Assembly (NCBI GenBank): GCA_944325145.1
Contig: CALYDL010000004.1
Span: 1-64,000 of the forward strand
Direction: 5' to 3'
DNA: 64,000 nt
Origin: Candidatus Gastranaerophilales bacterium
Lineage (GTDB): Bacteria > Cyanobacteriota > Vampirovibrionia > Gastranaerophilales > Gastranaerophilaceae
Shown: piece after piece, positions 1 to 64,000 of the stretch
Position numbering within the stretch: position 1 is the stretch's first letter
Layout of the letters: each line of letters begins with the position of its first letter
Translations under genes and position numbers: made by a program
Notes under the pieces: generated by a model
Seen by the model: only the letters and a program-made list of their open reading frames with translations
The model's database searches: none
What the model was told of the DNA's origin: nothing

Positions 1-1
1 A

Positions 2-40
2 AAAGAAGAAGAAACCAAAATGAAGTTACAACATATATAA
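2..40 (+). CDS. possible 3' end of an upstream gene (partial)
   Basis: The first bases read without a stop in frame 2 to a TAA at 38-40, ending KEEETKMKLQHI. Frame 1 is also open up to TAA at 40-42. Either could be the tail of a gene entering from the left edge. There is too little sequence to decide or to assign a function. Confidence 0.2.
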   Translation, partial: KEEETKMKLQHI

Positions 41-63
41 AATTTCAATTTTAAGGGTAAATT

Positions 64-1071
64 ATGAGCGAAAATTACAAAATCGGAAGTTATGAAATAT
101 CGACCAAAGCTTATTATGAGGCGCTACAAAATCTTGGCGTTTCAAGTGATGAAAATTTAAAGAAATTAGATGTAAACGGCGACAAAAAGCTTACTGAAGA
201 TGAGCTTATGGCGCTTGACCTTCAAGAGGAAGAAACCGCAAATAATACAACAGCAACAACAAACAATATGTCTGTTGATGAAAAAATTGCACAGATTGAA
301 GAAGCGTATGAAGAAAAGCTTCTTGCAATGTATGAACAACTGGACCAATTGAGAGATGAAAGGCTTCAAATATACAATAAAATTGGCGCAAGCCCCGATC
401 TTGAAACATATAAATCATATATACAGCAAGCAAACAGCATAACCGAACAAATGAATGGCGTGAATGATTCTATTGTAAGTTTAATGATGACAGCTGAAAA
501 TCAAATTACAAATCTAAAAGCAAGCGCAAGCTTAGTGTCAGCCGATGGAACATATAATGTTTCAACAAGCAATGTAACGCCATTATCTAACGCAAATGTA
601 AACTTTAATTTTACAGAAAATTTATCTGCAAGACAACAAAGCGAACTAAGCCAATTTAAAGCAAACTGGGAACAAAACAAATCAAGATATCAATCAGTTT
701 CAGCTCAAACAGGCGTGCCTGCAGAATTAATTGCTGCAATTCATTGGAGAGAAGCTTCAGGCAGCTTTAATGCAAGGCTCCATGACGGCGGTTCACTATC
801 GGGGTATTCAAGCTGGGAAGCTGCCGCTGTGAATGCATTAACTGAAAACAGCTATGGCAATATCAGCATGAACGATATTACCACTTGGTATGATTTCGCA
901 GAACGCTATAACGGCCTTGGATACAGAAATAAAGGGGTTTCATCTCCATACGTTTGGGCGGGAACAACAAATTATACATCAGGCAAATATGTAGCAGACG
1001 GCGTTTATGATGCAGGCTATGTTGACCAACAATTAGGTGTTGCAGTTATGCTAAAAGCACTTTTAGGTTAA
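64..1071 (+). CDS. EF-hand protein with C-terminal lysozyme-like domain
   Basis: 335 aa, ATG preceded by AAGGG (53-57). Residues 1-60 form a small module with a canonical EF-hand calcium loop, D36-V-N-G-D-K-K-L-T-E-D-E47 (ligands D36, N38, D40, E47). The same module opens the CHAP protein at 25325-26272. Residues about 70-155 are charged and helical (likely coiled coil), followed by a Ser/Thr/Asn-rich linker. From about residue 210 the sequence looks like a lysozyme/transglycosylase-fold enzyme, with PAELIAAIHWREASGSFN placing a candidate catalytic Glu at residue 230. Inferred role: calcium-dependent peptidoglycan hydrolase. There is no Sec signal peptide, so any export would need another route. 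The domain assignment is by motif only. The 63 upstream bases are too few to show its promoter. Confidence 0.6.
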   Translation: MSENYKIGSYEISTKAYYEALQNLGVSSDENLKKLDVNGDKKLTEDELMALDLQEEETANNTTATTNNMSVDEKIAQIEEAYEEKLLAMYEQLDQLRDERLQIYNKIGASPDLETYKSYIQQANSITEQMNGVNDSIVSLMMTAENQITNLKASASLVSADGTYNVSTSNVTPLSNANVNFNFTENLSARQQSELSQFKANWEQNKSRYQSVSAQTGVPAELIAAIHWREASGSFNARLHDGGSLSGYSSWEAAAVNALTENSYGNISMNDITTWYDFAERYNGLGYRNKGVSSPYVWAGTTNYTSGKYVADGVYDAGYVDQQLGVAVMLKALLG

Positions 1072-1085
1072 AAAGCTTAATAAAA

Positions 1086-1114
1086 TTGCCCTAAAAACTT
1101 ACTTTTGCTATAAT
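1086..1114 (+). promoter_or_regulatory. sigma-70-type promoter of def, predicted leaderless
   Basis: TTGCCC (1086-1091), a 17-bp spacer, then TATAAT (1109-1114). The ATG of def begins at 1121, six bases after the -10 box, where transcription would be expected to start. No Shine-Dalgarno sequence precedes the ATG. The mRNA is therefore probably leaderless. Confidence 0.6.
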
Positions 1115-1120
1115 TCAATT

Positions 1121-1702
1121 ATGGCAATATTAAAAATAGTTAAATACGGCGAAGAATCTTTAAGACAAAAATCAAAAGAAATTTCAAAAATTTCTAAAAA
1201 AATTAAAGTTTTAGCCCATGATATGATTGATACAATGTATGCCAACAATGGCGTTGGCTTGGCTGCACCTCAGGTTGGGGAAAACATCAGAATGTTTGTT
1301 ATAGATGTTTCATTGGATAACGAACCTTTTAACCCGATTGTTTTCATTAACCCAAAAATTATTAAAAAAGAAGGCGCGACCCATGAAAAAGAGGGCTGTT
1401 TAAGTTTTCCGAATGCTTTTATTGATGTCAGAAGATATTCATACGTTAAAGTTAAAGCAACTGATTTAAATGGCAAACCTTTTGTTATTGAAGCAAAAGA
1501 CGGTTCTCTTCTTGCAAGGGCAATTCAACATGAAAATGACCACTTAGATGGCATTTTATTTATAGACCACACAAGAAACATCTTTGAAGCAATAAAAGTT
1601 TTAGAAGAAAATAACCTTCCAAAAATTCAAGAAGACAAACTCTTGGAAGAAAAAGAAATTGAAGATATTCTTGCACAAAATAAGGCGGATGTTGATGACT
1701 AA
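1121..1702 (+). CDS. def: peptide deformylase
   Basis: 193 aa. Removes the formyl group from the N-terminal Met of nascent proteins in the cytoplasm. All three family motifs are present: GVGLAAPQ (44-51), EGCLS (91-95, metal ligand C93) and HENDH (137-141, metal ligands H137 and H141, catalytic E138). The C-terminus carries an acidic, Lys/Glu-rich tail of about 30 residues beyond the core. It is followed by fmt with an overlap of about 8 bases, the usual def-fmt pairing that adds and then removes the formyl group. The ATG at 1121 seems to be at the transcription start (leaderless). Confidence 0.95.
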   Translation: MAILKIVKYGEESLRQKSKEISKISKKIKVLAHDMIDTMYANNGVGLAAPQVGENIRMFVIDVSLDNEPFNPIVFINPKIIKKEGATHEKEGCLSFPNAFIDVRRYSYVKVKATDLNGKPFVIEAKDGSLLARAIQHENDHLDGILFIDHTRNIFEAIKVLEENNLPKIQEDKLLEEKEIEDILAQNKADVDD

Positions 1703-2660
1703 CAATAAAATAAGCCTTGTTTATTTTGCAACGCCCGATATTGCAGTGGAAAGTTTTTTATCTTTAATAAATGACCATTGTTTTGAAGTAAAAGCACTTG
1801 TAACTCAACCCCCAAGGCCAAATGGCAGGGGCAAAAAAATTAAAGATTCAAAAATTAAAGAAGAAGCAATTAAAAATAATATTCCGGTTTTAGAGCCCGT
1901 TAGAATTTCAAAAGATGAAGAAATTATTGAAAAATTAAAAGAATTAAACCCTGATTTTTTTGTTACTTTTGCATTCGGGCAAATTTTAAGCCAAAGAGTT
2001 TTAGATATTCCAAAATATGAAACAATAAACCTTCATGCAAGCCTTCTTCCAAAATATAGAGGGGCAAACCCAATTTGCGAATGCTTATTAAATGGCGATA
2101 AAAAAACGGGAGTCACCACCATGGTAACCGTTTTGGAATTAGATGCAGGGGATATTTGCCTGACAAAAGAAATTGAACTTACTGATGATACAAACTATTT
2201 AACTTTAACAAATAACATTTCAAAGGTTTCACCAGATATTATTAAAGAAACCTTAAAAGGCTTATACAATAAAACTTTAACACCTACAAAACAAAATGCC
2301 TGCAATGTCACATTTACTAAAAAAATGACAAAAGAAGACAAAATTTTAAATTTTGAAAATGACGCAAATTTAATTCACAATAAAATTCGTGCTATGTGCG
2401 GCATAAACACAACGCACTTTGTTTTTAACGATAAATTAATTAAAGTTTTTAAATCTAAAACGGTTGAATATAAAATGCAAAAAACTCCGGGGGAAGTTTT
2501 AGATGTTACAAAAGATGGAGTTTTAATTGGTTGTATTAATAACGCAATTTTAATAGAAGAAGTTAAACCGGAAGGCAAAAATTTAATGTCTGCCTATAAT
2601 TGGAGCTTAGGCTCAAAAATCAAAAAAGGGGATATAATTTCATGTACACAAGGGGAATAA
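1695..2660 (+). CDS. fmt: methionyl-tRNA formyltransferase
   Basis: 321 aa from the ATG at 1695. AAGGCGGA (1682-1689) gives normal spacing to this ATG; an in-frame ATG at 1689 is the alternative. Formylates Met-tRNA(fMet) with 10-formyl-THF for translation initiation. The N-terminal formyltransferase domain carries the catalytic region NLHASLLPKYRGANPI (family SLLPxxRGxxPI). The C-terminal OB-fold-like domain includes the KTPGEVL segment typical of Fmt. It overlaps def upstream and the chorismate mutase gene downstream, so the three are translationally coupled. Confidence 0.95.
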   Translation: MTNNKISLVYFATPDIAVESFLSLINDHCFEVKALVTQPPRPNGRGKKIKDSKIKEEAIKNNIPVLEPVRISKDEEIIEKLKELNPDFFVTFAFGQILSQRVLDIPKYETINLHASLLPKYRGANPICECLLNGDKKTGVTTMVTVLELDAGDICLTKEIELTDDTNYLTLTNNISKVSPDIIKETLKGLYNKTLTPTKQNACNVTFTKKMTKEDKILNFENDANLIHNKIRAMCGINTTHFVFNDKLIKVFKSKTVEYKMQKTPGEVLDVTKDGVLIGCINNAILIEEVKPEGKNLMSAYNWSLGSKIKKGDIISCTQGE

Positions 2661-3001
2661 GAGGGGCAACAACCTTAGCCGAAAATTCCAAAGAGGAAAT
2701 AAAAAAAGCAACGGTAGAATTGGTTAAAGAGATAATGGAAGCCAATTCCATAAATAAAGAAGACATTGCTTTTATAATTTTCACCGTAACAACAGATATA
2801 AATCAAGATTTCCCCGCAAAATATGCAAGACTGGAGCTTGGTTTTGATACGGTTCCTATGATGTGCTACCGTGAAATGGAAGTTGTGGGTTCAATGCCAC
2901 TATGTTTAAGGGCGCTTGTTACAATTAACACAAATAAAACCCAAAAAGAAATTAAACATATATACCAAAAAGGCGCAAAAGCCCTAAGAAAGGATTTATA
3001 A
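2642..3001 (+). CDS. aroH: chorismate mutase, AroH type
   Basis: 119 aa from the ATG at 2642, inside the end of fmt (19-base overlap); AAGGGG lies 11 bases upstream. Converts chorismate to prephenate for Phe and Tyr synthesis. The start MYTRGIRGATT matches the AroH (B. subtilis-type) family, with the active-site arginines R4/R7, and PMMCYREMEVVGS carries the paired Cys and Glu (CxxE) of that active site. It is a monofunctional, small trimeric-type enzyme, distinct from the AroQ helical class. The gene sits between fmt and M16 peptidases, with no other shikimate genes nearby. Confidence 0.9.
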   Translation: MYTRGIRGATTLAENSKEEIKKATVELVKEIMEANSINKEDIAFIIFTVTTDINQDFPAKYARLELGFDTVPMMCYREMEVVGSMPLCLRALVTINTNKTQKEIKHIYQKGAKALRKDL

Positions 3002-3006
3002 ACCAA

Positions 3007-4338
3007 ATGGAAAACATTTTAAATATAGAAGAGGTTGAATATCCTTATTTATCTCAAAAAGTTAAAATATATACCTTTAAAAACGGCCACAAGCTTGTTT
3101 TAGCTCATAAAAAAAGCACAATGATAAACATTAGCACTTGGGTAAAAACAGGTTCAATTAATGAAAATGACCACAACAACGGTGTTTCACACTTTTTAGA
3201 ACACCTTATGTTTAAAGGAACAGAAAAATACAAAGCAGGCGAATTTGACAAAACTTTAGAGAGAAAAGGTGGCATAATTAACGCTGCCACTTGGAAAGAT
3301 TACACATTTTATTATGTAACAATTCCAACGGAACATTTTTCTCTTGCACTTCATATGCATGCCGATATGATGACAAACCCGCTGATACCTGATAATGAAA
3401 TTGGGCCAACCTTTGATATAAATGGTGAAGAACCAAAAGAAAAACGTGAAAGATGTGTTGTTATTGAAGAAATTCGAATGGGGCAAGATGCAAACTGGAG
3501 AAAAGTTTATAATGCACTAAATGCAATTATGTATGAAAAACACCCATACAGGCGTGATGTTATAGGTACAAAAGAAATAATATCAACAATTCCAAGAGAT
3601 GAAATTTTCAGATATTATAAATCTTTCTACACGCCAAGCAACATGACAACCGTTATTGTGGGCGATTTTGACGAAGATATTGCAATTAAAAGTGTTTTAG
3701 ATGAATTTAAGTTTCAAGATTTTGGGGAATTTGACAAACTTACACCCGATGAACAAATTCCTGAAACCAAAATCAAAAACCCAAAAACAGTTATAAATAA
3801 TGCACATATTAATACAGGCTTTATGATGTATGGTTTTCTTGCAAACCCGCCTAAAAATTTAAAAGAAACAATAGCGCTTGACCTTTTAACCACAATATTG
3901 GGAGAAGGAAAAAGTTCAAGATTAAATACAAATTTAATTGAAAATGTTAAAGAACCATACGTTTATGGCGTTGGCGCTTCACATTACCAATTAAAAGACG
4001 GCGATTGTTTCTTAATTGATATTAATTTTGATGCAAATAAAAAAGATGAAGTTATTAAAGATATAAATAGCGAACTTGATAAACTCCAAACAATCAAAAA
4101 AGAAGAACTGGAAAAGGCCAAAAAATTTGCTAAAGTTAATTTTGCCCAAGAATCTGAAACAGTTTCTGCCACAGGCGAATTAATCGGCGAATTTATGACG
4201 GTTTTTGGCAATTTAGAGCTTGCAGGGCAATATTTAAAAATGCTTGATGAAATTGATGTTGATTACCTTTCTCAAATTGCAAAAACTGTTCTTGCAAAAG
4301 AAAATGCTTCAATTAGTATCTTAATGCCTGAAAAATAA
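3007..4338 (+). CDS. M16 family zinc peptidase (catalytic subunit type)
   Basis: 443 aa. The inverted zinc motif HFLEH (62-66) is intact, and the third ligand is probably E154 or E155 in VVIEEIRMG. The second M16 half carries GEGKSSRLN and the VYGVGAS region. An acidic insert (DINGEEPKEKRER, about 137-149) lies just before the third ligand. There is no signal peptide. The next gene encodes an M16 protein without the zinc motif but with the R/Y-type substrate-binding region. This matches two-gene M16B systems in which one subunit is catalytic and the other is not. The substrate is unknown. Confidence 0.85.
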   Translation: MENILNIEEVEYPYLSQKVKIYTFKNGHKLVLAHKKSTMINISTWVKTGSINENDHNNGVSHFLEHLMFKGTEKYKAGEFDKTLERKGGIINAATWKDYTFYYVTIPTEHFSLALHMHADMMTNPLIPDNEIGPTFDINGEEPKEKRERCVVIEEIRMGQDANWRKVYNALNAIMYEKHPYRRDVIGTKEIISTIPRDEIFRYYKSFYTPSNMTTVIVGDFDEDIAIKSVLDEFKFQDFGEFDKLTPDEQIPETKIKNPKTVINNAHINTGFMMYGFLANPPKNLKETIALDLLTTILGEGKSSRLNTNLIENVKEPYVYGVGASHYQLKDGDCFLIDINFDANKKDEVIKDINSELDKLQTIKKEELEKAKKFAKVNFAQESETVSATGELIGEFMTVFGNLELAGQYLKMLDEIDVDYLSQIAKTVLAKENASISILMPEK

Positions 4339-4350
4339 GGATTTTTGAAA

Positions 4351-5571
4351 ATGAAATTTATTGAATTTAATAATACAAATATAGTTTATGAAAATATTGA
4401 AAATACTCCAAGAACAGCCATCTACCTTTATTTATCAACAGAAAAGCAGGCAAAAGAAGGCGTTCACACAATGCTTGGAAATCTTCTTTTGCAAGGCACA
4501 AAAACAAAAACAGCAGAAGAAATTGCAACAGAACTAGAAAACCATGGCATTGAAGTAACGGTTGATTCAAGGGCAGATTTTTTAAAGGTTTCAATTATTT
4601 GCCTTGATGAAGATCTTGAATTTGCACTAAATTCAGTAAATGATTTTATGCTGAATTCTACTTTTGAAACTCTTAATAAAGAAATTTTTAAATTCAAAAA
4701 CGAAACAACAGCTTCAATGGATACACCATCTGCTAAGGCGTCAGATGCTTATTATAAGGAACTTTTTAAAGGCCATAAATATGGAATTACAAACACAAAA
4801 ATTTTAGAAACAATTGATAACGTTACAATTGAAGACGTTAAAAATTACCAAAAAGAACTTTTAACAGGAAGGAAAATAATTTCTGTTGCAACGGGAATTA
4901 AAGATGAAGAAAAGCTTTTTAACCTGCTTACAAATTCTCTTTCTTTTATGCAAAAAAATGATATTGAAATTAAATATAACCCTGCACCTAAAAACAAGGG
5001 AAATTTAATTAAAATAGAAAAAAATGACGCCAAACAGGCTCAAATTTTTCAAGGCTGGGTGGTAGACGGCATAAACACACCTGATTGCGCCAAATTAAAT
5101 GTTTTAAACAGTTTATTAGGGGGTGCAGGGCTATCATCCAGACTTTTTGTTGAATTAAGAGATAAAAAAGGCCTTGCATATACCGTTAGAAGCAGCTATA
5201 AAACCTTAAAAGACGGTGCGCACTTTACTTTATACATTGGAACAGAACCAAAAAATATCAAAAAATCGCTGAATGGTTTTAAAACAGAAATTCAAAGAGT
5301 AATCGATGAACCCCCGACAGATATTGAACTTCAAGGCGCAAAAGAAAACTTTATCGGCAGATATAAATATTTCTACACCCAAACAAACGCCCAAATAGCT
5401 TCTGTTAACGGGTGGAATTATATAACAGGCCTTGATTTTTCATGCAATGAAAAATTATTGGATGAAGTTATGAAAGTTACAAAAGAAGATATAATTGAAG
5501 CGGTTAAAAAATATCTTTTAGCTGAGCCTACAACGGTGGTTTTAGCCCCTAAAGAATATTTGGATTTTTAA
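4351..5571 (+). CDS. M16 family protein without zinc motif (partner subunit)
   Basis: 406 aa from the ATG at 4351; AAGGA (4337-4341) gives 9-base spacing, better than the upstream TTG at 4345. At the place where HxxEH should stand the sequence is HTMLGNLLLQG, so catalysis is not expected. The C-terminal half keeps GGAGLSSRLFVELRDKKGLA and YTVRSSY, the region that completes the active site of M16 peptidases. It lies 12 bases after the catalytic gene and probably forms a heterodimer with its product. The two together resemble one full-length M16 enzyme split in two. Confidence 0.8.
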   Translation: MKFIEFNNTNIVYENIENTPRTAIYLYLSTEKQAKEGVHTMLGNLLLQGTKTKTAEEIATELENHGIEVTVDSRADFLKVSIICLDEDLEFALNSVNDFMLNSTFETLNKEIFKFKNETTASMDTPSAKASDAYYKELFKGHKYGITNTKILETIDNVTIEDVKNYQKELLTGRKIISVATGIKDEEKLFNLLTNSLSFMQKNDIEIKYNPAPKNKGNLIKIEKNDAKQAQIFQGWVVDGINTPDCAKLNVLNSLLGGAGLSSRLFVELRDKKGLAYTVRSSYKTLKDGAHFTLYIGTEPKNIKKSLNGFKTEIQRVIDEPPTDIELQGAKENFIGRYKYFYTQTNAQIASVNGWNYITGLDFSCNEKLLDEVMKVTKEDIIEAVKKYLLAEPTTVVLAPKEYLDF

Positions 5572-5639
5572 AAATATTAATTCATTTGCATGATTAAAAC
5601 CAATATCGTAAAATCGTTTTATTAAGAGGAAGTTTTGTT

Positions 5640-7232
5640 TTGGCAAACATAAAAGAGATAAACAAGAAAATAAACAAGTTAAAAAACAAAGGTGAAATTC
5701 AAAAAGCCATTGAATATTGCCAGTCTGTCTTAATTCAAGAGCCTTCTAACCCTGAATTAAATATCAGATTAGGCGACCTTTATATGGATTGGCACCTGGA
5801 TGTTTATCAAGCAAAACAATATATAGATGAAGCAATTGTGCAATATCAAAAAGCAATGGAAACGCTTCTTGATAACGGCGAAGTTTACTATAAAATCGGG
5901 TTTGCTTTTTTTCACAAGGGCGAATTAGACAGAGCCCTAAGCTATTTTGAAATGGCACTTAAAAATGGCGCAAACAAAGCCCAAACCCACTTTATGATTG
6001 CAAATTGCTACAAAAAGAAAGAACGCTACACAGATGCTCTTGATGAAGCAGACAAGGCACTTAAAAGCACATTTTTAAAAACATCAAGAATTCATTACCT
6101 AAAGCACAGGCTTTTAAGAATTGCCTTTTTCTCAGATAAAAATTCAAAGCAAAAAAGCATTTATGAGCTTTTTATGTCTTATTTAACGCTTCCTTTTGAT
6201 GAAGAGGCTAAAAAAGATGTTATTAAAAAATTAAAAATATTTTCAATTGCAAAAGAACTTTATTTAGCGGCGCGTTCCACAAGAAGAAGACATTATTTGG
6301 ATGCAGTTAAATATTATTCTCAAGCAATAGATAAAATGCCGGGGTTTACCACTTTATATTGCTTATTAGGCGATATTTACAGAATTTTAGGGAAGCACGA
6401 AGAAGCAATTATTGAATATAAAATGGCAAGGTGGATAGATTCTCTTTATTTGCCTGCATACGTTGGGCTTGTTCAAGCGTATGAAGAGATGGGCGAATAT
6501 GAATCCGCAATTGAAACTTATAAAAAGTTTATTGTAATTCACCCAAATAACCCTGTACTTCACAGCCAAATTGCAAATTTATATTTTATGAAAGGTGAAC
6601 ACGATAAAGCTGTTTCACACTATGAAAGCGCACTTTTATTAAACCCTGCCCATGAAAAAGCACCTGAAGTTGCACAAACATTAGGCTTTTTATTGCAGCA
6701 CTTTATAGAAAACGATGAAGCTGCAGTTTTAGCTTTCTTGTCTGCTTATGTACTTGATACTAAAAACCTTGAAATTTATATAGGTTTGGGCGCTGCATTT
6801 TATGAAAAAGAAGATTATATAAATGCGCTTAAAGTTTACAGAAGGGCAATTGAACTTCAACCGACAAATGCTAAAATTCACTGTAACTTAGGCTTTTTAT
6901 TATGGGGCTTAGGGAATTTAACAGAAGCCATTGAAGAATATCAGCTTTCAATTAAATATCAGCCCGATTATGCAATTGCACACAACAACCTGGGCGTTAT
7001 TTATTTAGACGATTTAGCACAAATTCAAAAAGCCTCTGAATGTTTTAAAAACGCCTTAGAATACGACCCGAACTATGCACTTGCACACTATAACTATGCA
7101 AGATGTCTTTCAATTAAAGGCGAAAAAGTGGAAGCTGCAAAATATTACAGAGCGGCGCTTGATATTAACGCCATTACAAAAGAAATGGATTCAAACGAAA
7201 TTCAAGACAGGTTGAACAGCCTTTTTGAATAA
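5640..7232 (+). CDS. TPR repeat protein
   Basis: 530 aa. Starts with TTG at 5640, set by AAGAGGA (5624-5630). Nearly the whole protein is tetratricopeptide repeats, with recognisable units around residues 40-75, 80-145, 215-330 and 370-510 (for example AEYxxALEYDPNYALAHYNYARCL-type spacing). No signal peptide or membrane segment is seen, so it is likely a cytoplasmic scaffold. It stands between the M16 pair and the permease genes. Substrate or partner cannot be read from the sequence. Confidence 0.85.
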   Translation: MANIKEINKKINKLKNKGEIQKAIEYCQSVLIQEPSNPELNIRLGDLYMDWHLDVYQAKQYIDEAIVQYQKAMETLLDNGEVYYKIGFAFFHKGELDRALSYFEMALKNGANKAQTHFMIANCYKKKERYTDALDEADKALKSTFLKTSRIHYLKHRLLRIAFFSDKNSKQKSIYELFMSYLTLPFDEEAKKDVIKKLKIFSIAKELYLAARSTRRRHYLDAVKYYSQAIDKMPGFTTLYCLLGDIYRILGKHEEAIIEYKMARWIDSLYLPAYVGLVQAYEEMGEYESAIETYKKFIVIHPNNPVLHSQIANLYFMKGEHDKAVSHYESALLLNPAHEKAPEVAQTLGFLLQHFIENDEAAVLAFLSAYVLDTKNLEIYIGLGAAFYEKEDYINALKVYRRAIELQPTNAKIHCNLGFLLWGLGNLTEAIEEYQLSIKYQPDYAIAHNNLGVIYLDDLAQIQKASECFKNALEYDPNYALAHYNYARCLSIKGEKVEAAKYYRAALDINAITKEMDSNEIQDRLNSLFE

Positions 7233-7282
7233 TGTCTTATTTATTAATAGATTTTTTAATTCAACATTTATAAAATAAATTT

Positions 7283-8251
7283 ATGTCAATTTGGATTTAC
7301 ATATTTAAAAGGATATTTCAGACAATACCAATTTTAATTTTGGTAACTGTTATAAGCTTTTTCTTAATAAGATTATCTCCCGTTGACCCTTTGGCTGAAA
7401 TGCGCTTAAACCCTGCGATTTCAAAGCAATCCATAGACCATGAAATTAAAAGATTGGGGCTTGATAAGCCAATTTATGTTCAATATTTTTATTGGGCAAA
7501 AAACTTTGTTAAAGGGGATATGGGAACGACCACAACGGGTGAAAAAGTTTCGGTTAAAATTAAAGAAAGAGCCTTAAACACGCTTCTTTTGTCTTTTTCC
7601 GTACTTTTTTTCACATGGCTTATAGGAATTCCAATTGGAATTATTGCAGCACTTAATTATAGAAGCACATTTGACAGAATGTTAACTCTTTTTTCAAGTG
7701 CAGGCATGGCGATACCATCATTTTTCTTTGCGGTTTTAATGTTAATTTTTGCCCAAAAAACAGGCTGGTTTCCAATTGGGGGTTTAACTTGCGCCAATTT
7801 TTATAAATTAGATTTATTCCATAAAATTTTAGATATAATGCACCATTTGTTTTTGCCGACATTTGTTTTAACAACGCTTTCTCTTGCAGGTTTATCCAGA
7901 CAAATGAGGGCAAATTTATTGGATACTCTTGATTCTGATTACGTTAAATATGCAAGAGCAAAAGGTTTAGATAAGAAAAAAGTTATATTAAAGCATGCCT
8001 TAAGAAATGCAATTAACCCGCTTGTTACAATGCTTGGTTTTGAATTTGCGGGGTTACTTTCAGGTGCTGCATTAACAGAATATGTTTTTCAATACCCCGG
8101 CCTTGGCAGGTTGATTTTGGAAGCCGTTATGAAATCGGATATAAATTTAGTTATGGCAGGGCTTGTAATTGGTTCAGTTATGCTGGTTTTAGGAAACGCA
8201 ATTTCAGACATATTACTAAGGCTTGTTGACCCTAGAGTAAGGGGGGTTTAA
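7283..8251 (+). CDS. ABC transporter permease, DppB/OppB family
   Basis: 322 aa inner-membrane protein with about six transmembrane helices. The EAA-type loop that docks the ATPase lies in YVKYARAKGLDKKKVILKH and the following ALRNAINPL. The start SIWIYIFKRIFQTIPILI is typical of the family's first helix. The stop and the next gene's start share a base (TAATG). It would import peptides or similar solutes, but no substrate-binding protein or ATPase gene lies in this window, so the rest of the transporter must be encoded elsewhere. Confidence 0.88.
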   Translation: MSIWIYIFKRIFQTIPILILVTVISFFLIRLSPVDPLAEMRLNPAISKQSIDHEIKRLGLDKPIYVQYFYWAKNFVKGDMGTTTTGEKVSVKIKERALNTLLLSFSVLFFTWLIGIPIGIIAALNYRSTFDRMLTLFSSAGMAIPSFFFAVLMLIFAQKTGWFPIGGLTCANFYKLDLFHKILDIMHHLFLPTFVLTTLSLAGLSRQMRANLLDTLDSDYVKYARAKGLDKKKVILKHALRNAINPLVTMLGFEFAGLLSGAALTEYVFQYPGLGRLILEAVMKSDINLVMAGLVIGSVMLVLGNAISDILLRLVDPRVRGV

Positions 8252-9318
8252 TGAATTCCTTACTTAAAAAATTTAAAAAAGATAAAATCAGCTTAATTGC
8301 CGTTATTGTGCTTGTTGTAATGTATTTGGCAATTTTATTTGCAAGCTTTTTATCACCTTATGAAAAAAACAGCTCCAATAGAGAACTTTCTTATTCTCCG
8401 CCTGTTAAAATTTACACAATAACACCTGATAACAAGCTTTCAAAACCCTATTTTTACAATTTAAAAAGAGAATTTGACCCGCATACCCTAAGCACAACCT
8501 ACCATGAGGTAAGAAATAAAAAACATTATGTGAAATTTTTTGCCAAAGGGTTTGAATATAAATTATTCGGGCTTTTTAAAACTAACATTCATTTAATTGG
8601 AACAGATAAAGATGGCGAACTTCACCTTTTAGGCTGCGATATAAACGGCAGAGATAATTTTTCAAGGCTTTTATACGGCGGCAGAATTTCTTTAACAATA
8701 GGTTTTCTTGCTCTTTTAATTTCATTTCCGATTGGGCTTATATACGGCGGAATTTCAGGATATTTTGGCGGAAAAATCGACAACATTTTAATGAGAATTT
8801 CAGAAGCCATAATGTCAATTCCAACGTTTTATCTTTTAATAATTTTAGCTGCAATTTTGCCATCCAATATGACAAGCGCCCAAAGATTTGCACTTATAAC
8901 CGTTATTTTAGCCTTCATTGGCTGGGCAGGCTTTGCAAGAGTTGTAAGAGGCATGGTTTTATCAATCAAAACGGAAGATTACGTTAAAGCAGTAAAAAGT
9001 ATAGGCCAAGGTGATTTTAAAATAATTTTAAAACACATTCTTCCTCAAACTTCAAGCTATGTAATTATTGCAATTGCGCTTTCCGTTCCATCTTTTATTT
9101 TGGCAGAATCCGGCTTAAGCTTTTTGGGGCTTGGTATTCAACAACCTGATGCAAGCTGGGGAAACATGCTTAAAGAAGCACAAGAATTTGCAAACATAAT
9201 GTATCGCCCTTGGCTTTTAACCCCCGGATTTTTAATTTTTATTGCGGTTTTGTCTTTTAATGTAATTGGCGATACAATAAGGGATGTTTTAGACCCAAAA
9301 AGTAAAATCGGAAGATAA
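8251..9318 (+). CDS. ABC transporter permease, DppC/OppC family
   Basis: 355 aa. The first membrane helix (about 15-35) is followed by a long extracytoplasmic stretch to about residue 125, with the family signature LLGCDINGRDNFSRLLYGGRISL split around the start of the permease core. The EAA-type loop is in EDYVKAVKSIGQGDFKII and the following LKHILPQ. It overlaps dppB by one base and is followed after 2 bases by the MgtC-like gene. The partner permease is the upstream gene. Confidence 0.88.
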   Translation: MNSLLKKFKKDKISLIAVIVLVVMYLAILFASFLSPYEKNSSNRELSYSPPVKIYTITPDNKLSKPYFYNLKREFDPHTLSTTYHEVRNKKHYVKFFAKGFEYKLFGLFKTNIHLIGTDKDGELHLLGCDINGRDNFSRLLYGGRISLTIGFLALLISFPIGLIYGGISGYFGGKIDNILMRISEAIMSIPTFYLLIILAAILPSNMTSAQRFALITVILAFIGWAGFARVVRGMVLSIKTEDYVKAVKSIGQGDFKIILKHILPQTSSYVIIAIALSVPSFILAESGLSFLGLGIQQPDASWGNMLKEAQEFANIMYRPWLLTPGFLIFIAVLSFNVIGDTIRDVLDPKSKIGR

Positions 9319-9320
9319 AA

Positions 9321-10043
9321 ATGCCTGAAAATAGCTTATTTAGTGGAATTTTTCAAAATTCAGAATTTTATATAACAATAATTTTAAGAATGACTGCTGC
9401 AATATTTTTAGCAGCACTGCTTGGCACAGAAAGAGAACTAACAGGAAAAGTTGCAGGCCTTAGAACCCATATTTTAGTTTGCGCCGGAGCATGCGTTTTT
9501 ACCCTTCTTTCAATTTACGGGTTTAAAATGGCGACATCTGAAGAATTCTCAGGAGTAAACGACCCTGCAAGAATTGGTGCTCAAATAATTACAGGTATTG
9601 GTTTTATAGGTGCCGGAACCATTATGAGAAACGGTTCCAACATTTTAGGCATTACAACCGCAGCAACTCTTTGGATGGCAGCTGCAATCGGCATGGCATG
9701 CGGCTGCGGAATGTTTTCAATTGCCATTTTTGCAACGCTGTCAACACTTTTTGTCTTAATTTTAATCAGGCAATTTGAGAAAAAATTCTTATCAGATTAC
9801 TTAAAAAAATACAGAAACATTAAAATAAACATTTCATGCGGCATTGAAAATATAGATTGCGTGAACAAAATAATTGATATGAACTTTAACAACATAACAA
9901 AATTCGAGAAAAAAATAGGTTCAGATAATGAATTTGTAATTAAATTAACTGTAACGACAAGGAAAAATTTAGTTACAATAAACAATATTTTTAAAGAAAT
10001 CCCTTATATAAATAAAATTGAAGTTCAAGAAATTTCAGATTAA
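9321..10043 (+). CDS. MgtC/SapB family membrane protein
   Basis: 240 aa. The N-terminal about 150 residues hold four to five membrane helices with the MgtC hallmarks AALLGTERELTGKVAGLRTH, ARIGAQIITGIGFIGAGTI and LGITTAATLWMAAAIGMA. Residues about 160-240 form a small soluble domain similar in place to the ACT-like tail of MgtC proteins. MgtC proteins are linked to growth at low magnesium and to control of ATP synthase; they are not transporters themselves. It is the last gene of the group that includes the two permeases. Confidence 0.85.
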   Translation: MPENSLFSGIFQNSEFYITIILRMTAAIFLAALLGTERELTGKVAGLRTHILVCAGACVFTLLSIYGFKMATSEEFSGVNDPARIGAQIITGIGFIGAGTIMRNGSNILGITTAATLWMAAAIGMACGCGMFSIAIFATLSTLFVLILIRQFEKKFLSDYLKKYRNIKINISCGIENIDCVNKIIDMNFNNITKFEKKIGSDNEFVIKLTVTTRKNLVTINNIFKEIPYINKIEVQEISD

Positions 10044-10121
10044 ATATAAATAAAATTTAAAAACTATACTAATTTTTATGCTTGTGTTAAATTTATTTTA
10101 AAAGGAATAAAAACAAGCAAC

Positions 10122-12668
10122 ATGAGAGTATACGAATTAGCAGACGAATTAAAATTAGCACCAAAAGAGCTTATGGCAAAGGCCGAAGCTGAACTTGGCA
10201 TTACATTTAAATCACATAGCGCAGCAGTTACACCTGATACTGCAGCAAAAATTAAACAGCTTTTAGGTAAAAAAGAAGAAAAAAAGGCAAAGCCAAAAGC
10301 GTTTGTCGTTAAAAAGGCAAAAGATAAGCCAAAAGTTGAAACAATAGAAGAAACAAAAGAAGAAGAAGAAGAAAAGGCAAAACAACCAAAAATTGTAGAA
10401 AAAGTTGAGCCAAAGGTTGAAACTGTTAAAATCATTGAACAACCTAAAATGAAATCAAAACTGGAAATTGTTCGTCCTGCTCCAAGCTCTCAAAAAGTTC
10501 AAAAACAGGCAGATGCACCTGTTAAAAAAGAAGTTGAAATTGTTAAAAAACCGGAATTTGAAAGAATGCCGGATGTTCCTTCAATGATTAAAAAGAATTT
10601 TGCAAAAAAACCAAAAGTTGAAGAAGAGCAAAAGAAAACAGAAGATAAAAAAGAAGATAAAAAGCCAAAGGAAAAACAAAGCCAAAAGGAAGCTGCTCCA
10701 AAACAACTTGTGGTAAGGCATATGATTTCTCAAGACATATACCAAAACCAAAACTTGAGGGGCAAAAAGAAAAAGAAAGACAAACAATATAAAAATAAAG
10801 AAGAAGAACAAGAAAGAATTAGTTTAGAAAAAGCCGTTCAACAAAAACACAAAAAACACACTCAAATAACGGCGCAAGTGGAAGATGTTACACAAGTTGT
10901 AATCAACCGCCCGATGACGATTAACGAACTATCCGATAAAATCAGAAAAACTCCTGCAGATATCATTAAATTTTTAATGATGCAAGGCATTTTGGTTACG
11001 GTTAATTCGCCCATTGACGTTGAAACAGCTAAAAAAGTTGCACAAAATTATGAAATTGAAGTCTTAGATGAAGACTTAGATTCATTTATTGAAGAAGAAA
11101 TTGAAAAAGAAGAATTTTCTAAAATATTAGAAAATGCAGATGAAAGCAAGATTGTTAAACGTGCTCCTGTTGTTACAATTATGGGCCATGTTGACCATGG
11201 TAAAACAACTTTATTAGATAGCATTCGTGCTTCAAAACATAAAATTGTTTCAACCGAAGTTGGCGGCATTACCCAAAGCATTGGTGCATATACCGTTTGG
11301 TTAAATGATAGAAAAATTGTTTTCATCGACACCCCCGGCCACGAAGCTTTCACGCAAATGAGAGCAAGGGGCGCTCAATCAACAGATATTGCAATATTGG
11401 TTGTTGCTGCAGATGACGGCGTTATGCCGCAAACAATTGAAGCAATTAACCATGCTAAATCTGCAGGCGTTCCTATTATTGTTGCCGTTAATAAAATAGA
11501 CAAACCCGATGCAAACCCTGATAAAGTTTTACAACAATTAACAGAATACGGTCTTGTTCCTGAAGCTTGGGGCGGCGACACAATTGCAGTTCCTGTTTCA
11601 GCTCTGCAAGGTAAAGGGATAGATGAGCTTTTAGAATACATCTTGCTTGTTGCAGATATGCAAGAATTAAAAGCTGTTGAAGATTGCCCTGCTATGGGTA
11701 TTGTTATTGAAGCAAACTTAGACAAAGGAAAAGGCCCCGTTGCGCACATTCTTGTGCAACAAGGAACGCTCCATGTGGGAGATAGCGTTGTTGTGGGTTC
11801 TGTTGGCGGTAAAGCAAGAGCTTTAATTGATGATTCGGGAAGAAGAGTTAAAGCTGCCGGCCCATCAACCCCTGTTGAAATTTTAGGCTTAAATGAAGTT
11901 CCGCAAGCAGGCGACAGATTAGAAGCCGTTAAAAATGAACGTGAAATGAAACAGATTGTAAACGAAAGAAAGCAAAAAGAAAGAATCACAAGACTGGAAG
12001 CTATGGCTGTTTCTCACGTCACGAAAGAAACTTTAAACAACGATGAAATAATTAACTTGAATTTAATTATCAAAGCAAACACAAATGGTTCTGCAGAAGC
12101 TGTTTCTCAAGCTATTCAAAACGTAAAATCTTCTAAAATTATTCCAAAAATCATTCACGTTGGCGTTGGTGACATTTCAGAGGCAGATGTTATGTTGGCT
12201 TCAGCTTCAAATGCAATAATTTTAGGTTTTACTGTTAAAGAAGATGCAAATGCCATTGTAGCAGCAGAAAAAGAAGGCGTTAAAATTAAAAAATACGATA
12301 TCATCTACCAAGTTTTAGAAGATATTGAAAAAACAATGCTTTCGTTGTTATCGCCTGTTATAGAAGAAGTTGAACTTGGTAAAGCCGAAGTAAGACAAAT
12401 CTTCACAATCGGCAAAACAACAAGAATTGCAGGCTGTTACGTAACAGAAGGCAAAATTGTTCGCTCTAAACACGCTGTTGTTATAAGAGACGGTAAAGAA
12501 ATCTTTGAAGGCGAAATTGACCAATTAAAACGCTTCAAAGATGACGTTAAAGAAGTTGCAACAGGCTTTGAATGCGGTATTTCGTTCTTTAAATTTAACG
12601 ATATTGAAATTGGCGATATAATCCAAGTTTCAACTACTAAAGAAATTGAAAGAAGCAGCTTAGAATAG
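10122..12668 (+). CDS. infB: translation initiation factor IF-2
   Basis: 848 aa. Brings fMet-tRNA to the ribosome and hydrolyses GTP on subunit joining. Residues 1-50 are an IF2_N domain (MRVYELADELKLAPKELM). Residues about 55-250 are a Lys/Glu/Pro-rich disordered linker. A second IF2_N domain sits near 262-310. The G domain has GHVDHGKT (355-362), DTPGH, NKID and SALQGKG. Domains II to IV follow in the normal order to the end. Upstream are AAAGGA (about 10100-10105) and a TATACT -10-like box (10065-10070). infB-rbfA-truB is a classic gene order. Confidence 0.97.
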   Translation: MRVYELADELKLAPKELMAKAEAELGITFKSHSAAVTPDTAAKIKQLLGKKEEKKAKPKAFVVKKAKDKPKVETIEETKEEEEEKAKQPKIVEKVEPKVETVKIIEQPKMKSKLEIVRPAPSSQKVQKQADAPVKKEVEIVKKPEFERMPDVPSMIKKNFAKKPKVEEEQKKTEDKKEDKKPKEKQSQKEAAPKQLVVRHMISQDIYQNQNLRGKKKKKDKQYKNKEEEQERISLEKAVQQKHKKHTQITAQVEDVTQVVINRPMTINELSDKIRKTPADIIKFLMMQGILVTVNSPIDVETAKKVAQNYEIEVLDEDLDSFIEEEIEKEEFSKILENADESKIVKRAPVVTIMGHVDHGKTTLLDSIRASKHKIVSTEVGGITQSIGAYTVWLNDRKIVFIDTPGHEAFTQMRARGAQSTDIAILVVAADDGVMPQTIEAINHAKSAGVPIIVAVNKIDKPDANPDKVLQQLTEYGLVPEAWGGDTIAVPVSALQGKGIDELLEYILLVADMQELKAVEDCPAMGIVIEANLDKGKGPVAHILVQQGTLHVGDSVVVGSVGGKARALIDDSGRRVKAAGPSTPVEILGLNEVPQAGDRLEAVKNEREMKQIVNERKQKERITRLEAMAVSHVTKETLNNDEIINLNLIIKANTNGSAEAVSQAIQNVKSSKIIPKIIHVGVGDISEADVMLASASNAIILGFTVKEDANAIVAAEKEGVKIKKYDIIYQVLEDIEKTMLSLLSPVIEEVELGKAEVRQIFTIGKTTRIAGCYVTEGKIVRSKHAVVIRDGKEIFEGEIDQLKRFKDDVKEVATGFECGISFFKFNDIEIGDIIQVSTTKEIERSSLE

Positions 12669-12686
12669 TTTTATAAGGAATTTTTT

Positions 12687-13037
12687 ATGAGCTTAAGAAA
12701 TGAACGTGTCAGAAAAACCCTCATGAAAGAAATTTCTGATATTTTATTGAAAGAAATTAAAGACCCGAAAATTTCAGGGCTAATTTCCATTACAGATGTT
12801 GAAGTTTCTCATGATAATTCCTATGCAAAAGTGTTTTATAGCGTACTTTCATCTGATGACAAAAAAGACGAAATAGTTGAAGCAATTAAGAAAAATACCC
12901 CAAAAATTAGACATGAAGTGGGAAAAAGGGTAAGGCTTCGTTTAACTCCCGAATTGAATTTCATTCTGGATGAATCTCTTGAAAGGGGTGCCAGAATTAC
13001 AGATTTAATAGATAAAATTTCAAAAGGCGAAATTTAA
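12687..13037 (+). CDS. rbfA: ribosome-binding factor A
   Basis: 116 aa KH-type protein that matures the 30S subunit. The sequence begins MSLRNERVRKTLMKEISDIL, and the block KDPKISGLISITDVEVSHDNSYAKVF is characteristic. The tail holds the LTPELNFILDESLERGARI segment expected near the C-terminus. AAGGAA precedes the ATG. It lies 18 bases after infB and 7 bases before truB. Confidence 0.95.
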   Translation: MSLRNERVRKTLMKEISDILLKEIKDPKISGLISITDVEVSHDNSYAKVFYSVLSSDDKKDEIVEAIKKNTPKIRHEVGKRVRLRLTPELNFILDESLERGARITDLIDKISKGEI

Positions 13038-13044
13038 TTTATTT

Positions 13045-13917
13045 ATGGAAAACAAACCTTTCTGTTTTTTAAACGTTTTTAAACCAAAAGGAATAACTTC
13101 TTTTGATGTTATTTTTAAATTAAGAAAAAAACTTGGCATTAAAAAAATCGGCCACTCAGGAACCTTAGACCCTTTTGCAGAAGGCGTTATGCAAGTTGCA
13201 GCGGGGAATGCAACAAGATTAATAGAATATCTCAATTCGGATAAAGAATATATTGCAACGGCTAAATTCTGTTATTCATCAACAACTCTTGACACAGAAG
13301 GCGAAATAAAAGAATTACCTTATAAAAAAATTTCAGCTGATGAAATTAAAAACATAATCAAAAAATTTAAAGGCAAAATTAAACAAACTCCGCCAAAATA
13401 TTCTGCAATTAAGGTTGATGGGCAAAAACTTTGCAATTTGGCAAGAAAAAACCCCGAAAAAGAAATAGAAATTCCTGAAAGAGAAGTTGAAATTTATGAT
13501 ATTGAACTTTTAAATTTTGAAGACAATATCGCAAAAATAAAAGTAAAATGTTCAAAAGGAACATATATAAGAACTTTGGCCTCAGACATTGCAAAAAGCT
13601 TAGGAACAGATGCTTATTTAACAGAACTTATAAGAACAAAAGCAGGCAATTTTGAACTTAAAAACAGCGTTAAAATTGAAGAAATTGACCTTGAAAAAAA
13701 CAAAATAAACCCGCTTGAAGCCATTAATTTAAAAAGATATGAATTAAATGACAATGAATATAATTTAATTAAAAACGGTGTCAGCATTAAGGTTGGGCTT
13801 ATTGAAAACAATATGTTTATAATGCTTTCATATAAAAAACATCTTGTATCAATAGGCTATTTATCAGATAATATAATTAAGGTAGAAAAGTTTTTTAATT
13901 TGGGCGGAATTATATGA
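13045..13917 (+). CDS. truB: tRNA pseudouridine(55) synthase
   Basis: 290 aa. Makes pseudouridine 55 in the T-loop of tRNAs. GHSGTLDPFAEGV carries the catalytic Asp (D42). Other TruB blocks are KPKGITSFDV near the start, PPKYSAIKVDGQ, and SKGTYIRTLASDIAKSLG. The C-terminal PUA-like region is short and diverged. It overlaps the start of the GerMN gene by 4 bases. Confidence 0.95.
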   Translation: MENKPFCFLNVFKPKGITSFDVIFKLRKKLGIKKIGHSGTLDPFAEGVMQVAAGNATRLIEYLNSDKEYIATAKFCYSSTTLDTEGEIKELPYKKISADEIKNIIKKFKGKIKQTPPKYSAIKVDGQKLCNLARKNPEKEIEIPEREVEIYDIELLNFEDNIAKIKVKCSKGTYIRTLASDIAKSLGTDAYLTELIRTKAGNFELKNSVKIEEIDLEKNKINPLEAINLKRYELNDNEYNLIKNGVSIKVGLIENNMFIMLSYKKHLVSIGYLSDNIIKVEKFFNLGGII

Positions 13918-14474
13918 ATACATTTATAAAAACATTCATTGTAACTTTTATTATATGTGCAGTATATTTTATTTACGCTTTTATTGGCAAAGAAAGCTAT
14001 TCTCCAACACTAAAGCCAAACAACACATCAATTAATAAAACCGTTGAAACAAAACAAAAGCCCATAAACGAGCCTGAAGTTACAATTTGCCTTATAAATG
14101 CCGATAATAAACCCGTTTTAGTTAAAAGAAAAGCAGAAATTAACACTCTTCAAAATGCACTAACTGAACTTATGAAAGGCTCTAAAAGAGAAGAAAGGCT
14201 TCAAGGTGCATATACAGAAATTCCACAAGGCACAAAGCTTTTATCTCTTAAAGATGACGGAGACAAAATTGCCCTAAATTTATCAAAAGAATTTGAAGGC
14301 GGCGGCGGCGCACAATCAATTCAAGCAAGGCTTTTACAATTAGTTAAAACGGTTAATGCATATGCTGAAAATAAGCCTGTTTATCTTTATATTGAAGGCA
14401 AAAAAATTGAATATTTAGGCGGCGAAGGCATTTATGTAGAGCAGCCCTTAAACGAAGAAACTCTTAAACTCTAA
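13914..14474 (+). CDS. membrane-anchored GerMN-domain protein
   Basis: 186 aa. One N-terminal membrane helix (about residues 5-27), then a linker, then a GerMN-type domain (about 52-175) recognisable from LQNALTELMKGSKREE, PQGTKLLSLKDDGDKIALNLS and QARLLQLVKTV. GerMN domains occur in spore germination protein GerM and in many non-sporulating bacteria and cyanobacteria, usually facing the cell envelope; the exact role is unknown. It overlaps truB by 4 bases (ATGA) and meets the next gene tail to tail with a 4-base overlap. Confidence 0.75.
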   Translation: MNTFIKTFIVTFIICAVYFIYAFIGKESYSPTLKPNNTSINKTVETKQKPINEPEVTICLINADNKPVLVKRKAEINTLQNALTELMKGSKREERLQGAYTEIPQGTKLLSLKDDGDKIALNLSKEFEGGGGAQSIQARLLQLVKTVNAYAENKPVYLYIEGKKIEYLGGEGIYVEQPLNEETLKL

Positions 14475-14794
14475 GCGGCATAAATTCTTTGAATGTTAGA
14501 TTGAATCATCTGATCGCAAGAGCCATATTCAGCTTCAATTAATTGCAATTGAGTTTGAATTTTGGTTAATTGCTCATCTAACCTTTTATCAACCTGATTA
14601 AGCCTTTCAATTCTTTGCTGCAGGGTTTTAGCTTCAGGGCTGTCTGCTTCATAATCATTTTGCGACATCTGATAATCAGAAATTTTTCCTGCTAAATCAG
14701 ACTTAGCACGGTTGATTACCATAAGCTTATGTTCATAAGCGAACCTTTGGCTATTCAATTGTACTTTTCTTGCTATGGCAATTAAAAGACCCAT
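14471..14794 (-). CDS. short member of conserved-ends helical family (no variable middle)
   Basis: 107 aa, almost wholly helical and predicted coiled coil. Residues 1-45 (MGLLIAIARKVQLNSQRFAYE) follow the pattern of the paralogs at 16210 and 17497 (MGMAASQARFLSLTARKS). Its last about 43 residues align without gaps to the ends of those proteins: ERLNQVDKRLDEQLTKIQTQ against EALQQEDRTLELRLKQLDTE. The large central region of the paralogs is absent. It starts 3 bases after the stop of the upstream gene, so it is coupled to it, and both follow a sigma-28-like promoter at 15186-15213. No signal peptide. Function unknown; family membership is inferred by eye. Confidence 0.65.
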   Translation of the reverse strand: MGLLIAIARKVQLNSQRFAYEHKLMVINRAKSDLAGKISDYQMSQNDYEADSPEAKTLQQRIERLNQVDKRLDEQLTKIQTQLQLIEAEYGSCDQMIQSNIQRIYAA

Positions 14795-14797
14795 TGA

Positions 14798-15067
14798 TTA
14801 TCTCGTTTCGTTAAATTTTCTACCTCTTAGAAAAACATGATCGTTGTTTGCCGCAATCAGTTTTTCCATTTGTTTCAGCTTGCCTATCTGATAATTAAGC
14901 CTGTATTTCACCAACTTCTGCTTTTTTCTAATCGTAAGAATATCTTTAATTGAGGCAACCGTGCCGTCAATCATAGCTTTTATCGGGTTGTGGCGAATGA
15001 AATAGTTCTTCGTGAACCCTAAAAACTTTTGTATTCTTTTGATGTTTGCAGAAATCACTTCATGCAC
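14798..15067 (-). CDS. small basic protein of unknown function
   Basis: 89 aa starting with GTG at 15067, set by AAGGAG with 7-base spacing. The sequence is Lys/Arg/Ile-rich and mostly helical with no membrane segment or known motif. It is first in a two-gene unit with the short conserved-ends protein. Its small size, charge and coupling to an exported-looking helical protein would fit a dedicated chaperone or partner, but that is a guess. Confidence 0.6.
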   Translation of the reverse strand: MHEVISANIKRIQKFLGFTKNYFIRHNPIKAMIDGTVASIKDILTIRKKQKLVKYRLNYQIGKLKQMEKLIAANNDHVFLRGRKFNETR

Positions 15068-15185
15068 GAGCTTACTCCTTTAGTCAGGGGCAAACCTAAC
15101 TTAGTAAAAACGAAAGATATTCAAAAATTGCCTATTTTTGTCAAATGTTAAGAAATATGAAAAAAGATTTCTTATCTAATAGTAT

Positions 15186-15213
15186 ATATCGGATAAAAAA
15201 CCTGTTCACTTTA
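15186..15213 (-). promoter_or_regulatory. sigma-28-like promoter (TAAAGTGA-N12-TCCGATAT)
   Basis: Read on the minus strand, TAAAGTGA (15213-15206), 12-bp spacer, TCCGATAT (15193-15186). The known FliA/sigma-28 consensus is TAAAGTTT-N11-GCCGATAA. It drives the pair 14798-15067 and 14471-14794. Here the leader to the GTG is long, about 110-120 bases, unlike the other four sites. Confidence 0.55.
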
Positions 15214-15248
15214 AAAAAAATATTTATTGTTACAAATCTTTAAAAAAG

Positions 15249-16061
15249 TTAGCTGATATCCGAAATAGCATCGTTATCGCTTTCAATGCCATCCTTTAAT
15301 GATTGTCTTACAATGTCTGCTTGTGTATCAAGCATTTTAACAACGGTTTCTATGTTTCTTACTTTATTTGAAAGAATAGCATCGGCATTTGTTGTAACTC
15401 TGCCCGTTAAGTTTTGATATGCGCTCAATGCAGCAGAACCCGTGCCTTCAAATAAGTTACCTGCAACAATAGCAGCTAAACCCGATGTCCCTAAGTATGG
15501 CGCCATAGATTGCATAATGCCGCCTAAGCCTGAAATTAAACCTGCAGTTGGCAGAATAATTGTTTCACCAAAATTAAAACCTGTGCTCACAAGCCCTGCG
15601 CCATAAGATGCGGCAGATAAACCTGCAACCGTTGAAGCACTTGCAGCACCGCCTGTCATAACACCGGCAGCGCCCCCTGTTACAGAGCCTAAGCCCCAGC
15701 TAACCGGTGCAGCACCTGATGGGAACCCCGGAAATGAACCGATTGAGCCTATACCAAACGAATTATTGGAACCGTAAAAAGAACTTGTAGCACCTGTTAC
15801 AGGCGACCAATAAGAAGTACCCGGGATATTATATGTTGAATTACCGCCAAAAACAGGCGAAAAACTTGATGGCGAAAACATGCTGGCTAACTGCCACAAA
15901 AAACCGCCCGCAGTTCCAAACCCTGAACCGGTTGCTGTGGAACCCGAAACAGTAATATCTCTTAATCTGTCATAGGTTTCGTACAATTCAGCTTTTGCAA
16001 GAGAACTTGCGGAACCAAACTTGTTTGCAATAACTAATTCATGGTCATTTTTGTAAGACAT
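15249..16061 (-). CDS. Gly/Ala/Ser-rich hydrophobic protein of unknown function
   Basis: 270 aa; ATG at 16061 with AAAGG 8 bases upstream. Residues 1-40 are polar and helical (MSYKNDHELVIANKF). Residues about 42-120 are rich in Gly, Ser, Phe and Tyr. Residues about 125-215 are rich in Gly/Ala and hydrophobic, with segments able to enter a membrane (VTGGAAGVMTGGAAS, ILPTAGLISGLGGIM). The C-terminal 50 residues are again polar and helical. No signal peptide. The plan resembles pore-forming or translocator-like proteins, but no family is recognised. It stands between conserved-ends family genes on the same strand. Confidence 0.6.
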   Translation of the reverse strand: MSYKNDHELVIANKFGSASSLAKAELYETYDRLRDITVSGSTATGSGFGTAGGFLWQLASMFSPSSFSPVFGGNSTYNIPGTSYWSPVTGATSSFYGSNNSFGIGSIGSFPGFPSGAAPVSWGLGSVTGGAAGVMTGGAASASTVAGLSAASYGAGLVSTGFNFGETIILPTAGLISGLGGIMQSMAPYLGTSGLAAIVAGNLFEGTGSAALSAYQNLTGRVTTNADAILSNKVRNIETVVKMLDTQADIVRQSLKDGIESDNDAISDIS

Positions 16062-16140
16062 AACTTGAACCTTTATTAATAGCTAACCTACTACATTTTA
16101 AGACAATATTTAAAGATTAAAATCAGCCAAATAAAGTATG

Positions 16141-16180
16141 AAAAAATTCCAAAAGCTTAATTTGGCCTTTGGAATTTTTT
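16141..16180 (-). terminator. rho-independent terminator after the 369-aa gene
   Basis: Perfect 13-bp stem AAAAAATTCCAAA (16141-16153) with TTTGGAATTTTTT (16168-16180), loop of 14. It has T-rich arms on both strands and lies just past the stop at 16210 of the minus-strand gene. Confidence 0.75.
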
Positions 16181-16209
16181 TAATGATTTTTTGTTAAAAG
16201 TCAAAAATA

Positions 16210-17319
16210 TTATGCGAATGTTTTGAAGGTAGATTCAACGTTATCTTCAACAACTTTTTGAACTGCATCCATTTCTGTTGCGATTGCATTTTGTTCAGTA
16301 TCAAGTTGTTTAAGTTCAAGTTCTAAAGTTTTATCTTTTGCTTGAATTTCTTCTGTTTTAGAGTTGATGTTTGAAACGTTCTTTTCATATCTTGCTTGTT
16401 CATATTCATAATCAAGCATTGCTTGAGCGTATGCATCTTCATCTTGAACAGAAACGCATTCCAGTTCATAAGTATATTCATCGCCATCTACTTCAATTGT
16501 AATTGAAGTTGTTCTGCCTGTGTCGTTTTCTTCATATCTTGTAATAGGAATTTCTTCCGTAATAGTTTTTGAAGCTGCATAAATTGAAGACAATGCACCA
16601 ATTGTTTCATATTTTTCTTCAATTGAACCATCCGGCCTTTGGTTTGGAACTTTTGTAAGCTGGCTGTTTGTGAAGTAATATTTTTTGCCGTTAATCATTG
16701 AATATGCAAGGTAGTTTGTAGGAACACCATCGCCATCAAAGTCATAGCTTGAAATATAATCTGTTGAATTTTTGTTATCGCCATTAAGTGCATCTAAAGT
16801 AGATTGGTTTGAATTAACTTCTTCAAGATAAACGGCATAGGTGTTATCGCCTGAATTAAAGAGCATGCCTGATAAAATGCCGCCATTTACGTTATATGCA
16901 TCAGAATAATTTGGGCTGTCTGTTGAATCGTAGTCTGTAACAGTGCCCGGTGCATAATCGCTTAATGTATCATCTTTAATGCTGCCTGTAATAAATTCAG
17001 CTTTGTTTTGATAAACGTTAACCGAATGTGAAACGGTAGCAACGGTGCCATCAGGTGTTTCTTTTATGTTATCAAGTGAATATGTGATGTAACCGTTTGC
17101 AGATGATATTTTATTACTTGAGAATGTATATTGAGTTTTGTAGAAATCTGAAGTATCAGGTGGAGTTGGTACATCCATCTTGCTTAATTGAGAATACAAG
17201 TTAGAGCTTTCATTAGCCAAGGCTGTTCTTTCTTGGTTAATTTGTTGACCTTCATATTCTGTATTGGATTTTCTTGCCGTCAAAGATAAAAATCTTGCTT
17301 GGCTTGCTGCCATACCCAT
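16210..17319 (-). CDS. conserved-ends/variable-middle helical protein, paralog 1
   Basis: 369 aa; AAGGAG 10 bases before the ATG. Residues 1-45 (MGMAASQARFLSLTARKS..., then EGQQINQERTAL) are nearly identical to the 448-aa neighbour at 17497. So are the last about 75 residues, from LDYEYEQARYEK to EDNVESTFKTFA. Both ends are helical with heptad-like spacing, likely pairing as a coiled coil. The middle (about 55-290) is Ser/Thr/Asp/Tyr-rich, probably beta-rich, and diverges strongly between paralogs. No signal peptide. This is the plan of flagellin and other axial proteins, though no flagellin motif is seen. A sigma-28-like promoter lies at 17359-17386. Function unknown. Confidence 0.75.
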   Translation of the reverse strand: MGMAASQARFLSLTARKSNTEYEGQQINQERTALANESSNLYSQLSKMDVPTPPDTSDFYKTQYTFSSNKISSANGYITYSLDNIKETPDGTVATVSHSVNVYQNKAEFITGSIKDDTLSDYAPGTVTDYDSTDSPNYSDAYNVNGGILSGMLFNSGDNTYAVYLEEVNSNQSTLDALNGDNKNSTDYISSYDFDGDGVPTNYLAYSMINGKKYYFTNSQLTKVPNQRPDGSIEEKYETIGALSSIYAASKTITEEIPITRYEENDTGRTTSITIEVDGDEYTYELECVSVQDEDAYAQAMLDYEYEQARYEKNVSNINSKTEEIQAKDKTLELELKQLDTEQNAIATEMDAVQKVVEDNVESTFKTFA

Positions 17320-17358
17320 ATTTGTATGTCTCCTTATCAGTTCCTTGTTATGTAATTT

Positions 17359-17386
17359 ATATCGGTAAACAAATTTAAAAACTTTA
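17359..17386 (-). promoter_or_regulatory. sigma-28-like promoter (TAAAGTTT-N12-ACCGATAT)
   Basis: Minus strand: TAAAGTTT (17386-17379), an exact match to the FliA -35 consensus, 12-bp spacer, ACCGATAT (17366-17359). The ATG at 17319 lies about 40 bases past the -10 box. Confidence 0.65.
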
Positions 17387-17428
17387 GAAAAAAGAGATAA
17401 AATCTTAACATTTATTTACAAAAGAAAA

Positions 17429-17455
17429 CTGCAAGCTCAAAATATGAGTTTGCAG
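17429..17455 (-). terminator. rho-independent terminator after the 448-aa gene
   Basis: Stem CTGCAAGCTCA (17429-17439) with TGAGTTTGCAG (17445-17455), one G-U-type mismatch, loop of 5. On the minus strand it is followed by TTTTCTTTT. It separates the two paralogs, so each has its own promoter and terminator. Confidence 0.7.
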
Positions 17456-17496
17456 CAAATATCAAAATACTATGGAGATAGAGTTAATAAAGTTTA

Positions 17497-18843
17497 TTAT
17501 GCAAAGGTTTTGAATGTAGATTCAACGTTATCTTCAATAACTTTTTGAACAGCATCCATTTCTGTTGCGATTGCGTTTTGTTCTGTATCTAATTGTTTCA
17601 ATCTTAATTCAAGAGTTCTGTCTTCTTGTTGAAGTGCTTCTGTTTTAGCGTTAATATCTTGAACTTGTTTTTGGTATTGAGCTTGTTCATATTCATAATC
17701 AAGCATTGCTTGTTGGTAAGCTTCTTCATCTTGAACGGTTTGAACATCAAGTGAGAATTCATGAGTAATGCCGTTTTCATCTGTTACTGTTAATGTTTGG
17801 TATCTTCCTGTTGAAGATGTTGTAAAAATACAAGGATATGAAATCGTTTCTTGATGTCCCACGCTTTGAACGTAAGATGAACTTGAGAAATATGTTCCTT
17901 CGCCTGCTTGGTATTCGCCTGCTGTAATAAAGTATGTTTGGCCGTTTAATGTGTATGCCAAAACAGGTTGGTTGAACATTTCTTCAGTTGAGCCTTCGGG
18001 AGTATATGTTGTGAAATCTGAACCTAAATAGCTGATTGCAGAGTTTGCATTGCCGTTGTCGCTTACATATTTTCCTGAAACGTCAGCTTCATAATTTGTT
18101 CCTGTATCTGGGTCGCCTTCAATTACGCATTGATATGTGCCGTTTGATTGCAATTTTGCTTCATATGTTTGACCTGCAATTGTGCAGTTAAATTTTTCAG
18201 GGTTTTGTTTATCTTGAGTGATTGAAAGTTTAAGAGCATATTGGCCGTTTCCTAAATCTTCAACATCATAAGCGTATTGGTATTTGCCGTTTTCATCCAA
18301 ACCGCCTAAAATTTGGTCTTTTGTATCGCTTAAAACAAATTCTTCGCCTGCAATTGTAACAGAGCCTGATGATAAATCTAATGTTACATCAGCTTGGGAT
18401 GGTTGATATTTATATTCGGTTGCATCTGCAACAACACCATTTGCTAAGCTTATGCTATATTTTGTTTCGCCTGTTGCAGTGTCATATTTTGAATTAATAT
18501 CACCTGAATATGCGCTTGTTGCAGCAGCTTGCCAGTTATATGCCATATAAGAAAGATTAGCATAAGTTCCATCAGGCATTGTGTAGATGCTGTTTAAAGT
18601 ATATTCTGTTGATTCAGATGAAGAATTATCAAGTTCTGTTGTTTTGAATGTATAAACAGTTTCGTAATAATCACTTGTTGAAGGTGGAGTTGGAACTTCG
18701 ATTGATGTTAATTTATTGTATAAATTTGCACTTTCATTTGAAAGAGCTGTTCTTTGTTGGTTAACTTGTTGCCCTTCATATTCAACGTTTGATTTCCTCG
18801 CTGTCAAGGATAAAAACCTTGCCTGACTTGCCGCCATACCCAT
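17497..18843 (-). CDS. conserved-ends/variable-middle helical protein, paralog 2
   Basis: 448 aa; TGGAGA 9 bases before the ATG. It shares N-terminal residues 1-45 and the C-terminal about 75 residues (LDYEYEQAQYQK to STFKTFA) with the 369-aa neighbour. Its middle (about 55-370) is longer and unrelated in detail, rich in Gly, Thr, Ser, Tyr and Asp, with repeated short beta-like stretches (GKYQYAYDVEDLGNGQYALK). No signal peptide or membrane helix. It is preceded by its own sigma-28-like promoter (18888-18915). Likely an exported, self-assembling or surface protein by architecture; the family name is not known to me. Confidence 0.75.
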   Translation of the reverse strand: MGMAASQARFLSLTARKSNVEYEGQQVNQQRTALSNESANLYNKLTSIEVPTPPSTSDYYETVYTFKTTELDNSSSESTEYTLNSIYTMPDGTYANLSYMAYNWQAAATSAYSGDINSKYDTATGETKYSISLANGVVADATEYKYQPSQADVTLDLSSGSVTIAGEEFVLSDTKDQILGGLDENGKYQYAYDVEDLGNGQYALKLSITQDKQNPEKFNCTIAGQTYEAKLQSNGTYQCVIEGDPDTGTNYEADVSGKYVSDNGNANSAISYLGSDFTTYTPEGSTEEMFNQPVLAYTLNGQTYFITAGEYQAGEGTYFSSSSYVQSVGHQETISYPCIFTTSSTGRYQTLTVTDENGITHEFSLDVQTVQDEEAYQQAMLDYEYEQAQYQKQVQDINAKTEALQQEDRTLELRLKQLDTEQNAIATEMDAVQKVIEDNVESTFKTFA

Positions 18844-18887
18844 AATTTACTGTCTCCATAGTTAATAAATTGATTTTGATGTAGTGA

Positions 18888-18915
18888 ATATCGTCATTTT
18901 TATTTTTCTACTTTA
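18888..18915 (-). promoter_or_regulatory. sigma-28-like promoter (TAAAGTAG-N12-GACGATAT)
   Basis: Minus strand: TAAAGTAG (18915-18908), 12-bp spacer, GACGATAT (18895-18888). The ATG at 18843 lies about 45 bases past the -10 box, nearly the same distance as at the 17319 gene. Confidence 0.6.
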
Positions 18916-18993
18916 GAAAGTTGCATTTTTTTGTTAACTTTTGTAAACAAAAAAGCTGCAACCTGCACTAACCCTTGGCTTTAAATTAATGAT

Positions 18994-19022
18994 TTGAATT
19001 AAAAAGTCAAAAAAAGTATAAT
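18994..19022 (+). promoter_or_regulatory. sigma-70-type promoter of nagA-like gene, predicted leaderless
   Basis: TTGAAT (18994-18999), 17-bp spacer, TATAAT (19017-19022). The ATG at 19030 begins 7 bases after the -10 box and no Shine-Dalgarno sequence precedes it, so the transcript probably starts at the start codon. Confidence 0.65.
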
Positions 19023-19029
19023 AAAATTT

Positions 19030-19893
19030 ATGAAAGTAATTGATATTCATATCCATGGCGGCTTTGGAATAAGCTTTGACAGTGCAAAAAAAGAAGATAT
19101 TAACCTTTTTGCAAAGCTTGCCCATAAAAAAGGAATTATAGCATTTTGCCCCACTTTAACAGGCGGCACGATTGAAGAATTAAATGAAAGAATTAAAAAT
19201 ATTCACCTTGCAAAATTAGACCAAAAAGAGGATGAGGCCTTAATTATAGGTGCTAATTTGGAAGGAACTTTTTTATCTAAAGAAAAGCCGGGGGTGCAGA
19301 ACCCGAATAATTTTTTAGAACCAACAATTGAAAACTTTAAAAAAATTGCAGGCGAATTTGAAGATGATATAAAAATTGTGGTTATTGCACCTGAAAATAA
19401 AAATTGTGATGAATTTATAGAATATTTAAAATCAAAAAATATAAAAGTTCATTTCGGGCACACTCAAACCGACAGTTTAATTGGGGCAGATGGCATTAAC
19501 CACCTTTATAATGCAATGGAGCCTATAACGCACAAAAAAGAAACTTTAACAGTAAAAGCGCTTTTAGATGAAAATATTTACACGGAACTTATTGCAGATA
19601 CCAAACACGTTGTAGAAGATGTTTTAAAATTAACATTTAAAATAAGGCCAAAAAATAAAATTCTTTTAATATCAGATGCACTTCCAATTGCCAATTCAAA
19701 TTTAGAAAAAATTGAATTTTGCAACAAAACAGTTTTAAAAACAGGCTATGATGAAAAAGGCATTTTAGGCGGCTCTGTTATGCTTTTATCCGATATTGTT
19801 TCAAACCTTATTAAAAAAGGCATTATAACAGAAGAAGAAGCAAACCTTATGGCTTATGAAAACCAAAAAAACTACCTCAAATTAATGTTGTAA
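19030..19893 (+). CDS. nagA: N-acetylglucosamine-6-phosphate deacetylase-like, short form
   Basis: 287 aa. Would release acetate from GlcNAc-6-P in amino-sugar breakdown. The TIM-barrel metal and catalytic sites are visible: HIHGG (H7, H9), NLEGTF (E78), HFGHT (H144), HLYNAM (H158) and ISDAL (catalytic D216). LGGSVMLL near the end is also typical. The usual enzyme is about 380 aa with a beta-sandwich built from both ends; that part is missing here, as the protein starts directly at the barrel's first strand. It meets the DUF2229 gene tail to tail with a 22-base overlap. nanE and a ROK kinase at 37.7-39.3 kb belong to the same pathway. Confidence 0.8.
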   Translation: MKVIDIHIHGGFGISFDSAKKEDINLFAKLAHKKGIIAFCPTLTGGTIEELNERIKNIHLAKLDQKEDEALIIGANLEGTFLSKEKPGVQNPNNFLEPTIENFKKIAGEFEDDIKIVVIAPENKNCDEFIEYLKSKNIKVHFGHTQTDSLIGADGINHLYNAMEPITHKKETLTVKALLDENIYTELIADTKHVVEDVLKLTFKIRPKNKILLISDALPIANSNLEKIEFCNKTVLKTGYDEKGILGGSVMLLSDIVSNLIKKGIITEEEANLMAYENQKNYLKLML

Positions 19894-20930
19894 TCATCAA
19901 CTAAATCAATTTTTTCATTAGAAAAAACGGTTTTACCTTGAGCACGTTTTTTTCTGTAGAGCATATCGCAAAATGCCTCTAACCTTGTAACAAAGCCTGC
20001 TTCGCCTGTGTGTTCATCTATTGTTAAATTTAATAATGGTTTATTAAAGTTTTTTGATTTTCTTTTAATATCTTCAATCATTAAGCTATCAGGCCCGCAG
20101 CCAAAAGCTGTTATTGTAATAACGCCATCTATATCGGGGGTTCTTAAGAAATACCCCGCAGCACCTGACATTTCAAGTTGGTTTGCCCAGTATAAATCTG
20201 CATTAATTGAGCTTAAGCCGTCTTTTAATTGTTCTTCGGTTAAAGAATAAGCATTATAAACTCTAACGCCCAATTCTTCAAGTTTTTTGAATACATCCAT
20301 GCAAACTCTTTTGTCATAAATATTGTAGCCATGGGCAATTAAAGCAACGTTAACATCTTTATTTGAAGGATTTGAATTAATAACAACTTTGCCTTCTTTG
20401 GCATTTTTTAGTGCAGTGTCAAAAGACATACCATGCTGCATCATAACCCTAAAGTTGTTAAATCTTATAAAGCCTTCTTTAATTGCTTCTTGAATTTTGT
20501 TTTCATCTTTAATGCCAAAAGGTTCAACTGCTTGTTTTAAAAATTCACTCAATCCCAAATTCTTTTCAGATTTATCCAATGTTGCTTCAATAATTGTATA
20601 ATCACCCTTAACAACATTTCTTATTAAATCGGGAAGCCCCCTTATTTTTGAACAGTTATAAATTTTATGCGCAACAGATTGAATAGACGGAACAAAAATG
20701 TTTTTAACACCTTTTTCAATTAAATTTAAAACATGCCCGACATAAACTTTAATTGGCAGGCAAGTTTCCGTTACAACCAAAGAAGAGCCTTCTGATAAGG
20801 TTTTTTTAGTTGTGTAATCAGAATATATAATTTCAAAGCCCAAATGTTCAAAAAAAGCTGACAAGAAAGGAATATAGTTATAATAAATAAGTGCTCTCGG
20901 GATACCTATCTTTTTTTCTTTAATTGGCAT
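19872..20930 (-). CDS. acyl-CoA dehydratase activase-related protein (DUF2229 family)
   Basis: 352 aa. The start KIGIPRALIYYNYIPFLSAF and the block TETCLPIKVYVGH match the DUF2229/CoA-activase-associated family, related to the iron-sulfur subunits of 2-hydroxyglutaryl-CoA dehydratase. Cysteines at TETCLP, YNCSK and FGCGPD could bind an iron-sulfur cluster. In many anaerobes this domain is fused to, or next to, the BcrAD/HgdC ATPase domain; here that ATPase is 6 kb away at 26997-28004. Physiological substrate unknown. Confidence 0.75.
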   Translation of the reverse strand: MPIKEKKIGIPRALIYYNYIPFLSAFFEHLGFEIIYSDYTTKKTLSEGSSLVVTETCLPIKVYVGHVLNLIEKGVKNIFVPSIQSVAHKIYNCSKIRGLPDLIRNVVKGDYTIIEATLDKSEKNLGLSEFLKQAVEPFGIKDENKIQEAIKEGFIRFNNFRVMMQHGMSFDTALKNAKEGKVVINSNPSNKDVNVALIAHGYNIYDKRVCMDVFKKLEELGVRVYNAYSLTEEQLKDGLSSINADLYWANQLEMSGAAGYFLRTPDIDGVITITAFGCGPDSLMIEDIKRKSKNFNKPLLNLTIDEHTGEAGFVTRLEAFCDMLYRKKRAQGKTVFSNEKIDLVDDYNINLR

Positions 20931-21073
20931 AAAACTTCCTCTTTAAACAAGTTTAATTAATAAAATAATACATTAAAAAAATATTATTTGTAACATATTT
21001 TTAATAAGGTTTTATATTTTTAGGCAAACTTTCTCTTGTTTTTATTTTAGTATTTATATCAGGAAGTTTATAA

Positions 21074-23986
21074 ATGTGTGTAAATAATATAGGGCAAAAT
21101 TGCTATATACCAAATTATATGAATACAATGCCGCCAAATTTCCAAAATCAGGCGGCAATAAACCCGTATTTTGCCCAAAACCAATATCAACAACAAGCTT
21201 TTTATCCTTCTGTTTATTACACAAATAATTTTGCACCAACCCAAACAGCCTTGGTTAGCCCTGATATTCAAACAAAAAGCCCAAACGGGGAATGGGAACT
21301 TAAAGAAGTTAACAAAACCCCATACGGCGACAACCTTTACAGATATGAACTTAAAAACGGCCAAACCGTTGTTTTAATGCCAAAGAAAAACGCAACAACA
21401 ATAATTAAAACTTTTGTTGATGCAGGCTCTATGAATGAAAACGATGAAAACAGGGGAATTTCCCATTTCAACGAACACAACGTATTTAACGGCTCAAAAA
21501 ATTTAGAAGCAGGAAGATTTTTCAAAGAAGTTGGCAAACTGGGCGCAGATACAAATGCTTCGACAGATTATGCCCAAACAGATTTTTACATAATGTCGCC
21601 AATTGTAGATGATAAAAGCTTAAAGCAAATTATAGAAATACATGCTGATATGCTTGTTAACCCCTTGTTCCCTAGTGATATGGTAGAAAAAGAAAAAGGC
21701 CCTGTTACATCTGAAATCAGCATGGTTAATGACGATATTACAAATAACGCCTTAAACGATTTAGTCAGAAACTTATTCCAAATTAATTCAAAATCTGAAA
21801 ATTTGGTTGCAGGCTCTATTGAAACGGTTAACAATATAACAAGAGATGATGTTTATAACCACTGGAAAACGCATTTTACACCGGATAATATGTACACCGT
21901 TTTAACGGGAGATTTTAACCCTAATGATGCAATTGAAATTATAGCTAAAAATTTCACAACTCCCAAAGTTGAAGATGCAGACAAATATAGAAAAAAAGAA
22001 GTTTTAACACCAACTCAAAAATCAATAAGATGTGATTATATTTCACCAAACAGCAATTCTACAAATGTTTTCTGCGGTTTTGCGGGGGCATTGCCTGAAA
22101 ACTTTAAAGATTCAATAAGCATAACCGCCCTTGGTTTATTGTTGCTTGGCAACAACAGTTCAAGGTTAACAAAAGAACTTGCCCCAATGTATGCTTTGGG
22201 CGATTTTGACACACAAAAAGTAGGTTTAAGAAAAACAGACCCCGAAGCCGTTATTTTCCAATTGGCAGTTCAAAGGGGAGATGATTCAAAGGCTCTTGAT
22301 AAATTCTATGAATCTGTTCAAAGCCTAAAAACAAACCCGCCAACAGAAGATGAAATGAAAATAATTAAAAATACACTTCTAAAAGCATTATCAGCAAGTT
22401 TTGAAGACACAGAAACAATCACGGATACAATTGGCGCTTCATTATTAAACAATTATTTTGGAAATATAAGCCAATATAAAACAATAATTGAAAACTTGCA
22501 GCCAATGGATTTAGTTAATGCTGCAGAAAAATATTTAGATTTTTCAAAAATGAGCGTTGCTGTTGTACACCCTTATGATATGACAGAAAAAGAAATTGTT
22601 GAAAACTATAAAAAAAGCAGCTATTCTCTTAAAACAAACGTAAACAACGCCCCTGTTTCGTTTACGGGAAGAAACGTAACAACACAAAATATAGAAGAAA
22701 TGACATTATCTGATAATTCTGCCCTTGCAATAAACAATATAGATTCAGAAAATTGTTATTTTGATTGGAGATTATCTTGTAAAGATGCAGTTCCAACTAA
22801 CCCTGCTGCAAGTTATGTTTTAACTCAAATTTTAAACGACGGGTCAATGTATAATTCAAAAGCAGATTTTTCATATAATGCAAGTTTAAATTCAGTAGAT
22901 TTTGATACCAATTCAAACTCCTTCCAAATAAGAACAAGTGCAAATTGTCTTTATACAAATGTTAATGATTGCATAAGAACAATGAAAGAAGCAATTTACG
23001 CTCCAAGGTTCACTCAAGAAGACTTTGATGCAGCTGTTGATAAAATTAAAACGTATTGTTCAACAATGGATAAAGACGCTTCTGTTAACCTGCTTGCAAA
23101 ATTATACGGAAAATATTTCCCATCCCCAAAACAAATTTTAAAAGGCTTGGAAACTTTAACATTAGATGATGTTAAACAGCATTATAACAACTTAATTTTT
23201 AATTCAAGCGCAAACATTGTGGTTTCTGCCCCAATTAAAGAACACCCTGAATTAAAAGAGCAAGTAATAGATGGCATGACGACACCAAACGTTAAATTTA
23301 AACCTTATGCGCCGCAGCTATTAAAATCATACAGGCCAAACGATAAAACAACCGTTTTATTGGATACGGAAGAAAGAAACCAAGCCCAAATTTATAAAAA
23401 CTATTCTTTTGAAATTTCAGGCAACATTGAAGATGAAATTAAATTTGAACTTTTGAATACAATTTTAGGTTCAAGCCCATCATCAAGGTTATTTTCCGAT
23501 TTAAGAGAAAAACAAAAACTGGCATACACGGTTTCAAGCCAAATTCAATCTTTTGAAAATTCGGGCATAATTACATTGAGAATTTTATCTACAACAGATG
23601 ATAAAAAACAAAACGATATTAAATATGACAACCTTCAAAAATGCTTAGATGGTTTTCAAGCGCACACAGATGCCTTGATGACAGAATATGTATCAGATGA
23701 AGAACTTGAAGCAGCTAAAATGCAATTAAAACAAGATATAGCACTTCAAATGGAACTTCCTATGAGCGCAACTTCATTATTATCTATGAACATGACACAA
23801 CCATATGGCATTAAAAGAATAGATGAATACGTTAAGGCTATTGATAAAATTACAAAACAAGATATTATGGACGCTGCAAAACACGTATTTTCCAATAAGC
23901 CCGTTTATTCAATTTTAGCAAGCCCCGATACAGTTAATAATCAAATGGAATATATCCGTTCTTTGGGTGAAGTTGTTAATGTTTAG
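21074..23986 (+). CDS. double-length M16 zinc peptidase
   Basis: 970 aa; ATG at 21074 after AGGAAG. Residues 1-70 are Asn/Gln/Pro/Tyr-rich and disordered, not a Sec signal. The first M16 half has HFNEH (131-135, zinc ligands H131, H135 and catalytic E134) with the downstream Glu in GPVTSEISMVND. The second half has ILGSSPSSRLFSDLREKQKL and AYTVSSQ, the complementary region. All four M16 domains lie on one chain, as in PreP/insulinase-size enzymes. It is distinct from the split pair at 3007-5571. Likely degrades peptides; location unclear. Confidence 0.85.
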   Translation: MCVNNIGQNCYIPNYMNTMPPNFQNQAAINPYFAQNQYQQQAFYPSVYYTNNFAPTQTALVSPDIQTKSPNGEWELKEVNKTPYGDNLYRYELKNGQTVVLMPKKNATTIIKTFVDAGSMNENDENRGISHFNEHNVFNGSKNLEAGRFFKEVGKLGADTNASTDYAQTDFYIMSPIVDDKSLKQIIEIHADMLVNPLFPSDMVEKEKGPVTSEISMVNDDITNNALNDLVRNLFQINSKSENLVAGSIETVNNITRDDVYNHWKTHFTPDNMYTVLTGDFNPNDAIEIIAKNFTTPKVEDADKYRKKEVLTPTQKSIRCDYISPNSNSTNVFCGFAGALPENFKDSISITALGLLLLGNNSSRLTKELAPMYALGDFDTQKVGLRKTDPEAVIFQLAVQRGDDSKALDKFYESVQSLKTNPPTEDEMKIIKNTLLKALSASFEDTETITDTIGASLLNNYFGNISQYKTIIENLQPMDLVNAAEKYLDFSKMSVAVVHPYDMTEKEIVENYKKSSYSLKTNVNNAPVSFTGRNVTTQNIEEMTLSDNSALAINNIDSENCYFDWRLSCKDAVPTNPAASYVLTQILNDGSMYNSKADFSYNASLNSVDFDTNSNSFQIRTSANCLYTNVNDCIRTMKEAIYAPRFTQEDFDAAVDKIKTYCSTMDKDASVNLLAKLYGKYFPSPKQILKGLETLTLDDVKQHYNNLIFNSSANIVVSAPIKEHPELKEQVIDGMTTPNVKFKPYAPQLLKSYRPNDKTTVLLDTEERNQAQIYKNYSFEISGNIEDEIKFELLNTILGSSPSSRLFSDLREKQKLAYTVSSQIQSFENSGIITLRILSTTDDKKQNDIKYDNLQKCLDGFQAHTDALMTEYVSDEELEAAKMQLKQDIALQMELPMSATSLLSMNMTQPYGIKRIDEYVKAIDKITKQDIMDAAKHVFSNKPVYSILASPDTVNNQMEYIRSLGEVVNV

Positions 23987-24024
23987 TTTATTTTTAACTA
24001 AAATTGGTTTAAAATACTAAAGCT

Positions 24025-25278
24025 ATGACAACAAAAGAAAAAATTAAAGAAAATTTGTTCATTGATTATGCAATGACAAAAAATAATCCGAAGTATAGAG
24101 AAGCAACAAGCAGGCTTGATGTTATTTACAGGAAAGAAGAAGACATAAGAAGCCCGTTTGAAAGGGATTACCATAGAATTTTATATTCTAACGCATATAG
24201 AAGGCTAAAACATAAAACTCAAGTTTTCTTTGCCACAAACAATGACCATATCTGCACAAGAATTGAACATGTAAACCATGTTTCATCGGCTGCAGAAGTT
24301 TTAGCAAGGTGCATGGGGTTAAATTCTGAACTTGCAAGAGCAATTGCAACAGGCCATGATTTGGGGCACCCACCTTTTGGTCATACGGGCGAAAAAATTC
24401 TTCAAGATGTTATTAACAGTTTAAACCTTGGAGTAACTTTCTGGCATGAAAAAAACAGTTTAAGGTTTATTGATAAAATTGAAACCCTGCCTGATTATGA
24501 AGGGTTTGAAAGAAATTTAGATTTAACTTATGCGGTTCGTGACGGTATTATTTGTCATTGCGGCGAAGTTGTTGAAAACGGTTTAAAACCGAGAGATGAA
24601 TTTATTGATTTAGAAACAATAAATTCTCCAAATGAATATCAAAGCTATTCATACGAAGGGCTTGTTGTTAAAATTTCAGATAAAATTGCATATTTAGGAA
24701 GAGACATTGAAGATGCATTATCTAAAAAAATTCTATCTGAAGAACAAAAGCTTGAATTTGAAGCAATTATTAAAAATTTATTCGGCCAAAAAAAATTAAC
24801 CGATATAAACACATCAACTTTAGTTCATTTATTTACAATAGATTTATGCAAAAATTCAAACCCTGATGTCGGCTTAACATTTTCAAAAGAATATTTTGAA
24901 ATAATGAAAATGATTAAAGATTTTAACTATAAAAATATCTACAATCATAAACGCCTGACAACGTTCCATGCTTATGCAAAGTTGATTATAGAAACAATTT
25001 CAAAAACTTTGATTGAATATTATGATAATAAAAACACAATTTATAAATTAAGATATGATGAAACATATTACCCCTTATTGTGTTCAACATTTAGAGAATG
25101 GCTTATTAAATATTCAAATGTGGCGCCAATTGCCGAGAGAAAAAATAAAAAATTCATAAATAAAATTATTTATGACATTGAAAACTATGATGACTACAAA
25201 AAAGCTGTTGTCGATTTTATTTCAGGCATGACAGACAGTTTTGCAATTAAAATGTTCAATGAAATCATAAGCTTTTAG
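24025..25278 (+). CDS. dgt: dGTPase-like dNTP triphosphohydrolase
   Basis: 417 aa HD-domain protein. RSPFERDYHRILYSNAYRRL and the metal-binding RIEHVNHV (H82/H85 region) with ATGHDLGHPPFGHTG (H111, D112) are hallmarks of the Dgt/SAMHD1-like family. These enzymes cut dNTPs to nucleoside and triphosphate and control nucleotide pools. A TAAAAT box (24010-24015) lies 9 bases before the ATG with no Shine-Dalgarno sequence, so the leader may be very short. It is a single gene, convergent with the EF-hand/CHAP gene. Confidence 0.9.
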   Translation: MTTKEKIKENLFIDYAMTKNNPKYREATSRLDVIYRKEEDIRSPFERDYHRILYSNAYRRLKHKTQVFFATNNDHICTRIEHVNHVSSAAEVLARCMGLNSELARAIATGHDLGHPPFGHTGEKILQDVINSLNLGVTFWHEKNSLRFIDKIETLPDYEGFERNLDLTYAVRDGIICHCGEVVENGLKPRDEFIDLETINSPNEYQSYSYEGLVVKISDKIAYLGRDIEDALSKKILSEEQKLEFEAIIKNLFGQKKLTDINTSTLVHLFTIDLCKNSNPDVGLTFSKEYFEIMKMIKDFNYKNIYNHKRLTTFHAYAKLIIETISKTLIEYYDNKNTIYKLRYDETYYPLLCSTFREWLIKYSNVAPIAERKNKKFINKIIYDIENYDDYKKAVVDFISGMTDSFAIKMFNEIISF

Positions 25279-25283
25279 ACAAT

Positions 25284-25304
25284 AAAAAAGCGCCAAAATG
25301 GCGC
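25284..25304 (-). terminator. rho-independent terminator of the EF-hand/CHAP gene
   Basis: Stem GCGCCA (25290-25295) with TGGCGC (25299-25304), loop of 3, followed on the minus strand by six T (25289-25284). It lies between the convergent dgt and CHAP genes. Confidence 0.8.
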
Positions 25305-25324
25305 AAGTCATATATAAAATTACA

Positions 25325-26272
25325 TTATGTGATTTTTACAAAGCCTGAAAGCTTAGCGTCATTTGCGCTATAGTGCCTTGCTAGACATTGGTCTGATGTG
25401 TTACCTTCAATTGTGTCAAAGCTGCCATCAGCGTAAACTTTGGTAACAATACCTGTATGCGATGCGCCATTGCTTTGTTGTATCATAACATCACCAGGTT
25501 GAACATTATTTACAATAGTTTGAGCTCTGTTTGAACTGCCAACAACATCTATATAACAATTGTTTGACTGACCCCAAGCAGCGAGTGTTCTAACAGCTGG
25601 CGAACCAAACCCATTCAGAGATTTTCCTGTTTGTTCACATGCTTTTGTTACAACGTATGTAACAAAATCAGCGCACCAAGGTTCCGCCCTGCCGCCTGTA
25701 ACTTGCAGGTAAGAACCGTCTGTTTCATTTAATTTACCCACAAAAGATTGTGCGATTGATACAATTGTATTTCCAAAACCTGTGCCACCTGATATACCCG
25801 TGCCTGTTGTAGTTCCTGCTGTACCTGTTGTCGCCATAGCAGATGTGCCATAGGTTTGTTGAAGCGCTTGATTTTCAGCAGCCACAAGCAAGTTATAAAC
25901 ATTCATTCTGTTAGAGTTCATTGATTCTCTAACTTGCTCAATTTGCCCTTGAATAGATTGATATGAATCAAGGTCAGAAGCAGTTCCCAATTGGCTTGTG
26001 AGCGCCGACATTTGTTTTTTTAATTCTTCATATTGTTCATCCAAATATTCCATTTGGGTTAAAACTTGATCGGAAAGTTCAGTTGGAGCATCAGTTGCAG
26101 AACTATTTTCGCTATCATCTAATAGCAATTCTTGAAGCTCATCTTCGGTAATTTTTTTATCACCGTTTACATCAAAGTTTTTCAGAACTCCTTCAGAAAC
26201 TTTTTCTTCCTTCAAAATTTCATAAACTTCTTTGTTTGTAATCGTATAATTGCCGATTTTAAAATCTGTCAT
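25325..26272 (-). CDS. EF-hand protein with C-terminal CHAP domain
   Basis: 315 aa; GGAG upstream of the ATG. Residues 1-50 repeat the N-terminal module of the 64-1071 protein, with EF-hand loop DVNGDKKITEDE (34-45). Residues about 60-150 are helical and Gln/Glu-rich. A Thr/Gly-rich linker leads to a CHAP amidase domain (about 175-315) with C200 in EPWCADF, H272 in ASHTGIV and the following EGNTSD. CHAP domains cut peptidoglycan amide bonds. No Sec signal peptide. It is transcribed from the best sigma-28-like promoter in the window (26307-26333). Inferred to be a regulated cell-wall hydrolase exported by a non-Sec route. Confidence 0.75.
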   Translation of the reverse strand: MTDFKIGNYTITNKEVYEILKEEKVSEGVLKNFDVNGDKKITEDELQELLLDDSENSSATDAPTELSDQVLTQMEYLDEQYEELKKQMSALTSQLGTASDLDSYQSIQGQIEQVRESMNSNRMNVYNLLVAAENQALQQTYGTSAMATTGTAGTTTGTGISGGTGFGNTIVSIAQSFVGKLNETDGSYLQVTGGRAEPWCADFVTYVVTKACEQTGKSLNGFGSPAVRTLAAWGQSNNCYIDVVGSSNRAQTIVNNVQPGDVMIQQSNGASHTGIVTKVYADGSFDTIEGNTSDQCLARHYSANDAKLSGFVKIT

Positions 26273-26306
26273 TTCTTCTCCTGATGATTAACCTTCCTTA
26301 TTATCA

Positions 26307-26333
26307 ATATCGGCAATGAACTAAAAAACTTTA
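26307..26333 (-). promoter_or_regulatory. sigma-28-like promoter (TAAAGTTT-N11-GCCGATAT)
   Basis: Minus strand: TAAAGTTT (26333-26326), 11-bp spacer, GCCGATAT (26314-26307). It differs from the enterobacterial FliA consensus TAAAGTTT-N11-GCCGATAA by one base. The ATG at 26272 lies about 35 bases past the -10 box. Confidence 0.75.
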
Positions 26334-26374
26334 TGTTTTATGTTAATAAAAGTTAACACAAAATGAGGTAAAAA

Positions 26375-26962
26375 ATGAAAAACTTAGATAAAAATTCAAA
26401 AACAAAAGAAAACCTTCTTAAAGCTTTCGCAGGGGAATCCATGGCAAGAAACAGATATACAATGTATTCTAAAATTGCAAAAAATGAAGGTTTTGAGCAA
26501 ATAGCAGGGTTCTTTTTAGAAACCGCAGAAAACGAAAAAGAACACGCTAAAATTTTTTATAAATTATTGGGTGAAAAAGCAGACACGCTTGAAATAGTAA
26601 ATGCAAAATACGGAATAGGGCTTTCAAATTCAACATTAACAAACCTTCAAAACGCAGCTTCAGGTGAGCATGAAGAAAACAGTTTTTTGTATCCTTCTTT
26701 TTCAAAAATTGCAAAAGAAGAAGGGTATGATGAAATTGCAGATACTTTTTCAAATGTTGTTAAAGTTGAAATAGAGCATGAAAAGAGATATTTAGAATTA
26801 ATAAATAACATCTTGGATGGCAAAGTTTTTAAAAGAAATGAAGATGTTATTTGGAAATGCAGAAATTGCGGCTATCACCATATAGGACAAAAAGCACCCG
26901 ATGTTTGCCCGGTTTGCAAACACCCCATTGGTTATTTTGAATTATTTGTTAAAAATTATTGA
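26375..26962 (+). CDS. rbr: rubrerythrin
   Basis: 195 aa; GAGG before the ATG. The ferritin-like diiron domain (about 1-150) contains ENLLKAFAGESMARNRYTMY and two EXXH-type helices (ENEKEHAKIF, VEIEHEKRY). The C-terminal rubredoxin-like domain has CRNCGYHH and CPVCKHPIGYF, the four Cys ligands. Rubrerythrins reduce hydrogen peroxide in the cytoplasm of anaerobes. Monocistronic by appearance. Confidence 0.93.
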   Translation: MKNLDKNSKTKENLLKAFAGESMARNRYTMYSKIAKNEGFEQIAGFFLETAENEKEHAKIFYKLLGEKADTLEIVNAKYGIGLSNSTLTNLQNAASGEHEENSFLYPSFSKIAKEEGYDEIADTFSNVVKVEIEHEKRYLELINNILDGKVFKRNEDVIWKCRNCGYHHIGQKAPDVCPVCKHPIGYFELFVKNY

Positions 26963-26996
26963 AAATAAATTTTGTTTATACCAAAATGAACTTATT

Positions 26997-28004
26997 ATGA
27001 AAGTTTATTTAGGTATTGACGTAGGCTCTGTTACAACAAAGCTTGCAGTGGTGGATGAAAACGGCAAATATGTCGAAAGTTATATGCTAAGAACAGCGGG
27101 GCAACCCACAAAAGCTGTTCAAAAGGGTTTGGGGGAACTTCTTAAAAAAGCCCAAACCGAATGGGAAGTTGCACAAGTTGGAACAACAGGTTCCGGCAGA
27201 AACCTTGCAGGCGCACTTGTTGGAGCTGATATAATTAAAAACGAAATTACGGCACACGCAGTTGCTGCTTCAATTATTGTCCCCGGAGTTCAAACAATTT
27301 TAGAAATCGGCGGGCAAGATTCAAAAATTATTATTTTAAGAGACGGCATTGTAACGGACTTTGCAATGAACACGGTTTGTGCTGCAGGAACAGGAAGCTT
27401 TTTAGACCAGCAAGCAGGCAGATTAAACGTTAAAATTGAAGATTTTGGCACAATTGCACTTCAATCGTCTTCCCCTGCAAGAATTGCGGGCAGATGCGGC
27501 GTTTTTGCAGAATCAGATTTAATTCACAAACAACAGCTTGGCTACCCTGTTGAAGACTTATTATATGGTTTGTGCCAAGCTTTGGTTAGAAACTATTTAT
27601 CAAACCTTGCATTAGGCAAAGAACTTTTACCTATAATTACTTTCCAAGGCGGTGTTGCAACCAACAAAGGCATGGTAAAAGCTTTTGAAGAAGCGCTTCA
27701 AACAGAAATTGTAGTTCCCCCAAATCACCAAACAATGGGCGCAATCGGTGCTGCACTTTTAGCTATGGAAAACCATCAATATACAAACAATGAAACAAAA
27801 TTTAAAGGCTGGCAAACAAAAGATATGCACTTTAATTCGGTAACTTGCACATGCAAAGGCTGCTCCAACAATTGCGAAGTTATTTCTATTGTTGAAGGTG
27901 ACATTGAACCTCTTCCCGTTGGAGTGGAACATAAAATCTCTGACGTCAAGGGTAATATAATTGCACGCTGGGGCGGCACATGCGGAAGATGGGATATTAA
28001 TTAA
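26997..28004 (+). CDS. BcrAD/BadF/HgdC-type ATPase (2-hydroxyacyl-CoA dehydratase activator family)
   Basis: 335 aa from the ATG at 26997 (MKVYLGIDVGSVTTKLAVVD). The reading frame is open further upstream but overlaps the rubrerythrin gene. ASKHA-fold ATPase: phosphate-1 motif DVGSVTTK, GTTGSGR, EIGGQDSK and NTVCAAGTGSFLDQQ. The cysteines in NTVCAAG and IAGRCGVF are those that bridge the dimer's 4Fe-4S cluster in HgdC. An extra C-terminal Cys-rich segment (TCTCKGCSNNC, later GGTCGRW) is like those of CoA-activase fusions. Its natural partner may be the DUF2229 protein at 19872-20930. Confidence 0.85.
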   Translation: MKVYLGIDVGSVTTKLAVVDENGKYVESYMLRTAGQPTKAVQKGLGELLKKAQTEWEVAQVGTTGSGRNLAGALVGADIIKNEITAHAVAASIIVPGVQTILEIGGQDSKIIILRDGIVTDFAMNTVCAAGTGSFLDQQAGRLNVKIEDFGTIALQSSSPARIAGRCGVFAESDLIHKQQLGYPVEDLLYGLCQALVRNYLSNLALGKELLPIITFQGGVATNKGMVKAFEEALQTEIVVPPNHQTMGAIGAALLAMENHQYTNNETKFKGWQTKDMHFNSVTCTCKGCSNNCEVISIVEGDIEPLPVGVEHKISDVKGNIIARWGGTCGRWDIN

Positions 28005-28031
28005 CCATTTTTCCAAACAGTTATCAGCCTT

Positions 28032-28313
28032 TTAGTTATCATCTTGCAAATTAAAGTTTTCCGGCAATTCTTTATCTAAACATCTGCCAAATTCTTCAAA
28101 TGTCATATTTAGTGCTCTTGCCACTTTATATATATTTGAAAAACAGGCTTCAGTTTTGGCACCTTCAATAGAAGTCAGAGAAGTTGTCGGAATGTCATTT
28201 TCGTAAGCAAAAATTGTTAATTTGCAGCCAAGAGATTTCCTTCTTTTCCGCAATACTCGCCCAACGGCTTCGTATAATATTTTTTTATCAGGGTGCATAG
28301 TAAATTTAATCAT
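28032..28313 (-). CDS. XRE-family helix-turn-helix regulator
   Basis: 93 aa from the ATG at 28313 (MIKFTMHPDKK); 28298 is an alternative. A longer reading from 28367 would run through a 12-bp inverted repeat and is less likely. The XRE domain covers about residues 15-75 (VGRVLRKRRKSLG, then TTSLTSIEGAKTE and IYKVARALNMTFEEF). It is encoded divergently from the prepilin gene, with a perfect palindrome between them. It probably binds that site and controls itself and perhaps the prepilin. Confidence 0.75.
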   Translation of the reverse strand: MIKFTMHPDKKILYEAVGRVLRKRRKSLGCKLTIFAYENDIPTTSLTSIEGAKTEACFSNIYKVARALNMTFEEFGRCLDKELPENFNLQDDN

Positions 28314-28328
28314 AATAGCGTAGATAAC

Positions 28329-28358
28329 TTTTTTATGACGAGCTCCCGTCATAAAAAA
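28329..28358. promoter_or_regulatory. perfect 12-bp inverted repeat between XRE and prepilin genes
   Basis: TTTTTTATGACG (28329-28340) and CGTCATAAAAAA (28347-28358) form a perfect inverted repeat with a 6-base centre. It lies 16 bases upstream of the chosen XRE start and 53 bases upstream of the prepilin ATG. Candidate operator of the XRE protein; a terminator is less likely because it follows no gene end. Confidence 0.5.
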
Positions 28359-28411
28359 AATTTGCAATGCGTAAAAATTAATATTAGAGAATAGCTATTA
28401 AGGATAGATAA

Positions 28412-29137
28412 ATGAAAAGATTAGGTTTTACATTAGCAGAAGTGCTGATTACATTGGCTATAATTGGTGTTGTTGCAGCAATTTCAATTCCAAGTGTAAT
28501 TTCAAATACTCAACAGCAAGAATTTAAAACAGGGCTTAGAAAAGCTGTAAGCGTGCTAAATTCTGCCATTACAATGAATATGGCGCTTGATGGCGAAACG
28601 CCTTATGATAATGCGAATTTATTCGGTTATTTAATGAGACATATGGCAATTATGGAAAGTGTTACGAATATTAAAAATAAATATTATGTAACAGACACAG
28701 CAGGCGGCCAATTCCCTGCAAACACCGCTTTTTATACAACAGATGGCATGAGATTTGAATTAAGATTTGGTTCAGCAAACTTATCTAAGAAACTTTATGA
28801 AAGCAACGTTTATGCATGCGGCAACGGAACATCAGGCGATTATAACGAAAACGATGCTGCATCATGCGGGGGCTGCGGTTCATATGGGCTTAACAGCAAC
28901 CCGGATGAAACAACTAAGCCGCCATGTTTAATTACAGTTGATGTTAACGGCGACAGAAAACCAAACCCGTCAAATGTTAACTGCAAAAGCACAACTTGCG
29001 CAAAACCATATAAATATTCAGACCCATTAGGTTTAAAATTAAGCGATATGTTTAGTATTTTAATTACCGATAAACAAGCAATTCCATATGGTGTTGCAGC
29101 CCAAAGGGCTATGTATCAGGCACAAGCAAAGAAATAA
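28412..29137 (+). CDS. type IV prepilin-like protein
   Basis: 241 aa; AAGGA upstream. Short leader MKRLG followed by FTLAEVLITLAIIGVVAAIS: prepilin peptidase site after Gly, Glu at +5, and the hydrophobic N-terminal helix. The globular part has paired cysteines (ASCGGCGSYG, PPCL, NCKSTTCA) and a Ca-loop-like VDVNGDRKPN. The ending LSDMFSILITDKQAIPYGVA is shared with the fragment at 33985-34359. Likely a pilin or pseudopilin at the inner membrane. It is divergent from the XRE gene and followed by a strong terminator. Confidence 0.88.
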   Translation: MKRLGFTLAEVLITLAIIGVVAAISIPSVISNTQQQEFKTGLRKAVSVLNSAITMNMALDGETPYDNANLFGYLMRHMAIMESVTNIKNKYYVTDTAGGQFPANTAFYTTDGMRFELRFGSANLSKKLYESNVYACGNGTSGDYNENDAASCGGCGSYGLNSNPDETTKPPCLITVDVNGDRKPNPSNVNCKSTTCAKPYKYSDPLGLKLSDMFSILITDKQAIPYGVAAQRAMYQAQAKK

Positions 29138-29271
29138 ATTTAAAATAAAAGAGCTTTTTGTTTGCATAATTTGATAAACAATCCTAAATAATACATCAAG
29201 AAAAGAGCAAAAAACTCATGCACAAAGGCACAAAGCCAAAAGTGCAAATAAACCGCTATCTTTTCATTTAC

Positions 29272-29296
29272 CCCCTTGAATTTCAAGGGGTTTTTT
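29272..29296 (+). terminator. rho-independent terminator downstream of prepilin
   Basis: Stem CCCCTTGA (29272-29279) with TCAAGGGG (29283-29290) and a 3-base loop, followed by TTTTTT (29291-29296). It lies about 135 bases past the prepilin stop; the intervening bases hold no clear gene. Confidence 0.85.
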
Positions 29297-29301
29297 AATG
29301 T

Positions 29302-31797
29302 TTATTTAAGCGCGCCTTTAGGCAATGTTGCTTTATCAATATGCGGCCTGTAAAAATCTGTATTAATATTCAACTTCTTGCCAATTTCTAAAAGCGAAAG
29401 TGCAATTTTTCTGTCTTTATTTTTGTGTTTTGAATTTTCAAGATAATCAATCAGATAATCAATTTTGGAATAGATTTTTTCATAATAAATATTTTGAGAA
29501 ACTCTAATATCAACATTGAGCCTTAATTTATCAATTATTCCAAATATGGCAAAAATCTTTTCAGCCGTAACTTCGCTTGGGTTATCGCCCAAGTCTTCAA
29601 TTAAAGCCTGAAGTTTTTTTGCAACAATAAAGCCTGCTCTTGATTTATTAACATTAATAAAGAATTTATCTGCTTCATTTTTAATTACATCAAGTTTTTC
29701 ATTCAATTCTTTATCAAGAAAATCTTCAGCATTTGAAAGTGTTTCATCCAAATCTTTCAAAAGGCAGAATTTAGCCGCAATTCTAAATACATCAGGTATA
29801 TCCATGCCGATTGAAGCCAATTGAATAACAGGCGCTCTAAGGTCTTCATAAAGTTCTCTGTATGCTTTTGCAGTTTTAAGAAGCCTTTTATATAAAACTT
29901 TTTCAAGAATAACTTTTCTTTTATCAATAAGAACATCTTTAATTGTGTAAAATTCTTCGCAAAATTCTTTCTTCATTGTGTCTAAAGTGCCAAGCAAAGA
30001 ACCATGCATAAATTCGAAATGAACTTTTTTCCTGCCTTCCGTAAAATCATCTTTTGGGTCAAATTCTTTAATCATGCAGTAATATTCGCTTTTTGAAGTT
30101 TTTAAAAGCGAAAAAGTCATATCAAATTTTTCCAAAGTAATTTCAGAGGTTATTTCAATTCTGCCGAATGCAAGCTCATTATCGCCGTTTTTGTATGATC
30201 TGAAATTGTTTTTCTTAATTTTGTAGCAATAAATTTCATCCAATTCGGAATTTTCTAAAGAAGAAATTGCCCAGTGTGTAACAATTTTTTCAATAGTAAC
30301 TTTTGATGGCTTAACAAACATTTCATAAACTTTTCTGCCGTTTTCAAATTCCGGAATATTGCTTTTTGCTCTTTGCAGAATAGTTAAAAAGTTTTCTTCA
30401 TAATCTTTATTTGAAAATTCTTTTGCAAGCTCCATGGCTCTTAGTGCATATTTCATAATTTGGGTTGTTTCAATACCCGATATTTCAGCAAAGAACCAGC
30501 CGCAGCTTGTATACATGAGCATTGCAGACCTTTGAATTTCCATTAATTTAATTGCTTTTATTTTTTCATGTTTGGTTAATTTTTTAGCTTGGTTTTCTTC
30601 TAAAAATTTATTAATGGTTTCAGGGGTTCTGTTTAAAATAACATCGATATATTTATTTCTTGCATCCCAAAAATCTGAATAATATTTGCTGCCCTCTTTT
30701 GTGCATACTTTAATTAATTCATCTCTTAAATAATCAAGTGCTTCTCTTAAGGGTTTTCTCCATTTTTGGTTCCATCCTGCTTGTGCACCTGTTGAGCAGC
30801 CGCAATCATCAGACCATCTGCCTACGCCATGGCTGCAGCTCCAAGCGGAAACAGGCTTAATGTCTACTTGATATGTTGGCGGGAATTTTTCTAAAAATTC
30901 GCCGTAATTTGTAACTTGGAAGCCTAAATCTTTTGCTTTAACAGCTAAAACATAAGAAAGTGCCATATCACCAAATTTTGTATGGTGCCCATAGCTTTCA
31001 CCATCTGTTGCAATGTTTACCAATTGCGGACGATTTCTATCTTGCACAAAGCCATCTTGAAGCCTGTATGCAAACTTTTCGCCGTTGGTTAATAAATTAT
31101 CAAAAGCAACAGATTTTGAAATAGCACCGTCATAGAAGAATAAATCTATATATTTATCGGTTCCTTCAAGAAAATATCTATATGGCATGGATGGGTCTAT
31201 ACTGCCCCAGCTAACATCATGCCAATCATTTTCACCGATTTTTCTAACAGCTTGCGCTTGATAAGGCGACAAAATTGTAAATTTAATGCCCAAATCAATT
31301 AAAACTTCTAAGGTTCTATGGTCAACAGCCGTTTCAGAAAGCCAAATGCCTTCAGGTTTTCTTTTAAATCTGTATTCAAAATCTTTAATGCCCCAAATTG
31401 CTTGAGTGTATTTATCGTTTGTATTTGCCAAAGGCATTATTATGTGGTTGTATATTTGCGCAATTGCACACCCGTGGCCTGAATACATTGATATTGAATT
31501 TTTATCGGCTTCTAAAATTCTTCTGTATGATTGAGGCGCATATTTTTCAAGCCAAGCCAATAAAGTTGGCCCCATATTAAAGCTCATATACTGATAATTA
31601 TTTGTTATGCTTAAAATTTTATTATTTGCATCAACAATTCTTGCAACAGAATTGGGTTCATAACATTCTGAAGATATTCTTTCGTTCCAGTTATGAAACG
31701 GCCTTGCACTATCTTGAATTTCAATAACATCTAACCAAGGATTTTCTCTTGGGGGCTGATAAAAATGCCCATGGATTGTTAAATATTTTTCTTGCAC
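29302..31797 (-). CDS. glycoside hydrolase family 57 protein with DUF3536
   Basis: 831 aa; GTG start at 31797 set by GGGAG about 8 bases upstream. The N-terminal (beta/alpha)7-type GH57 barrel starts YLTIHGHFYQPPRENPWLD, and the probable nucleophile is E155 in GIWLSETAVD. A region with DGESYGHHTKFGD follows, with a helical DUF3536 part from about residue 400 to the end. GH57 proteins act on alpha-glucans (amylases, branching enzymes) or related sugars. DUF3536-containing members are common in cyanobacterial relatives, but their substrate is not established here. Monocistronic. Confidence 0.85.
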   Translation of the reverse strand: MQEKYLTIHGHFYQPPRENPWLDVIEIQDSARPFHNWNERISSECYEPNSVARIVDANNKILSITNNYQYMSFNMGPTLLAWLEKYAPQSYRRILEADKNSISMYSGHGCAIAQIYNHIIMPLANTNDKYTQAIWGIKDFEYRFKRKPEGIWLSETAVDHRTLEVLIDLGIKFTILSPYQAQAVRKIGENDWHDVSWGSIDPSMPYRYFLEGTDKYIDLFFYDGAISKSVAFDNLLTNGEKFAYRLQDGFVQDRNRPQLVNIATDGESYGHHTKFGDMALSYVLAVKAKDLGFQVTNYGEFLEKFPPTYQVDIKPVSAWSCSHGVGRWSDDCGCSTGAQAGWNQKWRKPLREALDYLRDELIKVCTKEGSKYYSDFWDARNKYIDVILNRTPETINKFLEENQAKKLTKHEKIKAIKLMEIQRSAMLMYTSCGWFFAEISGIETTQIMKYALRAMELAKEFSNKDYEENFLTILQRAKSNIPEFENGRKVYEMFVKPSKVTIEKIVTHWAISSLENSELDEIYCYKIKKNNFRSYKNGDNELAFGRIEITSEITLEKFDMTFSLLKTSKSEYYCMIKEFDPKDDFTEGRKKVHFEFMHGSLLGTLDTMKKEFCEEFYTIKDVLIDKRKVILEKVLYKRLLKTAKAYRELYEDLRAPVIQLASIGMDIPDVFRIAAKFCLLKDLDETLSNAEDFLDKELNEKLDVIKNEADKFFINVNKSRAGFIVAKKLQALIEDLGDNPSEVTAEKIFAIFGIIDKLRLNVDIRVSQNIYYEKIYSKIDYLIDYLENSKHKNKDRKIALSLLEIGKKLNINTDFYRPHIDKATLPKGALK

Positions 31798-31835
31798 AAA
31801 TTACTCCCAACTTTTGATTGCATTACAGTATATTA

Positions 31836-32321
31836 TTATTTGTTTTCAACGCTTGGCGCTTTTTGAAGAATTTGAATATTTGTTATGTCAACCCAAGCAT
31901 CACCCAAGGCATTTGAAAAAACAACGCCTGTCATAGAAATTTTATCGCCCGTATTGAGGTCAACAAATTTTTCAGCATAATCACGCTTTAAAAAGAGTTT
32001 TAATTCAGACAAAGGAACGCAATGGTCTTTAACATCATCCCTTTGAATCATAAAACCGATATAGCTGTTTGAATCTCTAAACGCTTTTTTATAATCCAGA
32101 CCCAAAGTTGAAAATTTATCAAATTTACCGTCCATAATAATTTTTTTAGATAAAAATTCTTTAGGGTTTGCAACAAGTGCCAAAGGTGTAACCCTTACAG
32201 TTTGAACAGCTTGAACCGCAGGCTTTTGCACAGGTTGTTTTACAGTTGCCGCAGGCGCTGCAAAAGCAGGCACAACAAGCATTAAAGATAAAATTACAGC
32301 CAATATATTTTTCTTAAACAT
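31836..32321 (-). CDS. exported protein of unknown function
   Basis: 161 aa. Clear Sec signal peptide (KKNILAVILSLMLVVPAFA, cleavage likely after AFA, about residue 21), then a Pro/Val/Gln-rich stretch. From about residue 50 there is a small beta-rich domain with an OB-fold-like pattern (KIIMDGKFDKFST, GDKISMTGVVFSNALGDAW). Probably periplasmic. It is one of the few Sec-exported proteins in the window. No family recognised. Confidence 0.7.
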   Translation of the reverse strand: MFKKNILAVILSLMLVVPAFAAPAATVKQPVQKPAVQAVQTVRVTPLALVANPKEFLSKKIIMDGKFDKFSTLGLDYKKAFRDSNSYIGFMIQRDDVKDHCVPLSELKLFLKRDYAEKFVDLNTGDKISMTGVVFSNALGDAWVDITNIQILQKAPSVENK

Positions 32322-32411
32322 AAATAAACTCCATTAAAAAAACTTTCGTTGTAATACATTTTAGCATATATTTAAAAAAAAGACATAAACAATAAGGTTA
32401 TAAAAATTCGC

Positions 32412-32440
32412 TTGACTTAATTTACTACCTATGTAACAAT
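32412..32440 (+). promoter_or_regulatory. putative glnA promoter with TTAC-N7-GTAA dyad
   Basis: TTGACT (32412-32417), 17-bp spacer, AACAAT (32435-32440). A short dyad TTAC (32422-32425) and GTAA (32433-32436) lies between the boxes and could bind a nitrogen regulator. It is not the NtcA consensus (GTA-N8-TAC), so the regulator is unknown. Confidence 0.35.
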
Positions 32441-32483
32441 AAACATAAAATTGAATAAGAATACATTTAAAAGGAGTAAAAAA

Positions 32484-33836
32484 ATGACATTCGTACCGGA
32501 GCAAGGAAAAGCCCTCACCAAAGATGAAATTAAAAGCATTATTAAGCAAGAAAACGTGCGCTTTATTCGTTTGCAATTTGTTGATATTAACGGCACAGTT
32601 AAGAATATGGCTGTTCCATCCGAACAAATTGACAAAGTTTTAAATAATGAATGCATGCTGGATGGTTCATCAATTAAAGGCTTTAGAAGCATTGAAACAT
32701 CTGATATGTATTTTTACCCTGATTTATCAACTTTTTCACTTCTTCCTTGGCGCCATAATAAAGAAGAAAATTCAAATGTTGCAAGAATTATTTGCGACAT
32801 CTACAACCCCGATGGCACACCATTTGAAGGCTGCCCGAGATGCAATTTAAAAAGAGTTATTAAAGAAGCATCTGATATGGGTTATGTTTTAAATGTAGGC
32901 CCTGAAGCGGAATTTTTCTTATTCAATAAAGATGAATTCGGAAACCCAACCTTAGAAACCCATGATGATTCAGGCTATTATGATGTTGCACCAAACGACA
33001 AAGGCGAAAACGTTCGTGCAAGAATGGTTGAAACATTGAAAAAAATGGGCTTTGAAATTGAAGCAAGCCACCACGAAGTTGCAGCAGGCCAACATGAAAT
33101 AGATTTTAAATATGCAGATGCCCTTACAACAGCAGATAACGTTGTAACTTTTAAATATGCGGTTCGCGCAGTAGCTTCCATGAACGATTTATATGCAACT
33201 TTTATGCCAAAACCGATTTTTGGAATTAATGGTTCCGGCATGCACTGCAACATCTCATTATTTAAAGACGGTAAAAATGCCTTCTATGATGAAAATGCAC
33301 CATACCAGCTTTCAAGCGTTGCAATGAATGTTATTGGTTCTGTTTTAGAAAACGTAAGAAGTTTTTCTGCTATTACAAACCCCTTGGTAAATAGCTACAA
33401 ACGTTTGGTTCCGGGGTATGAAGCGCCTGTTTATTTGGCTTGGAGTTTAGCAAACAGAAGTGCATTATTAAGAGTTCCCGCTAAAAGAGGAAACGGCACA
33501 AGGGTTGAATTAAGATCACCGGACCCATCTTGCAATCCATACCTTGCATTTGCCGTTATTTTAACTGCAGCTTTAGAAGGTATTAAAAATAATGCACAAC
33601 CGCCAAAACAAAGAGAAGAAAACATTTATATAATGACACCTGAAGAAAGAAAAGAAAAAGGCATTCTTTCACTCCCCGGCACTTTGGCGGAAGCATTATA
33701 CGAAATGAAGAAAAATCCGTTAATTAAAAAAGCTTTAGGCGAACACATTTATAATGAATTTGTAACCGCCAAAGATAAAGAATGGGATGAATACAGAACA
33801 CAAGTTACATCTTGGGAAATTGAAAATTACTTATAA
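32484..33836 (+). CDS. glnA: glutamine synthetase, type I
   Basis: 450 aa from the ATG at 32484 after AAGGAG. Makes glutamine from glutamate and ammonia, the main ammonia-assimilation step. [40 protein letters not shown] and [20 protein letters not shown] are conserved active-site blocks. The late region reads [13 protein letters not shown], as in the GSI-alpha (Bacillus-type) enzymes. It does not have the YDLPPEE adenylylation site of E. coli, so control by adenylylation is not expected. Single gene with its own terminator. Confidence 0.96.
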
Positions 33837-33853
33837 TTCTATTTTAAATAAAT

Positions 33854-33885
33854 AAAAACAGGCTCACAAATGGGCCTGTTTTTTT
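33854..33885 (+). terminator. rho-independent terminator of glnA
   Basis: Stem AAAAACAGGC (33854-33863) with GCCTGTTTTT (33874-33883), loop of 10, followed by a T run, 17 bases after the glnA stop. Confidence 0.85.
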
Positions 33886-33984
33886 AAAATAAAACCCCTT
33901 CTTGATAAAAAGAAGAGTAAAAAATTAATGAAAAGATAATATTATCATAAGGAGATTCACCATCAATTGTCATATTCATTGTAA

Positions 33985-34359
33985 TTGCACGAGTCTAACG
34001 TTAATGCTTGTTTTGCGACAATTTCAACTGCAACAGAAACAGCAAGCAATGGTGCAAACCTAACCCCTTGCAGTGGCTGCGGCAGCTATGGACTGGCAAA
34101 AAATCCAAACCAAACCACAAAGCCGCCATGTGCAACTCCGGTTGATGTAAACGGCGATAGAAAACCATCACCGGGAAACATAAATTGCAACACCGCTTCA
34201 TGTGCAATTAAACAAAATGTATATAAAGTGCCTTTGGCAGATGAAAAAAAATTAAGCGATATTTTTGTTGTTTTGATAACAGACAAAAAAGCAATTCCAT
34301 ATGGTGTAACAGCACAAAGAGCAATATATCAAGGACAAAAAATAAAAGCGCTATTTTAA
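33985..34359 (+). pseudogene. 5'-truncated prepilin remnant
   Basis: The reading frame opens just after an in-frame TAA (33982-33984) and has only a weak TTG start. Its 124 residues match the C-terminal half of the prepilin at 28412-29137: ESNVNAC against ESNVYAC, CSGCGSYGLAKNPNQTTKPP against CGGCGSYGLNSNPDETTKPP, VDVNGDRKPSPGNINC, and LSDIFVVLITDKKAIPYGVT near the end. The signal, cleavage site and pilin helix are missing. Upstream, ATGAAAAGA then TAA (33929-33940) resembles the prepilin start, as if an internal deletion removed the front part. The protein would not be processed as a pilin. Confidence 0.8.
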
Positions 34360-34369
34360 TAGCGCTTTT
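34344..34369. terminator. bidirectional terminator between prepilin remnant and clpX
   Basis: Stem AAAAGCGCTATT (34344-34355) with AATAGCGCTTTT (34358-34369), followed by T on both strands. It serves clpX on the minus strand and overlaps the end of the prepilin remnant on the plus strand. Confidence 0.8.
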
Positions 34370-34387
34370 TTCTATATTTATAAAACA

Positions 34388-35701
34388 TTAAGCAATGTCT
34401 TCTGCTTTATGTTCATCGGTTTTAATTGTAGGAAGCTTAATGATTTCAGCTACATTGCATTTTTTCCTAACTAAGTCTGCAGTAACGGTGAATGTTTTAA
34501 TGTCAGAGTTAGACGGAACGTCATACATTACATCAATCATAATTTCTTCAACAATAGACCTTAGGGCACGAGCGCCTGTTTTTCTTTTAAGTGCTTCTTG
34601 AGCAATTAATTCAATAGCATCATCATCAAATTTAAGGTCAACATCATCCATTTTCATCAAGCATTGATATTGTTTGATTATGGCGTTTTTAGGGCCAGTT
34701 AAAATCATTTTTAATGTCGCTTCATCCAATGGGTCTAAAACTGTATAAACAGGAATACGACCGATAAATTCAGGAATTAAGCCGAACTTCAAAAGGTCAT
34801 CGGGCTGCAATTTTTTAAGCAATCTTTGAGCTTGAAGTTCTTTTTCTTTTTGGCTAACAGGTTTTGAACCAAAACCAACAGCCATTCCATCGCCGCATCT
34901 GTGTTCAACAATTTTTTCCAAACCGACAAAAGCACCGCCAACAATAAATAAAATGTTTGATGTGTCTATTTGAATAAATTCTTGATGAGGGTGTTTCCTG
35001 CCACCTTGAGGGGGAACATTTGCAACAGTGCCTTCAATCATTTTTAACAACGCCTGTTGTACGCCTTCACCTGAAACATCTCTTGTAATTGAAGGGTTTT
35101 CAGATTTTCTTGCAATTTTATCAATTTCATCAATATAGATTATGCCGCGTTCTGCTTTTTGTGCGTTGTAATCTGCAGCTTGATAAAGTCTTAATAAAAT
35201 GTTTTCAACATCATCGCCGACATAGCCTGCTTCTGTTAATGTTGTAGCGTCTGCAACAGCAAACGGAACATTTAACATTTTAGCCAATGTTTGAGCCAAT
35301 AATGTTTTACCTGAACCCGTTGGCCCCACTAAAAGAATGTTAGACTTTTGAATTTCAACTTCATTGTTGTCTTTTTGTGCGGTAGCATTGTGAGCAATTC
35401 TTTTATAGTGGTTATAAACCGCAACAGCTAAAACTTTTTTGGCATCATCTTGGCCGACAATATGTTCATCTAAAAAAGCTTTGATTTCTTGAGGCTTAGG
35501 AACAGCTTCCACAGCTTGCTCAATATCAGAAACTTTTTCTTCTTGTTTTACGTTAAATAATTCCTCATCTAAAATTTCATTGCAAAGTTCAATACATTCA
35601 TCACAAATGCAAACATCAGGCCCTGCAATCAATTTTTTAACTTGATCTTGGGTTTTACCGCAAAACGAACATTTTAAATTCGGATCATCTGATTTTGGCA
35701 T
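34388..35701 (-). CDS. clpX: ATP-dependent Clp protease ATP-binding subunit ClpX
   Basis: 437 aa. Unfolds substrates and feeds them to ClpP. The N-terminal zinc finger has CSFCGKT (from C11) and [10 protein letters not shown]. Walker A is GPTGSGKT (126-133), Walker B is [10 protein letters not shown], and sensor and IGF-type regions follow; [13 protein letters not shown] lies in the C-terminal AAA part. It is the last gene of the tig-clpP-clpX operon and ends at a strong terminator. Confidence 0.97.
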
Positions 35702-35716
35702 TATTTTGCTCCTATT

Positions 35717-36304
35717 TTAAACGCTTTCTTTTGTAATGATTTTATCAATCATACCGTATTCAAGCGCTTCTTCCGGGGTCATGATATAGTCTCTGTCTGT
35801 GTCTTTTTCAATCTTTTTAATAGATTGTCCTGTATTTTGAGCTAAAATTTCATTCAATGATTTTTTAATTCTGATAATTTCAGCAGCTTGAATTTCAATA
35901 TCTGTCGCCTGGCCTTGAGCACCACCTAACGGTTGGTGAATTAAAACTCTTGAATGCGGAAGCGCAAGCCTTTTGCCTTTTGTGCCTGATGACAAGAGGA
36001 AAGCACCCATTGAAGCAGCTTGGCCTAAGCAAATTGTTGAAACATCAGATCTAATGTGTTGCATTGTATCATATATTGCAAAACCTGCAGTAACAGAACC
36101 CCCTGGGGAATTTATGTATAACATAATGTCTTTTTCGGGGTTTTCTGAATCCAACAACAAAAGTTGTGCAACAACAAGGTTTGCAACCATATCATCTATT
36201 GGAGTTCCCAAGAAAATAATTCTTTCTCTTAAAAGCCTTGAAAATATATCAAAAGACCTTTCGCCCCTTGATGACTGTTCAATTACAACCGGTACAAAAC
36301 TCAT
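35717..36304 (-). CDS. clpP: ATP-dependent Clp protease proteolytic subunit ClpP
   Basis: 195 aa serine protease, barrel-shaped partner of ClpX. The catalytic triad is complete: S98 in [13 protein letters not shown]123 in [11 protein letters not shown] and D172 in DTDRDYIM. Length and start ([20 protein letters not shown]) are typical of the mature form with little propeptide. It lies 15 bases upstream of clpX and about 30 bases after tig. Confidence 0.97.
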
Positions 36305-36335
36305 TTATAAATTCCTTTCATAATACTTATTATAC

Positions 36336-37631
36336 TTATTTTGCAACAAAAGTGTTATTATTCATCAAGATATCATTCACTTTCTTGATTGCTGCTTGTT
36401 GAGTAATTGCAGTAAAGAAACGTTGATTTTTAGTAACTTCTTTCAAGATTTCTTGCGGAGTTGTTCTGTATGTTTGGGCAATTTGAGAAACTTGTTCAAC
36501 AATATCGCCTTGTTCAATTTTAATACCTTCGGTTTTTGCAATTTTTTCAATAATTAAAGAGTTTTTAATTCTTCTAACTGCTTCTTCTCTTGCTTGTTTT
36601 TCAATGTCTTCTCTATCTTGAGATTCCATAATTTTGTTCCAATCTTGGCCTCTTGCTTCTGCAGCTTGTCTTGTTTCACCAAAAACAGCTTCGATTTCTC
36701 TTTGAATCATTGAATCTTGAATATCAATTTTTGCTTCATCTAAAACTTTTTTGAAAATTGCTTCCATTTTGCGTTTATCGTTTTCAATTTTAGAAGATTC
36801 TTCTAAATATTTAGCAATATCATTTTTAAGAGCAGTTGCAGTGTCAAATTTACCAACTTTTTTAGCCAATTCATCATTTAATTCGGGTAAGATTCTTTCT
36901 TGAAGTTCATGAAGGTTGATTTTAAATTGTGCTTTTGCACCTTTTAATTTTTCTTCACTGTAATTTTCAGGGAAAGTTACGTCAATTGTGAATTCTTCGC
37001 CTTTTTTATGCCCGATGATACCTTCCGCAAAACCGGGGATAAAATTTGAATGGCCTAAATCAAGAGTATAATTTTTGCCTGAACCTCTTTCAATAGGTTC
37101 GCCATCAACAAAACCTTCAAAGTCAATAACTGCTAAGTCTTTATCGCCTGCAGGTCTATCTTCTTCAATTGGTTTAACAGTTGAAAAACGGCTTCTGATT
37201 GATTCCAATTCAAGTTCAAGCGCACCTTCCGGCACTTTGTATTCGTCAAATTGGATTGTTTGGTTTTTATATTCGCCCAAAGTAACTTCAGGTTTAATTT
37301 CAGCTTTCGCAACAATTGTTAAATCTTTGCCAAGGTCAAAATTGAAAGATTCGATTGCAGGTTGAATTGCAAGGTCAAGTTTATTTTCTTCAACCGCTTT
37401 TGCAAATTCCATGGGGAATAAATCTTCAACAACTTGAACCTTTACTCTTTCAGCTCCAATATATTTTTCAATAACATTTTTAGGAGCTTTTCCTTTTCTA
37501 AACCCGGGGATATTAACTTGTTTTGCCATTCTTGAAATAGCATTGTTATAAGCTTTTTCAGCTGTTTTTGCATCAATTGTAATATCAACTTTAACTACGT
37601 TTTGTTCTAAATTTTCGATTTTTGCGGACAT
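36336..37631 (-). CDS. tig: trigger factor
   Basis: 431 aa ribosome-bound chaperone. The N-terminal ribosome-binding domain has the signature GFRKGKAPKNVIEKYIG (family GFRxGKxP). The middle FKBP-type PPIase domain has DFEGFVDGEPIERGSGKNYT and IIGHKKGEEFTIDVTFPENY. The C-terminal helical arms run from about residue 250. First gene of tig-clpP-clpX. On the minus strand a TATAAT box (37679-37674) and a small hairpin in the leader precede it. Confidence 0.96.
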   Translation of the reverse strand: MSAKIENLEQNVVKVDITIDAKTAEKAYNNAISRMAKQVNIPGFRKGKAPKNVIEKYIGAERVKVQVVEDLFPMEFAKAVEENKLDLAIQPAIESFNFDLGKDLTIVAKAEIKPEVTLGEYKNQTIQFDEYKVPEGALELELESIRSRFSTVKPIEEDRPAGDKDLAVIDFEGFVDGEPIERGSGKNYTLDLGHSNFIPGFAEGIIGHKKGEEFTIDVTFPENYSEEKLKGAKAQFKINLHELQERILPELNDELAKKVGKFDTATALKNDIAKYLEESSKIENDKRKMEAIFKKVLDEAKIDIQDSMIQREIEAVFGETRQAAEARGQDWNKIMESQDREDIEKQAREEAVRRIKNSLIIEKIAKTEGIKIEQGDIVEQVSQIAQTYRTTPQEILKEVTKNQRFFTAITQQAAIKKVNDILMNNNTFVAK

Positions 37632-37655
37632 AATTTTTACACCTTTTCTAATGAA

Positions 37656-37672
37656 GCAGAAGTTAATTCTGC
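37656..37672 (-). promoter_or_regulatory. hairpin in the tig leader
   Basis: GCAGAA (37656-37661) and TTCTGC (37667-37672) form a perfect 6-bp stem with a 5-base loop. It starts right after a minus-strand TATAAT (37679-37674), near where the transcript should begin. It could be an operator or a 5'-end stabilising hairpin. Confidence 0.35.
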
Positions 37673-37737
37673 AATTATATTTAACTAATGACTTATTTTA
37701 GTATAACTTAAAAATAAAAAACATGGTCAATTTGATG

Positions 37738-37743
37738 TATAAT
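37738..37743 (+). promoter_or_regulatory. -10 box of nanE, predicted leaderless
   Basis: TATAAT (37738-37743) lies 8 bases before the nanE ATG (37752), with no Shine-Dalgarno sequence. The -35 region is weak. The same arrangement is seen at def and nagA. Confidence 0.5.
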
Positions 37744-37751
37744 TTAAAATC

Positions 37752-38450
37752 ATGGATAAAAATTTAATTCTAGATAAAATAAAAAATAAAATCATTGTTT
37801 CATCACAAGCTCAAAAAAATGAGCCTTTGTATAATGAAATTGCAATGAACGCGCTTATTGAAACAATTGTTGTTTTAGGAAAAACAGATTGTCTGAGGCT
37901 TGCAGGCGCAAGGGACGTTAAAAACACAAAAGAAAAATTTGGCGATAGTGTTGTTGTAATTGGAATTACAAAGCCTGATATAATTCCCGTTAATTACAAA
38001 GAACTTGTTTATATAACCCCGAATATTGAAGATGCAAATGCTTTAATTGAAGCAGGAGCAGACATTATAGCCTTTGATGCCACAAAAAGGGAAAGAAAAA
38101 CAAGCGTTTTAGAATTAATTAACTTTATTCATTCCAAAAACAAGCTTGCAATGGCAGATATTGCAGAATTTGATGAAGCAAAAGAAGCGTATAAGCTTGG
38201 TGTTGATATTATTTCAACAACGCTTTCAGGCTACACCAAAAACACTGAAAATACCCCTGATACTCCGGATTTTGAGCTCCTTCAAAAATGCGCTAAAGAA
38301 TTAAATTGTCCCATAATTTTAGAAGGCAAAACAAAAGATTATAAAGATGTAAAAACTGCCTTTGAACTTGGTGCACATTCGGTTGTAATAGGTTCCATGG
38401 TCACAAGGCCACATAAGATTATAGAAGAATTTAAGAAAGGTTTACTATGA
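37752..38450 (+). CDS. nanE: N-acetylmannosamine-6-phosphate 2-epimerase
   Basis: 232 aa TIM-barrel enzyme converting ManNAc-6-P to GlcNAc-6-P. IIAFDATKRERK, MADIAEFDEA, DIISTTLSGYTKNT and IILEGKTKDYKDV are the family's active-site blocks. It overlaps the ROK kinase by 4 bases. With that kinase and NagA it forms the lower part of sialic-acid and amino-sugar breakdown; the lyase NanA is not in the window. Confidence 0.92.
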   Translation: MDKNLILDKIKNKIIVSSQAQKNEPLYNEIAMNALIETIVVLGKTDCLRLAGARDVKNTKEKFGDSVVVIGITKPDIIPVNYKELVYITPNIEDANALIEAGADIIAFDATKRERKTSVLELINFIHSKNKLAMADIAEFDEAKEAYKLGVDIISTTLSGYTKNTENTPDTPDFELLQKCAKELNCPIILEGKTKDYKDVKTAFELGAHSVVIGSMVTRPHKIIEEFKKGLL

Positions 38451-39334
38451 AAAAACCAATCCTTGGAATAGATATAGGCGGAACAAAAATTTTCCATGCC
38501 CTTATTAACGAAGAAGGCAAAATTTTAACTGAAGTTAAAAAAGAAGAAACGCCAAAAACTGTTGATGAAATTGAAAACAAACTAAAAGAAATAATTAAAC
38601 AATATGAAACTGAAACCAAATTGGTTGGCATTGCAACAGCCGGTGCAGTTAATAATTCCAATGATAAAATTTTAAGTTCAACAGGCAATTTGCCAAAAGG
38701 ATATAGAGATATTGATTTTAAAAACTTAAATGAAAATATGGATATATTCATTGAAAACGATGCAAACGCTGCTGCTTGGGCCGAATATAAAGTTGGCGCA
38801 ACAAAAGGCTGTAAAAATTCAATTGTTTTAACTTTAGGCACGGGCGTTGGCGGCGGAATAATCGTAAATGGTTCATTGTTAAAAGGAAAATCAGGTGCTG
38901 CCGGTGAAATGCATTTTAAAATGTCAACAGACAAAAAAAGGCTTTGCACATGCGGCGCTTATGATTGCTATGAAGCTTATGCATCAGGCAGAGGCTTAAA
39001 ATTAACTTATGAAGAAATAACAGGCGAAACAATTTCAAGCTATGAAATTATTCAAAGATATGACAAAAAAGAAGAAAACGCCATTAAAGCACTTGTAAAA
39101 TGGAATGAATATATTGCAATAGGGGCTTTAGGGCTAAACAATATTTTTGATACGGATGTTATAGCTTTTACAGGCTCTATGGCACAATTTGCAGATATTG
39201 AATATATTGAAGAATATGTAAATAAATATACGGTTGCAACGCCAACTAAAATCAATAAAGCAAAAGCGGGAAATTATTCAGGTGTAATAGGCGCAGGGCT
39301 TGTAGCTTTTGAAAAAACAAAACAACTCGACTAG
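38447..39334 (+). CDS. ROK family sugar kinase (probable ManNAc kinase)
   Basis: 295 aa. N-terminal phosphate motif GIDIGGTKIFHA, the FIENDANAAAWAEY and TLGTGVGGGII blocks, and the ROK zinc site CTCGAYDCYEAYASG. The zinc motif is diverged but keeps the Cys pattern. Placed directly after nanE with an overlapping start (ATGA), it most likely phosphorylates N-acetylmannosamine (NanK role). Glucokinase activity is the alternative. Confidence 0.85.
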   Translation: MKKPILGIDIGGTKIFHALINEEGKILTEVKKEETPKTVDEIENKLKEIIKQYETETKLVGIATAGAVNNSNDKILSSTGNLPKGYRDIDFKNLNENMDIFIENDANAAAWAEYKVGATKGCKNSIVLTLGTGVGGGIIVNGSLLKGKSGAAGEMHFKMSTDKKRLCTCGAYDCYEAYASGRGLKLTYEEITGETISSYEIIQRYDKKEENAIKALVKWNEYIAIGALGLNNIFDTDVIAFTGSMAQFADIEYIEEYVNKYTVATPTKINKAKAGNYSGVIGAGLVAFEKTKQLD

Positions 39335-39419
39335 ATGTGGCGCAGACAATGCAAATTAAATAAAAATGCCTTTCCATATATGAAAGGCGAAAATGAAAAG
39401 ATAATTAAATGAATTTACA

Positions 39420-39448
39420 TTGCACCTAAATAATACATTTTGGTGCAA
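39420..39448. terminator. stem-loop between ROK kinase and MCE-like gene
   Basis: TTGCACCTAAA (39420-39430) pairs with TTTTGGTGCAA (39438-39448) with one mismatch, and a T-rich stretch follows on the plus strand. A second hairpin, GCCTTTC/GAAAGGC (39368-39374 and 39382-39388), lies upstream without a T run. It probably ends the nanE operon. Confidence 0.55.
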
Positions 39449-39453
39449 TTTAT

Positions 39454-40293
39454 TTATTTTACAACCTTCCCAAACATTAATCTAAACCCGCCAAAAGGCT
39501 TTCTCAGTGTGCAATTAACACCTTGAACAATTTCATCCGTGTTTCTTGTAATAGATTCAATTGAACTTAGAGTTTCACCTATATTTGAAGAAGAATCGTT
39601 AAATTCGCCCGTAAATTCGTTAACATTCCCTGTAATACCGTCTATATTTCGAATTATCCCCTGCATGGCTTCAGGGTCAATAGATGAATCAATTTTATTG
39701 CTTATATTTGCCAAGTTCTTTGTCATCATATCAACATTTTTGAAAGTATTTTGAAGGTTGCCTTCGGATTTTTTAGTTGTTTCATCTATATTGTGCATAA
39801 CATTAACAAGTGCAGAGGTCATTTTTTCAATATTTTCAACAGAATTTGAAAGAGATTCTTTTAAATCTTCCATATCAGAAAAACTGATTTCTTCATTGAT
39901 ATAATTATGAAACCCCGAAGAAAGTTCACCATTAATAATTGAACCACTTTTAAGAGGCAGATGAGAAGGGGTTGCAGGGTAAATTAATTCAATATAATCT
40001 TCATATTTTCTTTCATGAACCTTTTTTTGCTTCATTTTTGCAGAAATATTTTCGGGCAGAAACATGACATTATTTTTTAAACTTACCCCCAAACAAATAT
40101 GCCTTGCATTTTCGCAGGGGAAAAATTTCTTTGAATGGCCAATTTTAAAGCCATTGTAATATACATTAATTTTTTCACTAACGGGCCTTAATTTTTCGAA
40201 TTCAATAACAACGTTGCTGTTATTTTGGCCGTCAAAATAAATCAAAGAACCTGTTAAAAGGGCAAATAAACCTAAAATTAAAATGTTTCGCAT
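39454..40293 (-). CDS. MCE/MlaD-like membrane-anchored protein
   Basis: 279 aa. An N-terminal membrane anchor (about residues 3-20) is followed by an MCE-like domain (about 28-110), recognisable from VVIEFEKLRPVSEKINVYYN and the next FKIGHSKK. Its second half contains LPENISAKMKQKKV. Residues about 140-265 are a long helical region with repeated Asn/Ser/Ile heptads. MlaD-type proteins move lipids between the inner and outer membranes. The usual ABC permease and ATPase partners are not next to it. Confidence 0.7.
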   Translation of the reverse strand: MRNILILGLFALLTGSLIYFDGQNNSNVVIEFEKLRPVSEKINVYYNGFKIGHSKKFFPCENARHICLGVSLKNNVMFLPENISAKMKQKKVHERKYEDYIELIYPATPSHLPLKSGSIINGELSSGFHNYINEEISFSDMEDLKESLSNSVENIEKMTSALVNVMHNIDETTKKSEGNLQNTFKNVDMMTKNLANISNKIDSSIDPEAMQGIIRNIDGITGNVNEFTGEFNDSSSNIGETLSSIESITRNTDEIVQGVNCTLRKPFGGFRLMFGKVVK

Positions 40294-40437
40294 AAAACCA
40301 CCATAAAACTGACAGAAAAATTTTAATAAAGGTTAACAAATGTAAAAATTAGCCTTAAAGGCTAATTCAATTTGATAAAAAAAGCAAAAAAAATTTATTA
40401 TCTGTTTTATAATTACATCAGAAAGGTTAGGTGCAAA

Positions 40438-40731
40438 ATGCGTGTTGAAAATTCATATTCTCAAATTTACGCAAAAGAAAGTGCAAAACAAATGGCAGTA
40501 AATGCAGCAAGCAGTGCGGTTTTAAGCACAGGCTTAACTTTAGCATTCAACAGAGGGCAAAACCCAAAAAATGCAGTTAAAGTTGGCGCAATTGTTGCCG
40601 GAATTTCTTTAATTATTGATGCAGCAAAACTTTTAGTTAATAAGGCAAAGAATAAAAATGCATCAAAAGAAGATGCGCCAATCCAAACAGAACAGGCAGA
40701 AGTTGGCAAATTATTTACACACCAAGGTTAA
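40438..40731 (+). CDS. small hydrophobic protein, unknown
   Basis: 97 aa from the ATG at 40438 (MRVENSYSQIYAKESA). The longer upstream reading lacks a ribosome-binding site. One to two hydrophobic helical segments span residues 20-70 (AASSAVLSTGLTLAF, VKVGAIVAGISLIIDAAKLL), followed by a charged tail. It sits 11 bases before a second small hydrophobic gene and shares its layout, so the two likely act together. No family recognised. Confidence 0.6.
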   Translation: MRVENSYSQIYAKESAKQMAVNAASSAVLSTGLTLAFNRGQNPKNAVKVGAIVAGISLIIDAAKLLVNKAKNKNASKEDAPIQTEQAEVGKLFTHQG

Positions 40732-40742
40732 AAGGGGCTAAA

Positions 40743-41339
40743 ATGCAAGTAAATTCAATTCAAACAGTATTTCAAAACGAAGAAAACAGAACAAAAGCAA
40801 AATATATAGGTGCAGGAACATTGTTATCTGCAGGAAGCGCATTTTTAGCAACAAAAGCTTCAAAAAATGCCCAAGATACATTTAAAATGAGCAACAGAAT
40901 AGCAAAAACAGCAGCAGCCGGCGTTATTGCGGCAGGAGTTATGACATTATTAACTCTCAAAAAAGATGATTTTGTTGCGATTAAAGATAAGGTAATGGGG
41001 CTAATAAATAAAAATAAACCCCAAGAAGAAACAAACAACCAAATTGAAGCACAAAACCAAATGGCAAAATCAGGAATGGAAGCAGTAGCTCCTCAAACAG
41101 AACAAGAAGCCATGGTTCCTGACAATTCGGCTTTATTAGCACAAACACCCCAAGGGGAAGAAAATAAAGAAGAAGCTATGGAAGGAGTGCAAGAACAAGA
41201 AGCTATGGTGCAGACAAAGGTTTCCAATTTGCCCGAAGCAGCTGTTCAAGCCGTAAATACAGCTCCTGTTCAAGAAAATGCAGGAACAATGCAAGCAGTA
41301 AACCCTTTTGAACAAATGAAAAATACAACACAAGGCTAA
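40743..41339 (+). CDS. hydrophobic N-terminus, Gln/Glu-rich tail protein, unknown
   Basis: 198 aa. Two membrane-compatible stretches (about 22-40, YIGAGTLLSAGSAFLATKAS, and about 55-75, TAAAGVIAAGVMTLLTL). From residue about 95 on the sequence is low-complexity, rich in Gln, Glu, Ala and Met, with an imperfect repeat EQEAMVP/EQEAMVQ. AAAAGGGG precedes the ATG. It is co-transcribed with the upstream 97-aa gene and ends at a terminator. Function unknown. Confidence 0.6.
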   Translation: MQVNSIQTVFQNEENRTKAKYIGAGTLLSAGSAFLATKASKNAQDTFKMSNRIAKTAAAGVIAAGVMTLLTLKKDDFVAIKDKVMGLINKNKPQEETNNQIEAQNQMAKSGMEAVAPQTEQEAMVPDNSALLAQTPQGEENKEEAMEGVQEQEAMVQTKVSNLPEAAVQAVNTAPVQENAGTMQAVNPFEQMKNTTQG

Positions 41340-41366
41340 GGTTACAAATAAACAAGGATAAATAAG

Positions 41367-41395
41367 AGCCGGCAATTATGTCGGCTTTTATTTTT
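41367..41395 (+). terminator. rho-independent terminator after the small hydrophobic pair
   Basis: Stem AGCCGGC (41367-41373) with GTCGGCT (41380-41386, one wobble pair), loop of 6, then TTTATTTTTG. Confidence 0.75.
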
Positions 41396-41398
41396 GTT

Positions 41399-41433
41399 AA
41401 AAAAAAGGCGTTTTATATAAAATATAAAACGCC
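41399..41433 (-). terminator. rho-independent terminator of the 711-aa CHAP gene
   Basis: Perfect 12-bp stem GGCGTTTTATAT (41407-41418) with ATATAAAACGCC (41422-41433), followed on the minus strand by eight T (41406-41399). Confidence 0.85.
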
Positions 41434-41466
41434 AAAAATCGCTATGCTGTTTCTGAAATCTGTTTA

Positions 41467-43602
41467 TTAAGCCAGTTCATGCATTAATACATAAGAACCG
41501 GTTTTTCCTGTCCATTGATTAACAACACCGCCATTGTAGCTGCCGTTGTCATAGCTTGTATTGCCTTCAACCGTGTTAACCGTGCCATCTTCATTAACGG
41601 AAGTTACAATGCCTATGTGTGCAAATCTGCCGCCTCTGTTATACAAAATAAAATCACCGGGTTCTACTTGGCTTGAATCTGTTGTTAAAATTCCTTTAGA
41701 TTCGGCCCAAGAGCCTATTGTGGGGCAATAAGCCGTGTTTGAACAGCTGTTTGCAAAATCCCCGGGGGTTGCGTCATTGCCATAAATTTGCTTTGTAACG
41801 TATGTAACAAAATCTGCACACCATGCGCCGTCATCAAATTGGCAGTCTGCAGCCTGCATAATTTGTTTCATTTCAGATGCAGACATACCATCCAGTTTTG
41901 TTGCAAAATCAACAACATCTTCGCCCTCGCCGCCAACTCTGTTTTCAAGTTGAATTTGCATGGTTTCAAGCTCTTTAATTGAAGCATTTACTTCATCAAG
42001 TTCACCTTGCGCTTTTTCAACTTCGGCTTGTGCCTGTGCAAGCTGTTCTTGCTTAACTGTTTCTATATTTTCTCTTGCTTCTTGCCAAGCTTTAAGCGCT
42101 TCTTTTGTTTCATCGGAACAAGATTCTAAAATTTCTTTTTCAATTTCATCACGTTCGGCTTCAAGTTCTTCAAGCTCTCCTTGAAGAGTTTCAAGCTCTT
42201 TTTCATCATCTGCCTTTTTATCTTCTGTTTCAGATTTTTCCGTTTCTTTTGCTTCTTTTTCGCTTTCTGCAGAAGAAATTTGTTCTTCAATGCTTGCTTT
42301 CATAGCGTCTATTTCGCTATGGCGTGATTCATTGTCTTCTGTTTTTGCGGGAAGTGCCGAAAGAGAAGCATTTAGAGCACTAATTCTGTTATCTAAAATT
42401 GAAATTTCATTGTCTAAATTTGTAATCTTTGCTTCAGCTTCGGAAATTGCAGTTTCTTTTTCAGTTATAGCTTCTTCTTTTTCTTCAATAGCTTTTTGAT
42501 TTTCTTCTTGTTTTTCTTTTAATTCGTCTGAAACTTCTTCATCTTCTTCTAAAGCTTTTTCATATTCTTCTTGTTTTTCATCGGCTTCATCAATTGCAGC
42601 CTTAACTTCGGCGTTTTCACCGCTTTGAACTTCAGATACTTTTGAATTAGCATCATCTAATGCAGTTTGTTTTGTTTGCTGTTCTTGTAAAAGCTCATCC
42701 ATAGACATTTCATCAGGTGTATCTGCTGCAGCACCTGTTGAAGACGAACCACCGCTTGATGAACCGCCGCTTGAACCGGATACTCCGCCGCCGCCTGATA
42801 CTCCGCCGCCGCCTGAAGTACCGCCAACAGAAGTTGCGGGTGTCGATGTTTGTGTTTGAGTTTCGGCATCATCTGTTATTCCAAATGCTTTTTTAAGCTT
42901 TTCTAAAAGTTCAGGGGAAATTTCATTTTCATCTTCCTCATTATTAGTTTCATCTGTTTCATTATCATCAGAATTAATTTCAGGAAGCCCTGCTAACTTA
43001 GCAATTATTTTTATATCATCTGCCGATAGTTTTTTAATATCGTCTATATTTGCATTCAAAGATTGAATTTCATCATCTGTCACTTTGCCATCGCCATTTT
43101 TATCCAAGAATTCAAAAAGCTTGTCATAGCCGTATTCTGCAGCAAGTTCATCGCTTTCGGAATTTGAAGAAACAAACTGTTTAAATTGTTTTAAAGACAT
43201 TCCGTCATCTTCGGCTTCTGTTTTTGGAACAGAAATTTGAGCAGAATTATCAATTTCTTCAGTATCATCTAAAGGCATAGAATCATCAAAATCAGAAGAC
43301 AATTCAATATCTTCTTCTTCAATTTTTTCATCTTGAATAATAACATCCAAATCATCTGTTTCAGAATTATTTACTGAAGCTCCCATCTGAACATCGCCAA
43401 GTTCAGCATCTTCGATATTTTCATCTTCTAAGTCAACTTCTTGATAACTGTCTTCAGAATGAGTATCAGAGGTTTTTACAGGTGCAGTTTGAGTTTCCTT
43501 TGGCTCAGAAATCTCATCAACATTAATTTCTGCCAATTCATCCGTTTTATTAACATTGGCAGTTTTTTGCAATAAATACAAATCAAATGGTTCAGATAAC
43601 AT
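41467..43602 (-). CDS. acidic EF-hand/coiled-coil protein with CHAP domain
   Basis: 711 aa; AGGAG upstream. Order: acidic low-complexity N-terminus (1-130), EF-hand loop DKNGDGKVTDDE (167-178), Gly/Ser linker (about 265-295), very long Glu/Lys-rich coiled coil (about 305-560), then a CHAP domain (about 570-711). The CHAP domain has C595 in AWCADFVTY and H662 in FAHIGIV, followed by VEGNTSYDNG. The CHAP part is clearly related to that of the 25325 protein (both WCADFVTYV and VEGNTS-type blocks). No Sec signal. Likely an exported cell-wall hydrolase held out on a stalk. It is divergent from the 989-aa gene. Confidence 0.75.
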   Translation of the reverse strand: MLSEPFDLYLLQKTANVNKTDELAEINVDEISEPKETQTAPVKTSDTHSEDSYQEVDLEDENIEDAELGDVQMGASVNNSETDDLDVIIQDEKIEEEDIELSSDFDDSMPLDDTEEIDNSAQISVPKTEAEDDGMSLKQFKQFVSSNSESDELAAEYGYDKLFEFLDKNGDGKVTDDEIQSLNANIDDIKKLSADDIKIIAKLAGLPEINSDDNETDETNNEEDENEISPELLEKLKKAFGITDDAETQTQTSTPATSVGGTSGGGGVSGGGGVSGSSGGSSSGGSSSTGAAADTPDEMSMDELLQEQQTKQTALDDANSKVSEVQSGENAEVKAAIDEADEKQEEYEKALEEDEEVSDELKEKQEENQKAIEEKEEAITEKETAISEAEAKITNLDNEISILDNRISALNASLSALPAKTEDNESRHSEIDAMKASIEEQISSAESEKEAKETEKSETEDKKADDEKELETLQGELEELEAERDEIEKEILESCSDETKEALKAWQEARENIETVKQEQLAQAQAEVEKAQGELDEVNASIKELETMQIQLENRVGGEGEDVVDFATKLDGMSASEMKQIMQAADCQFDDGAWCADFVTYVTKQIYGNDATPGDFANSCSNTAYCPTIGSWAESKGILTTDSSQVEPGDFILYNRGGRFAHIGIVTSVNEDGTVNTVEGNTSYDNGSYNGGVVNQWTGKTGSYVLMHELA

Positions 43603-43660
43603 AGCGCGATTTTCTCCTGAATTATATATAAAAAGTATATACAGGAACTAAAATTTCAAA

Positions 43661-43687
43661 ACCTCGGATAATTTTTTACAATTTTTA
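43661..43687 (-). promoter_or_regulatory. weak sigma-28-like match upstream of the 711-aa gene
   Basis: Minus strand: TAAAAATT (43687-43680), 11-bp spacer, TCCGAGGT (43668-43661). The spacing is right but both boxes are degenerate, so this is only a candidate. The gene starts at 43602. Confidence 0.2.
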
Positions 43688-43728
43688 ACAAAAATTGTAA
43701 CAAGTTTGTTAACAATTGCGAAATTTTC

Positions 43729-43755
43729 TAAAGAAAAATTTATAAAAACCGATTT
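43729..43755 (+). promoter_or_regulatory. sigma-28-like promoter (TAAAGAAA-N11-ACCGATTT)
   Basis: TAAAGAAA (43729-43736), 11-bp spacer, ACCGATTT (43748-43755). The ATG at 43791 is 35 bases further, the same distance as at the 25325-26272 gene. It would drive the 989-aa gene and the coupled 455-aa gene. Confidence 0.55.
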
Positions 43756-43790
43756 TAAAAAAGTGTGGATAAAACAAGGAAGGTATTTTT

Positions 43791-46760
43791 ATGAGCGAAT
43801 ATTCAGTTGAAATTAGCGGAAAATACTACAAAGTAGATTCTCAAGCTATTCTAAATGAAATAAACAGCGCATCAAGTACATCTGAAAAACAAGAAATAAT
43901 TTCAAGCTATGTTGCAAGCAACAAAGCAACACAGATTGATGAAGATGAATATCAAGAAATGCAAATAGACGATGAAGATAAAACGGAAGAAACAGAAGGC
44001 ACAGAAGAAGAATACCCTGATGGCTTTGATTACGACAGCTACAAAGCCTATGCCAGTTCAACCGGATTGTCTAAATTAACTGAAGATAGCTCGCTAGATG
44101 ACCTTATTGCAATATTTGAAAAAATAGAAGACGAAATAAACGAATTAGATAAAAAAATGGCTTCCATTGATGAAGATGACCCTGATGAAATTGCAACCTT
44201 GCTTGCAGATATGACAAATATGACAATTGCAATTGGAGAACTTGGAAAAGCTGCAGGCGTTGAATTTGAAAAAAACAGTGTGGTAGATAAAGCAATAGCA
44301 TCAGGCGTAGCAGGCGCAGTAGCAGTGGGTGTTCCTGCATATTGCATTGCAACATCCGCGGCGGCAATATCGGTTGCAGTTGCTGAAGGTGCAGGCGTTG
44401 TTGCCGCAACATCAGCGGCAGTTCCCGGCCCCGGTTGGGTTGTAGCAGGTATAGGAGCCGCAGTTGCAATTGTAGCCGGTATTTGGGCATATACCTCATC
44501 AAAACAAAATGAGGAAATGGAAAAGAAATTGGCAGAATTACAAGAAAATATCACAAATGCGGCTGATAAGCTAAATGGTTCATGGGATAAAGCAACAGAA
44601 AAACTTCAAGAAGGGGGCGGCGAAGCCGTAGATAAAGTTGAAAAAGATTTAGCAGGCCTTTTGGGCGATGAATTTGATTTTAAAGATGTAACCGATGTAT
44701 CAAGCATTACGGAAAATATAGATAAAATTATAGAAGCACAAAGCTTGCTTGAACCCTTCTATAACGTTGCATCAACCTATGGAATAGAAATTGAAGGGTT
44801 AGATGAATTAATGGAAAAATTAGGCACAGGTGATGATTGCCTTACCTATGCTCAAAGTTATTTAGATTCTTACGCAGAACAAGTTGAATTAAATATAACA
44901 GATGAAGTTATAACCGATACCGAAACCTTAAACACTTTGTTTGAAGACATTTCGGTTTTAATTAAAGATGCAGATTCAAAAGGGCTGGATACTTCAAAAC
45001 TTGAAGATTTACTTGAAAAAATACAAAAAACAAACCAAGAAGAAGCTGATGATGAAGCTGATGCAACATTGCAGCAATACGGCGTAAGCGGTTCAGGCAG
45101 CGGTTCTGGCGGCGGCTCTAGCAGCGGAAGCGGCATAACAGATACAGTTCAAGGCTTAATGAACGGCAGCAGCCAAGCATACACAACAGGAACAGAGGTT
45201 GATAAAAATTCAACGCAATATGAAACCAATACAGACAGCTTAAATGAAGCTTCCGAAACATTAAAATCAGAAGCACAAAAACAACTTGAATCTTATGTTG
45301 CAAGTATAACACTATCAGGGCTTTCTGTATCGGAACTTGAACAACTATACAATGAAGTGAGCGCAAATTATGAACAATTAAAGCAAATTGAGGGGCTTGA
45401 TTGCAAACTTCTTGAAGCAAAACTTAAAGAAATCAGGCAAACCCAGCAAGTTCTTGTTAATGAAGAAATTAAAAAATTTGAACAAAGAATAAACAGTGCT
45501 ACAACAACAGAAGAAAGACTGCAAATTTTAAATGAAATCAACATAATGATTTCAGATTACTCATCAATTGAAGTAAGCATATCAGGAACGGCTGCTTTAA
45601 TTGAAGAAATTAAGAAAAGAGAAGAAATTGAAATCAATACAAAAGTTCAAAATTATTTAACGCAATCAAGCAACGCAACCTCAAGCAGTGAAATTGCAGG
45701 CATTGTAAATAAAATACAAATAGATATTCAAAACAGCCAAAGCATTGGCTGTGATGTAAGCGGCTATCAAGAAGCACTCACCATAATTAATAAAAAATTA
45801 GATGAAATATTAAAGAAAGAATCAGATGAATTAATTCAAAATAACACAACAAATGTTGATATGAACCAAGATAATTCAATATCAAACAGCAACAATTATG
45901 AAGATAATTCAACAACAAATGTTGATATGAATCAGGACAATTCAACAACAATAACAGATAATTCAACAAATACAATTAATCAGGATAATTCAACAACAAT
46001 AAACGACAATTCGACAAACATTGGCAATATCGATAATTCCACAAACATTGGAAATATTGATAATTCAACAAATGTTAATGTAGATGCCGACACAAGCAAA
46101 ATTGAAGACCTTCTTCAACAAATTCTTGATAAATTAAATAAACCGGAACAAATTCCCGAAGAAAAAGACCCTTGTGAACCTGAAGACGAAGTAATGCCGG
46201 ATGATAACCCAAATAAAGACCCGATTGTAGATGGCGGCGAAAATATTGAAGAAGAAATAACATCTGAAACAGTTCCTGATGAAAATGTTATTGAAACAGC
46301 ACCGGAAGAAAAAGTTCCGGATGAACCGGTTGAAGAAGAAACAGAAACCGTTCCCGATAAAGATATTGTTGAAGCAATACCTGAAGAAAAAGTTCCGGAT
46401 GAACCGGTTGAAGAAGAAACGGCACCTGAAACAATTCCTGAAGAACCAGAAAACATTGAAGAAGATGTTCCTTGCGAAGATGAAGATGTTGTAAATATTG
46501 ATAATAGTGACAGCTTTATAGAAACAGAAGAAACGGTTTCGGAAGAAACGGTTTCGGAAGAAACAGTTCCCGAAGAAACCGTTTCCGAAGAAATAATTCC
46601 TGAAGAAACAACTGCTGAAGGGCCAAGGACAACTGCAGAAATAAACGCAGGAATTGAAGCGCAGGAACCGGAAGAAACAAATGAAGATTCAAGCAACAAA
46701 ACAATCATAGAAGGCGAAGACGGCTATGATTATGAGCTTGATTTTGAAGAAGACAAATAA
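43791..46760 (+). CDS. 989-aa multi-region repeat protein with central hydrophobic segment
   Basis: AAGGAAGG precedes the ATG. Regions: acidic N-terminus; helical part; a Gly/Ala/Val-rich hydrophobic segment (about 170-237, including VPAYCIATSAAAISVAVAEG and WVVAGIGAAVAIVAGIWAY) able to cross or enter a membrane; helical part; a Gly/Ser linker (about 430-450); helices (500-680); about eight DNST/DNS repeats (683-763); and a highly acidic tail with repeated VPDEPVEEET and EETVSEETVPEE units (784-989). No Sec signal. Co-transcribed with the 455-aa CHAP-like gene 13 bases downstream. The layout suggests a surface-exposed or injected protein. No family recognised. Confidence 0.7.
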   Translation: MSEYSVEISGKYYKVDSQAILNEINSASSTSEKQEIISSYVASNKATQIDEDEYQEMQIDDEDKTEETEGTEEEYPDGFDYDSYKAYASSTGLSKLTEDSSLDDLIAIFEKIEDEINELDKKMASIDEDDPDEIATLLADMTNMTIAIGELGKAAGVEFEKNSVVDKAIASGVAGAVAVGVPAYCIATSAAAISVAVAEGAGVVAATSAAVPGPGWVVAGIGAAVAIVAGIWAYTSSKQNEEMEKKLAELQENITNAADKLNGSWDKATEKLQEGGGEAVDKVEKDLAGLLGDEFDFKDVTDVSSITENIDKIIEAQSLLEPFYNVASTYGIEIEGLDELMEKLGTGDDCLTYAQSYLDSYAEQVELNITDEVITDTETLNTLFEDISVLIKDADSKGLDTSKLEDLLEKIQKTNQEEADDEADATLQQYGVSGSGSGSGGGSSSGSGITDTVQGLMNGSSQAYTTGTEVDKNSTQYETNTDSLNEASETLKSEAQKQLESYVASITLSGLSVSELEQLYNEVSANYEQLKQIEGLDCKLLEAKLKEIRQTQQVLVNEEIKKFEQRINSATTTEERLQILNEINIMISDYSSIEVSISGTAALIEEIKKREEIEINTKVQNYLTQSSNATSSSEIAGIVNKIQIDIQNSQSIGCDVSGYQEALTIINKKLDEILKKESDELIQNNTTNVDMNQDNSISNSNNYEDNSTTNVDMNQDNSTTITDNSTNTINQDNSTTINDNSTNIGNIDNSTNIGNIDNSTNVNVDADTSKIEDLLQQILDKLNKPEQIPEEKDPCEPEDEVMPDDNPNKDPIVDGGENIEEEITSETVPDENVIETAPEEKVPDEPVEEETETVPDKDIVEAIPEEKVPDEPVEEETAPETIPEEPENIEEDVPCEDEDVVNIDNSDSFIETEETVSEETVSEETVPEETVSEEIIPEETTAEGPRTTAEINAGIEAQEPEETNEDSSNKTIIEGEDGYDYELDFEEDK
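45839..46080 (+). repeat. DNST-encoding repeats within the 989-aa gene
   Basis: Short imperfect tandem repeats coding for units such as NVDMNQDNS, TINQDNST and NIGNIDNST, giving an Asn/Thr/Ser-rich stretch of about 80 residues. Units of this kind often form beta-helical or extended structures. The reading frame is kept throughout, so these are protein repeats and not a CRISPR. Confidence 0.75.
46306..46432 (+). repeat. acidic VPDEPVEEET repeat in the 989-aa gene
   Basis: Two near-identical units encoding EEKVPDEPVEEET, one at 46306-46345 and one about 78 bases later, are followed by shorter EETVSEE-type copies up to about 46610. They are recent-looking duplications likely to vary between strains. 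Confidence 0.65.
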
Positions 46761-46773
46761 AAGGAGCATAAAA

Positions 46774-48141
46774 ATGACCTATGACTACATCAGTTCAATT
46801 TTAAGGAAACTGACAGCCACAAGTTCAGAAGAAGAGCTAACACCAAAAGCAACATCAGTGGGCTCATTAAGTTCAGAAACGGTTAAGAGCATATATTTTC
46901 AAACGCTTGAAGACGAACTTGTAGAGTTAAACGAAACAAGCGAAACAGATTACAAAGAAATGCTTTCTGATTCAACAACGGTTGAAGACATTGAAAAAGA
47001 AATTGAAGCAAAACAACAAGAAATTATAGATAAACAAGCAGAAACAGAAGCTTATATTGAAACCTGCCAAAATGCAATTCAAACAATTTTTGCAAACGGC
47101 ACAGATATTATTCCAAAAGAAGTTCAAGAAAAATATGATGATGAACTTGCAAAAATAATATCAAATATAACAACCAATACAGGGGTAATTCAAGAAAACC
47201 TTAGCGTTGTTACCGAAAACACAATAACAATGAAGCTTGCAGAAGCAGAAATTGAAACAAAAGAAAAGGAAATTGAACAAAAAGAAAAAGAAATTGAAAG
47301 CTTAAGAAAAGAAGAAAACCCGGATGAAAATGAAATTCAAAAGCTTCAAAATGAAATAAACGGGCTGAATTTGGAAATTGCAAATTTACAAAGAGTAATT
47401 TCAAATGCCACAAAAAATATACAACAAGCAGAATCTGAAAATAATTCTCTGCAAACAGAAAATTCAAATCTGTCAGAAAGCCAAAAAGGGCTTATGAACA
47501 GCCTTATGGATGAATATTATGAAACTCACACCGAAGAAGACAGGGTTTATGAAGATTCGGTGTTAAAATCTCAAATTGAAAATTTAGAGAGCAATATTCA
47601 AGATGCACAAAACAACCTCACAATCAACACAATAAAGCTTTCAAGCGATATTGAACTTTTAGCTCAAATTAAAGGTCTAAAAGAACAAATGTCGGCTGCA
47701 AGTTCAACAACAGGCACAACGACACCAAAATATTCAACAGGCGGAACAACTTATACAGGAAACCTTCCGACAAATCAAACTCTTGCATCCGCTGCAGAAT
47801 CTATGGCAAGCTCAATGGGCACGACAGGTTGGTGCTTAAAGGGCGTAAACAACACGCTTGAACAGGTTTACGGGTTTAGATTAAGCTACAATAGTGCTTA
47901 TCAGGCAATACCCGATTTACAGTCAAGAAGCGATTTTACGGAAGTCACGGATCAATATGCAAGCGCTTCCGATTTAGTTAACCTTCCCGCAGGTGCAATT
48001 GTAGTTTGGGAAAATTCCTCTAACCACCCCCATGGACATATTTCAATTGCCTTGGGCGACGGCAGGGAAGCTTCCGATCACATTCAAAATCAGACAACAA
48101 ACTACGGAACGCAATATCACGTGTTTATTAAAACAGGCTAA
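46774..48141 (+). CDS. coiled-coil protein with C-terminal CHAP/NlpC-like domain
   Basis: 455 aa from the ATG at 46774 after AAGGAG (46762-46767). Residues about 55-305 are a long Glu/Lys/Gln coiled coil (for example EIETKEKEIEQKEKEIESL). A Ser/Thr-rich linker (310-335) leads to a Cys/His-type domain with C354 in TTGWCLKGVNNTLEQ and H418/H420/H422 in SNHPHGHISIALGD. That Cys...HxH order fits a CHAP or NlpC-like amidase, more distant from the other two CHAP domains. No Sec signal. Second gene of the operon with the 989-aa gene. It overlaps the antiporter gene tail to tail by 4 bases. Confidence 0.7.
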   Translation: MTYDYISSILRKLTATSSEEELTPKATSVGSLSSETVKSIYFQTLEDELVELNETSETDYKEMLSDSTTVEDIEKEIEAKQQEIIDKQAETEAYIETCQNAIQTIFANGTDIIPKEVQEKYDDELAKIISNITTNTGVIQENLSVVTENTITMKLAEAEIETKEKEIEQKEKEIESLRKEENPDENEIQKLQNEINGLNLEIANLQRVISNATKNIQQAESENNSLQTENSNLSESQKGLMNSLMDEYYETHTEEDRVYEDSVLKSQIENLESNIQDAQNNLTINTIKLSSDIELLAQIKGLKEQMSAASSTTGTTTPKYSTGGTTYTGNLPTNQTLASAAESMASSMGTTGWCLKGVNNTLEQVYGFRLSYNSAYQAIPDLQSRSDFTEVTDQYASASDLVNLPAGAIVVWENSSNHPHGHISIALGDGREASDHIQNQTTNYGTQYHVFIKTG

Positions 48142-49730
48142 ATCGTATAAAAAACAACAACATCGCCGGCCGTTAATTTTGTTTCGCCGTTCGGAACAAA
48201 AGAACTGCCGGCTCTTTTTATAAGCGCAATTAAAAACCCCGGCTGAAAATCAATTTCTTTAATTAATTTGTTTTTCCATTCATGTTTATCTGTTATTTCC
48301 ATTTCCCTTAATTTAATGTCGGAGCTTGAACGTGTCACGGTTGTGCCGAGAAGAATAAGGTCGTTTTGTAAAATTTGAACATCCCCTTTGGGAACTATTT
48401 TGCAGCCGTTTCTTTGAATTAAAAGAACAAGCGAATTGTTATCAAGCTTTATATCTTTCAGCTGTTTATTCACCCAGGGGTGGTTTCCGCCGACCAAGGT
48501 TTTGGATAACGTTATGGCGGATTCGTTTTGATAATCGTTAAAGGTTTTTAAAACATCCGAATACTCATCTATTAAATCAAGTTTTCTTGCAAGGAAGGGG
48601 AGAATTGAACCCTGAATTGCAACGGATAAAAGACAGACAAAGAAAACTATGTGGAAAATGTCATATTTCAGCATGGAATCCTGTGCAACAACAAAAATCG
48701 CAAATACAATTGAAGCCGCTCCCCTTAACCCTGCGGCGGATACAAAAAGAATTTGCCTGAAATTACACCTGAAAGGAATCATTATAAGCCATGTTGCAAT
48801 CGGCCTTGCCGCAAACGTTAAAAACAGGGCAACCCCCAGCATCAGAACAAAAACTTCCCCGAGCCTTGAAGGCGTTGACAAAAAGCCCAATAAGAAAAAT
48901 ATTACAATCTGGCAAAGGCTTGTAATTCCGTCAAAGAAATAAATAAGGTTGATTTTATTTTTAATTTCGCTGTTGCCTAAAATTATCCCCGTTAAATAAA
49001 CGCTCAAATAGCCGTTGCCGCCGATTAAATCCGGAACGGCAAAAGATAAAAGCGCAAGCGCCATAACAAAAAGGGAATCATACCCCTCTTGAACGAGTTT
49101 TGTTTTTTTAAATATAAAAATTCCCAAAAGTGCGGTTAAAATTCCGAATAATACGCCGTAGCCCACCTGTTCAAAAAACACGGGGATAATTTTTGTAACC
49201 GGTTCGCCTTTTAAAAGAAAAATTCCAAGCACGGTTAACATATACGCAAAAGGGTCATTGGAACCGCTTTCAATTTCAAGAACAGGGGCCGTATTGTATT
49301 TTAAATTTAATTTTTTTGACCTTAAAATTGAAAAAACGGAGGCCGCATCCGTTGAAGATAAAATTGCACCGACAAGAAAACTTTCAACAAAAGGCATTTT
49401 TAAGCCGTAAAAACAAAAAGCCGCCGTTAAAAGCGCAGTTAAAACCGTCCCTATTGAAGATAAAACCCCCGCAAGAAATCCGATTTTTTTATTTTCAGGT
49501 TTTTTGGTGCAAAATCCGCCGTAGAAAATAATTAAAAGAAGGGCAATTGAACAGAGTTTTGAAGTTAAATCGTAATCGTTATATGAAAGTTTTAAAATTC
49601 CGTCTTCGCCAAACAGTATGCCAAGAAGCATAAAAATAAGCAAAGTCGGCATTCCAAGCTTACTTGAAAATTTATTTGTAAAAATGCAAGTAAAAATAAC
49701 AACCGCACAAAATAAAATTATTACCGACAT
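48138..49730 (-). CDS. CPA1 cation/proton antiporter with TrkA-C domain (NhaP2/CvrA type)
   Basis: 530 aa inner-membrane protein with about 12 helices in residues 1-390, then a cytoplasmic TrkA-C-type domain (about 445-530). Family blocks are LGMPTLLIFMLLGILFG, GAILSSTDAASVFSILR and the ion-site EIESGSNDPFAYML. It exchanges K+ or Na+ for protons and affects cell volume and pH. Codons with CCG, CGG and ACG are more frequent than in neighbours, here and in the next gene, which hints at a different origin. It is divergent from carbonic anhydrase. Confidence 0.88.
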   Translation of the reverse strand: MSVIILFCAVVIFTCIFTNKFSSKLGMPTLLIFMLLGILFGEDGILKLSYNDYDLTSKLCSIALLLIIFYGGFCTKKPENKKIGFLAGVLSSIGTVLTALLTAAFCFYGLKMPFVESFLVGAILSSTDAASVFSILRSKKLNLKYNTAPVLEIESGSNDPFAYMLTVLGIFLLKGEPVTKIIPVFFEQVGYGVLFGILTALLGIFIFKKTKLVQEGYDSLFVMALALLSFAVPDLIGGNGYLSVYLTGIILGNSEIKNKINLIYFFDGITSLCQIVIFFLLGFLSTPSRLGEVFVLMLGVALFLTFAARPIATWLIMIPFRCNFRQILFVSAAGLRGAASIVFAIFVVAQDSMLKYDIFHIVFFVCLLSVAIQGSILPFLARKLDLIDEYSDVLKTFNDYQNESAITLSKTLVGGNHPWVNKQLKDIKLDNNSLVLLIQRNGCKIVPKGDVQILQNDLILLGTTVTRSSSDIKLREMEITDKHEWKNKLIKEIDFQPGFLIALIKRAGSSFVPNGETKLTAGDVVVFYTI

Positions 49731-49830
49731 ATAGTCCTCTTTGTCATTTATTTAAAAATAACATAATTTGCCCTTCTTTACAATTTTTGTTTAAAAACGA
49801 TAATAGTAATATAGTTTATAAGGGCGGAAT

Positions 49831-50409
49831 ATGGAAAAAATTACGGGCGAAGCGGAATTAAAAAAGCTTCTTTTGGGAAATAAGAATTTTGTAAACGGAA
49901 CGCCGAGTATGGCGAATATGTGTTTAAACACATTAAAAAAATTCGCCTTTCATCAGGAACCGTATGCCGCCGTTTTAAGCTGTTCTGATTCAAGAGTAGT
50001 TCCTGAAATAATTTTTGACTGCGGAATAGGCGAGCTTTTTGTAATCAGGGTAGCGGGAATAACGGCGGGGCCGAATGTTATTGAAAGCATTGAATATGCG
50101 GTGAAAAAATTAAAAGTTCCGCTTTTAATTTTGCTGGGGCATGATGACTGTGGCGTTATGAAATATGCAAAAGAACATTACCCTGCTATTGAGGGGGATT
50201 TTCAATCCATATTAAAATGCGTTTATCCCGTTCTTGATAAAAAAGAAGATATAAAATGCCACAATTATTTTGCAAAAGAACACACAAAATGGGTTGAAAA
50301 TGTTTTAATCGAGCGCTCAAAAATTATACAAAATGCCGTTCAAAATAAAGAGCTTTTAATTGCAAAATGCCACTTTGACCATTCCACGGGGCTTGTAAAC
50401 ATTATTTAG
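49831..50409 (+). CDS. beta-class carbonic anhydrase
   Basis: 192 aa. Zinc ligands C51 (SCSDSRVV), H104 and C107 (LGHDDCGVM), with the D53-R55 dyad of the CxDxR motif. Interconverts CO2 and bicarbonate in the cytoplasm. It is divergently placed next to the proton antiporter, so the pair may help pH and bicarbonate balance. Base composition is richer in G and C than most of the window, for example around 50040-50110. Confidence 0.92.
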   Translation: MEKITGEAELKKLLLGNKNFVNGTPSMANMCLNTLKKFAFHQEPYAAVLSCSDSRVVPEIIFDCGIGELFVIRVAGITAGPNVIESIEYAVKKLKVPLLILLGHDDCGVMKYAKEHYPAIEGDFQSILKCVYPVLDKKEDIKCHNYFAKEHTKWVENVLIERSKIIQNAVQNKELLIAKCHFDHSTGLVNII

Positions 50410-50461
50410 GCTATATAAAGTATTTATGGCATTTAAAGTACATATTTAAAAGTGTATATAC

Positions 50462-50467
50462 TATAAT
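50462..50467 (+). promoter_or_regulatory. -10 box of the radical SAM gene
   Basis: TATAAT at 50462-50467, 28 bases before the ATG at 50496, followed by TGGAG as ribosome-binding site. The -35 region is weak. Confidence 0.45.
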
Positions 50468-50495
50468 TTTTTAATATTTCAATTGGAGAAAAACT

Positions 50496-51959
50496 ATGAA
50501 ATTAAACATATCCGGCTTATTTAAAAAAGACGAAAATACAGCTTCAAACAAAAATAAAACAGTTGTGTTTTACGGAATGCCTGCCCACACAAAAGATTCA
50601 ATGGAAAAATATATTTCAATTGCAGGCGAACCCGTTGCTTTTACAGGCAGCAGCGAAGAAGTTGAAAAATATAAAAATAAACTTTATTTAGGAAAATATA
50701 AAGTTTATTCTTTGAATGAAATATTAAAAATGTATCCTGAAAATGAAATTTGGGTGACATATAAAAGGGCAAACGCAACAGCAAAAACTTTATTAAAAAA
50801 ATATTCGCCTGAAAAAATCCACTTTTTTGAAGCAGACCTTGAATATAAAAAAAGCTGCGATTTTATGGGGCATTTTATAGATTATCGTGTAGATAATTTT
50901 TCCCCTTGCTGTGTAGGCAAAAAAGCGATAGAAAAAACAAAGGGTTCAGTTGCAGAAAGAATAGCCCATTGGGAAAAATATGTAAAAAAACTGGAAGAAG
51001 ACATTAAAAACGGCGTGCCAAATGTTTGTGACGGCTGCAAGCACTTAAAAGAAGGCTTTTACAGAAAAAACATTAAGCTGGATTACATTTGTTTTGCAAC
51101 CAACCACCCCGGAGATGTTTGCAACTTAAGATGTTCATATTGCTTTGTTCAAAACAGGTTTGAAAACTTCAAAAAAAATCAAGAAGGCTTAACTACATAT
51201 GAAACAATAAAACAATTATCAGAAATGCCTGAATATAATAATTCAAACATAACAATTGAACTTTCAAACGGCGAATTGTGCGCAAATAAACATTGTAATG
51301 AAATATTTGACATTTTATTAAAAATGAAATGGAAAGCAAGATTTGTAACCAACATGACAATCTATAATGAAAAATTTGCTGAATTTTTGAAAACAGGAAG
51401 AACAGTTAACGTTTTAACCTCGCTTGATAGCGGCACGCCTGAAACATTTAAAAAAATTAAACAAGTAGATTGCCTTAATAAAGTTGTTGAAAATTTGAAA
51501 AAGTATCCTTTAGAAAAAGCAAATTTGCGCTTAAAATATATTTTCTTAGAAGGAATTAACGACAACGAAAAAGATGTTATGGGCTTTTATAACATTGTAA
51601 AAGATGTTAATTGCAAAGTAATAATGATATCAAGCGACAGATGTAAACCCCTAACACCAAAAATGCGAGATTTAGTTGTTGAGCTTGTTAAAAAAGCGAA
51701 AAAAGACGGTATCAGAGTTTCAAAAAGTGCATATTTAAGCAGACAAGACGATAAATTTATTGATAATTTAGTATCAGAAGAAACGAAAGAAAATGAAAAG
51801 CAAACAGATAATTCAATTTGCAAAGTTATAAATGTTGATGGCAAAAAAATTACACTGGATGCAGATTTATTAAAAGACAATGCAAAATATGTAATTATTT
51901 TGGGCGAAAATTCAAACATCACAATAAACGGCAATATTTGTATAAATTCTGATAAATAA
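50496..51959 (+). CDS. radical SAM protein of unknown substrate
   Basis: 487 aa. An N-terminal about 130-residue domain (VVFYGMPAHTKDSMEKYISI, later VAFTGSS) is of unknown type. A Cys-rich bridge (FSPCCVGKK, NVCDGCKHL) could hold an extra cluster. The radical SAM core follows with CNLRCSYC (C209, C213, C216). IELSNGELCANKHC lies where the SAM-binding GGE motif usually stands. The tail is beta-like (KVINVDGKKITLDADLLK). Its own promoter and terminator make it a single gene. The substrate cannot be inferred. Confidence 0.8.
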   Translation: MKLNISGLFKKDENTASNKNKTVVFYGMPAHTKDSMEKYISIAGEPVAFTGSSEEVEKYKNKLYLGKYKVYSLNEILKMYPENEIWVTYKRANATAKTLLKKYSPEKIHFFEADLEYKKSCDFMGHFIDYRVDNFSPCCVGKKAIEKTKGSVAERIAHWEKYVKKLEEDIKNGVPNVCDGCKHLKEGFYRKNIKLDYICFATNHPGDVCNLRCSYCFVQNRFENFKKNQEGLTTYETIKQLSEMPEYNNSNITIELSNGELCANKHCNEIFDILLKMKWKARFVTNMTIYNEKFAEFLKTGRTVNVLTSLDSGTPETFKKIKQVDCLNKVVENLKKYPLEKANLRLKYIFLEGINDNEKDVMGFYNIVKDVNCKVIMISSDRCKPLTPKMRDLVVELVKKAKKDGIRVSKSAYLSRQDDKFIDNLVSEETKENEKQTDNSICKVINVDGKKITLDADLLKDNAKYVIILGENSNITINGNICINSDK

Positions 51960-51975
51960 GCAAATAGTTTATATG

Positions 51976-52006
51976 AAAAAGCTCGGTTCTTTTACCGAGC
52001 TTTTTG
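51976..52006 (+). terminator. rho-independent terminator of the radical SAM gene
   Basis: Perfect 12-bp stem AAAAAGCTCGGT (51976-51987) with ACCGAGCTTTTT (51994-52005), loop of 6, T-rich tail. Confidence 0.88.
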
Positions 52007-52033
52007 TTTTTTAAGCAAGTTTTTTGGTATAAT
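52004..52033 (+). promoter_or_regulatory. ferritin promoter
   Basis: TATAAT at 52028-52033 with TTGTTT (52004-52009) 18 bases upstream, abutting the previous gene's terminator. It gives a leader of about 20 bases before the ATG at 52061. Confidence 0.5.
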
Positions 52034-52060
52034 ATACAAAGAAAAACGGAGGAATTTAAA

Positions 52061-52570
52061 ATGATTTCAAAAGAAATGGAAAAAGCATTTTTAGAACAAA
52101 TAAATGCAGAACTTTATTCTGAATACCTTTATTTATCAATGAAAGCTTACTTTGCAAGCCTTAATTTAAACGGCTTTGTAAATTGGATGGACGTTCAAGT
52201 TCAAGAAGAACACGCACACGCTATGGGCATGTATGATTACGTTATTGAAAGAGGCGGCAAAGTTGAACTTTTTGCAATTGAAAAACCCGAATGCGATTGG
52301 GATTCACCTTTAGCTGTTTTTGAAGCGGTTTTAAAACATGAAGAATATGTAACATCAAGAATTAATGCGCTTATGGATGTTGCAGAAGAAACAAAAGACA
52401 GAGCTGCAATGATATTTTTAAATTGGTATCTGAAAGAACAAGTTGAAGAAGAAGCAAATGTAGGCGGCGTTTTAGCACAATTAAAAATGATTGGAACAGA
52501 TGCTAACGCACTTTATGCACTTGATAAAGAACTTGCAACAAGAACATTTGTTCAGCCTGTTATCGGTTAA
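52061..52570 (+). CDS. ftn: ferritin
   Basis: 169 aa from the ATG at 52061, set by GGAGG. Iron-storage ferritin of the non-haem bacterial type. Ferroxidase ligands lie in NAELYSEYLYLSMKAYF, QVQEEHAHAMGMYDYV and WYLKEQVEEEANV. It forms a 24-mer storing Fe(III) in the cytoplasm. With rubrerythrin it limits iron-driven oxidative damage. Confidence 0.93.
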   Translation: MISKEMEKAFLEQINAELYSEYLYLSMKAYFASLNLNGFVNWMDVQVQEEHAHAMGMYDYVIERGGKVELFAIEKPECDWDSPLAVFEAVLKHEEYVTSRINALMDVAEETKDRAAMIFLNWYLKEQVEEEANVGGVLAQLKMIGTDANALYALDKELATRTFVQPVIG

Positions 52571-52585
52571 TTTTTAAACCAAAAT

Positions 52586-52617
52586 AAAATGAGCCTTAAT
52601 TAAAGGCTCATTTTTTT
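52586..52617. terminator. bidirectional terminator between ferritin and acetyltransferase
   Basis: Perfect 12-bp stem AAAATGAGCCTT (52586-52597) with AAGGCTCATTTT (52603-52614), loop of 5, T run on both strands. Confidence 0.85.
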
Positions 52618-53209
52618 ATTCTTCAAATCTTTTATATTTAAGTTTATCTTCAGGAGTTATTTTTCTTATAACTTTACAAGGAACACCACCCGCTAAAACA
52701 TTATCAGGAATATCTTTAACAATAACAGAGCCTGCTGCTATAACAGAATTATTGCCTATTGTAACCCCGGGGCACACAACAACATTTCCGCCAAACCAAA
52801 CATTGTCACCAACTGTGATAGGGTAAGCATATTCAAGCCAATTTGTTCTGTCTTCAACATCTAACGGGTGGCCGGCTGTGTAAAAACCGCAATTTGGCGC
52901 AATTAAAACATTTTTGCCGAATTTAACCTTGGCACAATCTAAAATAACAAGCCCGTGGTTTGCAAAAAAGTTGTCGCCAATTTCAATATTATAGCCGTAA
53001 TCGCACCAAAAATCGGGCTGAATTAAAAACCGACCTTCAACTTTTCCAAACAGCTTTTTAATTATTTCTGCTTTTTTAACTTCATCAGATGGTTTTGTGT
53101 GGTTAAATTCAAAGCATAAATCTTTTGCATAATCCCTTTCTTTTTTTAATTCGGGATTGTTGTCGGCGTCATATAAAAAACCGTTTAGCATTTTTTCTTT
53201 TTCGTTCAT
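52616..53209 (-). CDS. maltose/galactoside O-acetyltransferase-like (left-handed beta-helix)
   Basis: 197 aa from the ATG at 53209 (MNEKEKMLNGFLYDADNNPE); AAGGC lies 8 bases upstream, just past the ugd stop. It has an N-terminal Mac domain and hexapeptide-repeat left-handed beta-helix (DNFFANHGLVILDCAKVKFG, TVGDNVWFGGNVVVCPGVTI). GFYTAGHPLD carries the catalytic His. It transfers acetyl from acetyl-CoA to a sugar. Last gene of the operon with ugd and uxs, so it may modify a surface glycan or its precursor. Confidence 0.88.
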   Translation of the reverse strand: MNEKEKMLNGFLYDADNNPELKKERDYAKDLCFEFNHTKPSDEVKKAEIIKKLFGKVEGRFLIQPDFWCDYGYNIEIGDNFFANHGLVILDCAKVKFGKNVLIAPNCGFYTAGHPLDVEDRTNWLEYAYPITVGDNVWFGGNVVVCPGVTIGNNSVIAAGSVIVKDIPDNVLAGGVPCKVIRKITPEDKLKYKRFEE

Positions 53210-53219
53210 GGTTTTTGCC

Positions 53220-54530
53220 TTAAATTGTCGTGTTTTTACCAATGCAGAAATATTTGAAACCTTTTTTAATCAATTTATTAGAATCATATATATTTCTGCC
53301 ATCAAAAATAATCGGTTCATTTAGAAAAGATGCAATTTTATCATAATCAGGGCGCTTAAATTCATTCCATTCCGTTAGAACCAAAAGCGCATCCGAACCG
53401 TTTAGAGCAGAATAAGCATCTTTTGAATATTCAATTTTTTCTTTAAAAATTGTTTTTGCAAGGTCAAATGCTTTTGGGTCGTAACTTTTAATTTTTGCGC
53501 CCAAAGATAAAAGCTTGTTAATAATAGTAATTGAAGGAGCTTCTCTCATATCATTTGTTTTGGGTTTAAAAGCAAGCCCCCAAACGGCAAAAGTTTTTCC
53601 TTCAATATTTCCGTTATAAAAATTCAAAATTTTATCTACAAACAAAAGCCTTTGTTTTTTATTTACAATATCAGCTGCTTCTAAAAGCGCAGAATCGCAA
53701 TTGTTATCTGAAGCGGTTTTTATTAATGCTTTTACATCTTTTGGAAAACAGCTGCCGCCGTAACCAAGGCCGGGGAATAAAAATTGCGAACCTATTCTTT
53801 TATCTGCACACATGCCAATTCTAACCATTTCAGCATCTGCACCCACTTTTTCGCACAAATTAGCAATTTCGTTAGCGTATGAAATTTTAACTGCCAAAAA
53901 TGAATTTGAAGCGTATTTTGTCATTTCTGCAGATTTAACATCCATAACAATAACAGGGTTTCCTGTTCTCATAAAAGGAGCGTAAAGTTCTTGCATAATT
54001 TCTGTTGCACGTTTTGAGTTTGAGCCTATAATAACTCTATCAGGCTTCAAAAAGTCTTCCACGGCTGCCCCTTGTTTTAAAAATTCAGGGTTTGAAACAA
54101 CATCAAACTCAAATTTTGTGTTATTTTTAATTATTTTAGTAACTTCTTCTGCGGTTCCGACAGGCACAGTTGATTTATCAACAATAACTTTATAACCGTT
54201 CATTGCTTTTCCGATTTCATCCGCCACTTGATAAACATATTTTAAATCAGCGCTTCCATCTTCATCTTGCGGAGTGCCAACGGCAATAAAACAAATGTCT
54301 GAAATTTTAACGGCATAATCAATGTCATTTGTAAAAGAAAGCCTTTGTTCTTTAACGTTTGATAAAATTAATTCTTCTAAACCCGGTTCATAAATTGGGA
54401 TTATACCTTTTTTTAGCAGCTCTAACTTGTTTATATCAACATCAACACAAACAACACTGTTGCCCATTTCAGACAAACAAGTGCCAACAACTAAACCTAC
54501 ATAACCTGTGCCAACTACGCAAATATTCAA
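53220..54530 (-). CDS. ugd: UDP-glucose 6-dehydrogenase
   Basis: 436 aa. Oxidises UDP-glucose to UDP-glucuronate with two NAD. Rossmann start MNICVVGTGYVGLVVGTCLS, catalytic C261 in GGSCFPKDVKAL, and the central helix and C-terminal UDP-binding domain (AVWGLAFKPKTNDMREAPS) are all present. It lies 11 bases after uxs, which uses its product. Confidence 0.96.
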   Translation of the reverse strand: MNICVVGTGYVGLVVGTCLSEMGNSVVCVDVDINKLELLKKGIIPIYEPGLEELILSNVKEQRLSFTNDIDYAVKISDICFIAVGTPQDEDGSADLKYVYQVADEIGKAMNGYKVIVDKSTVPVGTAEEVTKIIKNNTKFEFDVVSNPEFLKQGAAVEDFLKPDRVIIGSNSKRATEIMQELYAPFMRTGNPVIVMDVKSAEMTKYASNSFLAVKISYANEIANLCEKVGADAEMVRIGMCADKRIGSQFLFPGLGYGGSCFPKDVKALIKTASDNNCDSALLEAADIVNKKQRLLFVDKILNFYNGNIEGKTFAVWGLAFKPKTNDMREAPSITIINKLLSLGAKIKSYDPKAFDLAKTIFKEKIEYSKDAYSALNGSDALLVLTEWNEFKRPDYDKIASFLNEPIIFDGRNIYDSNKLIKKGFKYFCIGKNTTI

Positions 54531-54541
54531 TTTCTTGCTCC

Positions 54542-55474
54542 TTAAATAATTTTCTTAAAATATTCTATTGTTTTTAATAATCCGTCTTTAACATCAACGG
54601 AAGGTTCCCAATTTAACTTTTCTTTTGCAAGCGAAATATCGGGCTTTCTTTGGGTAGGGTCATCCGACGGAAGAGGAAGAAAAACAATTTTGGATTTTGA
54701 ACCTGTTAGTTCAATTATAAATTTTGCAAAGTCTAAAATTGAAGTTTCAACAGGATTTCCCAAATTAACAGGCCCCAAAAATCCGGCTTCATTTTCCATC
54801 ATTTTTATCATGCCATCTATTAAATCTGAAACATAGCAAAACGAACGAGTTTGTGAGCCGTCGCCATATATTGTAATGTCTTTATTTTGAAGCGCTTGAA
54901 CGATAAAATTAGAAACAACTCTGCCGTCGTTTTTATTCATATTTGGGCCATAGGTGTTAAAAATTCTTATTACTCTAATGTCAACGCCATTTTGTCTGTG
55001 GTAATCAAACATCAAAGTTTCTGCCATTCTCTTGCCTTCATCATAGCAGCTTCTAATTCCAATCGGGTTAACATTTCCCCAATAAGTTTCTTTTTGTGGG
55101 TGAACATTCGGGTCGCCATACACTTCAGAAGTTGATGCTTGCAAAATTCTTGCCCTGCACCTTTTAGCTAAACCAAGCATATTTATTATTCCCACAACGG
55201 AAGTTTTTGCAGTTTTAATCGGGTTATATTGATAATGAGGGGGAGAAGCGGGACATGCCAAGTTGTAAATTTCATCAACTTCGATAAAATATTCTTTTGT
55301 AACATCATGCCTGACAAGTTCAAAACGGTTGTTCCCTAATAAGTGCCTAATAGAATCTTTTGAACCTGTAAAAAAGTTATCCAAGCAAATAACGTCATTT
55401 CCCCTTTTTACAAGCTCTTCGCACAAATGAGAACCAATAAAGCCTGCACCGCCAGTTACTAAAATTCTTTTCAT
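54542..55474 (-). CDS. uxs: UDP-glucuronate decarboxylase (UDP-xylose synthase)
   Basis: 310 aa short-chain dehydrogenase-type enzyme. NAD motif GGAGFIGSH (8-16), [19 protein letters not shown] and [10 protein letters not shown], with catalytic Y144xxxK148 in [12 protein letters not shown], match bacterial Uxs proteins. It turns UDP-glucuronate into UDP-xylose. First gene of the operon uxs-ugd-acetyltransferase, transcribed divergently from tRNA-Leu. Confidence 0.93.
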
Positions 55475-55534
55475 AAAGAAAACTCCCTAAAACAATGATA
55501 AAATAATACCACAAAGATGATTTTTTAAATATAC

Positions 55535-55563
55535 TTGACTAATTAAAAGTATTATTTGATAAT
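55535..55563 (+). promoter_or_regulatory. promoter of tRNA-Leu
   Basis: TTGACT (55535-55540), 17-bp spacer, GATAAT (55558-55563). It would start transcription about 12 bases before the tRNA. A palindrome ATTTGA-TAA-TCAAAT (55554-55568) covers the -10 box and could be an operator or chance in AT-rich DNA. Confidence 0.6.
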
Positions 55564-55582
55564 CAAATAGTAAACCGATTTT

Positions 55583-55664
55583 GGGCGAGTGGCGAAATTG
55601 GTAGACGCACTAGATTTAGGATCTAGCGCAGCGATGTGTAAGGGTTCGAGTCCCTTCTCGCCCA
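55583..55664 (+). tRNA. tRNA-Leu (anticodon UAG)
   Basis: Acceptor stem GGGCGAG (55583-55589) pairs with CTCGCCC (55657-55663), and the discriminator A is at 55664. Anticodon stem CTAGA/TCTAG encloses loop TTTAGGA, anticodon TAG at 55617-55619, reading CUA/CUN Leu codons. A variable arm of class II size and T-arm GGGTTCGAGTCCC are present. CCA is not encoded (AAC follows). Confidence 0.96.
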
Positions 55665-55819
55665 AACTTAGTTTATAAGGGTAACAAGACTCGAACCCAA
55701 GGGTTCTTCCCTCTCAGGAAAACTTGACATTTAGTCAACTTTTCCTTCGGCAGAGTCTTCTCGCCCAAACTTAGTTTATAAGGGTAACAAGACTCGAACC
55801 CAAGGGTTCTTCCCTCTCA
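55654..55819. repeat. tandem repeat (103-bp period) starting inside the tRNA-Leu 3' end
   Basis: Bases 55654-55716 recur exactly at 55757-55819 (63 bp, offset 103). Each copy begins with the last 10 bases of the tRNA acceptor end and discriminator (CTTCTCGCCCAAAC). Both copies also hold GACTCGAACCC, the reverse complement of the tRNA T-arm GGGTTCGAGTC. The 40 bases between copies contain a hairpin, 55717-55728 with 55734-55745 (one mismatch). This accounts for the non-coding stretch before galE. Confidence 0.9.
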
Positions 55820-55845
55820 AAACAACGGTTTTAAAGGATTATATT

Positions 55846-56847
55846 TTGATTTTAGTTACGGGCGGAGCAGGTTATATAGGTTCAAATTTGGCTCTAAGGC
55901 TATTAGAGCTCGGGCATAATATTGTTATTTTTGATAACCTTTCAACAGGCCACATTGAAATTATAAACAAGTTAAAAAACCTTGATTTAAAAGGAAAAAT
56001 TGTTGATTTTATAAAGGGTGATCTCAAAAACTTGCAAGAAATTGAAAGCGCTTTATCAAAATATAAATTTGAAGCAATTTTTCATTTTGCAGCTTTTTCA
56101 ATTGTTTCAGAATCTGCCAAAAATCCATCAATATATTGGGAAAATAATTTTTTAGGAACAAAAAATCTGCTTGATGCAATGAAAAAGTTCAATATAAATA
56201 AAATTGTTTTCTCATCAACTGCGGCAACATATGGTGAGCCAAATTATGTTCCAATAGATGAAAACCACCCCCAAAGGCCAATTAATGCGTATGGCAACAC
56301 AAAACTTGCGCTTGAATTTTTAATGGATGATTATTCAAAAGCATACGGCATAAGAAGCGCAAGATTGAGATATTTTAATGTTATTGGAGCAGACAAATTC
56401 CAAAGAACAGGCGAATGGCATGAAACAGAAACACACCTTGTTCCAAATATTTTAAAAAGCCTGAATACAAAAGGTAAAACTTTTAATATATTCGGAAATA
56501 CATATAATACAAAAGATGGCACTTGTGTTCGTGATTATATAGTTATGGACGATTTAATTAATGCACATATAAAGGCCTTGGAATATTTAAACAATGGCGG
56601 CAAAACAGATTTCTTTAACCTTGGCACAAAAGAAGGAAACAGCGTTCTTGAAGTTATACAAACAGCAGAAGAAGTGACAGGGCAAAAAATAAGCTATGAA
56701 ATAAAAGAAAAAAGAGAAGGGGACCCTGCTATTTTAATTGCAGACAACAAAAAAGCAAAGGAAATTTTAAACTGGCAGCCTGAAAAAACCCTTAAAGAAG
56801 GAATTGAAAGCGCATACAATTGGGAAAAAGCCAATTTTTATAAATAA
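55846..56847 (+). CDS. galE: UDP-glucose 4-epimerase
   Basis: 333 aa. TTG start at 55846 with AAAGGA (55833-55838) 7 bases upstream. NAD motif GGAGYIGSN, FSSTAATYGEP, and catalytic Y149xxxK153 in NAYGNTKLALEF. Interconverts UDP-glucose and UDP-galactose (or the N-acetyl forms). It supplies sugars for surface glycans together with ugd and uxs. It meets the HD gene tail to tail with a 10-base overlap. Confidence 0.94.
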   Translation: MILVTGGAGYIGSNLALRLLELGHNIVIFDNLSTGHIEIINKLKNLDLKGKIVDFIKGDLKNLQEIESALSKYKFEAIFHFAAFSIVSESAKNPSIYWENNFLGTKNLLDAMKKFNINKIVFSSTAATYGEPNYVPIDENHPQRPINAYGNTKLALEFLMDDYSKAYGIRSARLRYFNVIGADKFQRTGEWHETETHLVPNILKSLNTKGKTFNIFGNTYNTKDGTCVRDYIVMDDLINAHIKALEYLNNGGKTDFFNLGTKEGNSVLEVIQTAEEVTGQKISYEIKEKREGDPAILIADNKKAKEILNWQPEKTLKEGIESAYNWEKANFYK

Positions 56848-57647
56848 CATTTCATATCTTGGCCCTTAACACCTGCAAAAACTTCAATGAAAACCTTGGC
56901 AGGGCTTGAATTAATTTTGGCCAATAAAACTTCTTCAATTTGAAAATAGCCAACTTCACTTGACATTTCAACTTCAACTCTTAAAGGTTTGCTTGTGCCC
57001 CTTCTAATGCTCACTCTATCAATCGCATTAGCGGAATAAATATGAATATCGCCTATTCTTGGCGTTGCACTATGAATTGCCAAAGGAATTCTTGCCCTTC
57101 CTTTTGTCATATCGCAACCATCTGCCACAAGCAAAATTCCTGCTTCTAATGAATGAATTTTCCTTGTTGTCATATGCCCAATTATTGCTTCTGTTGCAAG
57201 CGATTTAATTATTACTCTTTTTTTAATGTCATCTTTAAAAACTGTTTTTAAAACCCTATCTATAACAGGCATAGACAAAGTTACAGACATTTCCTCATGG
57301 CCTTGCCTGCCAACCATCATGCCAATATCATGGCACATGCCTGCCAAAATTAAAGCACACATGGAATCTTCAAAACTTCCCATATCTTCTTGTTCTAATG
57401 AGGTTTTAATTCCTGATTCATGAAGAATTTCAAGCATTTTGATTGCGTTTTTTGTAACCTGCCTCATATGAACGGGCCCATGGTCGTTAAAACCAAGCCT
57501 TTTAATAGAAACATTGTTTGCATAATCTTGCATCTCATGAAGTTCTTCATCAGATAAAATTGTTTCCATTAATTTTTTACATACAGGGTATTTTGAAGCC
57601 CTTTCAAGCAGTTTGCCTTCAACTATTTTTTCTTTTTGCGATCTCAT
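56838..57647 (-). CDS. HD-domain phosphohydrolase
   Basis: 269 aa. The HD-type metal site is split between NDHGPVHMRQVTKNA and LAGMCHDIGMMVGR; further conserved residues are in ATEAIIGHMTTRKIH and ILLVADGCDMTKGRAR. The C-terminal about 70 residues are a separate small domain. HD proteins hydrolyse phosphate esters of nucleotides, often second messengers. Single gene; the substrate is unknown. Confidence 0.82.
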   Translation of the reverse strand: MRSQKEKIVEGKLLERASKYPVCKKLMETILSDEELHEMQDYANNVSIKRLGFNDHGPVHMRQVTKNAIKMLEILHESGIKTSLEQEDMGSFEDSMCALILAGMCHDIGMMVGRQGHEEMSVTLSMPVIDRVLKTVFKDDIKKRVIIKSLATEAIIGHMTTRKIHSLEAGILLVADGCDMTKGRARIPLAIHSATPRIGDIHIYSANAIDRVSIRRGTSKPLRVEVEMSSEVGYFQIEEVLLAKINSSPAKVFIEVFAGVKGQDMKCYL

Positions 57648-57708
57648 TTTAATTGCCTTTAATCCTTCTTTTCTTATTTTACACTAATTTAAAGAAGAAT
57701 TGTACATT

Positions 57709-59013
57709 TTATAAACCAACAAAAAGAGCGTATGTAAAGACAATTGGCAAAATAAATTTCAACAAAAATTTTAAAATTGAAGAAAACCAGCCTTCGCCAA
57801 AAGCTTCTTTTACGATATCTGACGCAAACCAGCCACAAATAATACAAATTAAAAGAGTGTTAAAAGGAAGTAAAATTGTTGATGTCAGAAAATCAAGAGA
57901 ATCAAAAATTGTTTTGCCGAATATTTTAAAGTTTTCCAAAGCCCCGAAAGAAAGAGCAGAGGGAATGCTTAAAATGCCTATAATTAACGTTAAAATAACA
58001 ACTGCTTTTTTTCTTGATATTTTGAAATTATCTATAAAACAAGCGGTTGATGTTTCCATTAAGCTTATGCCTGATGTAACCGCCGCAAAAAAGAGAAGCA
58101 AGAAAAACAAAATTGCACAAGGAATAGAAAACGGCATATTTATAAATATTTGAGGAAGCGAAATAAAAGCAAGCGAAGCGCCTGCCGTTGGTTCAATTCC
58201 ATAAGTAAACACAACAGGAAATATCATAACACCTGCAATAATAGAAACAAGGGTGTCAAAAAATATTAATGTATAAGCCGATTTTTTAATATTAACATCT
58301 TTATTTAAATAGCTTCCATAAGTTACCATAGCGCCCATACCGATGCTTAATGTAAAAAGCGCCTGCCCAAGAGCGGTTAAAATCATTTCTTTATTAAACT
58401 TTGAAAAATCGGGCTTAAACATAAATTCTAAGCCTTCTTTGGCACCTGGAAGTGAAACGGCCACAATTGCAAGCAAAATTAGGGCAACAGCAAGGGCTGG
58501 CATCATAAAATTGTTTGCTTTTTCAATACCTTTGTTTACACCTCTATATGGAAATATTGCAACAATTAACAAAAACATAAAAGTTAGAATAATTGGCTGA
58601 TATGGACTTGAATTAAGCTCGCTAAAATAAAGAGAAAAATCCGACGGGATATTATTTGTTAAAAAAACCCAAATATAGTTTATAATCCACCCGCCAACAA
58701 CAAAATAAAAAGCAGGAATTAAAATTGCCGTTATTAAGTTTAATAAGCCAAACCATCTTAATTTTGGTGAAATATTTTCATAACAAGTTATTGTATCTTT
58801 TTTAAAATATTTACCCAATGCAAGCTCTAAACACAAGGGAATTGCGCATATAAAAAGAATTATTAAAAGGTAAGTTAATAAAAAAACCGCACCGCCATAT
58901 TTGCCTGTTACATAGGGAAAGCGCCAAATATTCCCTAACCCTACGGCGCTGCCTATTGTTGCTATTATAAAACTTATATACGAACTCCAACTTGGCCTTT
59001 TAACATTTTCCAT
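57709..59013 (-). CDS. neurotransmitter:sodium symporter (NSS) family transporter
   Basis: 434 aa from the ATG at 59013 (MENVKRPSWSSYISFIIATI) after GGGAG. About 12 membrane helices with the LeuT-like fold. Substrate and sodium sites lie in the first helix, IGSAVGLGNIWRFPYV, and in the ALGQALFTLSIGMGAM region. It imports an amino acid or amine with Na+. Closely followed on the same strand by the porin gene upstream of it (gap 60 bases). Confidence 0.88.
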   Translation of the reverse strand: MENVKRPSWSSYISFIIATIGSAVGLGNIWRFPYVTGKYGGAVFLLTYLLIILFICAIPLCLELALGKYFKKDTITCYENISPKLRWFGLLNLITAILIPAFYFVVGGWIINYIWVFLTNNIPSDFSLYFSELNSSPYQPIILTFMFLLIVAIFPYRGVNKGIEKANNFMMPALAVALILLAIVAVSLPGAKEGLEFMFKPDFSKFNKEMILTALGQALFTLSIGMGAMVTYGSYLNKDVNIKKSAYTLIFFDTLVSIIAGVMIFPVVFTYGIEPTAGASLAFISLPQIFINMPFSIPCAILFFLLLFFAAVTSGISLMETSTACFIDNFKISRKKAVVILTLIIGILSIPSALSFGALENFKIFGKTIFDSLDFLTSTILLPFNTLLICIICGWFASDIVKEAFGEGWFSSILKFLLKFILPIVFTYALFVGL

Positions 59014-59073
59014 AAATAAACTCCCAAAAAAAGATAACCAATTATAACAAATTGAAAAATTTTGCACAAATTG

Positions 59074-60264
59074 TTAAATAAAAAATTGGGTTAAAAAATA
59101 AATTGCATTTGATTGGGAATTTCTTGCATCGTTATCTTTGAAAACATAGTTAACGGCAAACCTTAGCCTTTGTTTGAAAACAAAATAATTCAAGCCAACC
59201 GTATATTCATGGTTTAGGTCTCCTGATTTTGAAGTATTTGGGTCAAAACAATCATATCTTAATAAAAGCTGCACATTTGGGGTAAAGTTCCACCCCAATG
59301 TAGTAAAAAAGCCCTGCCTTTTATCGGGAACAAAATAATCTCCGTTAGAACCGTTTGCATAAGCGTATTCTACATTCATTAAAAGTTTTTTATATTCATA
59401 ATTAACAGCAGCCGAATAAACCTGATAATCTTTTTGCCTGTGGCCAACATCTGCACCTGTATAAAATGTTAAATCTTTAAAATAGCTTCCTTCAGATTTA
59501 TAAAAAGGCTGATAGCCTATTCTTCCGATAAATTCAGCGCCATCATCAAAACCTTGGGTAAACCTTGTTGAGGTGTAGCCCCCTAAGTTATATTCAAAAC
59601 CGTTTTTATTTCCCAAAAAAGAAACACCCGTTGCAATTGCATCGCCAAAGTTTCTTGAAATTTGTGCCCTATTTATTAAAGGCAGAGAAAAAGAACTCAT
59701 TGAACCTTCTAAACCAATAGGGGCACGTGATGTACCAATTCTCATTTTGTGGTTATTTGAAAAATTTTGCTCGATATAAAGGTTTGAAAATTTGCCGAAA
59801 AATTCATGGTCCAGGTCTGAAACATCTCTTGTAAAGGCATATTCAGTAAAGAACCTGAATTTGTTTTCAAAAAATTTAGATTCAATAACGGCATTTATAT
59901 CAAAAGGGTATGTCGATGTCATTGAATCGCCGATATTTTCAAAAGAATTTATTCCTTTAAACCTTAATTCACCCGAAAATTCATCAACGGGGCCTTCTTT
60001 AAATTTAATTGCTTTCTTTTTTGCAAAAGCATATTCAGAAAACAATTTAAAATCTAATTTATCGTCGTCAAAAAAATCAACACCTTCTATTGTATCGCCA
60101 TCTATTGTATCATTCAGCTTAATTATTTCATCAGCCAAAATTTCGCCTTGGTAATGTTTTAATTTGGGCTTATTTGTTTCAGAAGAAGGTTCATCCACAA
60201 GCGAATATGCGGGGGACGAAACAAGAAAGAAACAAAAAAGTAGTTTTAAGAAGTTTTTAATCAT
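59074..60264 (-). CDS. outer-membrane beta-barrel porin
   Basis: 396 aa from the ATG at 60264. Sec signal peptide (IKNFLKLLFCFFLVSSPAYS) followed by an acidic lead of about 70 residues. From about residue 95 there are alternating amphipathic strands rich in Phe/Tyr (KFRFFTEYAFTRDV, RIGTSRAPIGLEG, LLMNVEYAYANGSNG). The ending NAIYFLTQFFI has the terminal aromatic residue typical of barrel proteins inserted by BamA. It resembles phosphate-selective porin O/P-type barrels. It shows the organism has an outer membrane. Confidence 0.8.
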   Translation of the reverse strand: MIKNFLKLLFCFFLVSSPAYSLVDEPSSETNKPKLKHYQGEILADEIIKLNDTIDGDTIEGVDFFDDDKLDFKLFSEYAFAKKKAIKFKEGPVDEFSGELRFKGINSFENIGDSMTSTYPFDINAVIESKFFENKFRFFTEYAFTRDVSDLDHEFFGKFSNLYIEQNFSNNHKMRIGTSRAPIGLEGSMSSFSLPLINRAQISRNFGDAIATGVSFLGNKNGFEYNLGGYTSTRFTQGFDDGAEFIGRIGYQPFYKSEGSYFKDLTFYTGADVGHRQKDYQVYSAAVNYEYKKLLMNVEYAYANGSNGDYFVPDKRQGFFTTLGWNFTPNVQLLLRYDCFDPNTSKSGDLNHEYTVGLNYFVFKQRLRFAVNYVFKDNDARNSQSNAIYFLTQFFI

Positions 60265-60305
60265 CAAAGCCGGACAAAAAAGAATACTTGTGATTATACC
60301 ACAAA

Positions 60306-61871
60306 TTATTCAGCTTTTGAAGGCTTTTTTGGAACTCTTATAAACAAAATTAAAGGAATTATAAGCAAACATAATAAAGAAAGAAGCTGGAAAATATCAT
60401 AAAAAGCGCTCATTTTTGATTGGTAAATCATTTCTTTATATAAAAACCCGTTTGCTTTTTTAGCAGCTATAAATGGTGAAAAATAAATGCCAAATTTTGA
60501 TTGCAAAACAGCTAAGTGATTTTGAAAAGTTAAATTAAACCTTGAAAGGTTTTCAACTAAATAGTTCTGGTGAACTTCAGAAACTCTTGCAATAAATGTT
60601 GAAGAAAGGGCAGTTGAAGCTGCAGTTACAATGTTTTTAAAGAAGGCATGCATGCCTGCAGCGTCTGCTACCATATCTTTTTTCAAAGTTAAAAATGATA
60701 ATGCGGTAATCGGAACAAAAGCGCAAGAAATTCCAATGCCCAAAAGAATATTAGGTAAAATAACAGCCGCCATGGAAGCTTCATTATTTAAAGATGAAAA
60801 CATAAAAACCGAATATGATAAAATCAAAAAGCCAATTACAGTTAACAAACGGTTTTCAACATATCTTGCAACTTCACCAAAAACAAAAAGCCCAATCAAA
60901 CAGGCAATAGCCCTTGGCAAAACAGTAAGCCCTGCAAGGGAAGGGGAATAGCCCAAAATATTTTGTACAAACATAGGAATTAACAGCAAGGTGGAATACA
61001 ACAAGATGTTAATAAAAGCACTTATTGTTGTTCCAACCAAAAAGTTTATGTTTTTAAAAACCCTTATTTTAACAATCGGATGTTTATATTCAAGCTCCCA
61101 AACATAAAAGAAAACAAAAGCAACAACAGATGCCATAGTGCACCAATATATCCAAGGAGTGTCAAACCAGTTATATTGTTCGCCTTTGTCTAAAACCATC
61201 TGCAAACAGCCCATGCCGATTACAATTCCCAAAAGCCCCGGAATATCGACGTGTATTTCTTTTTTCTTTGAATCGCCTTTTTTGTGTGAATCCGGAACAA
61301 AATATTTAACCAAAGGTATTGAAATTAAAGAAAGCGGAATATTTATTATAAAAACCCACTGCCATGAATAGTTATCTGTTAAAAAGCCGCCAATTGCAGG
61401 GCCTGCCAATGGTGCAAACATTGCAGCAAAACCAAATAAACCCATAGCAACAGACTTTTTCTCGGGCGGAAAAACTTCCAATAAAACTTGCTGCGATAAT
61501 GGCAACAAACAGCCGCTTCCAACCCCTTGAATTACCCTTGCAATAATTAAAAGCCAGAGGTCATGCACCAAAATGCACATTAAGGCGCCAAGTGCAAACA
61601 TAATTAAGCTGAAATATGCAACGTTTTTCTTTCCGTATATATTAACAACCCAGCCAAAAACAGGCAAAGTAACACCGGCTGCAATCATATAGGCAGTGAT
61701 TACAGAATTTGTTTCATACGGCGTTGCAGCAAAATAGCCCGCAATGTGATTTTGGCAAGTATTGGTTGCAGATGAAGCCACAAGGGAAATAAACCCCGGC
61801 AACAAAATCACAAAAGCAGTTAAATAAGGATTAATGCGATTTTCATTACTTTTTGCTATTGTATCTGACAT
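60306..61871 (-). CDS. DHA2-family (EmrB-like) multidrug transporter
   Basis: 521 aa MFS protein with about 14 membrane helices. The DHA2 pattern is visible in ITAYMIAAGVTLPVFGWVVN, IARVIQGVGSGCLLPLSQQV and GPAIGGFLTDNYSWQWVFII. EmrB-type pumps export drugs or toxic compounds with protons. No EmrA membrane-fusion protein is next to it. Confidence 0.87.
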   Translation of the reverse strand: MSDTIAKSNENRINPYLTAFVILLPGFISLVASSATNTCQNHIAGYFAATPYETNSVITAYMIAAGVTLPVFGWVVNIYGKKNVAYFSLIMFALGALMCILVHDLWLLIIARVIQGVGSGCLLPLSQQVLLEVFPPEKKSVAMGLFGFAAMFAPLAGPAIGGFLTDNYSWQWVFIINIPLSLISIPLVKYFVPDSHKKGDSKKKEIHVDIPGLLGIVIGMGCLQMVLDKGEQYNWFDTPWIYWCTMASVVAFVFFYVWELEYKHPIVKIRVFKNINFLVGTTISAFINILLYSTLLLIPMFVQNILGYSPSLAGLTVLPRAIACLIGLFVFGEVARYVENRLLTVIGFLILSYSVFMFSSLNNEASMAAVILPNILLGIGISCAFVPITALSFLTLKKDMVADAAGMHAFFKNIVTAASTALSSTFIARVSEVHQNYLVENLSRFNLTFQNHLAVLQSKFGIYFSPFIAAKKANGFLYKEMIYQSKMSAFYDIFQLLSLLCLLIIPLILFIRVPKKPSKAE

Positions 61872-61925
61872 TGTTGTTATGCTTTTCTATACAACCAATA
61901 TAGCACAAAAGAAATTTTAAAAAGG

Positions 61926-64000
61926 TTATTTAATTTTCTTTAAGGCAGATAAGAAATTGTTGCGTTCAACATCACCATCAACAGTTGTTAAAAATATTTG
62001 GCTGTTTTCTTCTTCTGTTTTAAGTTTTGGAATAAGGGCAAGTTCTGCCGAATAATAATTCATATCATTTTTTTTGCCGAATGAACCGACATTTGCCAGA
62101 CTATTTAATGAAATTCCCCTTAAAAAGCCTGTAAAACCTTTATTTTTATTTGAAAATTTTGTATAAATTCTAAGAGAGGCGTCTCTTGTAACAAGGTCAA
62201 ACCTGCCCATTGTAAGCGTTGATAATTCAGGCGCAGTTGTTTTAACCATCATTCTGTTTATTACATTATTTTTAATTGAAATATCGCCCCAAATTCTATC
62301 AAAATTGCCTTCAGGAATATTTACAAGGTCAAATATAGTAGAAGGGCTTATCATAGCCATTGGGTTTCTGAAGAAGGAAACAAAATTGAGTGCATATTCA
62401 ACAAGCCCCATCTTTTCAATTGTGCCGTTATCTATATCAAATTTAATTTTGCCGTTTAATTGAAGTGTTTCATCAGTATTTATATCAATAATTCCGCTTG
62501 CCAAACCCGTTATTTCTCTTTTTAAATTTAAAAGTGCGCCTGCAATTATATCAGAATCAATTTTTCTTGCGCCTAAAATTACTCTGAATTTATTATCAAC
62601 CAAATTGCAAATAACCTTAACGGATGAATAGCCTTTTGCAAAATCAAACTTGTTGGAAGCAATATCTAAGTTGCCTTTTCTATCAAGAGAAATTTTCGCT
62701 TTAAGATTGCCGAATTCAATTTCTTTGTATTTACCTTTAATTAAATTAAATTCGCCGTTTTTAATTTCGATTAAATTTGGAACAAAAGCAGGCGCTGCAG
62801 TTTCAACATCAGCAACTTTATTTTCTTCAACAGCTTTTATAAATTCTTCTTCGCTTTTAACATCTTTGCTTTTTGGAGCCGTTGTTTGGGCTTGCAAGAG
62901 TCTTTCTATATCAATATTATCCAGAGTTAAATTGAAATTATCCACAATAATCGGGAAAACAATAGAATTTGAAATTTGGCCTTTCAGGTCAAATTTAGAG
63001 CGCCTGAAATAACCATTTGAAGCAAAGTTTAAATAATTTCTATCTGTTGAAAGTTTTCCTTCTTTAATAAAAAGTCTTTGAGAAGGAATAATAACTTTAT
63101 CAAGCGCCAAATTTCCCATTAGTTTTGGGGTTTTGCCTCTGTTTATCCATTTAATTCCGCCTGAAATTTGCCCTTTTTTAAAAGTTTTTGGGCCGACAAA
63201 TATATTTAAAAATTCACTTGGCAGAGGCTTTGGAATTTCAAAACCAAAATCTAATATTTTGGAATTGTTCATAATATCAACATTGCCTTCCATTGTAATA
63301 ATGGGGGCAATTTTTCCTTTGGAATTTTTATCAATTTCTTTTGCAATGTAATATTTAAGGCTTTCTATGTTTAAAATATTGCCTTTTATGTGCATATCGC
63401 ATTTAATGGCTCTATCATAATGAAGCGGGCTAAATGACATTCCTTCAATTAAAATATCATTTTCAGAATCAACTTTTGCCATATAAATGATATCAATATT
63501 ATTAAATTTTGAATAAATTTCAATTCTTGTGCCTGCCGGTTTATCGCCCGTCATTGTTGTTTTGCAGCCAATTAATTTTGAAAGATAATTTCTTGTAAAA
63601 TCATCTGTCATAACAGTGTTTATGGCAATTTTTGTATCAACGGAATTATAATAATCAACAACCGTGCCATCTAATGACAATTTATTCTTTCCATTTGAAC
63701 CGTAATAACCCTTAAAATCTTTAAGAGTGATTAAATCGGGCTGAATATTTATTCTGCCGCCATCTGCATATACGGGCAAATTAGCTAAAGATTTTAATTT
63801 GAAAGAAGATTTATTAACCCTAATGCCGCCTTTTAGGCCATCTTTATCAAGCCTTACATAAAGGTCTGATGTTCCTTTAATATCGTTTAATTCTCTTACA
63901 ATATCAGAACCGTTATTTAGAAAAATATTTAAAGCTAAAAGAGTTGCACCGTCTTTTAAATAAAAATTTCTTGATTTTAAGATAAAAGCAGATGAACCTT
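61926..64000 (-). CDS. AsmA-like envelope protein (5' end beyond the window)
   Basis: At least 691 codons on the minus strand, open to the right edge, so the start is outside. The sequence is a long series of beta-strand repeats typical of AsmA/TamB-type proteins (KGGIRVNKSSFKLKSLANLP). Its C-terminal part contains FDIDNGTIEKMGLVEYALNF and NRMMVKTTAPELSTLTMGRF, the AsmA C-terminal signature region. Such proteins bridge the inner and outer membranes and move or limit phospholipids. An apparent start near 63779 is only an internal TTG. Confidence 0.75.
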   Translation of the reverse strand, partial: GSSAFILKSRNFYLKDGATLLALNIFLNNGSDIVRELNDIKGTSDLYVRLDKDGLKGGIRVNKSSFKLKSLANLPVYADGGRINIQPDLITLKDFKGYYGSNGKNKLSLDGTVVDYYNSVDTKIAINTVMTDDFTRNYLSKLIGCKTTMTGDKPAGTRIEIYSKFNNIDIIYMAKVDSENDILIEGMSFSPLHYDRAIKCDMHIKGNILNIESLKYYIAKEIDKNSKGKIAPIITMEGNVDIMNNSKILDFGFEIPKPLPSEFLNIFVGPKTFKKGQISGGIKWINRGKTPKLMGNLALDKVIIPSQRLFIKEGKLSTDRNYLNFASNGYFRRSKFDLKGQISNSIVFPIIVDNFNLTLDNIDIERLLQAQTTAPKSKDVKSEEEFIKAVEENKVADVETAAPAFVPNLIEIKNGEFNLIKGKYKEIEFGNLKAKISLDRKGNLDIASNKFDFAKGYSSVKVICNLVDNKFRVILGARKIDSDIIAGALLNLKREITGLASGIIDINTDETLQLNGKIKFDIDNGTIEKMGLVEYALNFVSFFRNPMAMISPSTIFDLVNIPEGNFDRIWGDISIKNNVINRMMVKTTAPELSTLTMGRFDLVTRDASLRIYTKFSNKNKGFTGFLRGISLNSLANVGSFGKKNDMNYYSAELALIPKLKTEEENSQIFLTTVDGDVERNNFLSALKKIK

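What the first reader, a model, noticed from the sequence alone, without database searches (positions are those of the whole stretch)
14471..18843. A protein family with conserved helical ends and a removable, variable middle
The proteins at 16210-17319 (369 aa) and 17497-18843 (448 aa) share almost the same first 45 residues (MGMAASQARFLSLTARKS...) and last about 75, while their middles diverge strongly. The 107-aa protein at 14471-14794 has a similar N-terminus (MGLLIAIARK) and aligns without gaps to the same C-terminal segment, but has no middle at all. This is the plan of flagellin-like axial proteins (paired terminal helices with an optional outer domain), yet no flagellin motif is present. 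Each large gene has its own sigma-28-like promoter and terminator.
Basis: partly seen in the sequence, partly recalled or inferred. Interest (0 to 1): 0.85.

Follow-up and report, generated by a model that had tools for sequence, protein, structure and literature searches.

The report
Hairpin proteins of a non-motile flagellum-like exporter
A gut relative of cyanobacteria carries a large family of helical-hairpin proteins with interchangeable outer domains, which seem to be exported by a second, non-motile flagellum-like machine, so flagellin-style variable surface proteins may have arisen again on an unstudied secretion device.

Summary
The 369- and 448-aa proteins share 84% of their first 45 and 80% of their last 75 residues, with about 33% over alignable parts of middles of unequal length. 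The 107-aa protein is a divergent homologue with both ends and no middle. Related bacterial families encode a 109-aa form next to the same partner gene, with exactly the joined ends; the middle sits at the hairpin turn. AlphaFold gives N-helix 2-47, a beta domain and C-helix 294-368 for the 369-aa protein.
The family has no Pfam or NCBIfam match. It occurs in 78/78 relatives sampled, often in more than 10 copies, including 46 without flagellin. It is found only in lineages whose FlhA falls in a separate clade ('FlhA2'), encoded with FliE, FliF, a FliG-position protein, FliH, FliI, FlgB, FlgC and FlgG-like rod proteins. A single-copy partner gene follows the family gene, and in 20/36 relatives it lies within 15 kb of flhA2. 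Sigma-28-type promoters are strongly enriched before family genes, including three in the window, and this genome encodes FliA but no flagellin.
Best reading: sigma-28-controlled export substrates, probably axial or surface subunits, of a non-motile flagellum-derived machine. Export and polymerisation are inferred.

The parts
17497..18843 (-). Family member p448 (448 aa): conserved N-terminal helix region, divergent middle, conserved C-terminal helix region
   Evidence: family in 78/78 relatives
16210..17319 (-). Family member p369 (369 aa), same plan with a different middle
   Evidence: AlphaFold helix 2-47, strands 60-107 and 244-292, helix 294-368, end pLDDT mostly above 90
15249..16061 (-). 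p270: single-copy partner, Gly/Ala/Ser-rich with helical ends; directly follows a family gene
   Evidence: 50/50 fetched loci have the family gene directly upstream (loci mostly fetched by the family gene, so biased); 7 of 8 loci anchored on p270 with enough contig show the same; same taxonomic range as the family
14798..15067 (-). p89: conserved small basic protein, GTG start; candidate chaperone or adaptor (inference)
   Evidence: conserved position after p270 in 34/48 loci; alignment of 22 members; no Pfam family above cut-off
14471..14794 (-). p107: middle-less homologue (hairpin of the two ends), last gene of the module
   Evidence: aligns end to end with the 109-aa forms of related families
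18889..18915 (-). Sigma-28-type promoter-like site before p448 (TAAA-N16-GACGATA, starts at -72)
17360..17386 (-). Sigma-28-type promoter-like site before p369 (TAAAGTTT-N12-ACCGATA, starts at -67)
15187..15213 (-). Sigma-28-type promoter-like site before the p89-p107 pair (TAAA-N16-TCCGATA, starts at -146)
16141..16180 (-). Terminator-like hairpin after p369
   Evidence: not above chance as a count

Best explanation
The proteins are sigma-28-controlled substrates of a second, flagellum-derived type III export machine, here called system 2, which has no flagellin and is presumably non-motile. The core unit is a 107-109 aa helical hairpin (N-helix, short turn, C-helix) of the kind used by axial proteins of flagella and injectisomes. 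In the window's bacterial family the gene was repeatedly duplicated and a beta-rich, fast-changing domain was inserted at the hairpin turn, giving proteins of about 230 to 860 aa. Most likely way of working: the unfolded chain is exported through FlhA2/FliPQR and a FlgB/C/G-type rod. The two helices then pack into or cap an axial tube or sheath, and the middle domain faces outward as a variable surface (adhesin or antigen-like). p270 is exported or assembled with it, for example as cap or translocator, and p89 acts as chaperone or adaptor. Shown by computation: shared ends, natural middle-less forms, predicted helices, promoters, gene order, and a taxonomic range matching FlhA2. Inferred: export by this machine, polymerisation, surface exposure, and the roles of p270 and p89.
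For: (1) Fold and natural deletion. (2) Gene neighbourhood: family gene-p270-p89-p107 is a conserved block. In 8 loci it lies 2.4-5.8 kb from fliE-fliF-c2-fliH-flhA2 on the same strand. Comparing coordinates, p270 is within 15 kb of flhA2 in 20 of 36 genomes with p270, from 7 genera; both genes are single-copy in genomes of about 2 Mb. (3) Distribution: family in 78/78 relatives and in only 4 families of the class; p270 is confined to the same four; an FlhA tree puts the second FlhA of these four families in its own clade, 100/100 support, apart from the FlhA of family-negative lineages. (4) Not the flagellum: flagellin and high-scoring flagellar FlhA occur in exactly the same 32 of 78 genomes, while FlhA2 occurs in about 72 of 78, including this flagellin-less one. 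(5) Regulation: strict TAAA-N16-NNCGATA before 30/114 family genes versus 4/1475 other genes, Fisher p 3.5e-32 (not phylogenetically independent); no enrichment at other spacings. The extended consensus TAAAGTTT-N12-GCCGATA(T/A), clustered at -58 to -73, includes positions that were not searched for. A FliA/WhiG sigma factor is encoded at 246.9 bits, cut-off 189.6. (6) Own genome has FlhA2, FliH, FliF and a FliE-cluster protein plus FliP, FliQ and FliR. (7) No N-terminal hydrophobic signal in the family.
Against: No experiment exists. In this genome the block (contig 4) and the fli operon (contigs 16/5) are not adjacent. Of the 17 FlhA2 loci read, the 8 with the module were chosen because a family gene was near; the other 9 had none. 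Two relatives at 99% completeness (G045, G063) have family members but no FlhA2 match; assembly gap and real loss cannot be told apart. Structural similarity to flagellin is not significant. The p270 model is unreliable (mean pLDDT 41.7). The sigma-28 spacer is 16, whereas the few flagellin promoters recognised in relatives mostly have 15, and the motif is missing from half of the family genes. FliM/N, MotA/B, FlhB and outer-membrane parts were not searched in this genome.
Confidence: 0.6

Rival explanations
1. The long members are injected or released effectors, or translocon parts, of an injectisome-like use of system 2: the conserved ends are a secretion and chaperone-binding unit and the middles are the cargo.
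For: Up to 24 or more matches per genome with diverse middles; beta-rich and partly disordered middle; p270 with helical ends and moderately hydrophobic centre next door.
Against: Both ends are conserved, including the last residues, which is unusual for effectors; no enzymatic domain found in ten members, nine of them long; the middle-less 109-aa form would then carry no cargo; no secretin or needle family was tested or found.
Confidence: 0.2
2. They are axial or accessory proteins of the ordinary flagellum (hook-filament junction, cap or minor filament) retained in flagellin-less genomes as leftovers.
For: Flagellum-like plan and sigma-28 promoters; a family gene lies next to FlgK/FlgL-like genes in one relative (L025).
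Against: Present, multicopy and intact in all 46 flagellin-less relatives sampled; the conserved block sits beside flhA2, not beside flagellar flhA; distribution follows FlhA2.
Confidence: 0.1
3. They are cytoplasmic or cell-envelope coiled-coil proteins unrelated to export, and the neighbourhood is incidental.
For: No export shown; in this genome and several genera the block is not near the fli operon.
Against: Sigma-28 promoter enrichment, matching taxonomic range of family, p270 and FlhA2, and repeated linkage.
Confidence: 0.1

Closest known systems
Bacterial flagellin (FliC; Pfam PF00669/PF00700) and FlgL
   Same: Conserved terminal helices that pair, hypervariable and removable middle, sigma-28 control, no signal peptide. 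That flagellin ends are conserved and the middle hypervariable and dispensable is described in PMC7018530.
   Different: No flagellin domain in sequence; terminal helices shorter (about 46 and 75 residues); no significant structural match; present in genomes without flagellin; many paralogues per genome.
Injectisome needle subunit SctF and inner rod SctI (non-flagellar type III secretion)
   Same: Small helical-hairpin subunit (107-109 aa) encoded near a type III export system. SctF was reported as related to FliC/FlgL (PMC3459982).
   Different: No needle-family match in Pfam; needle subunits carry no outer domain; system 2 keeps FliE, FlgB, FlgC and FlgG-like rod proteins, of which FliE, FlgB and FlgC are reported missing in the injectisome-like Myxococcales systems (PMC3459982).
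Partial or 'incomplete' flagellar gene sets of Gastranaerophilales (Soo et al. 2014, PMC4040986; PMC5877343)
   Same: Same organisms and probably some of the same genes; the incomplete sets were read there as loss of a functional flagellum.
   Different: Here the FlhA of these genomes is a distinct clade present beside, and independent of, the true flagellar FlhA, with its own conserved substrate module, so it is not simply decay.
Flagellar basal bodies without filament in the aphid symbiont Buchnera (from general knowledge, not tested here)
   Same: Flagellum-type export and rod machine without flagellin.
   Different: Buchnera has a reduced flagellum; the second FlhA here coexists with a flagellar FlhA and flagellin in most of the 32 flagellated relatives sampled and has its own expanded substrate family.

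Membership tests
Bacterial flagellin | Flagellin_N / Flagellin_C sequence domains | tested here: not met
   No flagellin domain for p369 or p448 in Pfam at E up to 1; own genome has no Flagellin_N match
Bacterial flagellin | Conserved terminal helices with a variable middle | tested here: met
Bacterial flagellin | Significant structural match to solved flagellins | tested here: not met
   top PDB hits are flagellin filaments, but best E 0.026 and TM about 0.1
Bacterial flagellin | Exported and polymerises into a filament | not testable with these tools
   needs proteomics or microscopy
Sigma-28 (FliA) regulon | TAAAGTTT-N11/12-GCCGATAA promoter and a FliA sigma factor in the genome | tested here: met
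   spacer is one base longer than the textbook E. coli consensus
[quoted passage not shown]
   FliE, FlgB, FlgC and FlgG-like genes are in the system 2 locus; no secretin gene recognised in the loci read; secretin not searched genome-wide
Non-flagellar type III secretion system (injectisome) | FlhA-family protein above the SctV equivalog cut-off | tested here: not met
   FlhA2 of L101 scores 594.7 against cut-off 692.25
Flagellar export apparatus | FlhA above the FlhA equivalog cut-off | tested here: not met
   FlhA2 705.8 against 772.1; the true flagellar FlhA of a relative scores 855.4
Flagellar export apparatus | FliF with ring and C-terminal domains, FliE, FliH, FliI, FlgB/FlgC | tested here: met
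   FliE above cut-off; FliF, FlgC and FliI score below the NCBIfam equivalog cut-offs
Flagellar export apparatus | FliG between FliF and FliH | tested here: inconclusive
   the 316-359 aa protein c2 occupies the position; weak MgtE_N/FliG_M/FliG_N matches in some of 17 members, best E 0.0005-0.016
Motile flagellum | Flagellin present | tested here: not met
   0 matches in own genome
Motile flagellum | Stator MotA/MotB present | not tested

The most novel reading that the evidence does not exclude
Vampirovibrionia carry a third kind of type III nanomachine, neither motile flagellum nor injectisome, whose axial protein is a 109-aa helical hairpin. In the animal-gut lineage this hairpin independently gained hypervariable outer domains and expanded to as many as 20 or more paralogues per genome: a second origin of the flagellin-type variable surface appendage.
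Probability: 0.35. Interest if true: 0.92.

Novelty: new variant of a known kind. Interest (0 to 1): 0.78.

Why it matters
Gastranaerophilales are common, poorly studied gut relatives of cyanobacteria, and their 'incomplete flagella' have been read as loss of motility. If the reading here is right, those genes are a distinct, conserved export machine with a very large, fast-changing family of surface or secreted proteins, the likely interface with host and phages. The lineage also offers an ordered series: a middle-less hairpin in related families, then insertion and expansion of an outer domain in the gut family. That makes the question of how flagellin-like proteins gained variable outer domains testable.

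Tried and rejected
Pfam and NCBIfam scans of the three proteins and p270, p89: no family, only coiled-coil noise. Pfam of ten members, nine of them long (513-856 aa): nothing, so no enzymatic or adhesin domain was recognised. PDB sequence search: no relative. PDB fold search: flagellin on top but not significant, so not used as evidence of homology. AlphaFold of p270: unreliable; p270 also lacks clear transmembrane segments, so 'translocator' stays a guess. Flagellin promoters of flagellated relatives as a positive control: only 5 of 20 recognised, mostly with spacer 15, so the 16-base spacing is not simply the flagellin promoter of this clade. The 8 of 17 linkage count from FlhA2-anchored loci was set aside as biased by my choice of loci and replaced by the p270-flhA2 coordinate comparison. 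G045 and G063 (family but no FlhA2) were not resolved.
Full report
What was found. p369 and p448 share 38 of their first 45 and 60 of their last 75 residues, while their middles (235 and 314 aa) are about 33% identical over the alignable part. p107 matches the same C-terminal segment with scores that none of 500 shuffles reached and by profile comparison (E 2.8e-8). Its relatives also show the N-terminal match. The same genome has at least two more members: 289 aa at contig 4:79267-80133 and 232 aa on contig 45. The host is a Candidatus Gastranaerophilales genome; the nearest named record is Ca. Galligastranaerophilus intestinigallinarum, 97% identical in the best segment over p369.

Anatomy. 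Between p369 and p107 lie two further genes of the same module, p270 and p89. In 50 distinct fetched loci with p270, a family gene is always directly upstream, and p89 and p107 follow in 34/48 and 33/47. Most of these loci were fetched through the family gene, so the first number is biased. Among loci fetched through p270 with enough contig, 7 of 8 show it.

The middle is an insertion at the hairpin turn. In three related families of the class (f33, f37, f38) the gene directly upstream of p270 encodes only 109 aa: MGLAASQSRFLSLTARKNDLELTGQQINQSRLQ... a turn LDPDS ...RRVDTQQQAVQTEIDAVRKVIDKNIDITFKAFA. This aligns end to end with p107 and with the joined ends of p369 and p448. Because the middle-less form occurs in three families and again as p107 in the window's own family, the simplest reading is that it is ancestral and that the outer domain was added and diversified later. 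Polarity was not tested with a tree. AlphaFold on 57 relatives gives p369 an N-helix 2-47, strands 60-107 and 244-292, a poorly predicted stretch from 111 to 195, and C-helix 294-368; mean pLDDT 76.5, above 90 over most of the ends. The best PDB matches are flagellin filaments, but not significantly.

Distribution. A family profile hits 78 of 78 genomes of the window's family, from 2 to at least 24 matches each (match counts can include pieces of one gene). In a phylum sample it hits 62/62 of that family and 0/84 others, which include photosynthetic cyanobacteria. In a class sample it hits all 38 of that family plus 18 genomes of f33, f37 and f38, and none of f2, f32, f34, f35, f36. p270 is confined to the same four families, one gene per genome.

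The export machine. FHIPEP (FlhA) searches show two classes in the window's family: about 860 bits in 32 genomes and about 720 bits in about 72 of 78 (counted from the printed table, including three split by contig ends or frame). The 32 genomes with the high-scoring FlhA are exactly the 32 with flagellin. The window's genome has only the second class, split between contigs 16 and 5, and no flagellin. A tree of 32 FlhA proteins puts the second FlhA of f1, f33, f37 and f38 in one clade (100/100), apart from flagellar FlhA and from the single or second FlhA of the family-negative f2, f34 and f35. The tree is rooted only at the midpoint. FlhA2 scores below the curated cut-offs for both flagellar FlhA and injectisome SctV. 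Its operon holds FliE, FliF with the flagellar C-terminal domain, c2 (FliG position, weak FliG/MgtE_N matches), FliH, FlhA2, and in several genera FliI, FlgB, FlgC, two FlgG-like rod proteins, a lytic transglycosylase and SpoIID. FliP, FliQ and FliR are elsewhere in the window's genome.

Linkage. In this genome the module and the operon are on different contigs. In 8 read loci the module is 2.4-5.8 kb from fliE/fliF, same strand. Comparing coordinates, p270 is within 15 kb of flhA2 in 20 of 36 family genomes with p270, in 7 genera. For two single-copy genes in genomes of about 2 Mb this is far above chance, though it may reflect one ancestral arrangement.

Regulation. TAAA-N16-NNCGATA occurs before 30 of 114 family genes and 4 of 1475 other genes (p 3.5e-32; related sequences, so the p value overstates the case), and other spacings show no strict enrichment. 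Aligning the sites reveals TAAAGTTT-N12-GCCGATA(T/A), the sigma-28 consensus known from enterobacteria (general knowledge) with one extra spacer base, clustered at -58 to -73. Three sites are in the window, all in this module. The genome encodes a FliA/WhiG sigma factor above the curated cut-off.

Mechanism. Shown by computation: paired-end architecture with a removable middle, sigma-28-type promoters, a conserved module, linkage and a shared range with FlhA2. Inferred: export by system 2, assembly as axial or surface units with the middle outward, p270 as assembly partner and p89 as chaperone. The main alternative is that the long members are cargo or translocon proteins. Both give these 'incomplete flagella' a function.

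Known or new. Prior papers describe incomplete flagellar gene sets in Gastranaerophilales and infer non-motility (PMC4040986, PMC5877343). The searches made here found no paper describing this family, its link to a second FlhA, or the middle-less forms; the library is not complete. The family fails the sequence and structure tests for flagellin but works like one in plan. The machine fails the injectisome definition and falls outside the curated flagellar FlhA class. It is best filed as a new variant of flagellum-derived type III export.

Limits. Genomes searched are unnamed handles. Two nearly complete relatives have the family without FlhA2.

Noticed in passing
L016:10994-12442 (own genome, contig 1): A soluble protein of 482 aa carrying only the cytoplasmic domain of FlhA behind a unique N-terminus; an equivalent of about 490 aa is found in many relatives. 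It could be a second docking platform for export substrates.
   Followed up: partly
L159:9102-10838 (own genome, contig 18): The fliA-like sigma factor gene is followed 66 bp downstream by a 276-aa protein with an NSGDCWLISGI motif that looks by eye like a calpain-type cysteine peptidase; possible co-expressed secreted protein.
   Followed up: no
window 25325-26272 (-): 315-aa protein with an EF-hand-like motif, coiled coil and C-terminal CHAP hydrolase domain and no obvious signal peptide; could be another export substrate.
   Followed up: no
L034/L036, L065/L066 and G090, G099, G104, G123: Pairs of family genes with identical match scores, most of them lying about 18-19 kb apart on one contig (the L065/L066 pair is on two contigs), suggesting recent duplication or a repeated mobile segment.
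   Followed up: no
L016:16220-18622 (own genome, contig 1): 800-aa coiled-coil protein with DxDxDG calcium-binding-like motifs, near the soluble FlhA-C gene; no family above cut-off.
   Followed up: no
class families f2, f34, f35 (L140, L141, L143, L145, L146): FlhA of these families forms a sister clade to FlhA2 but no member of this protein family or p270 was found there; what that machine exports is unknown.
   Followed up: partly
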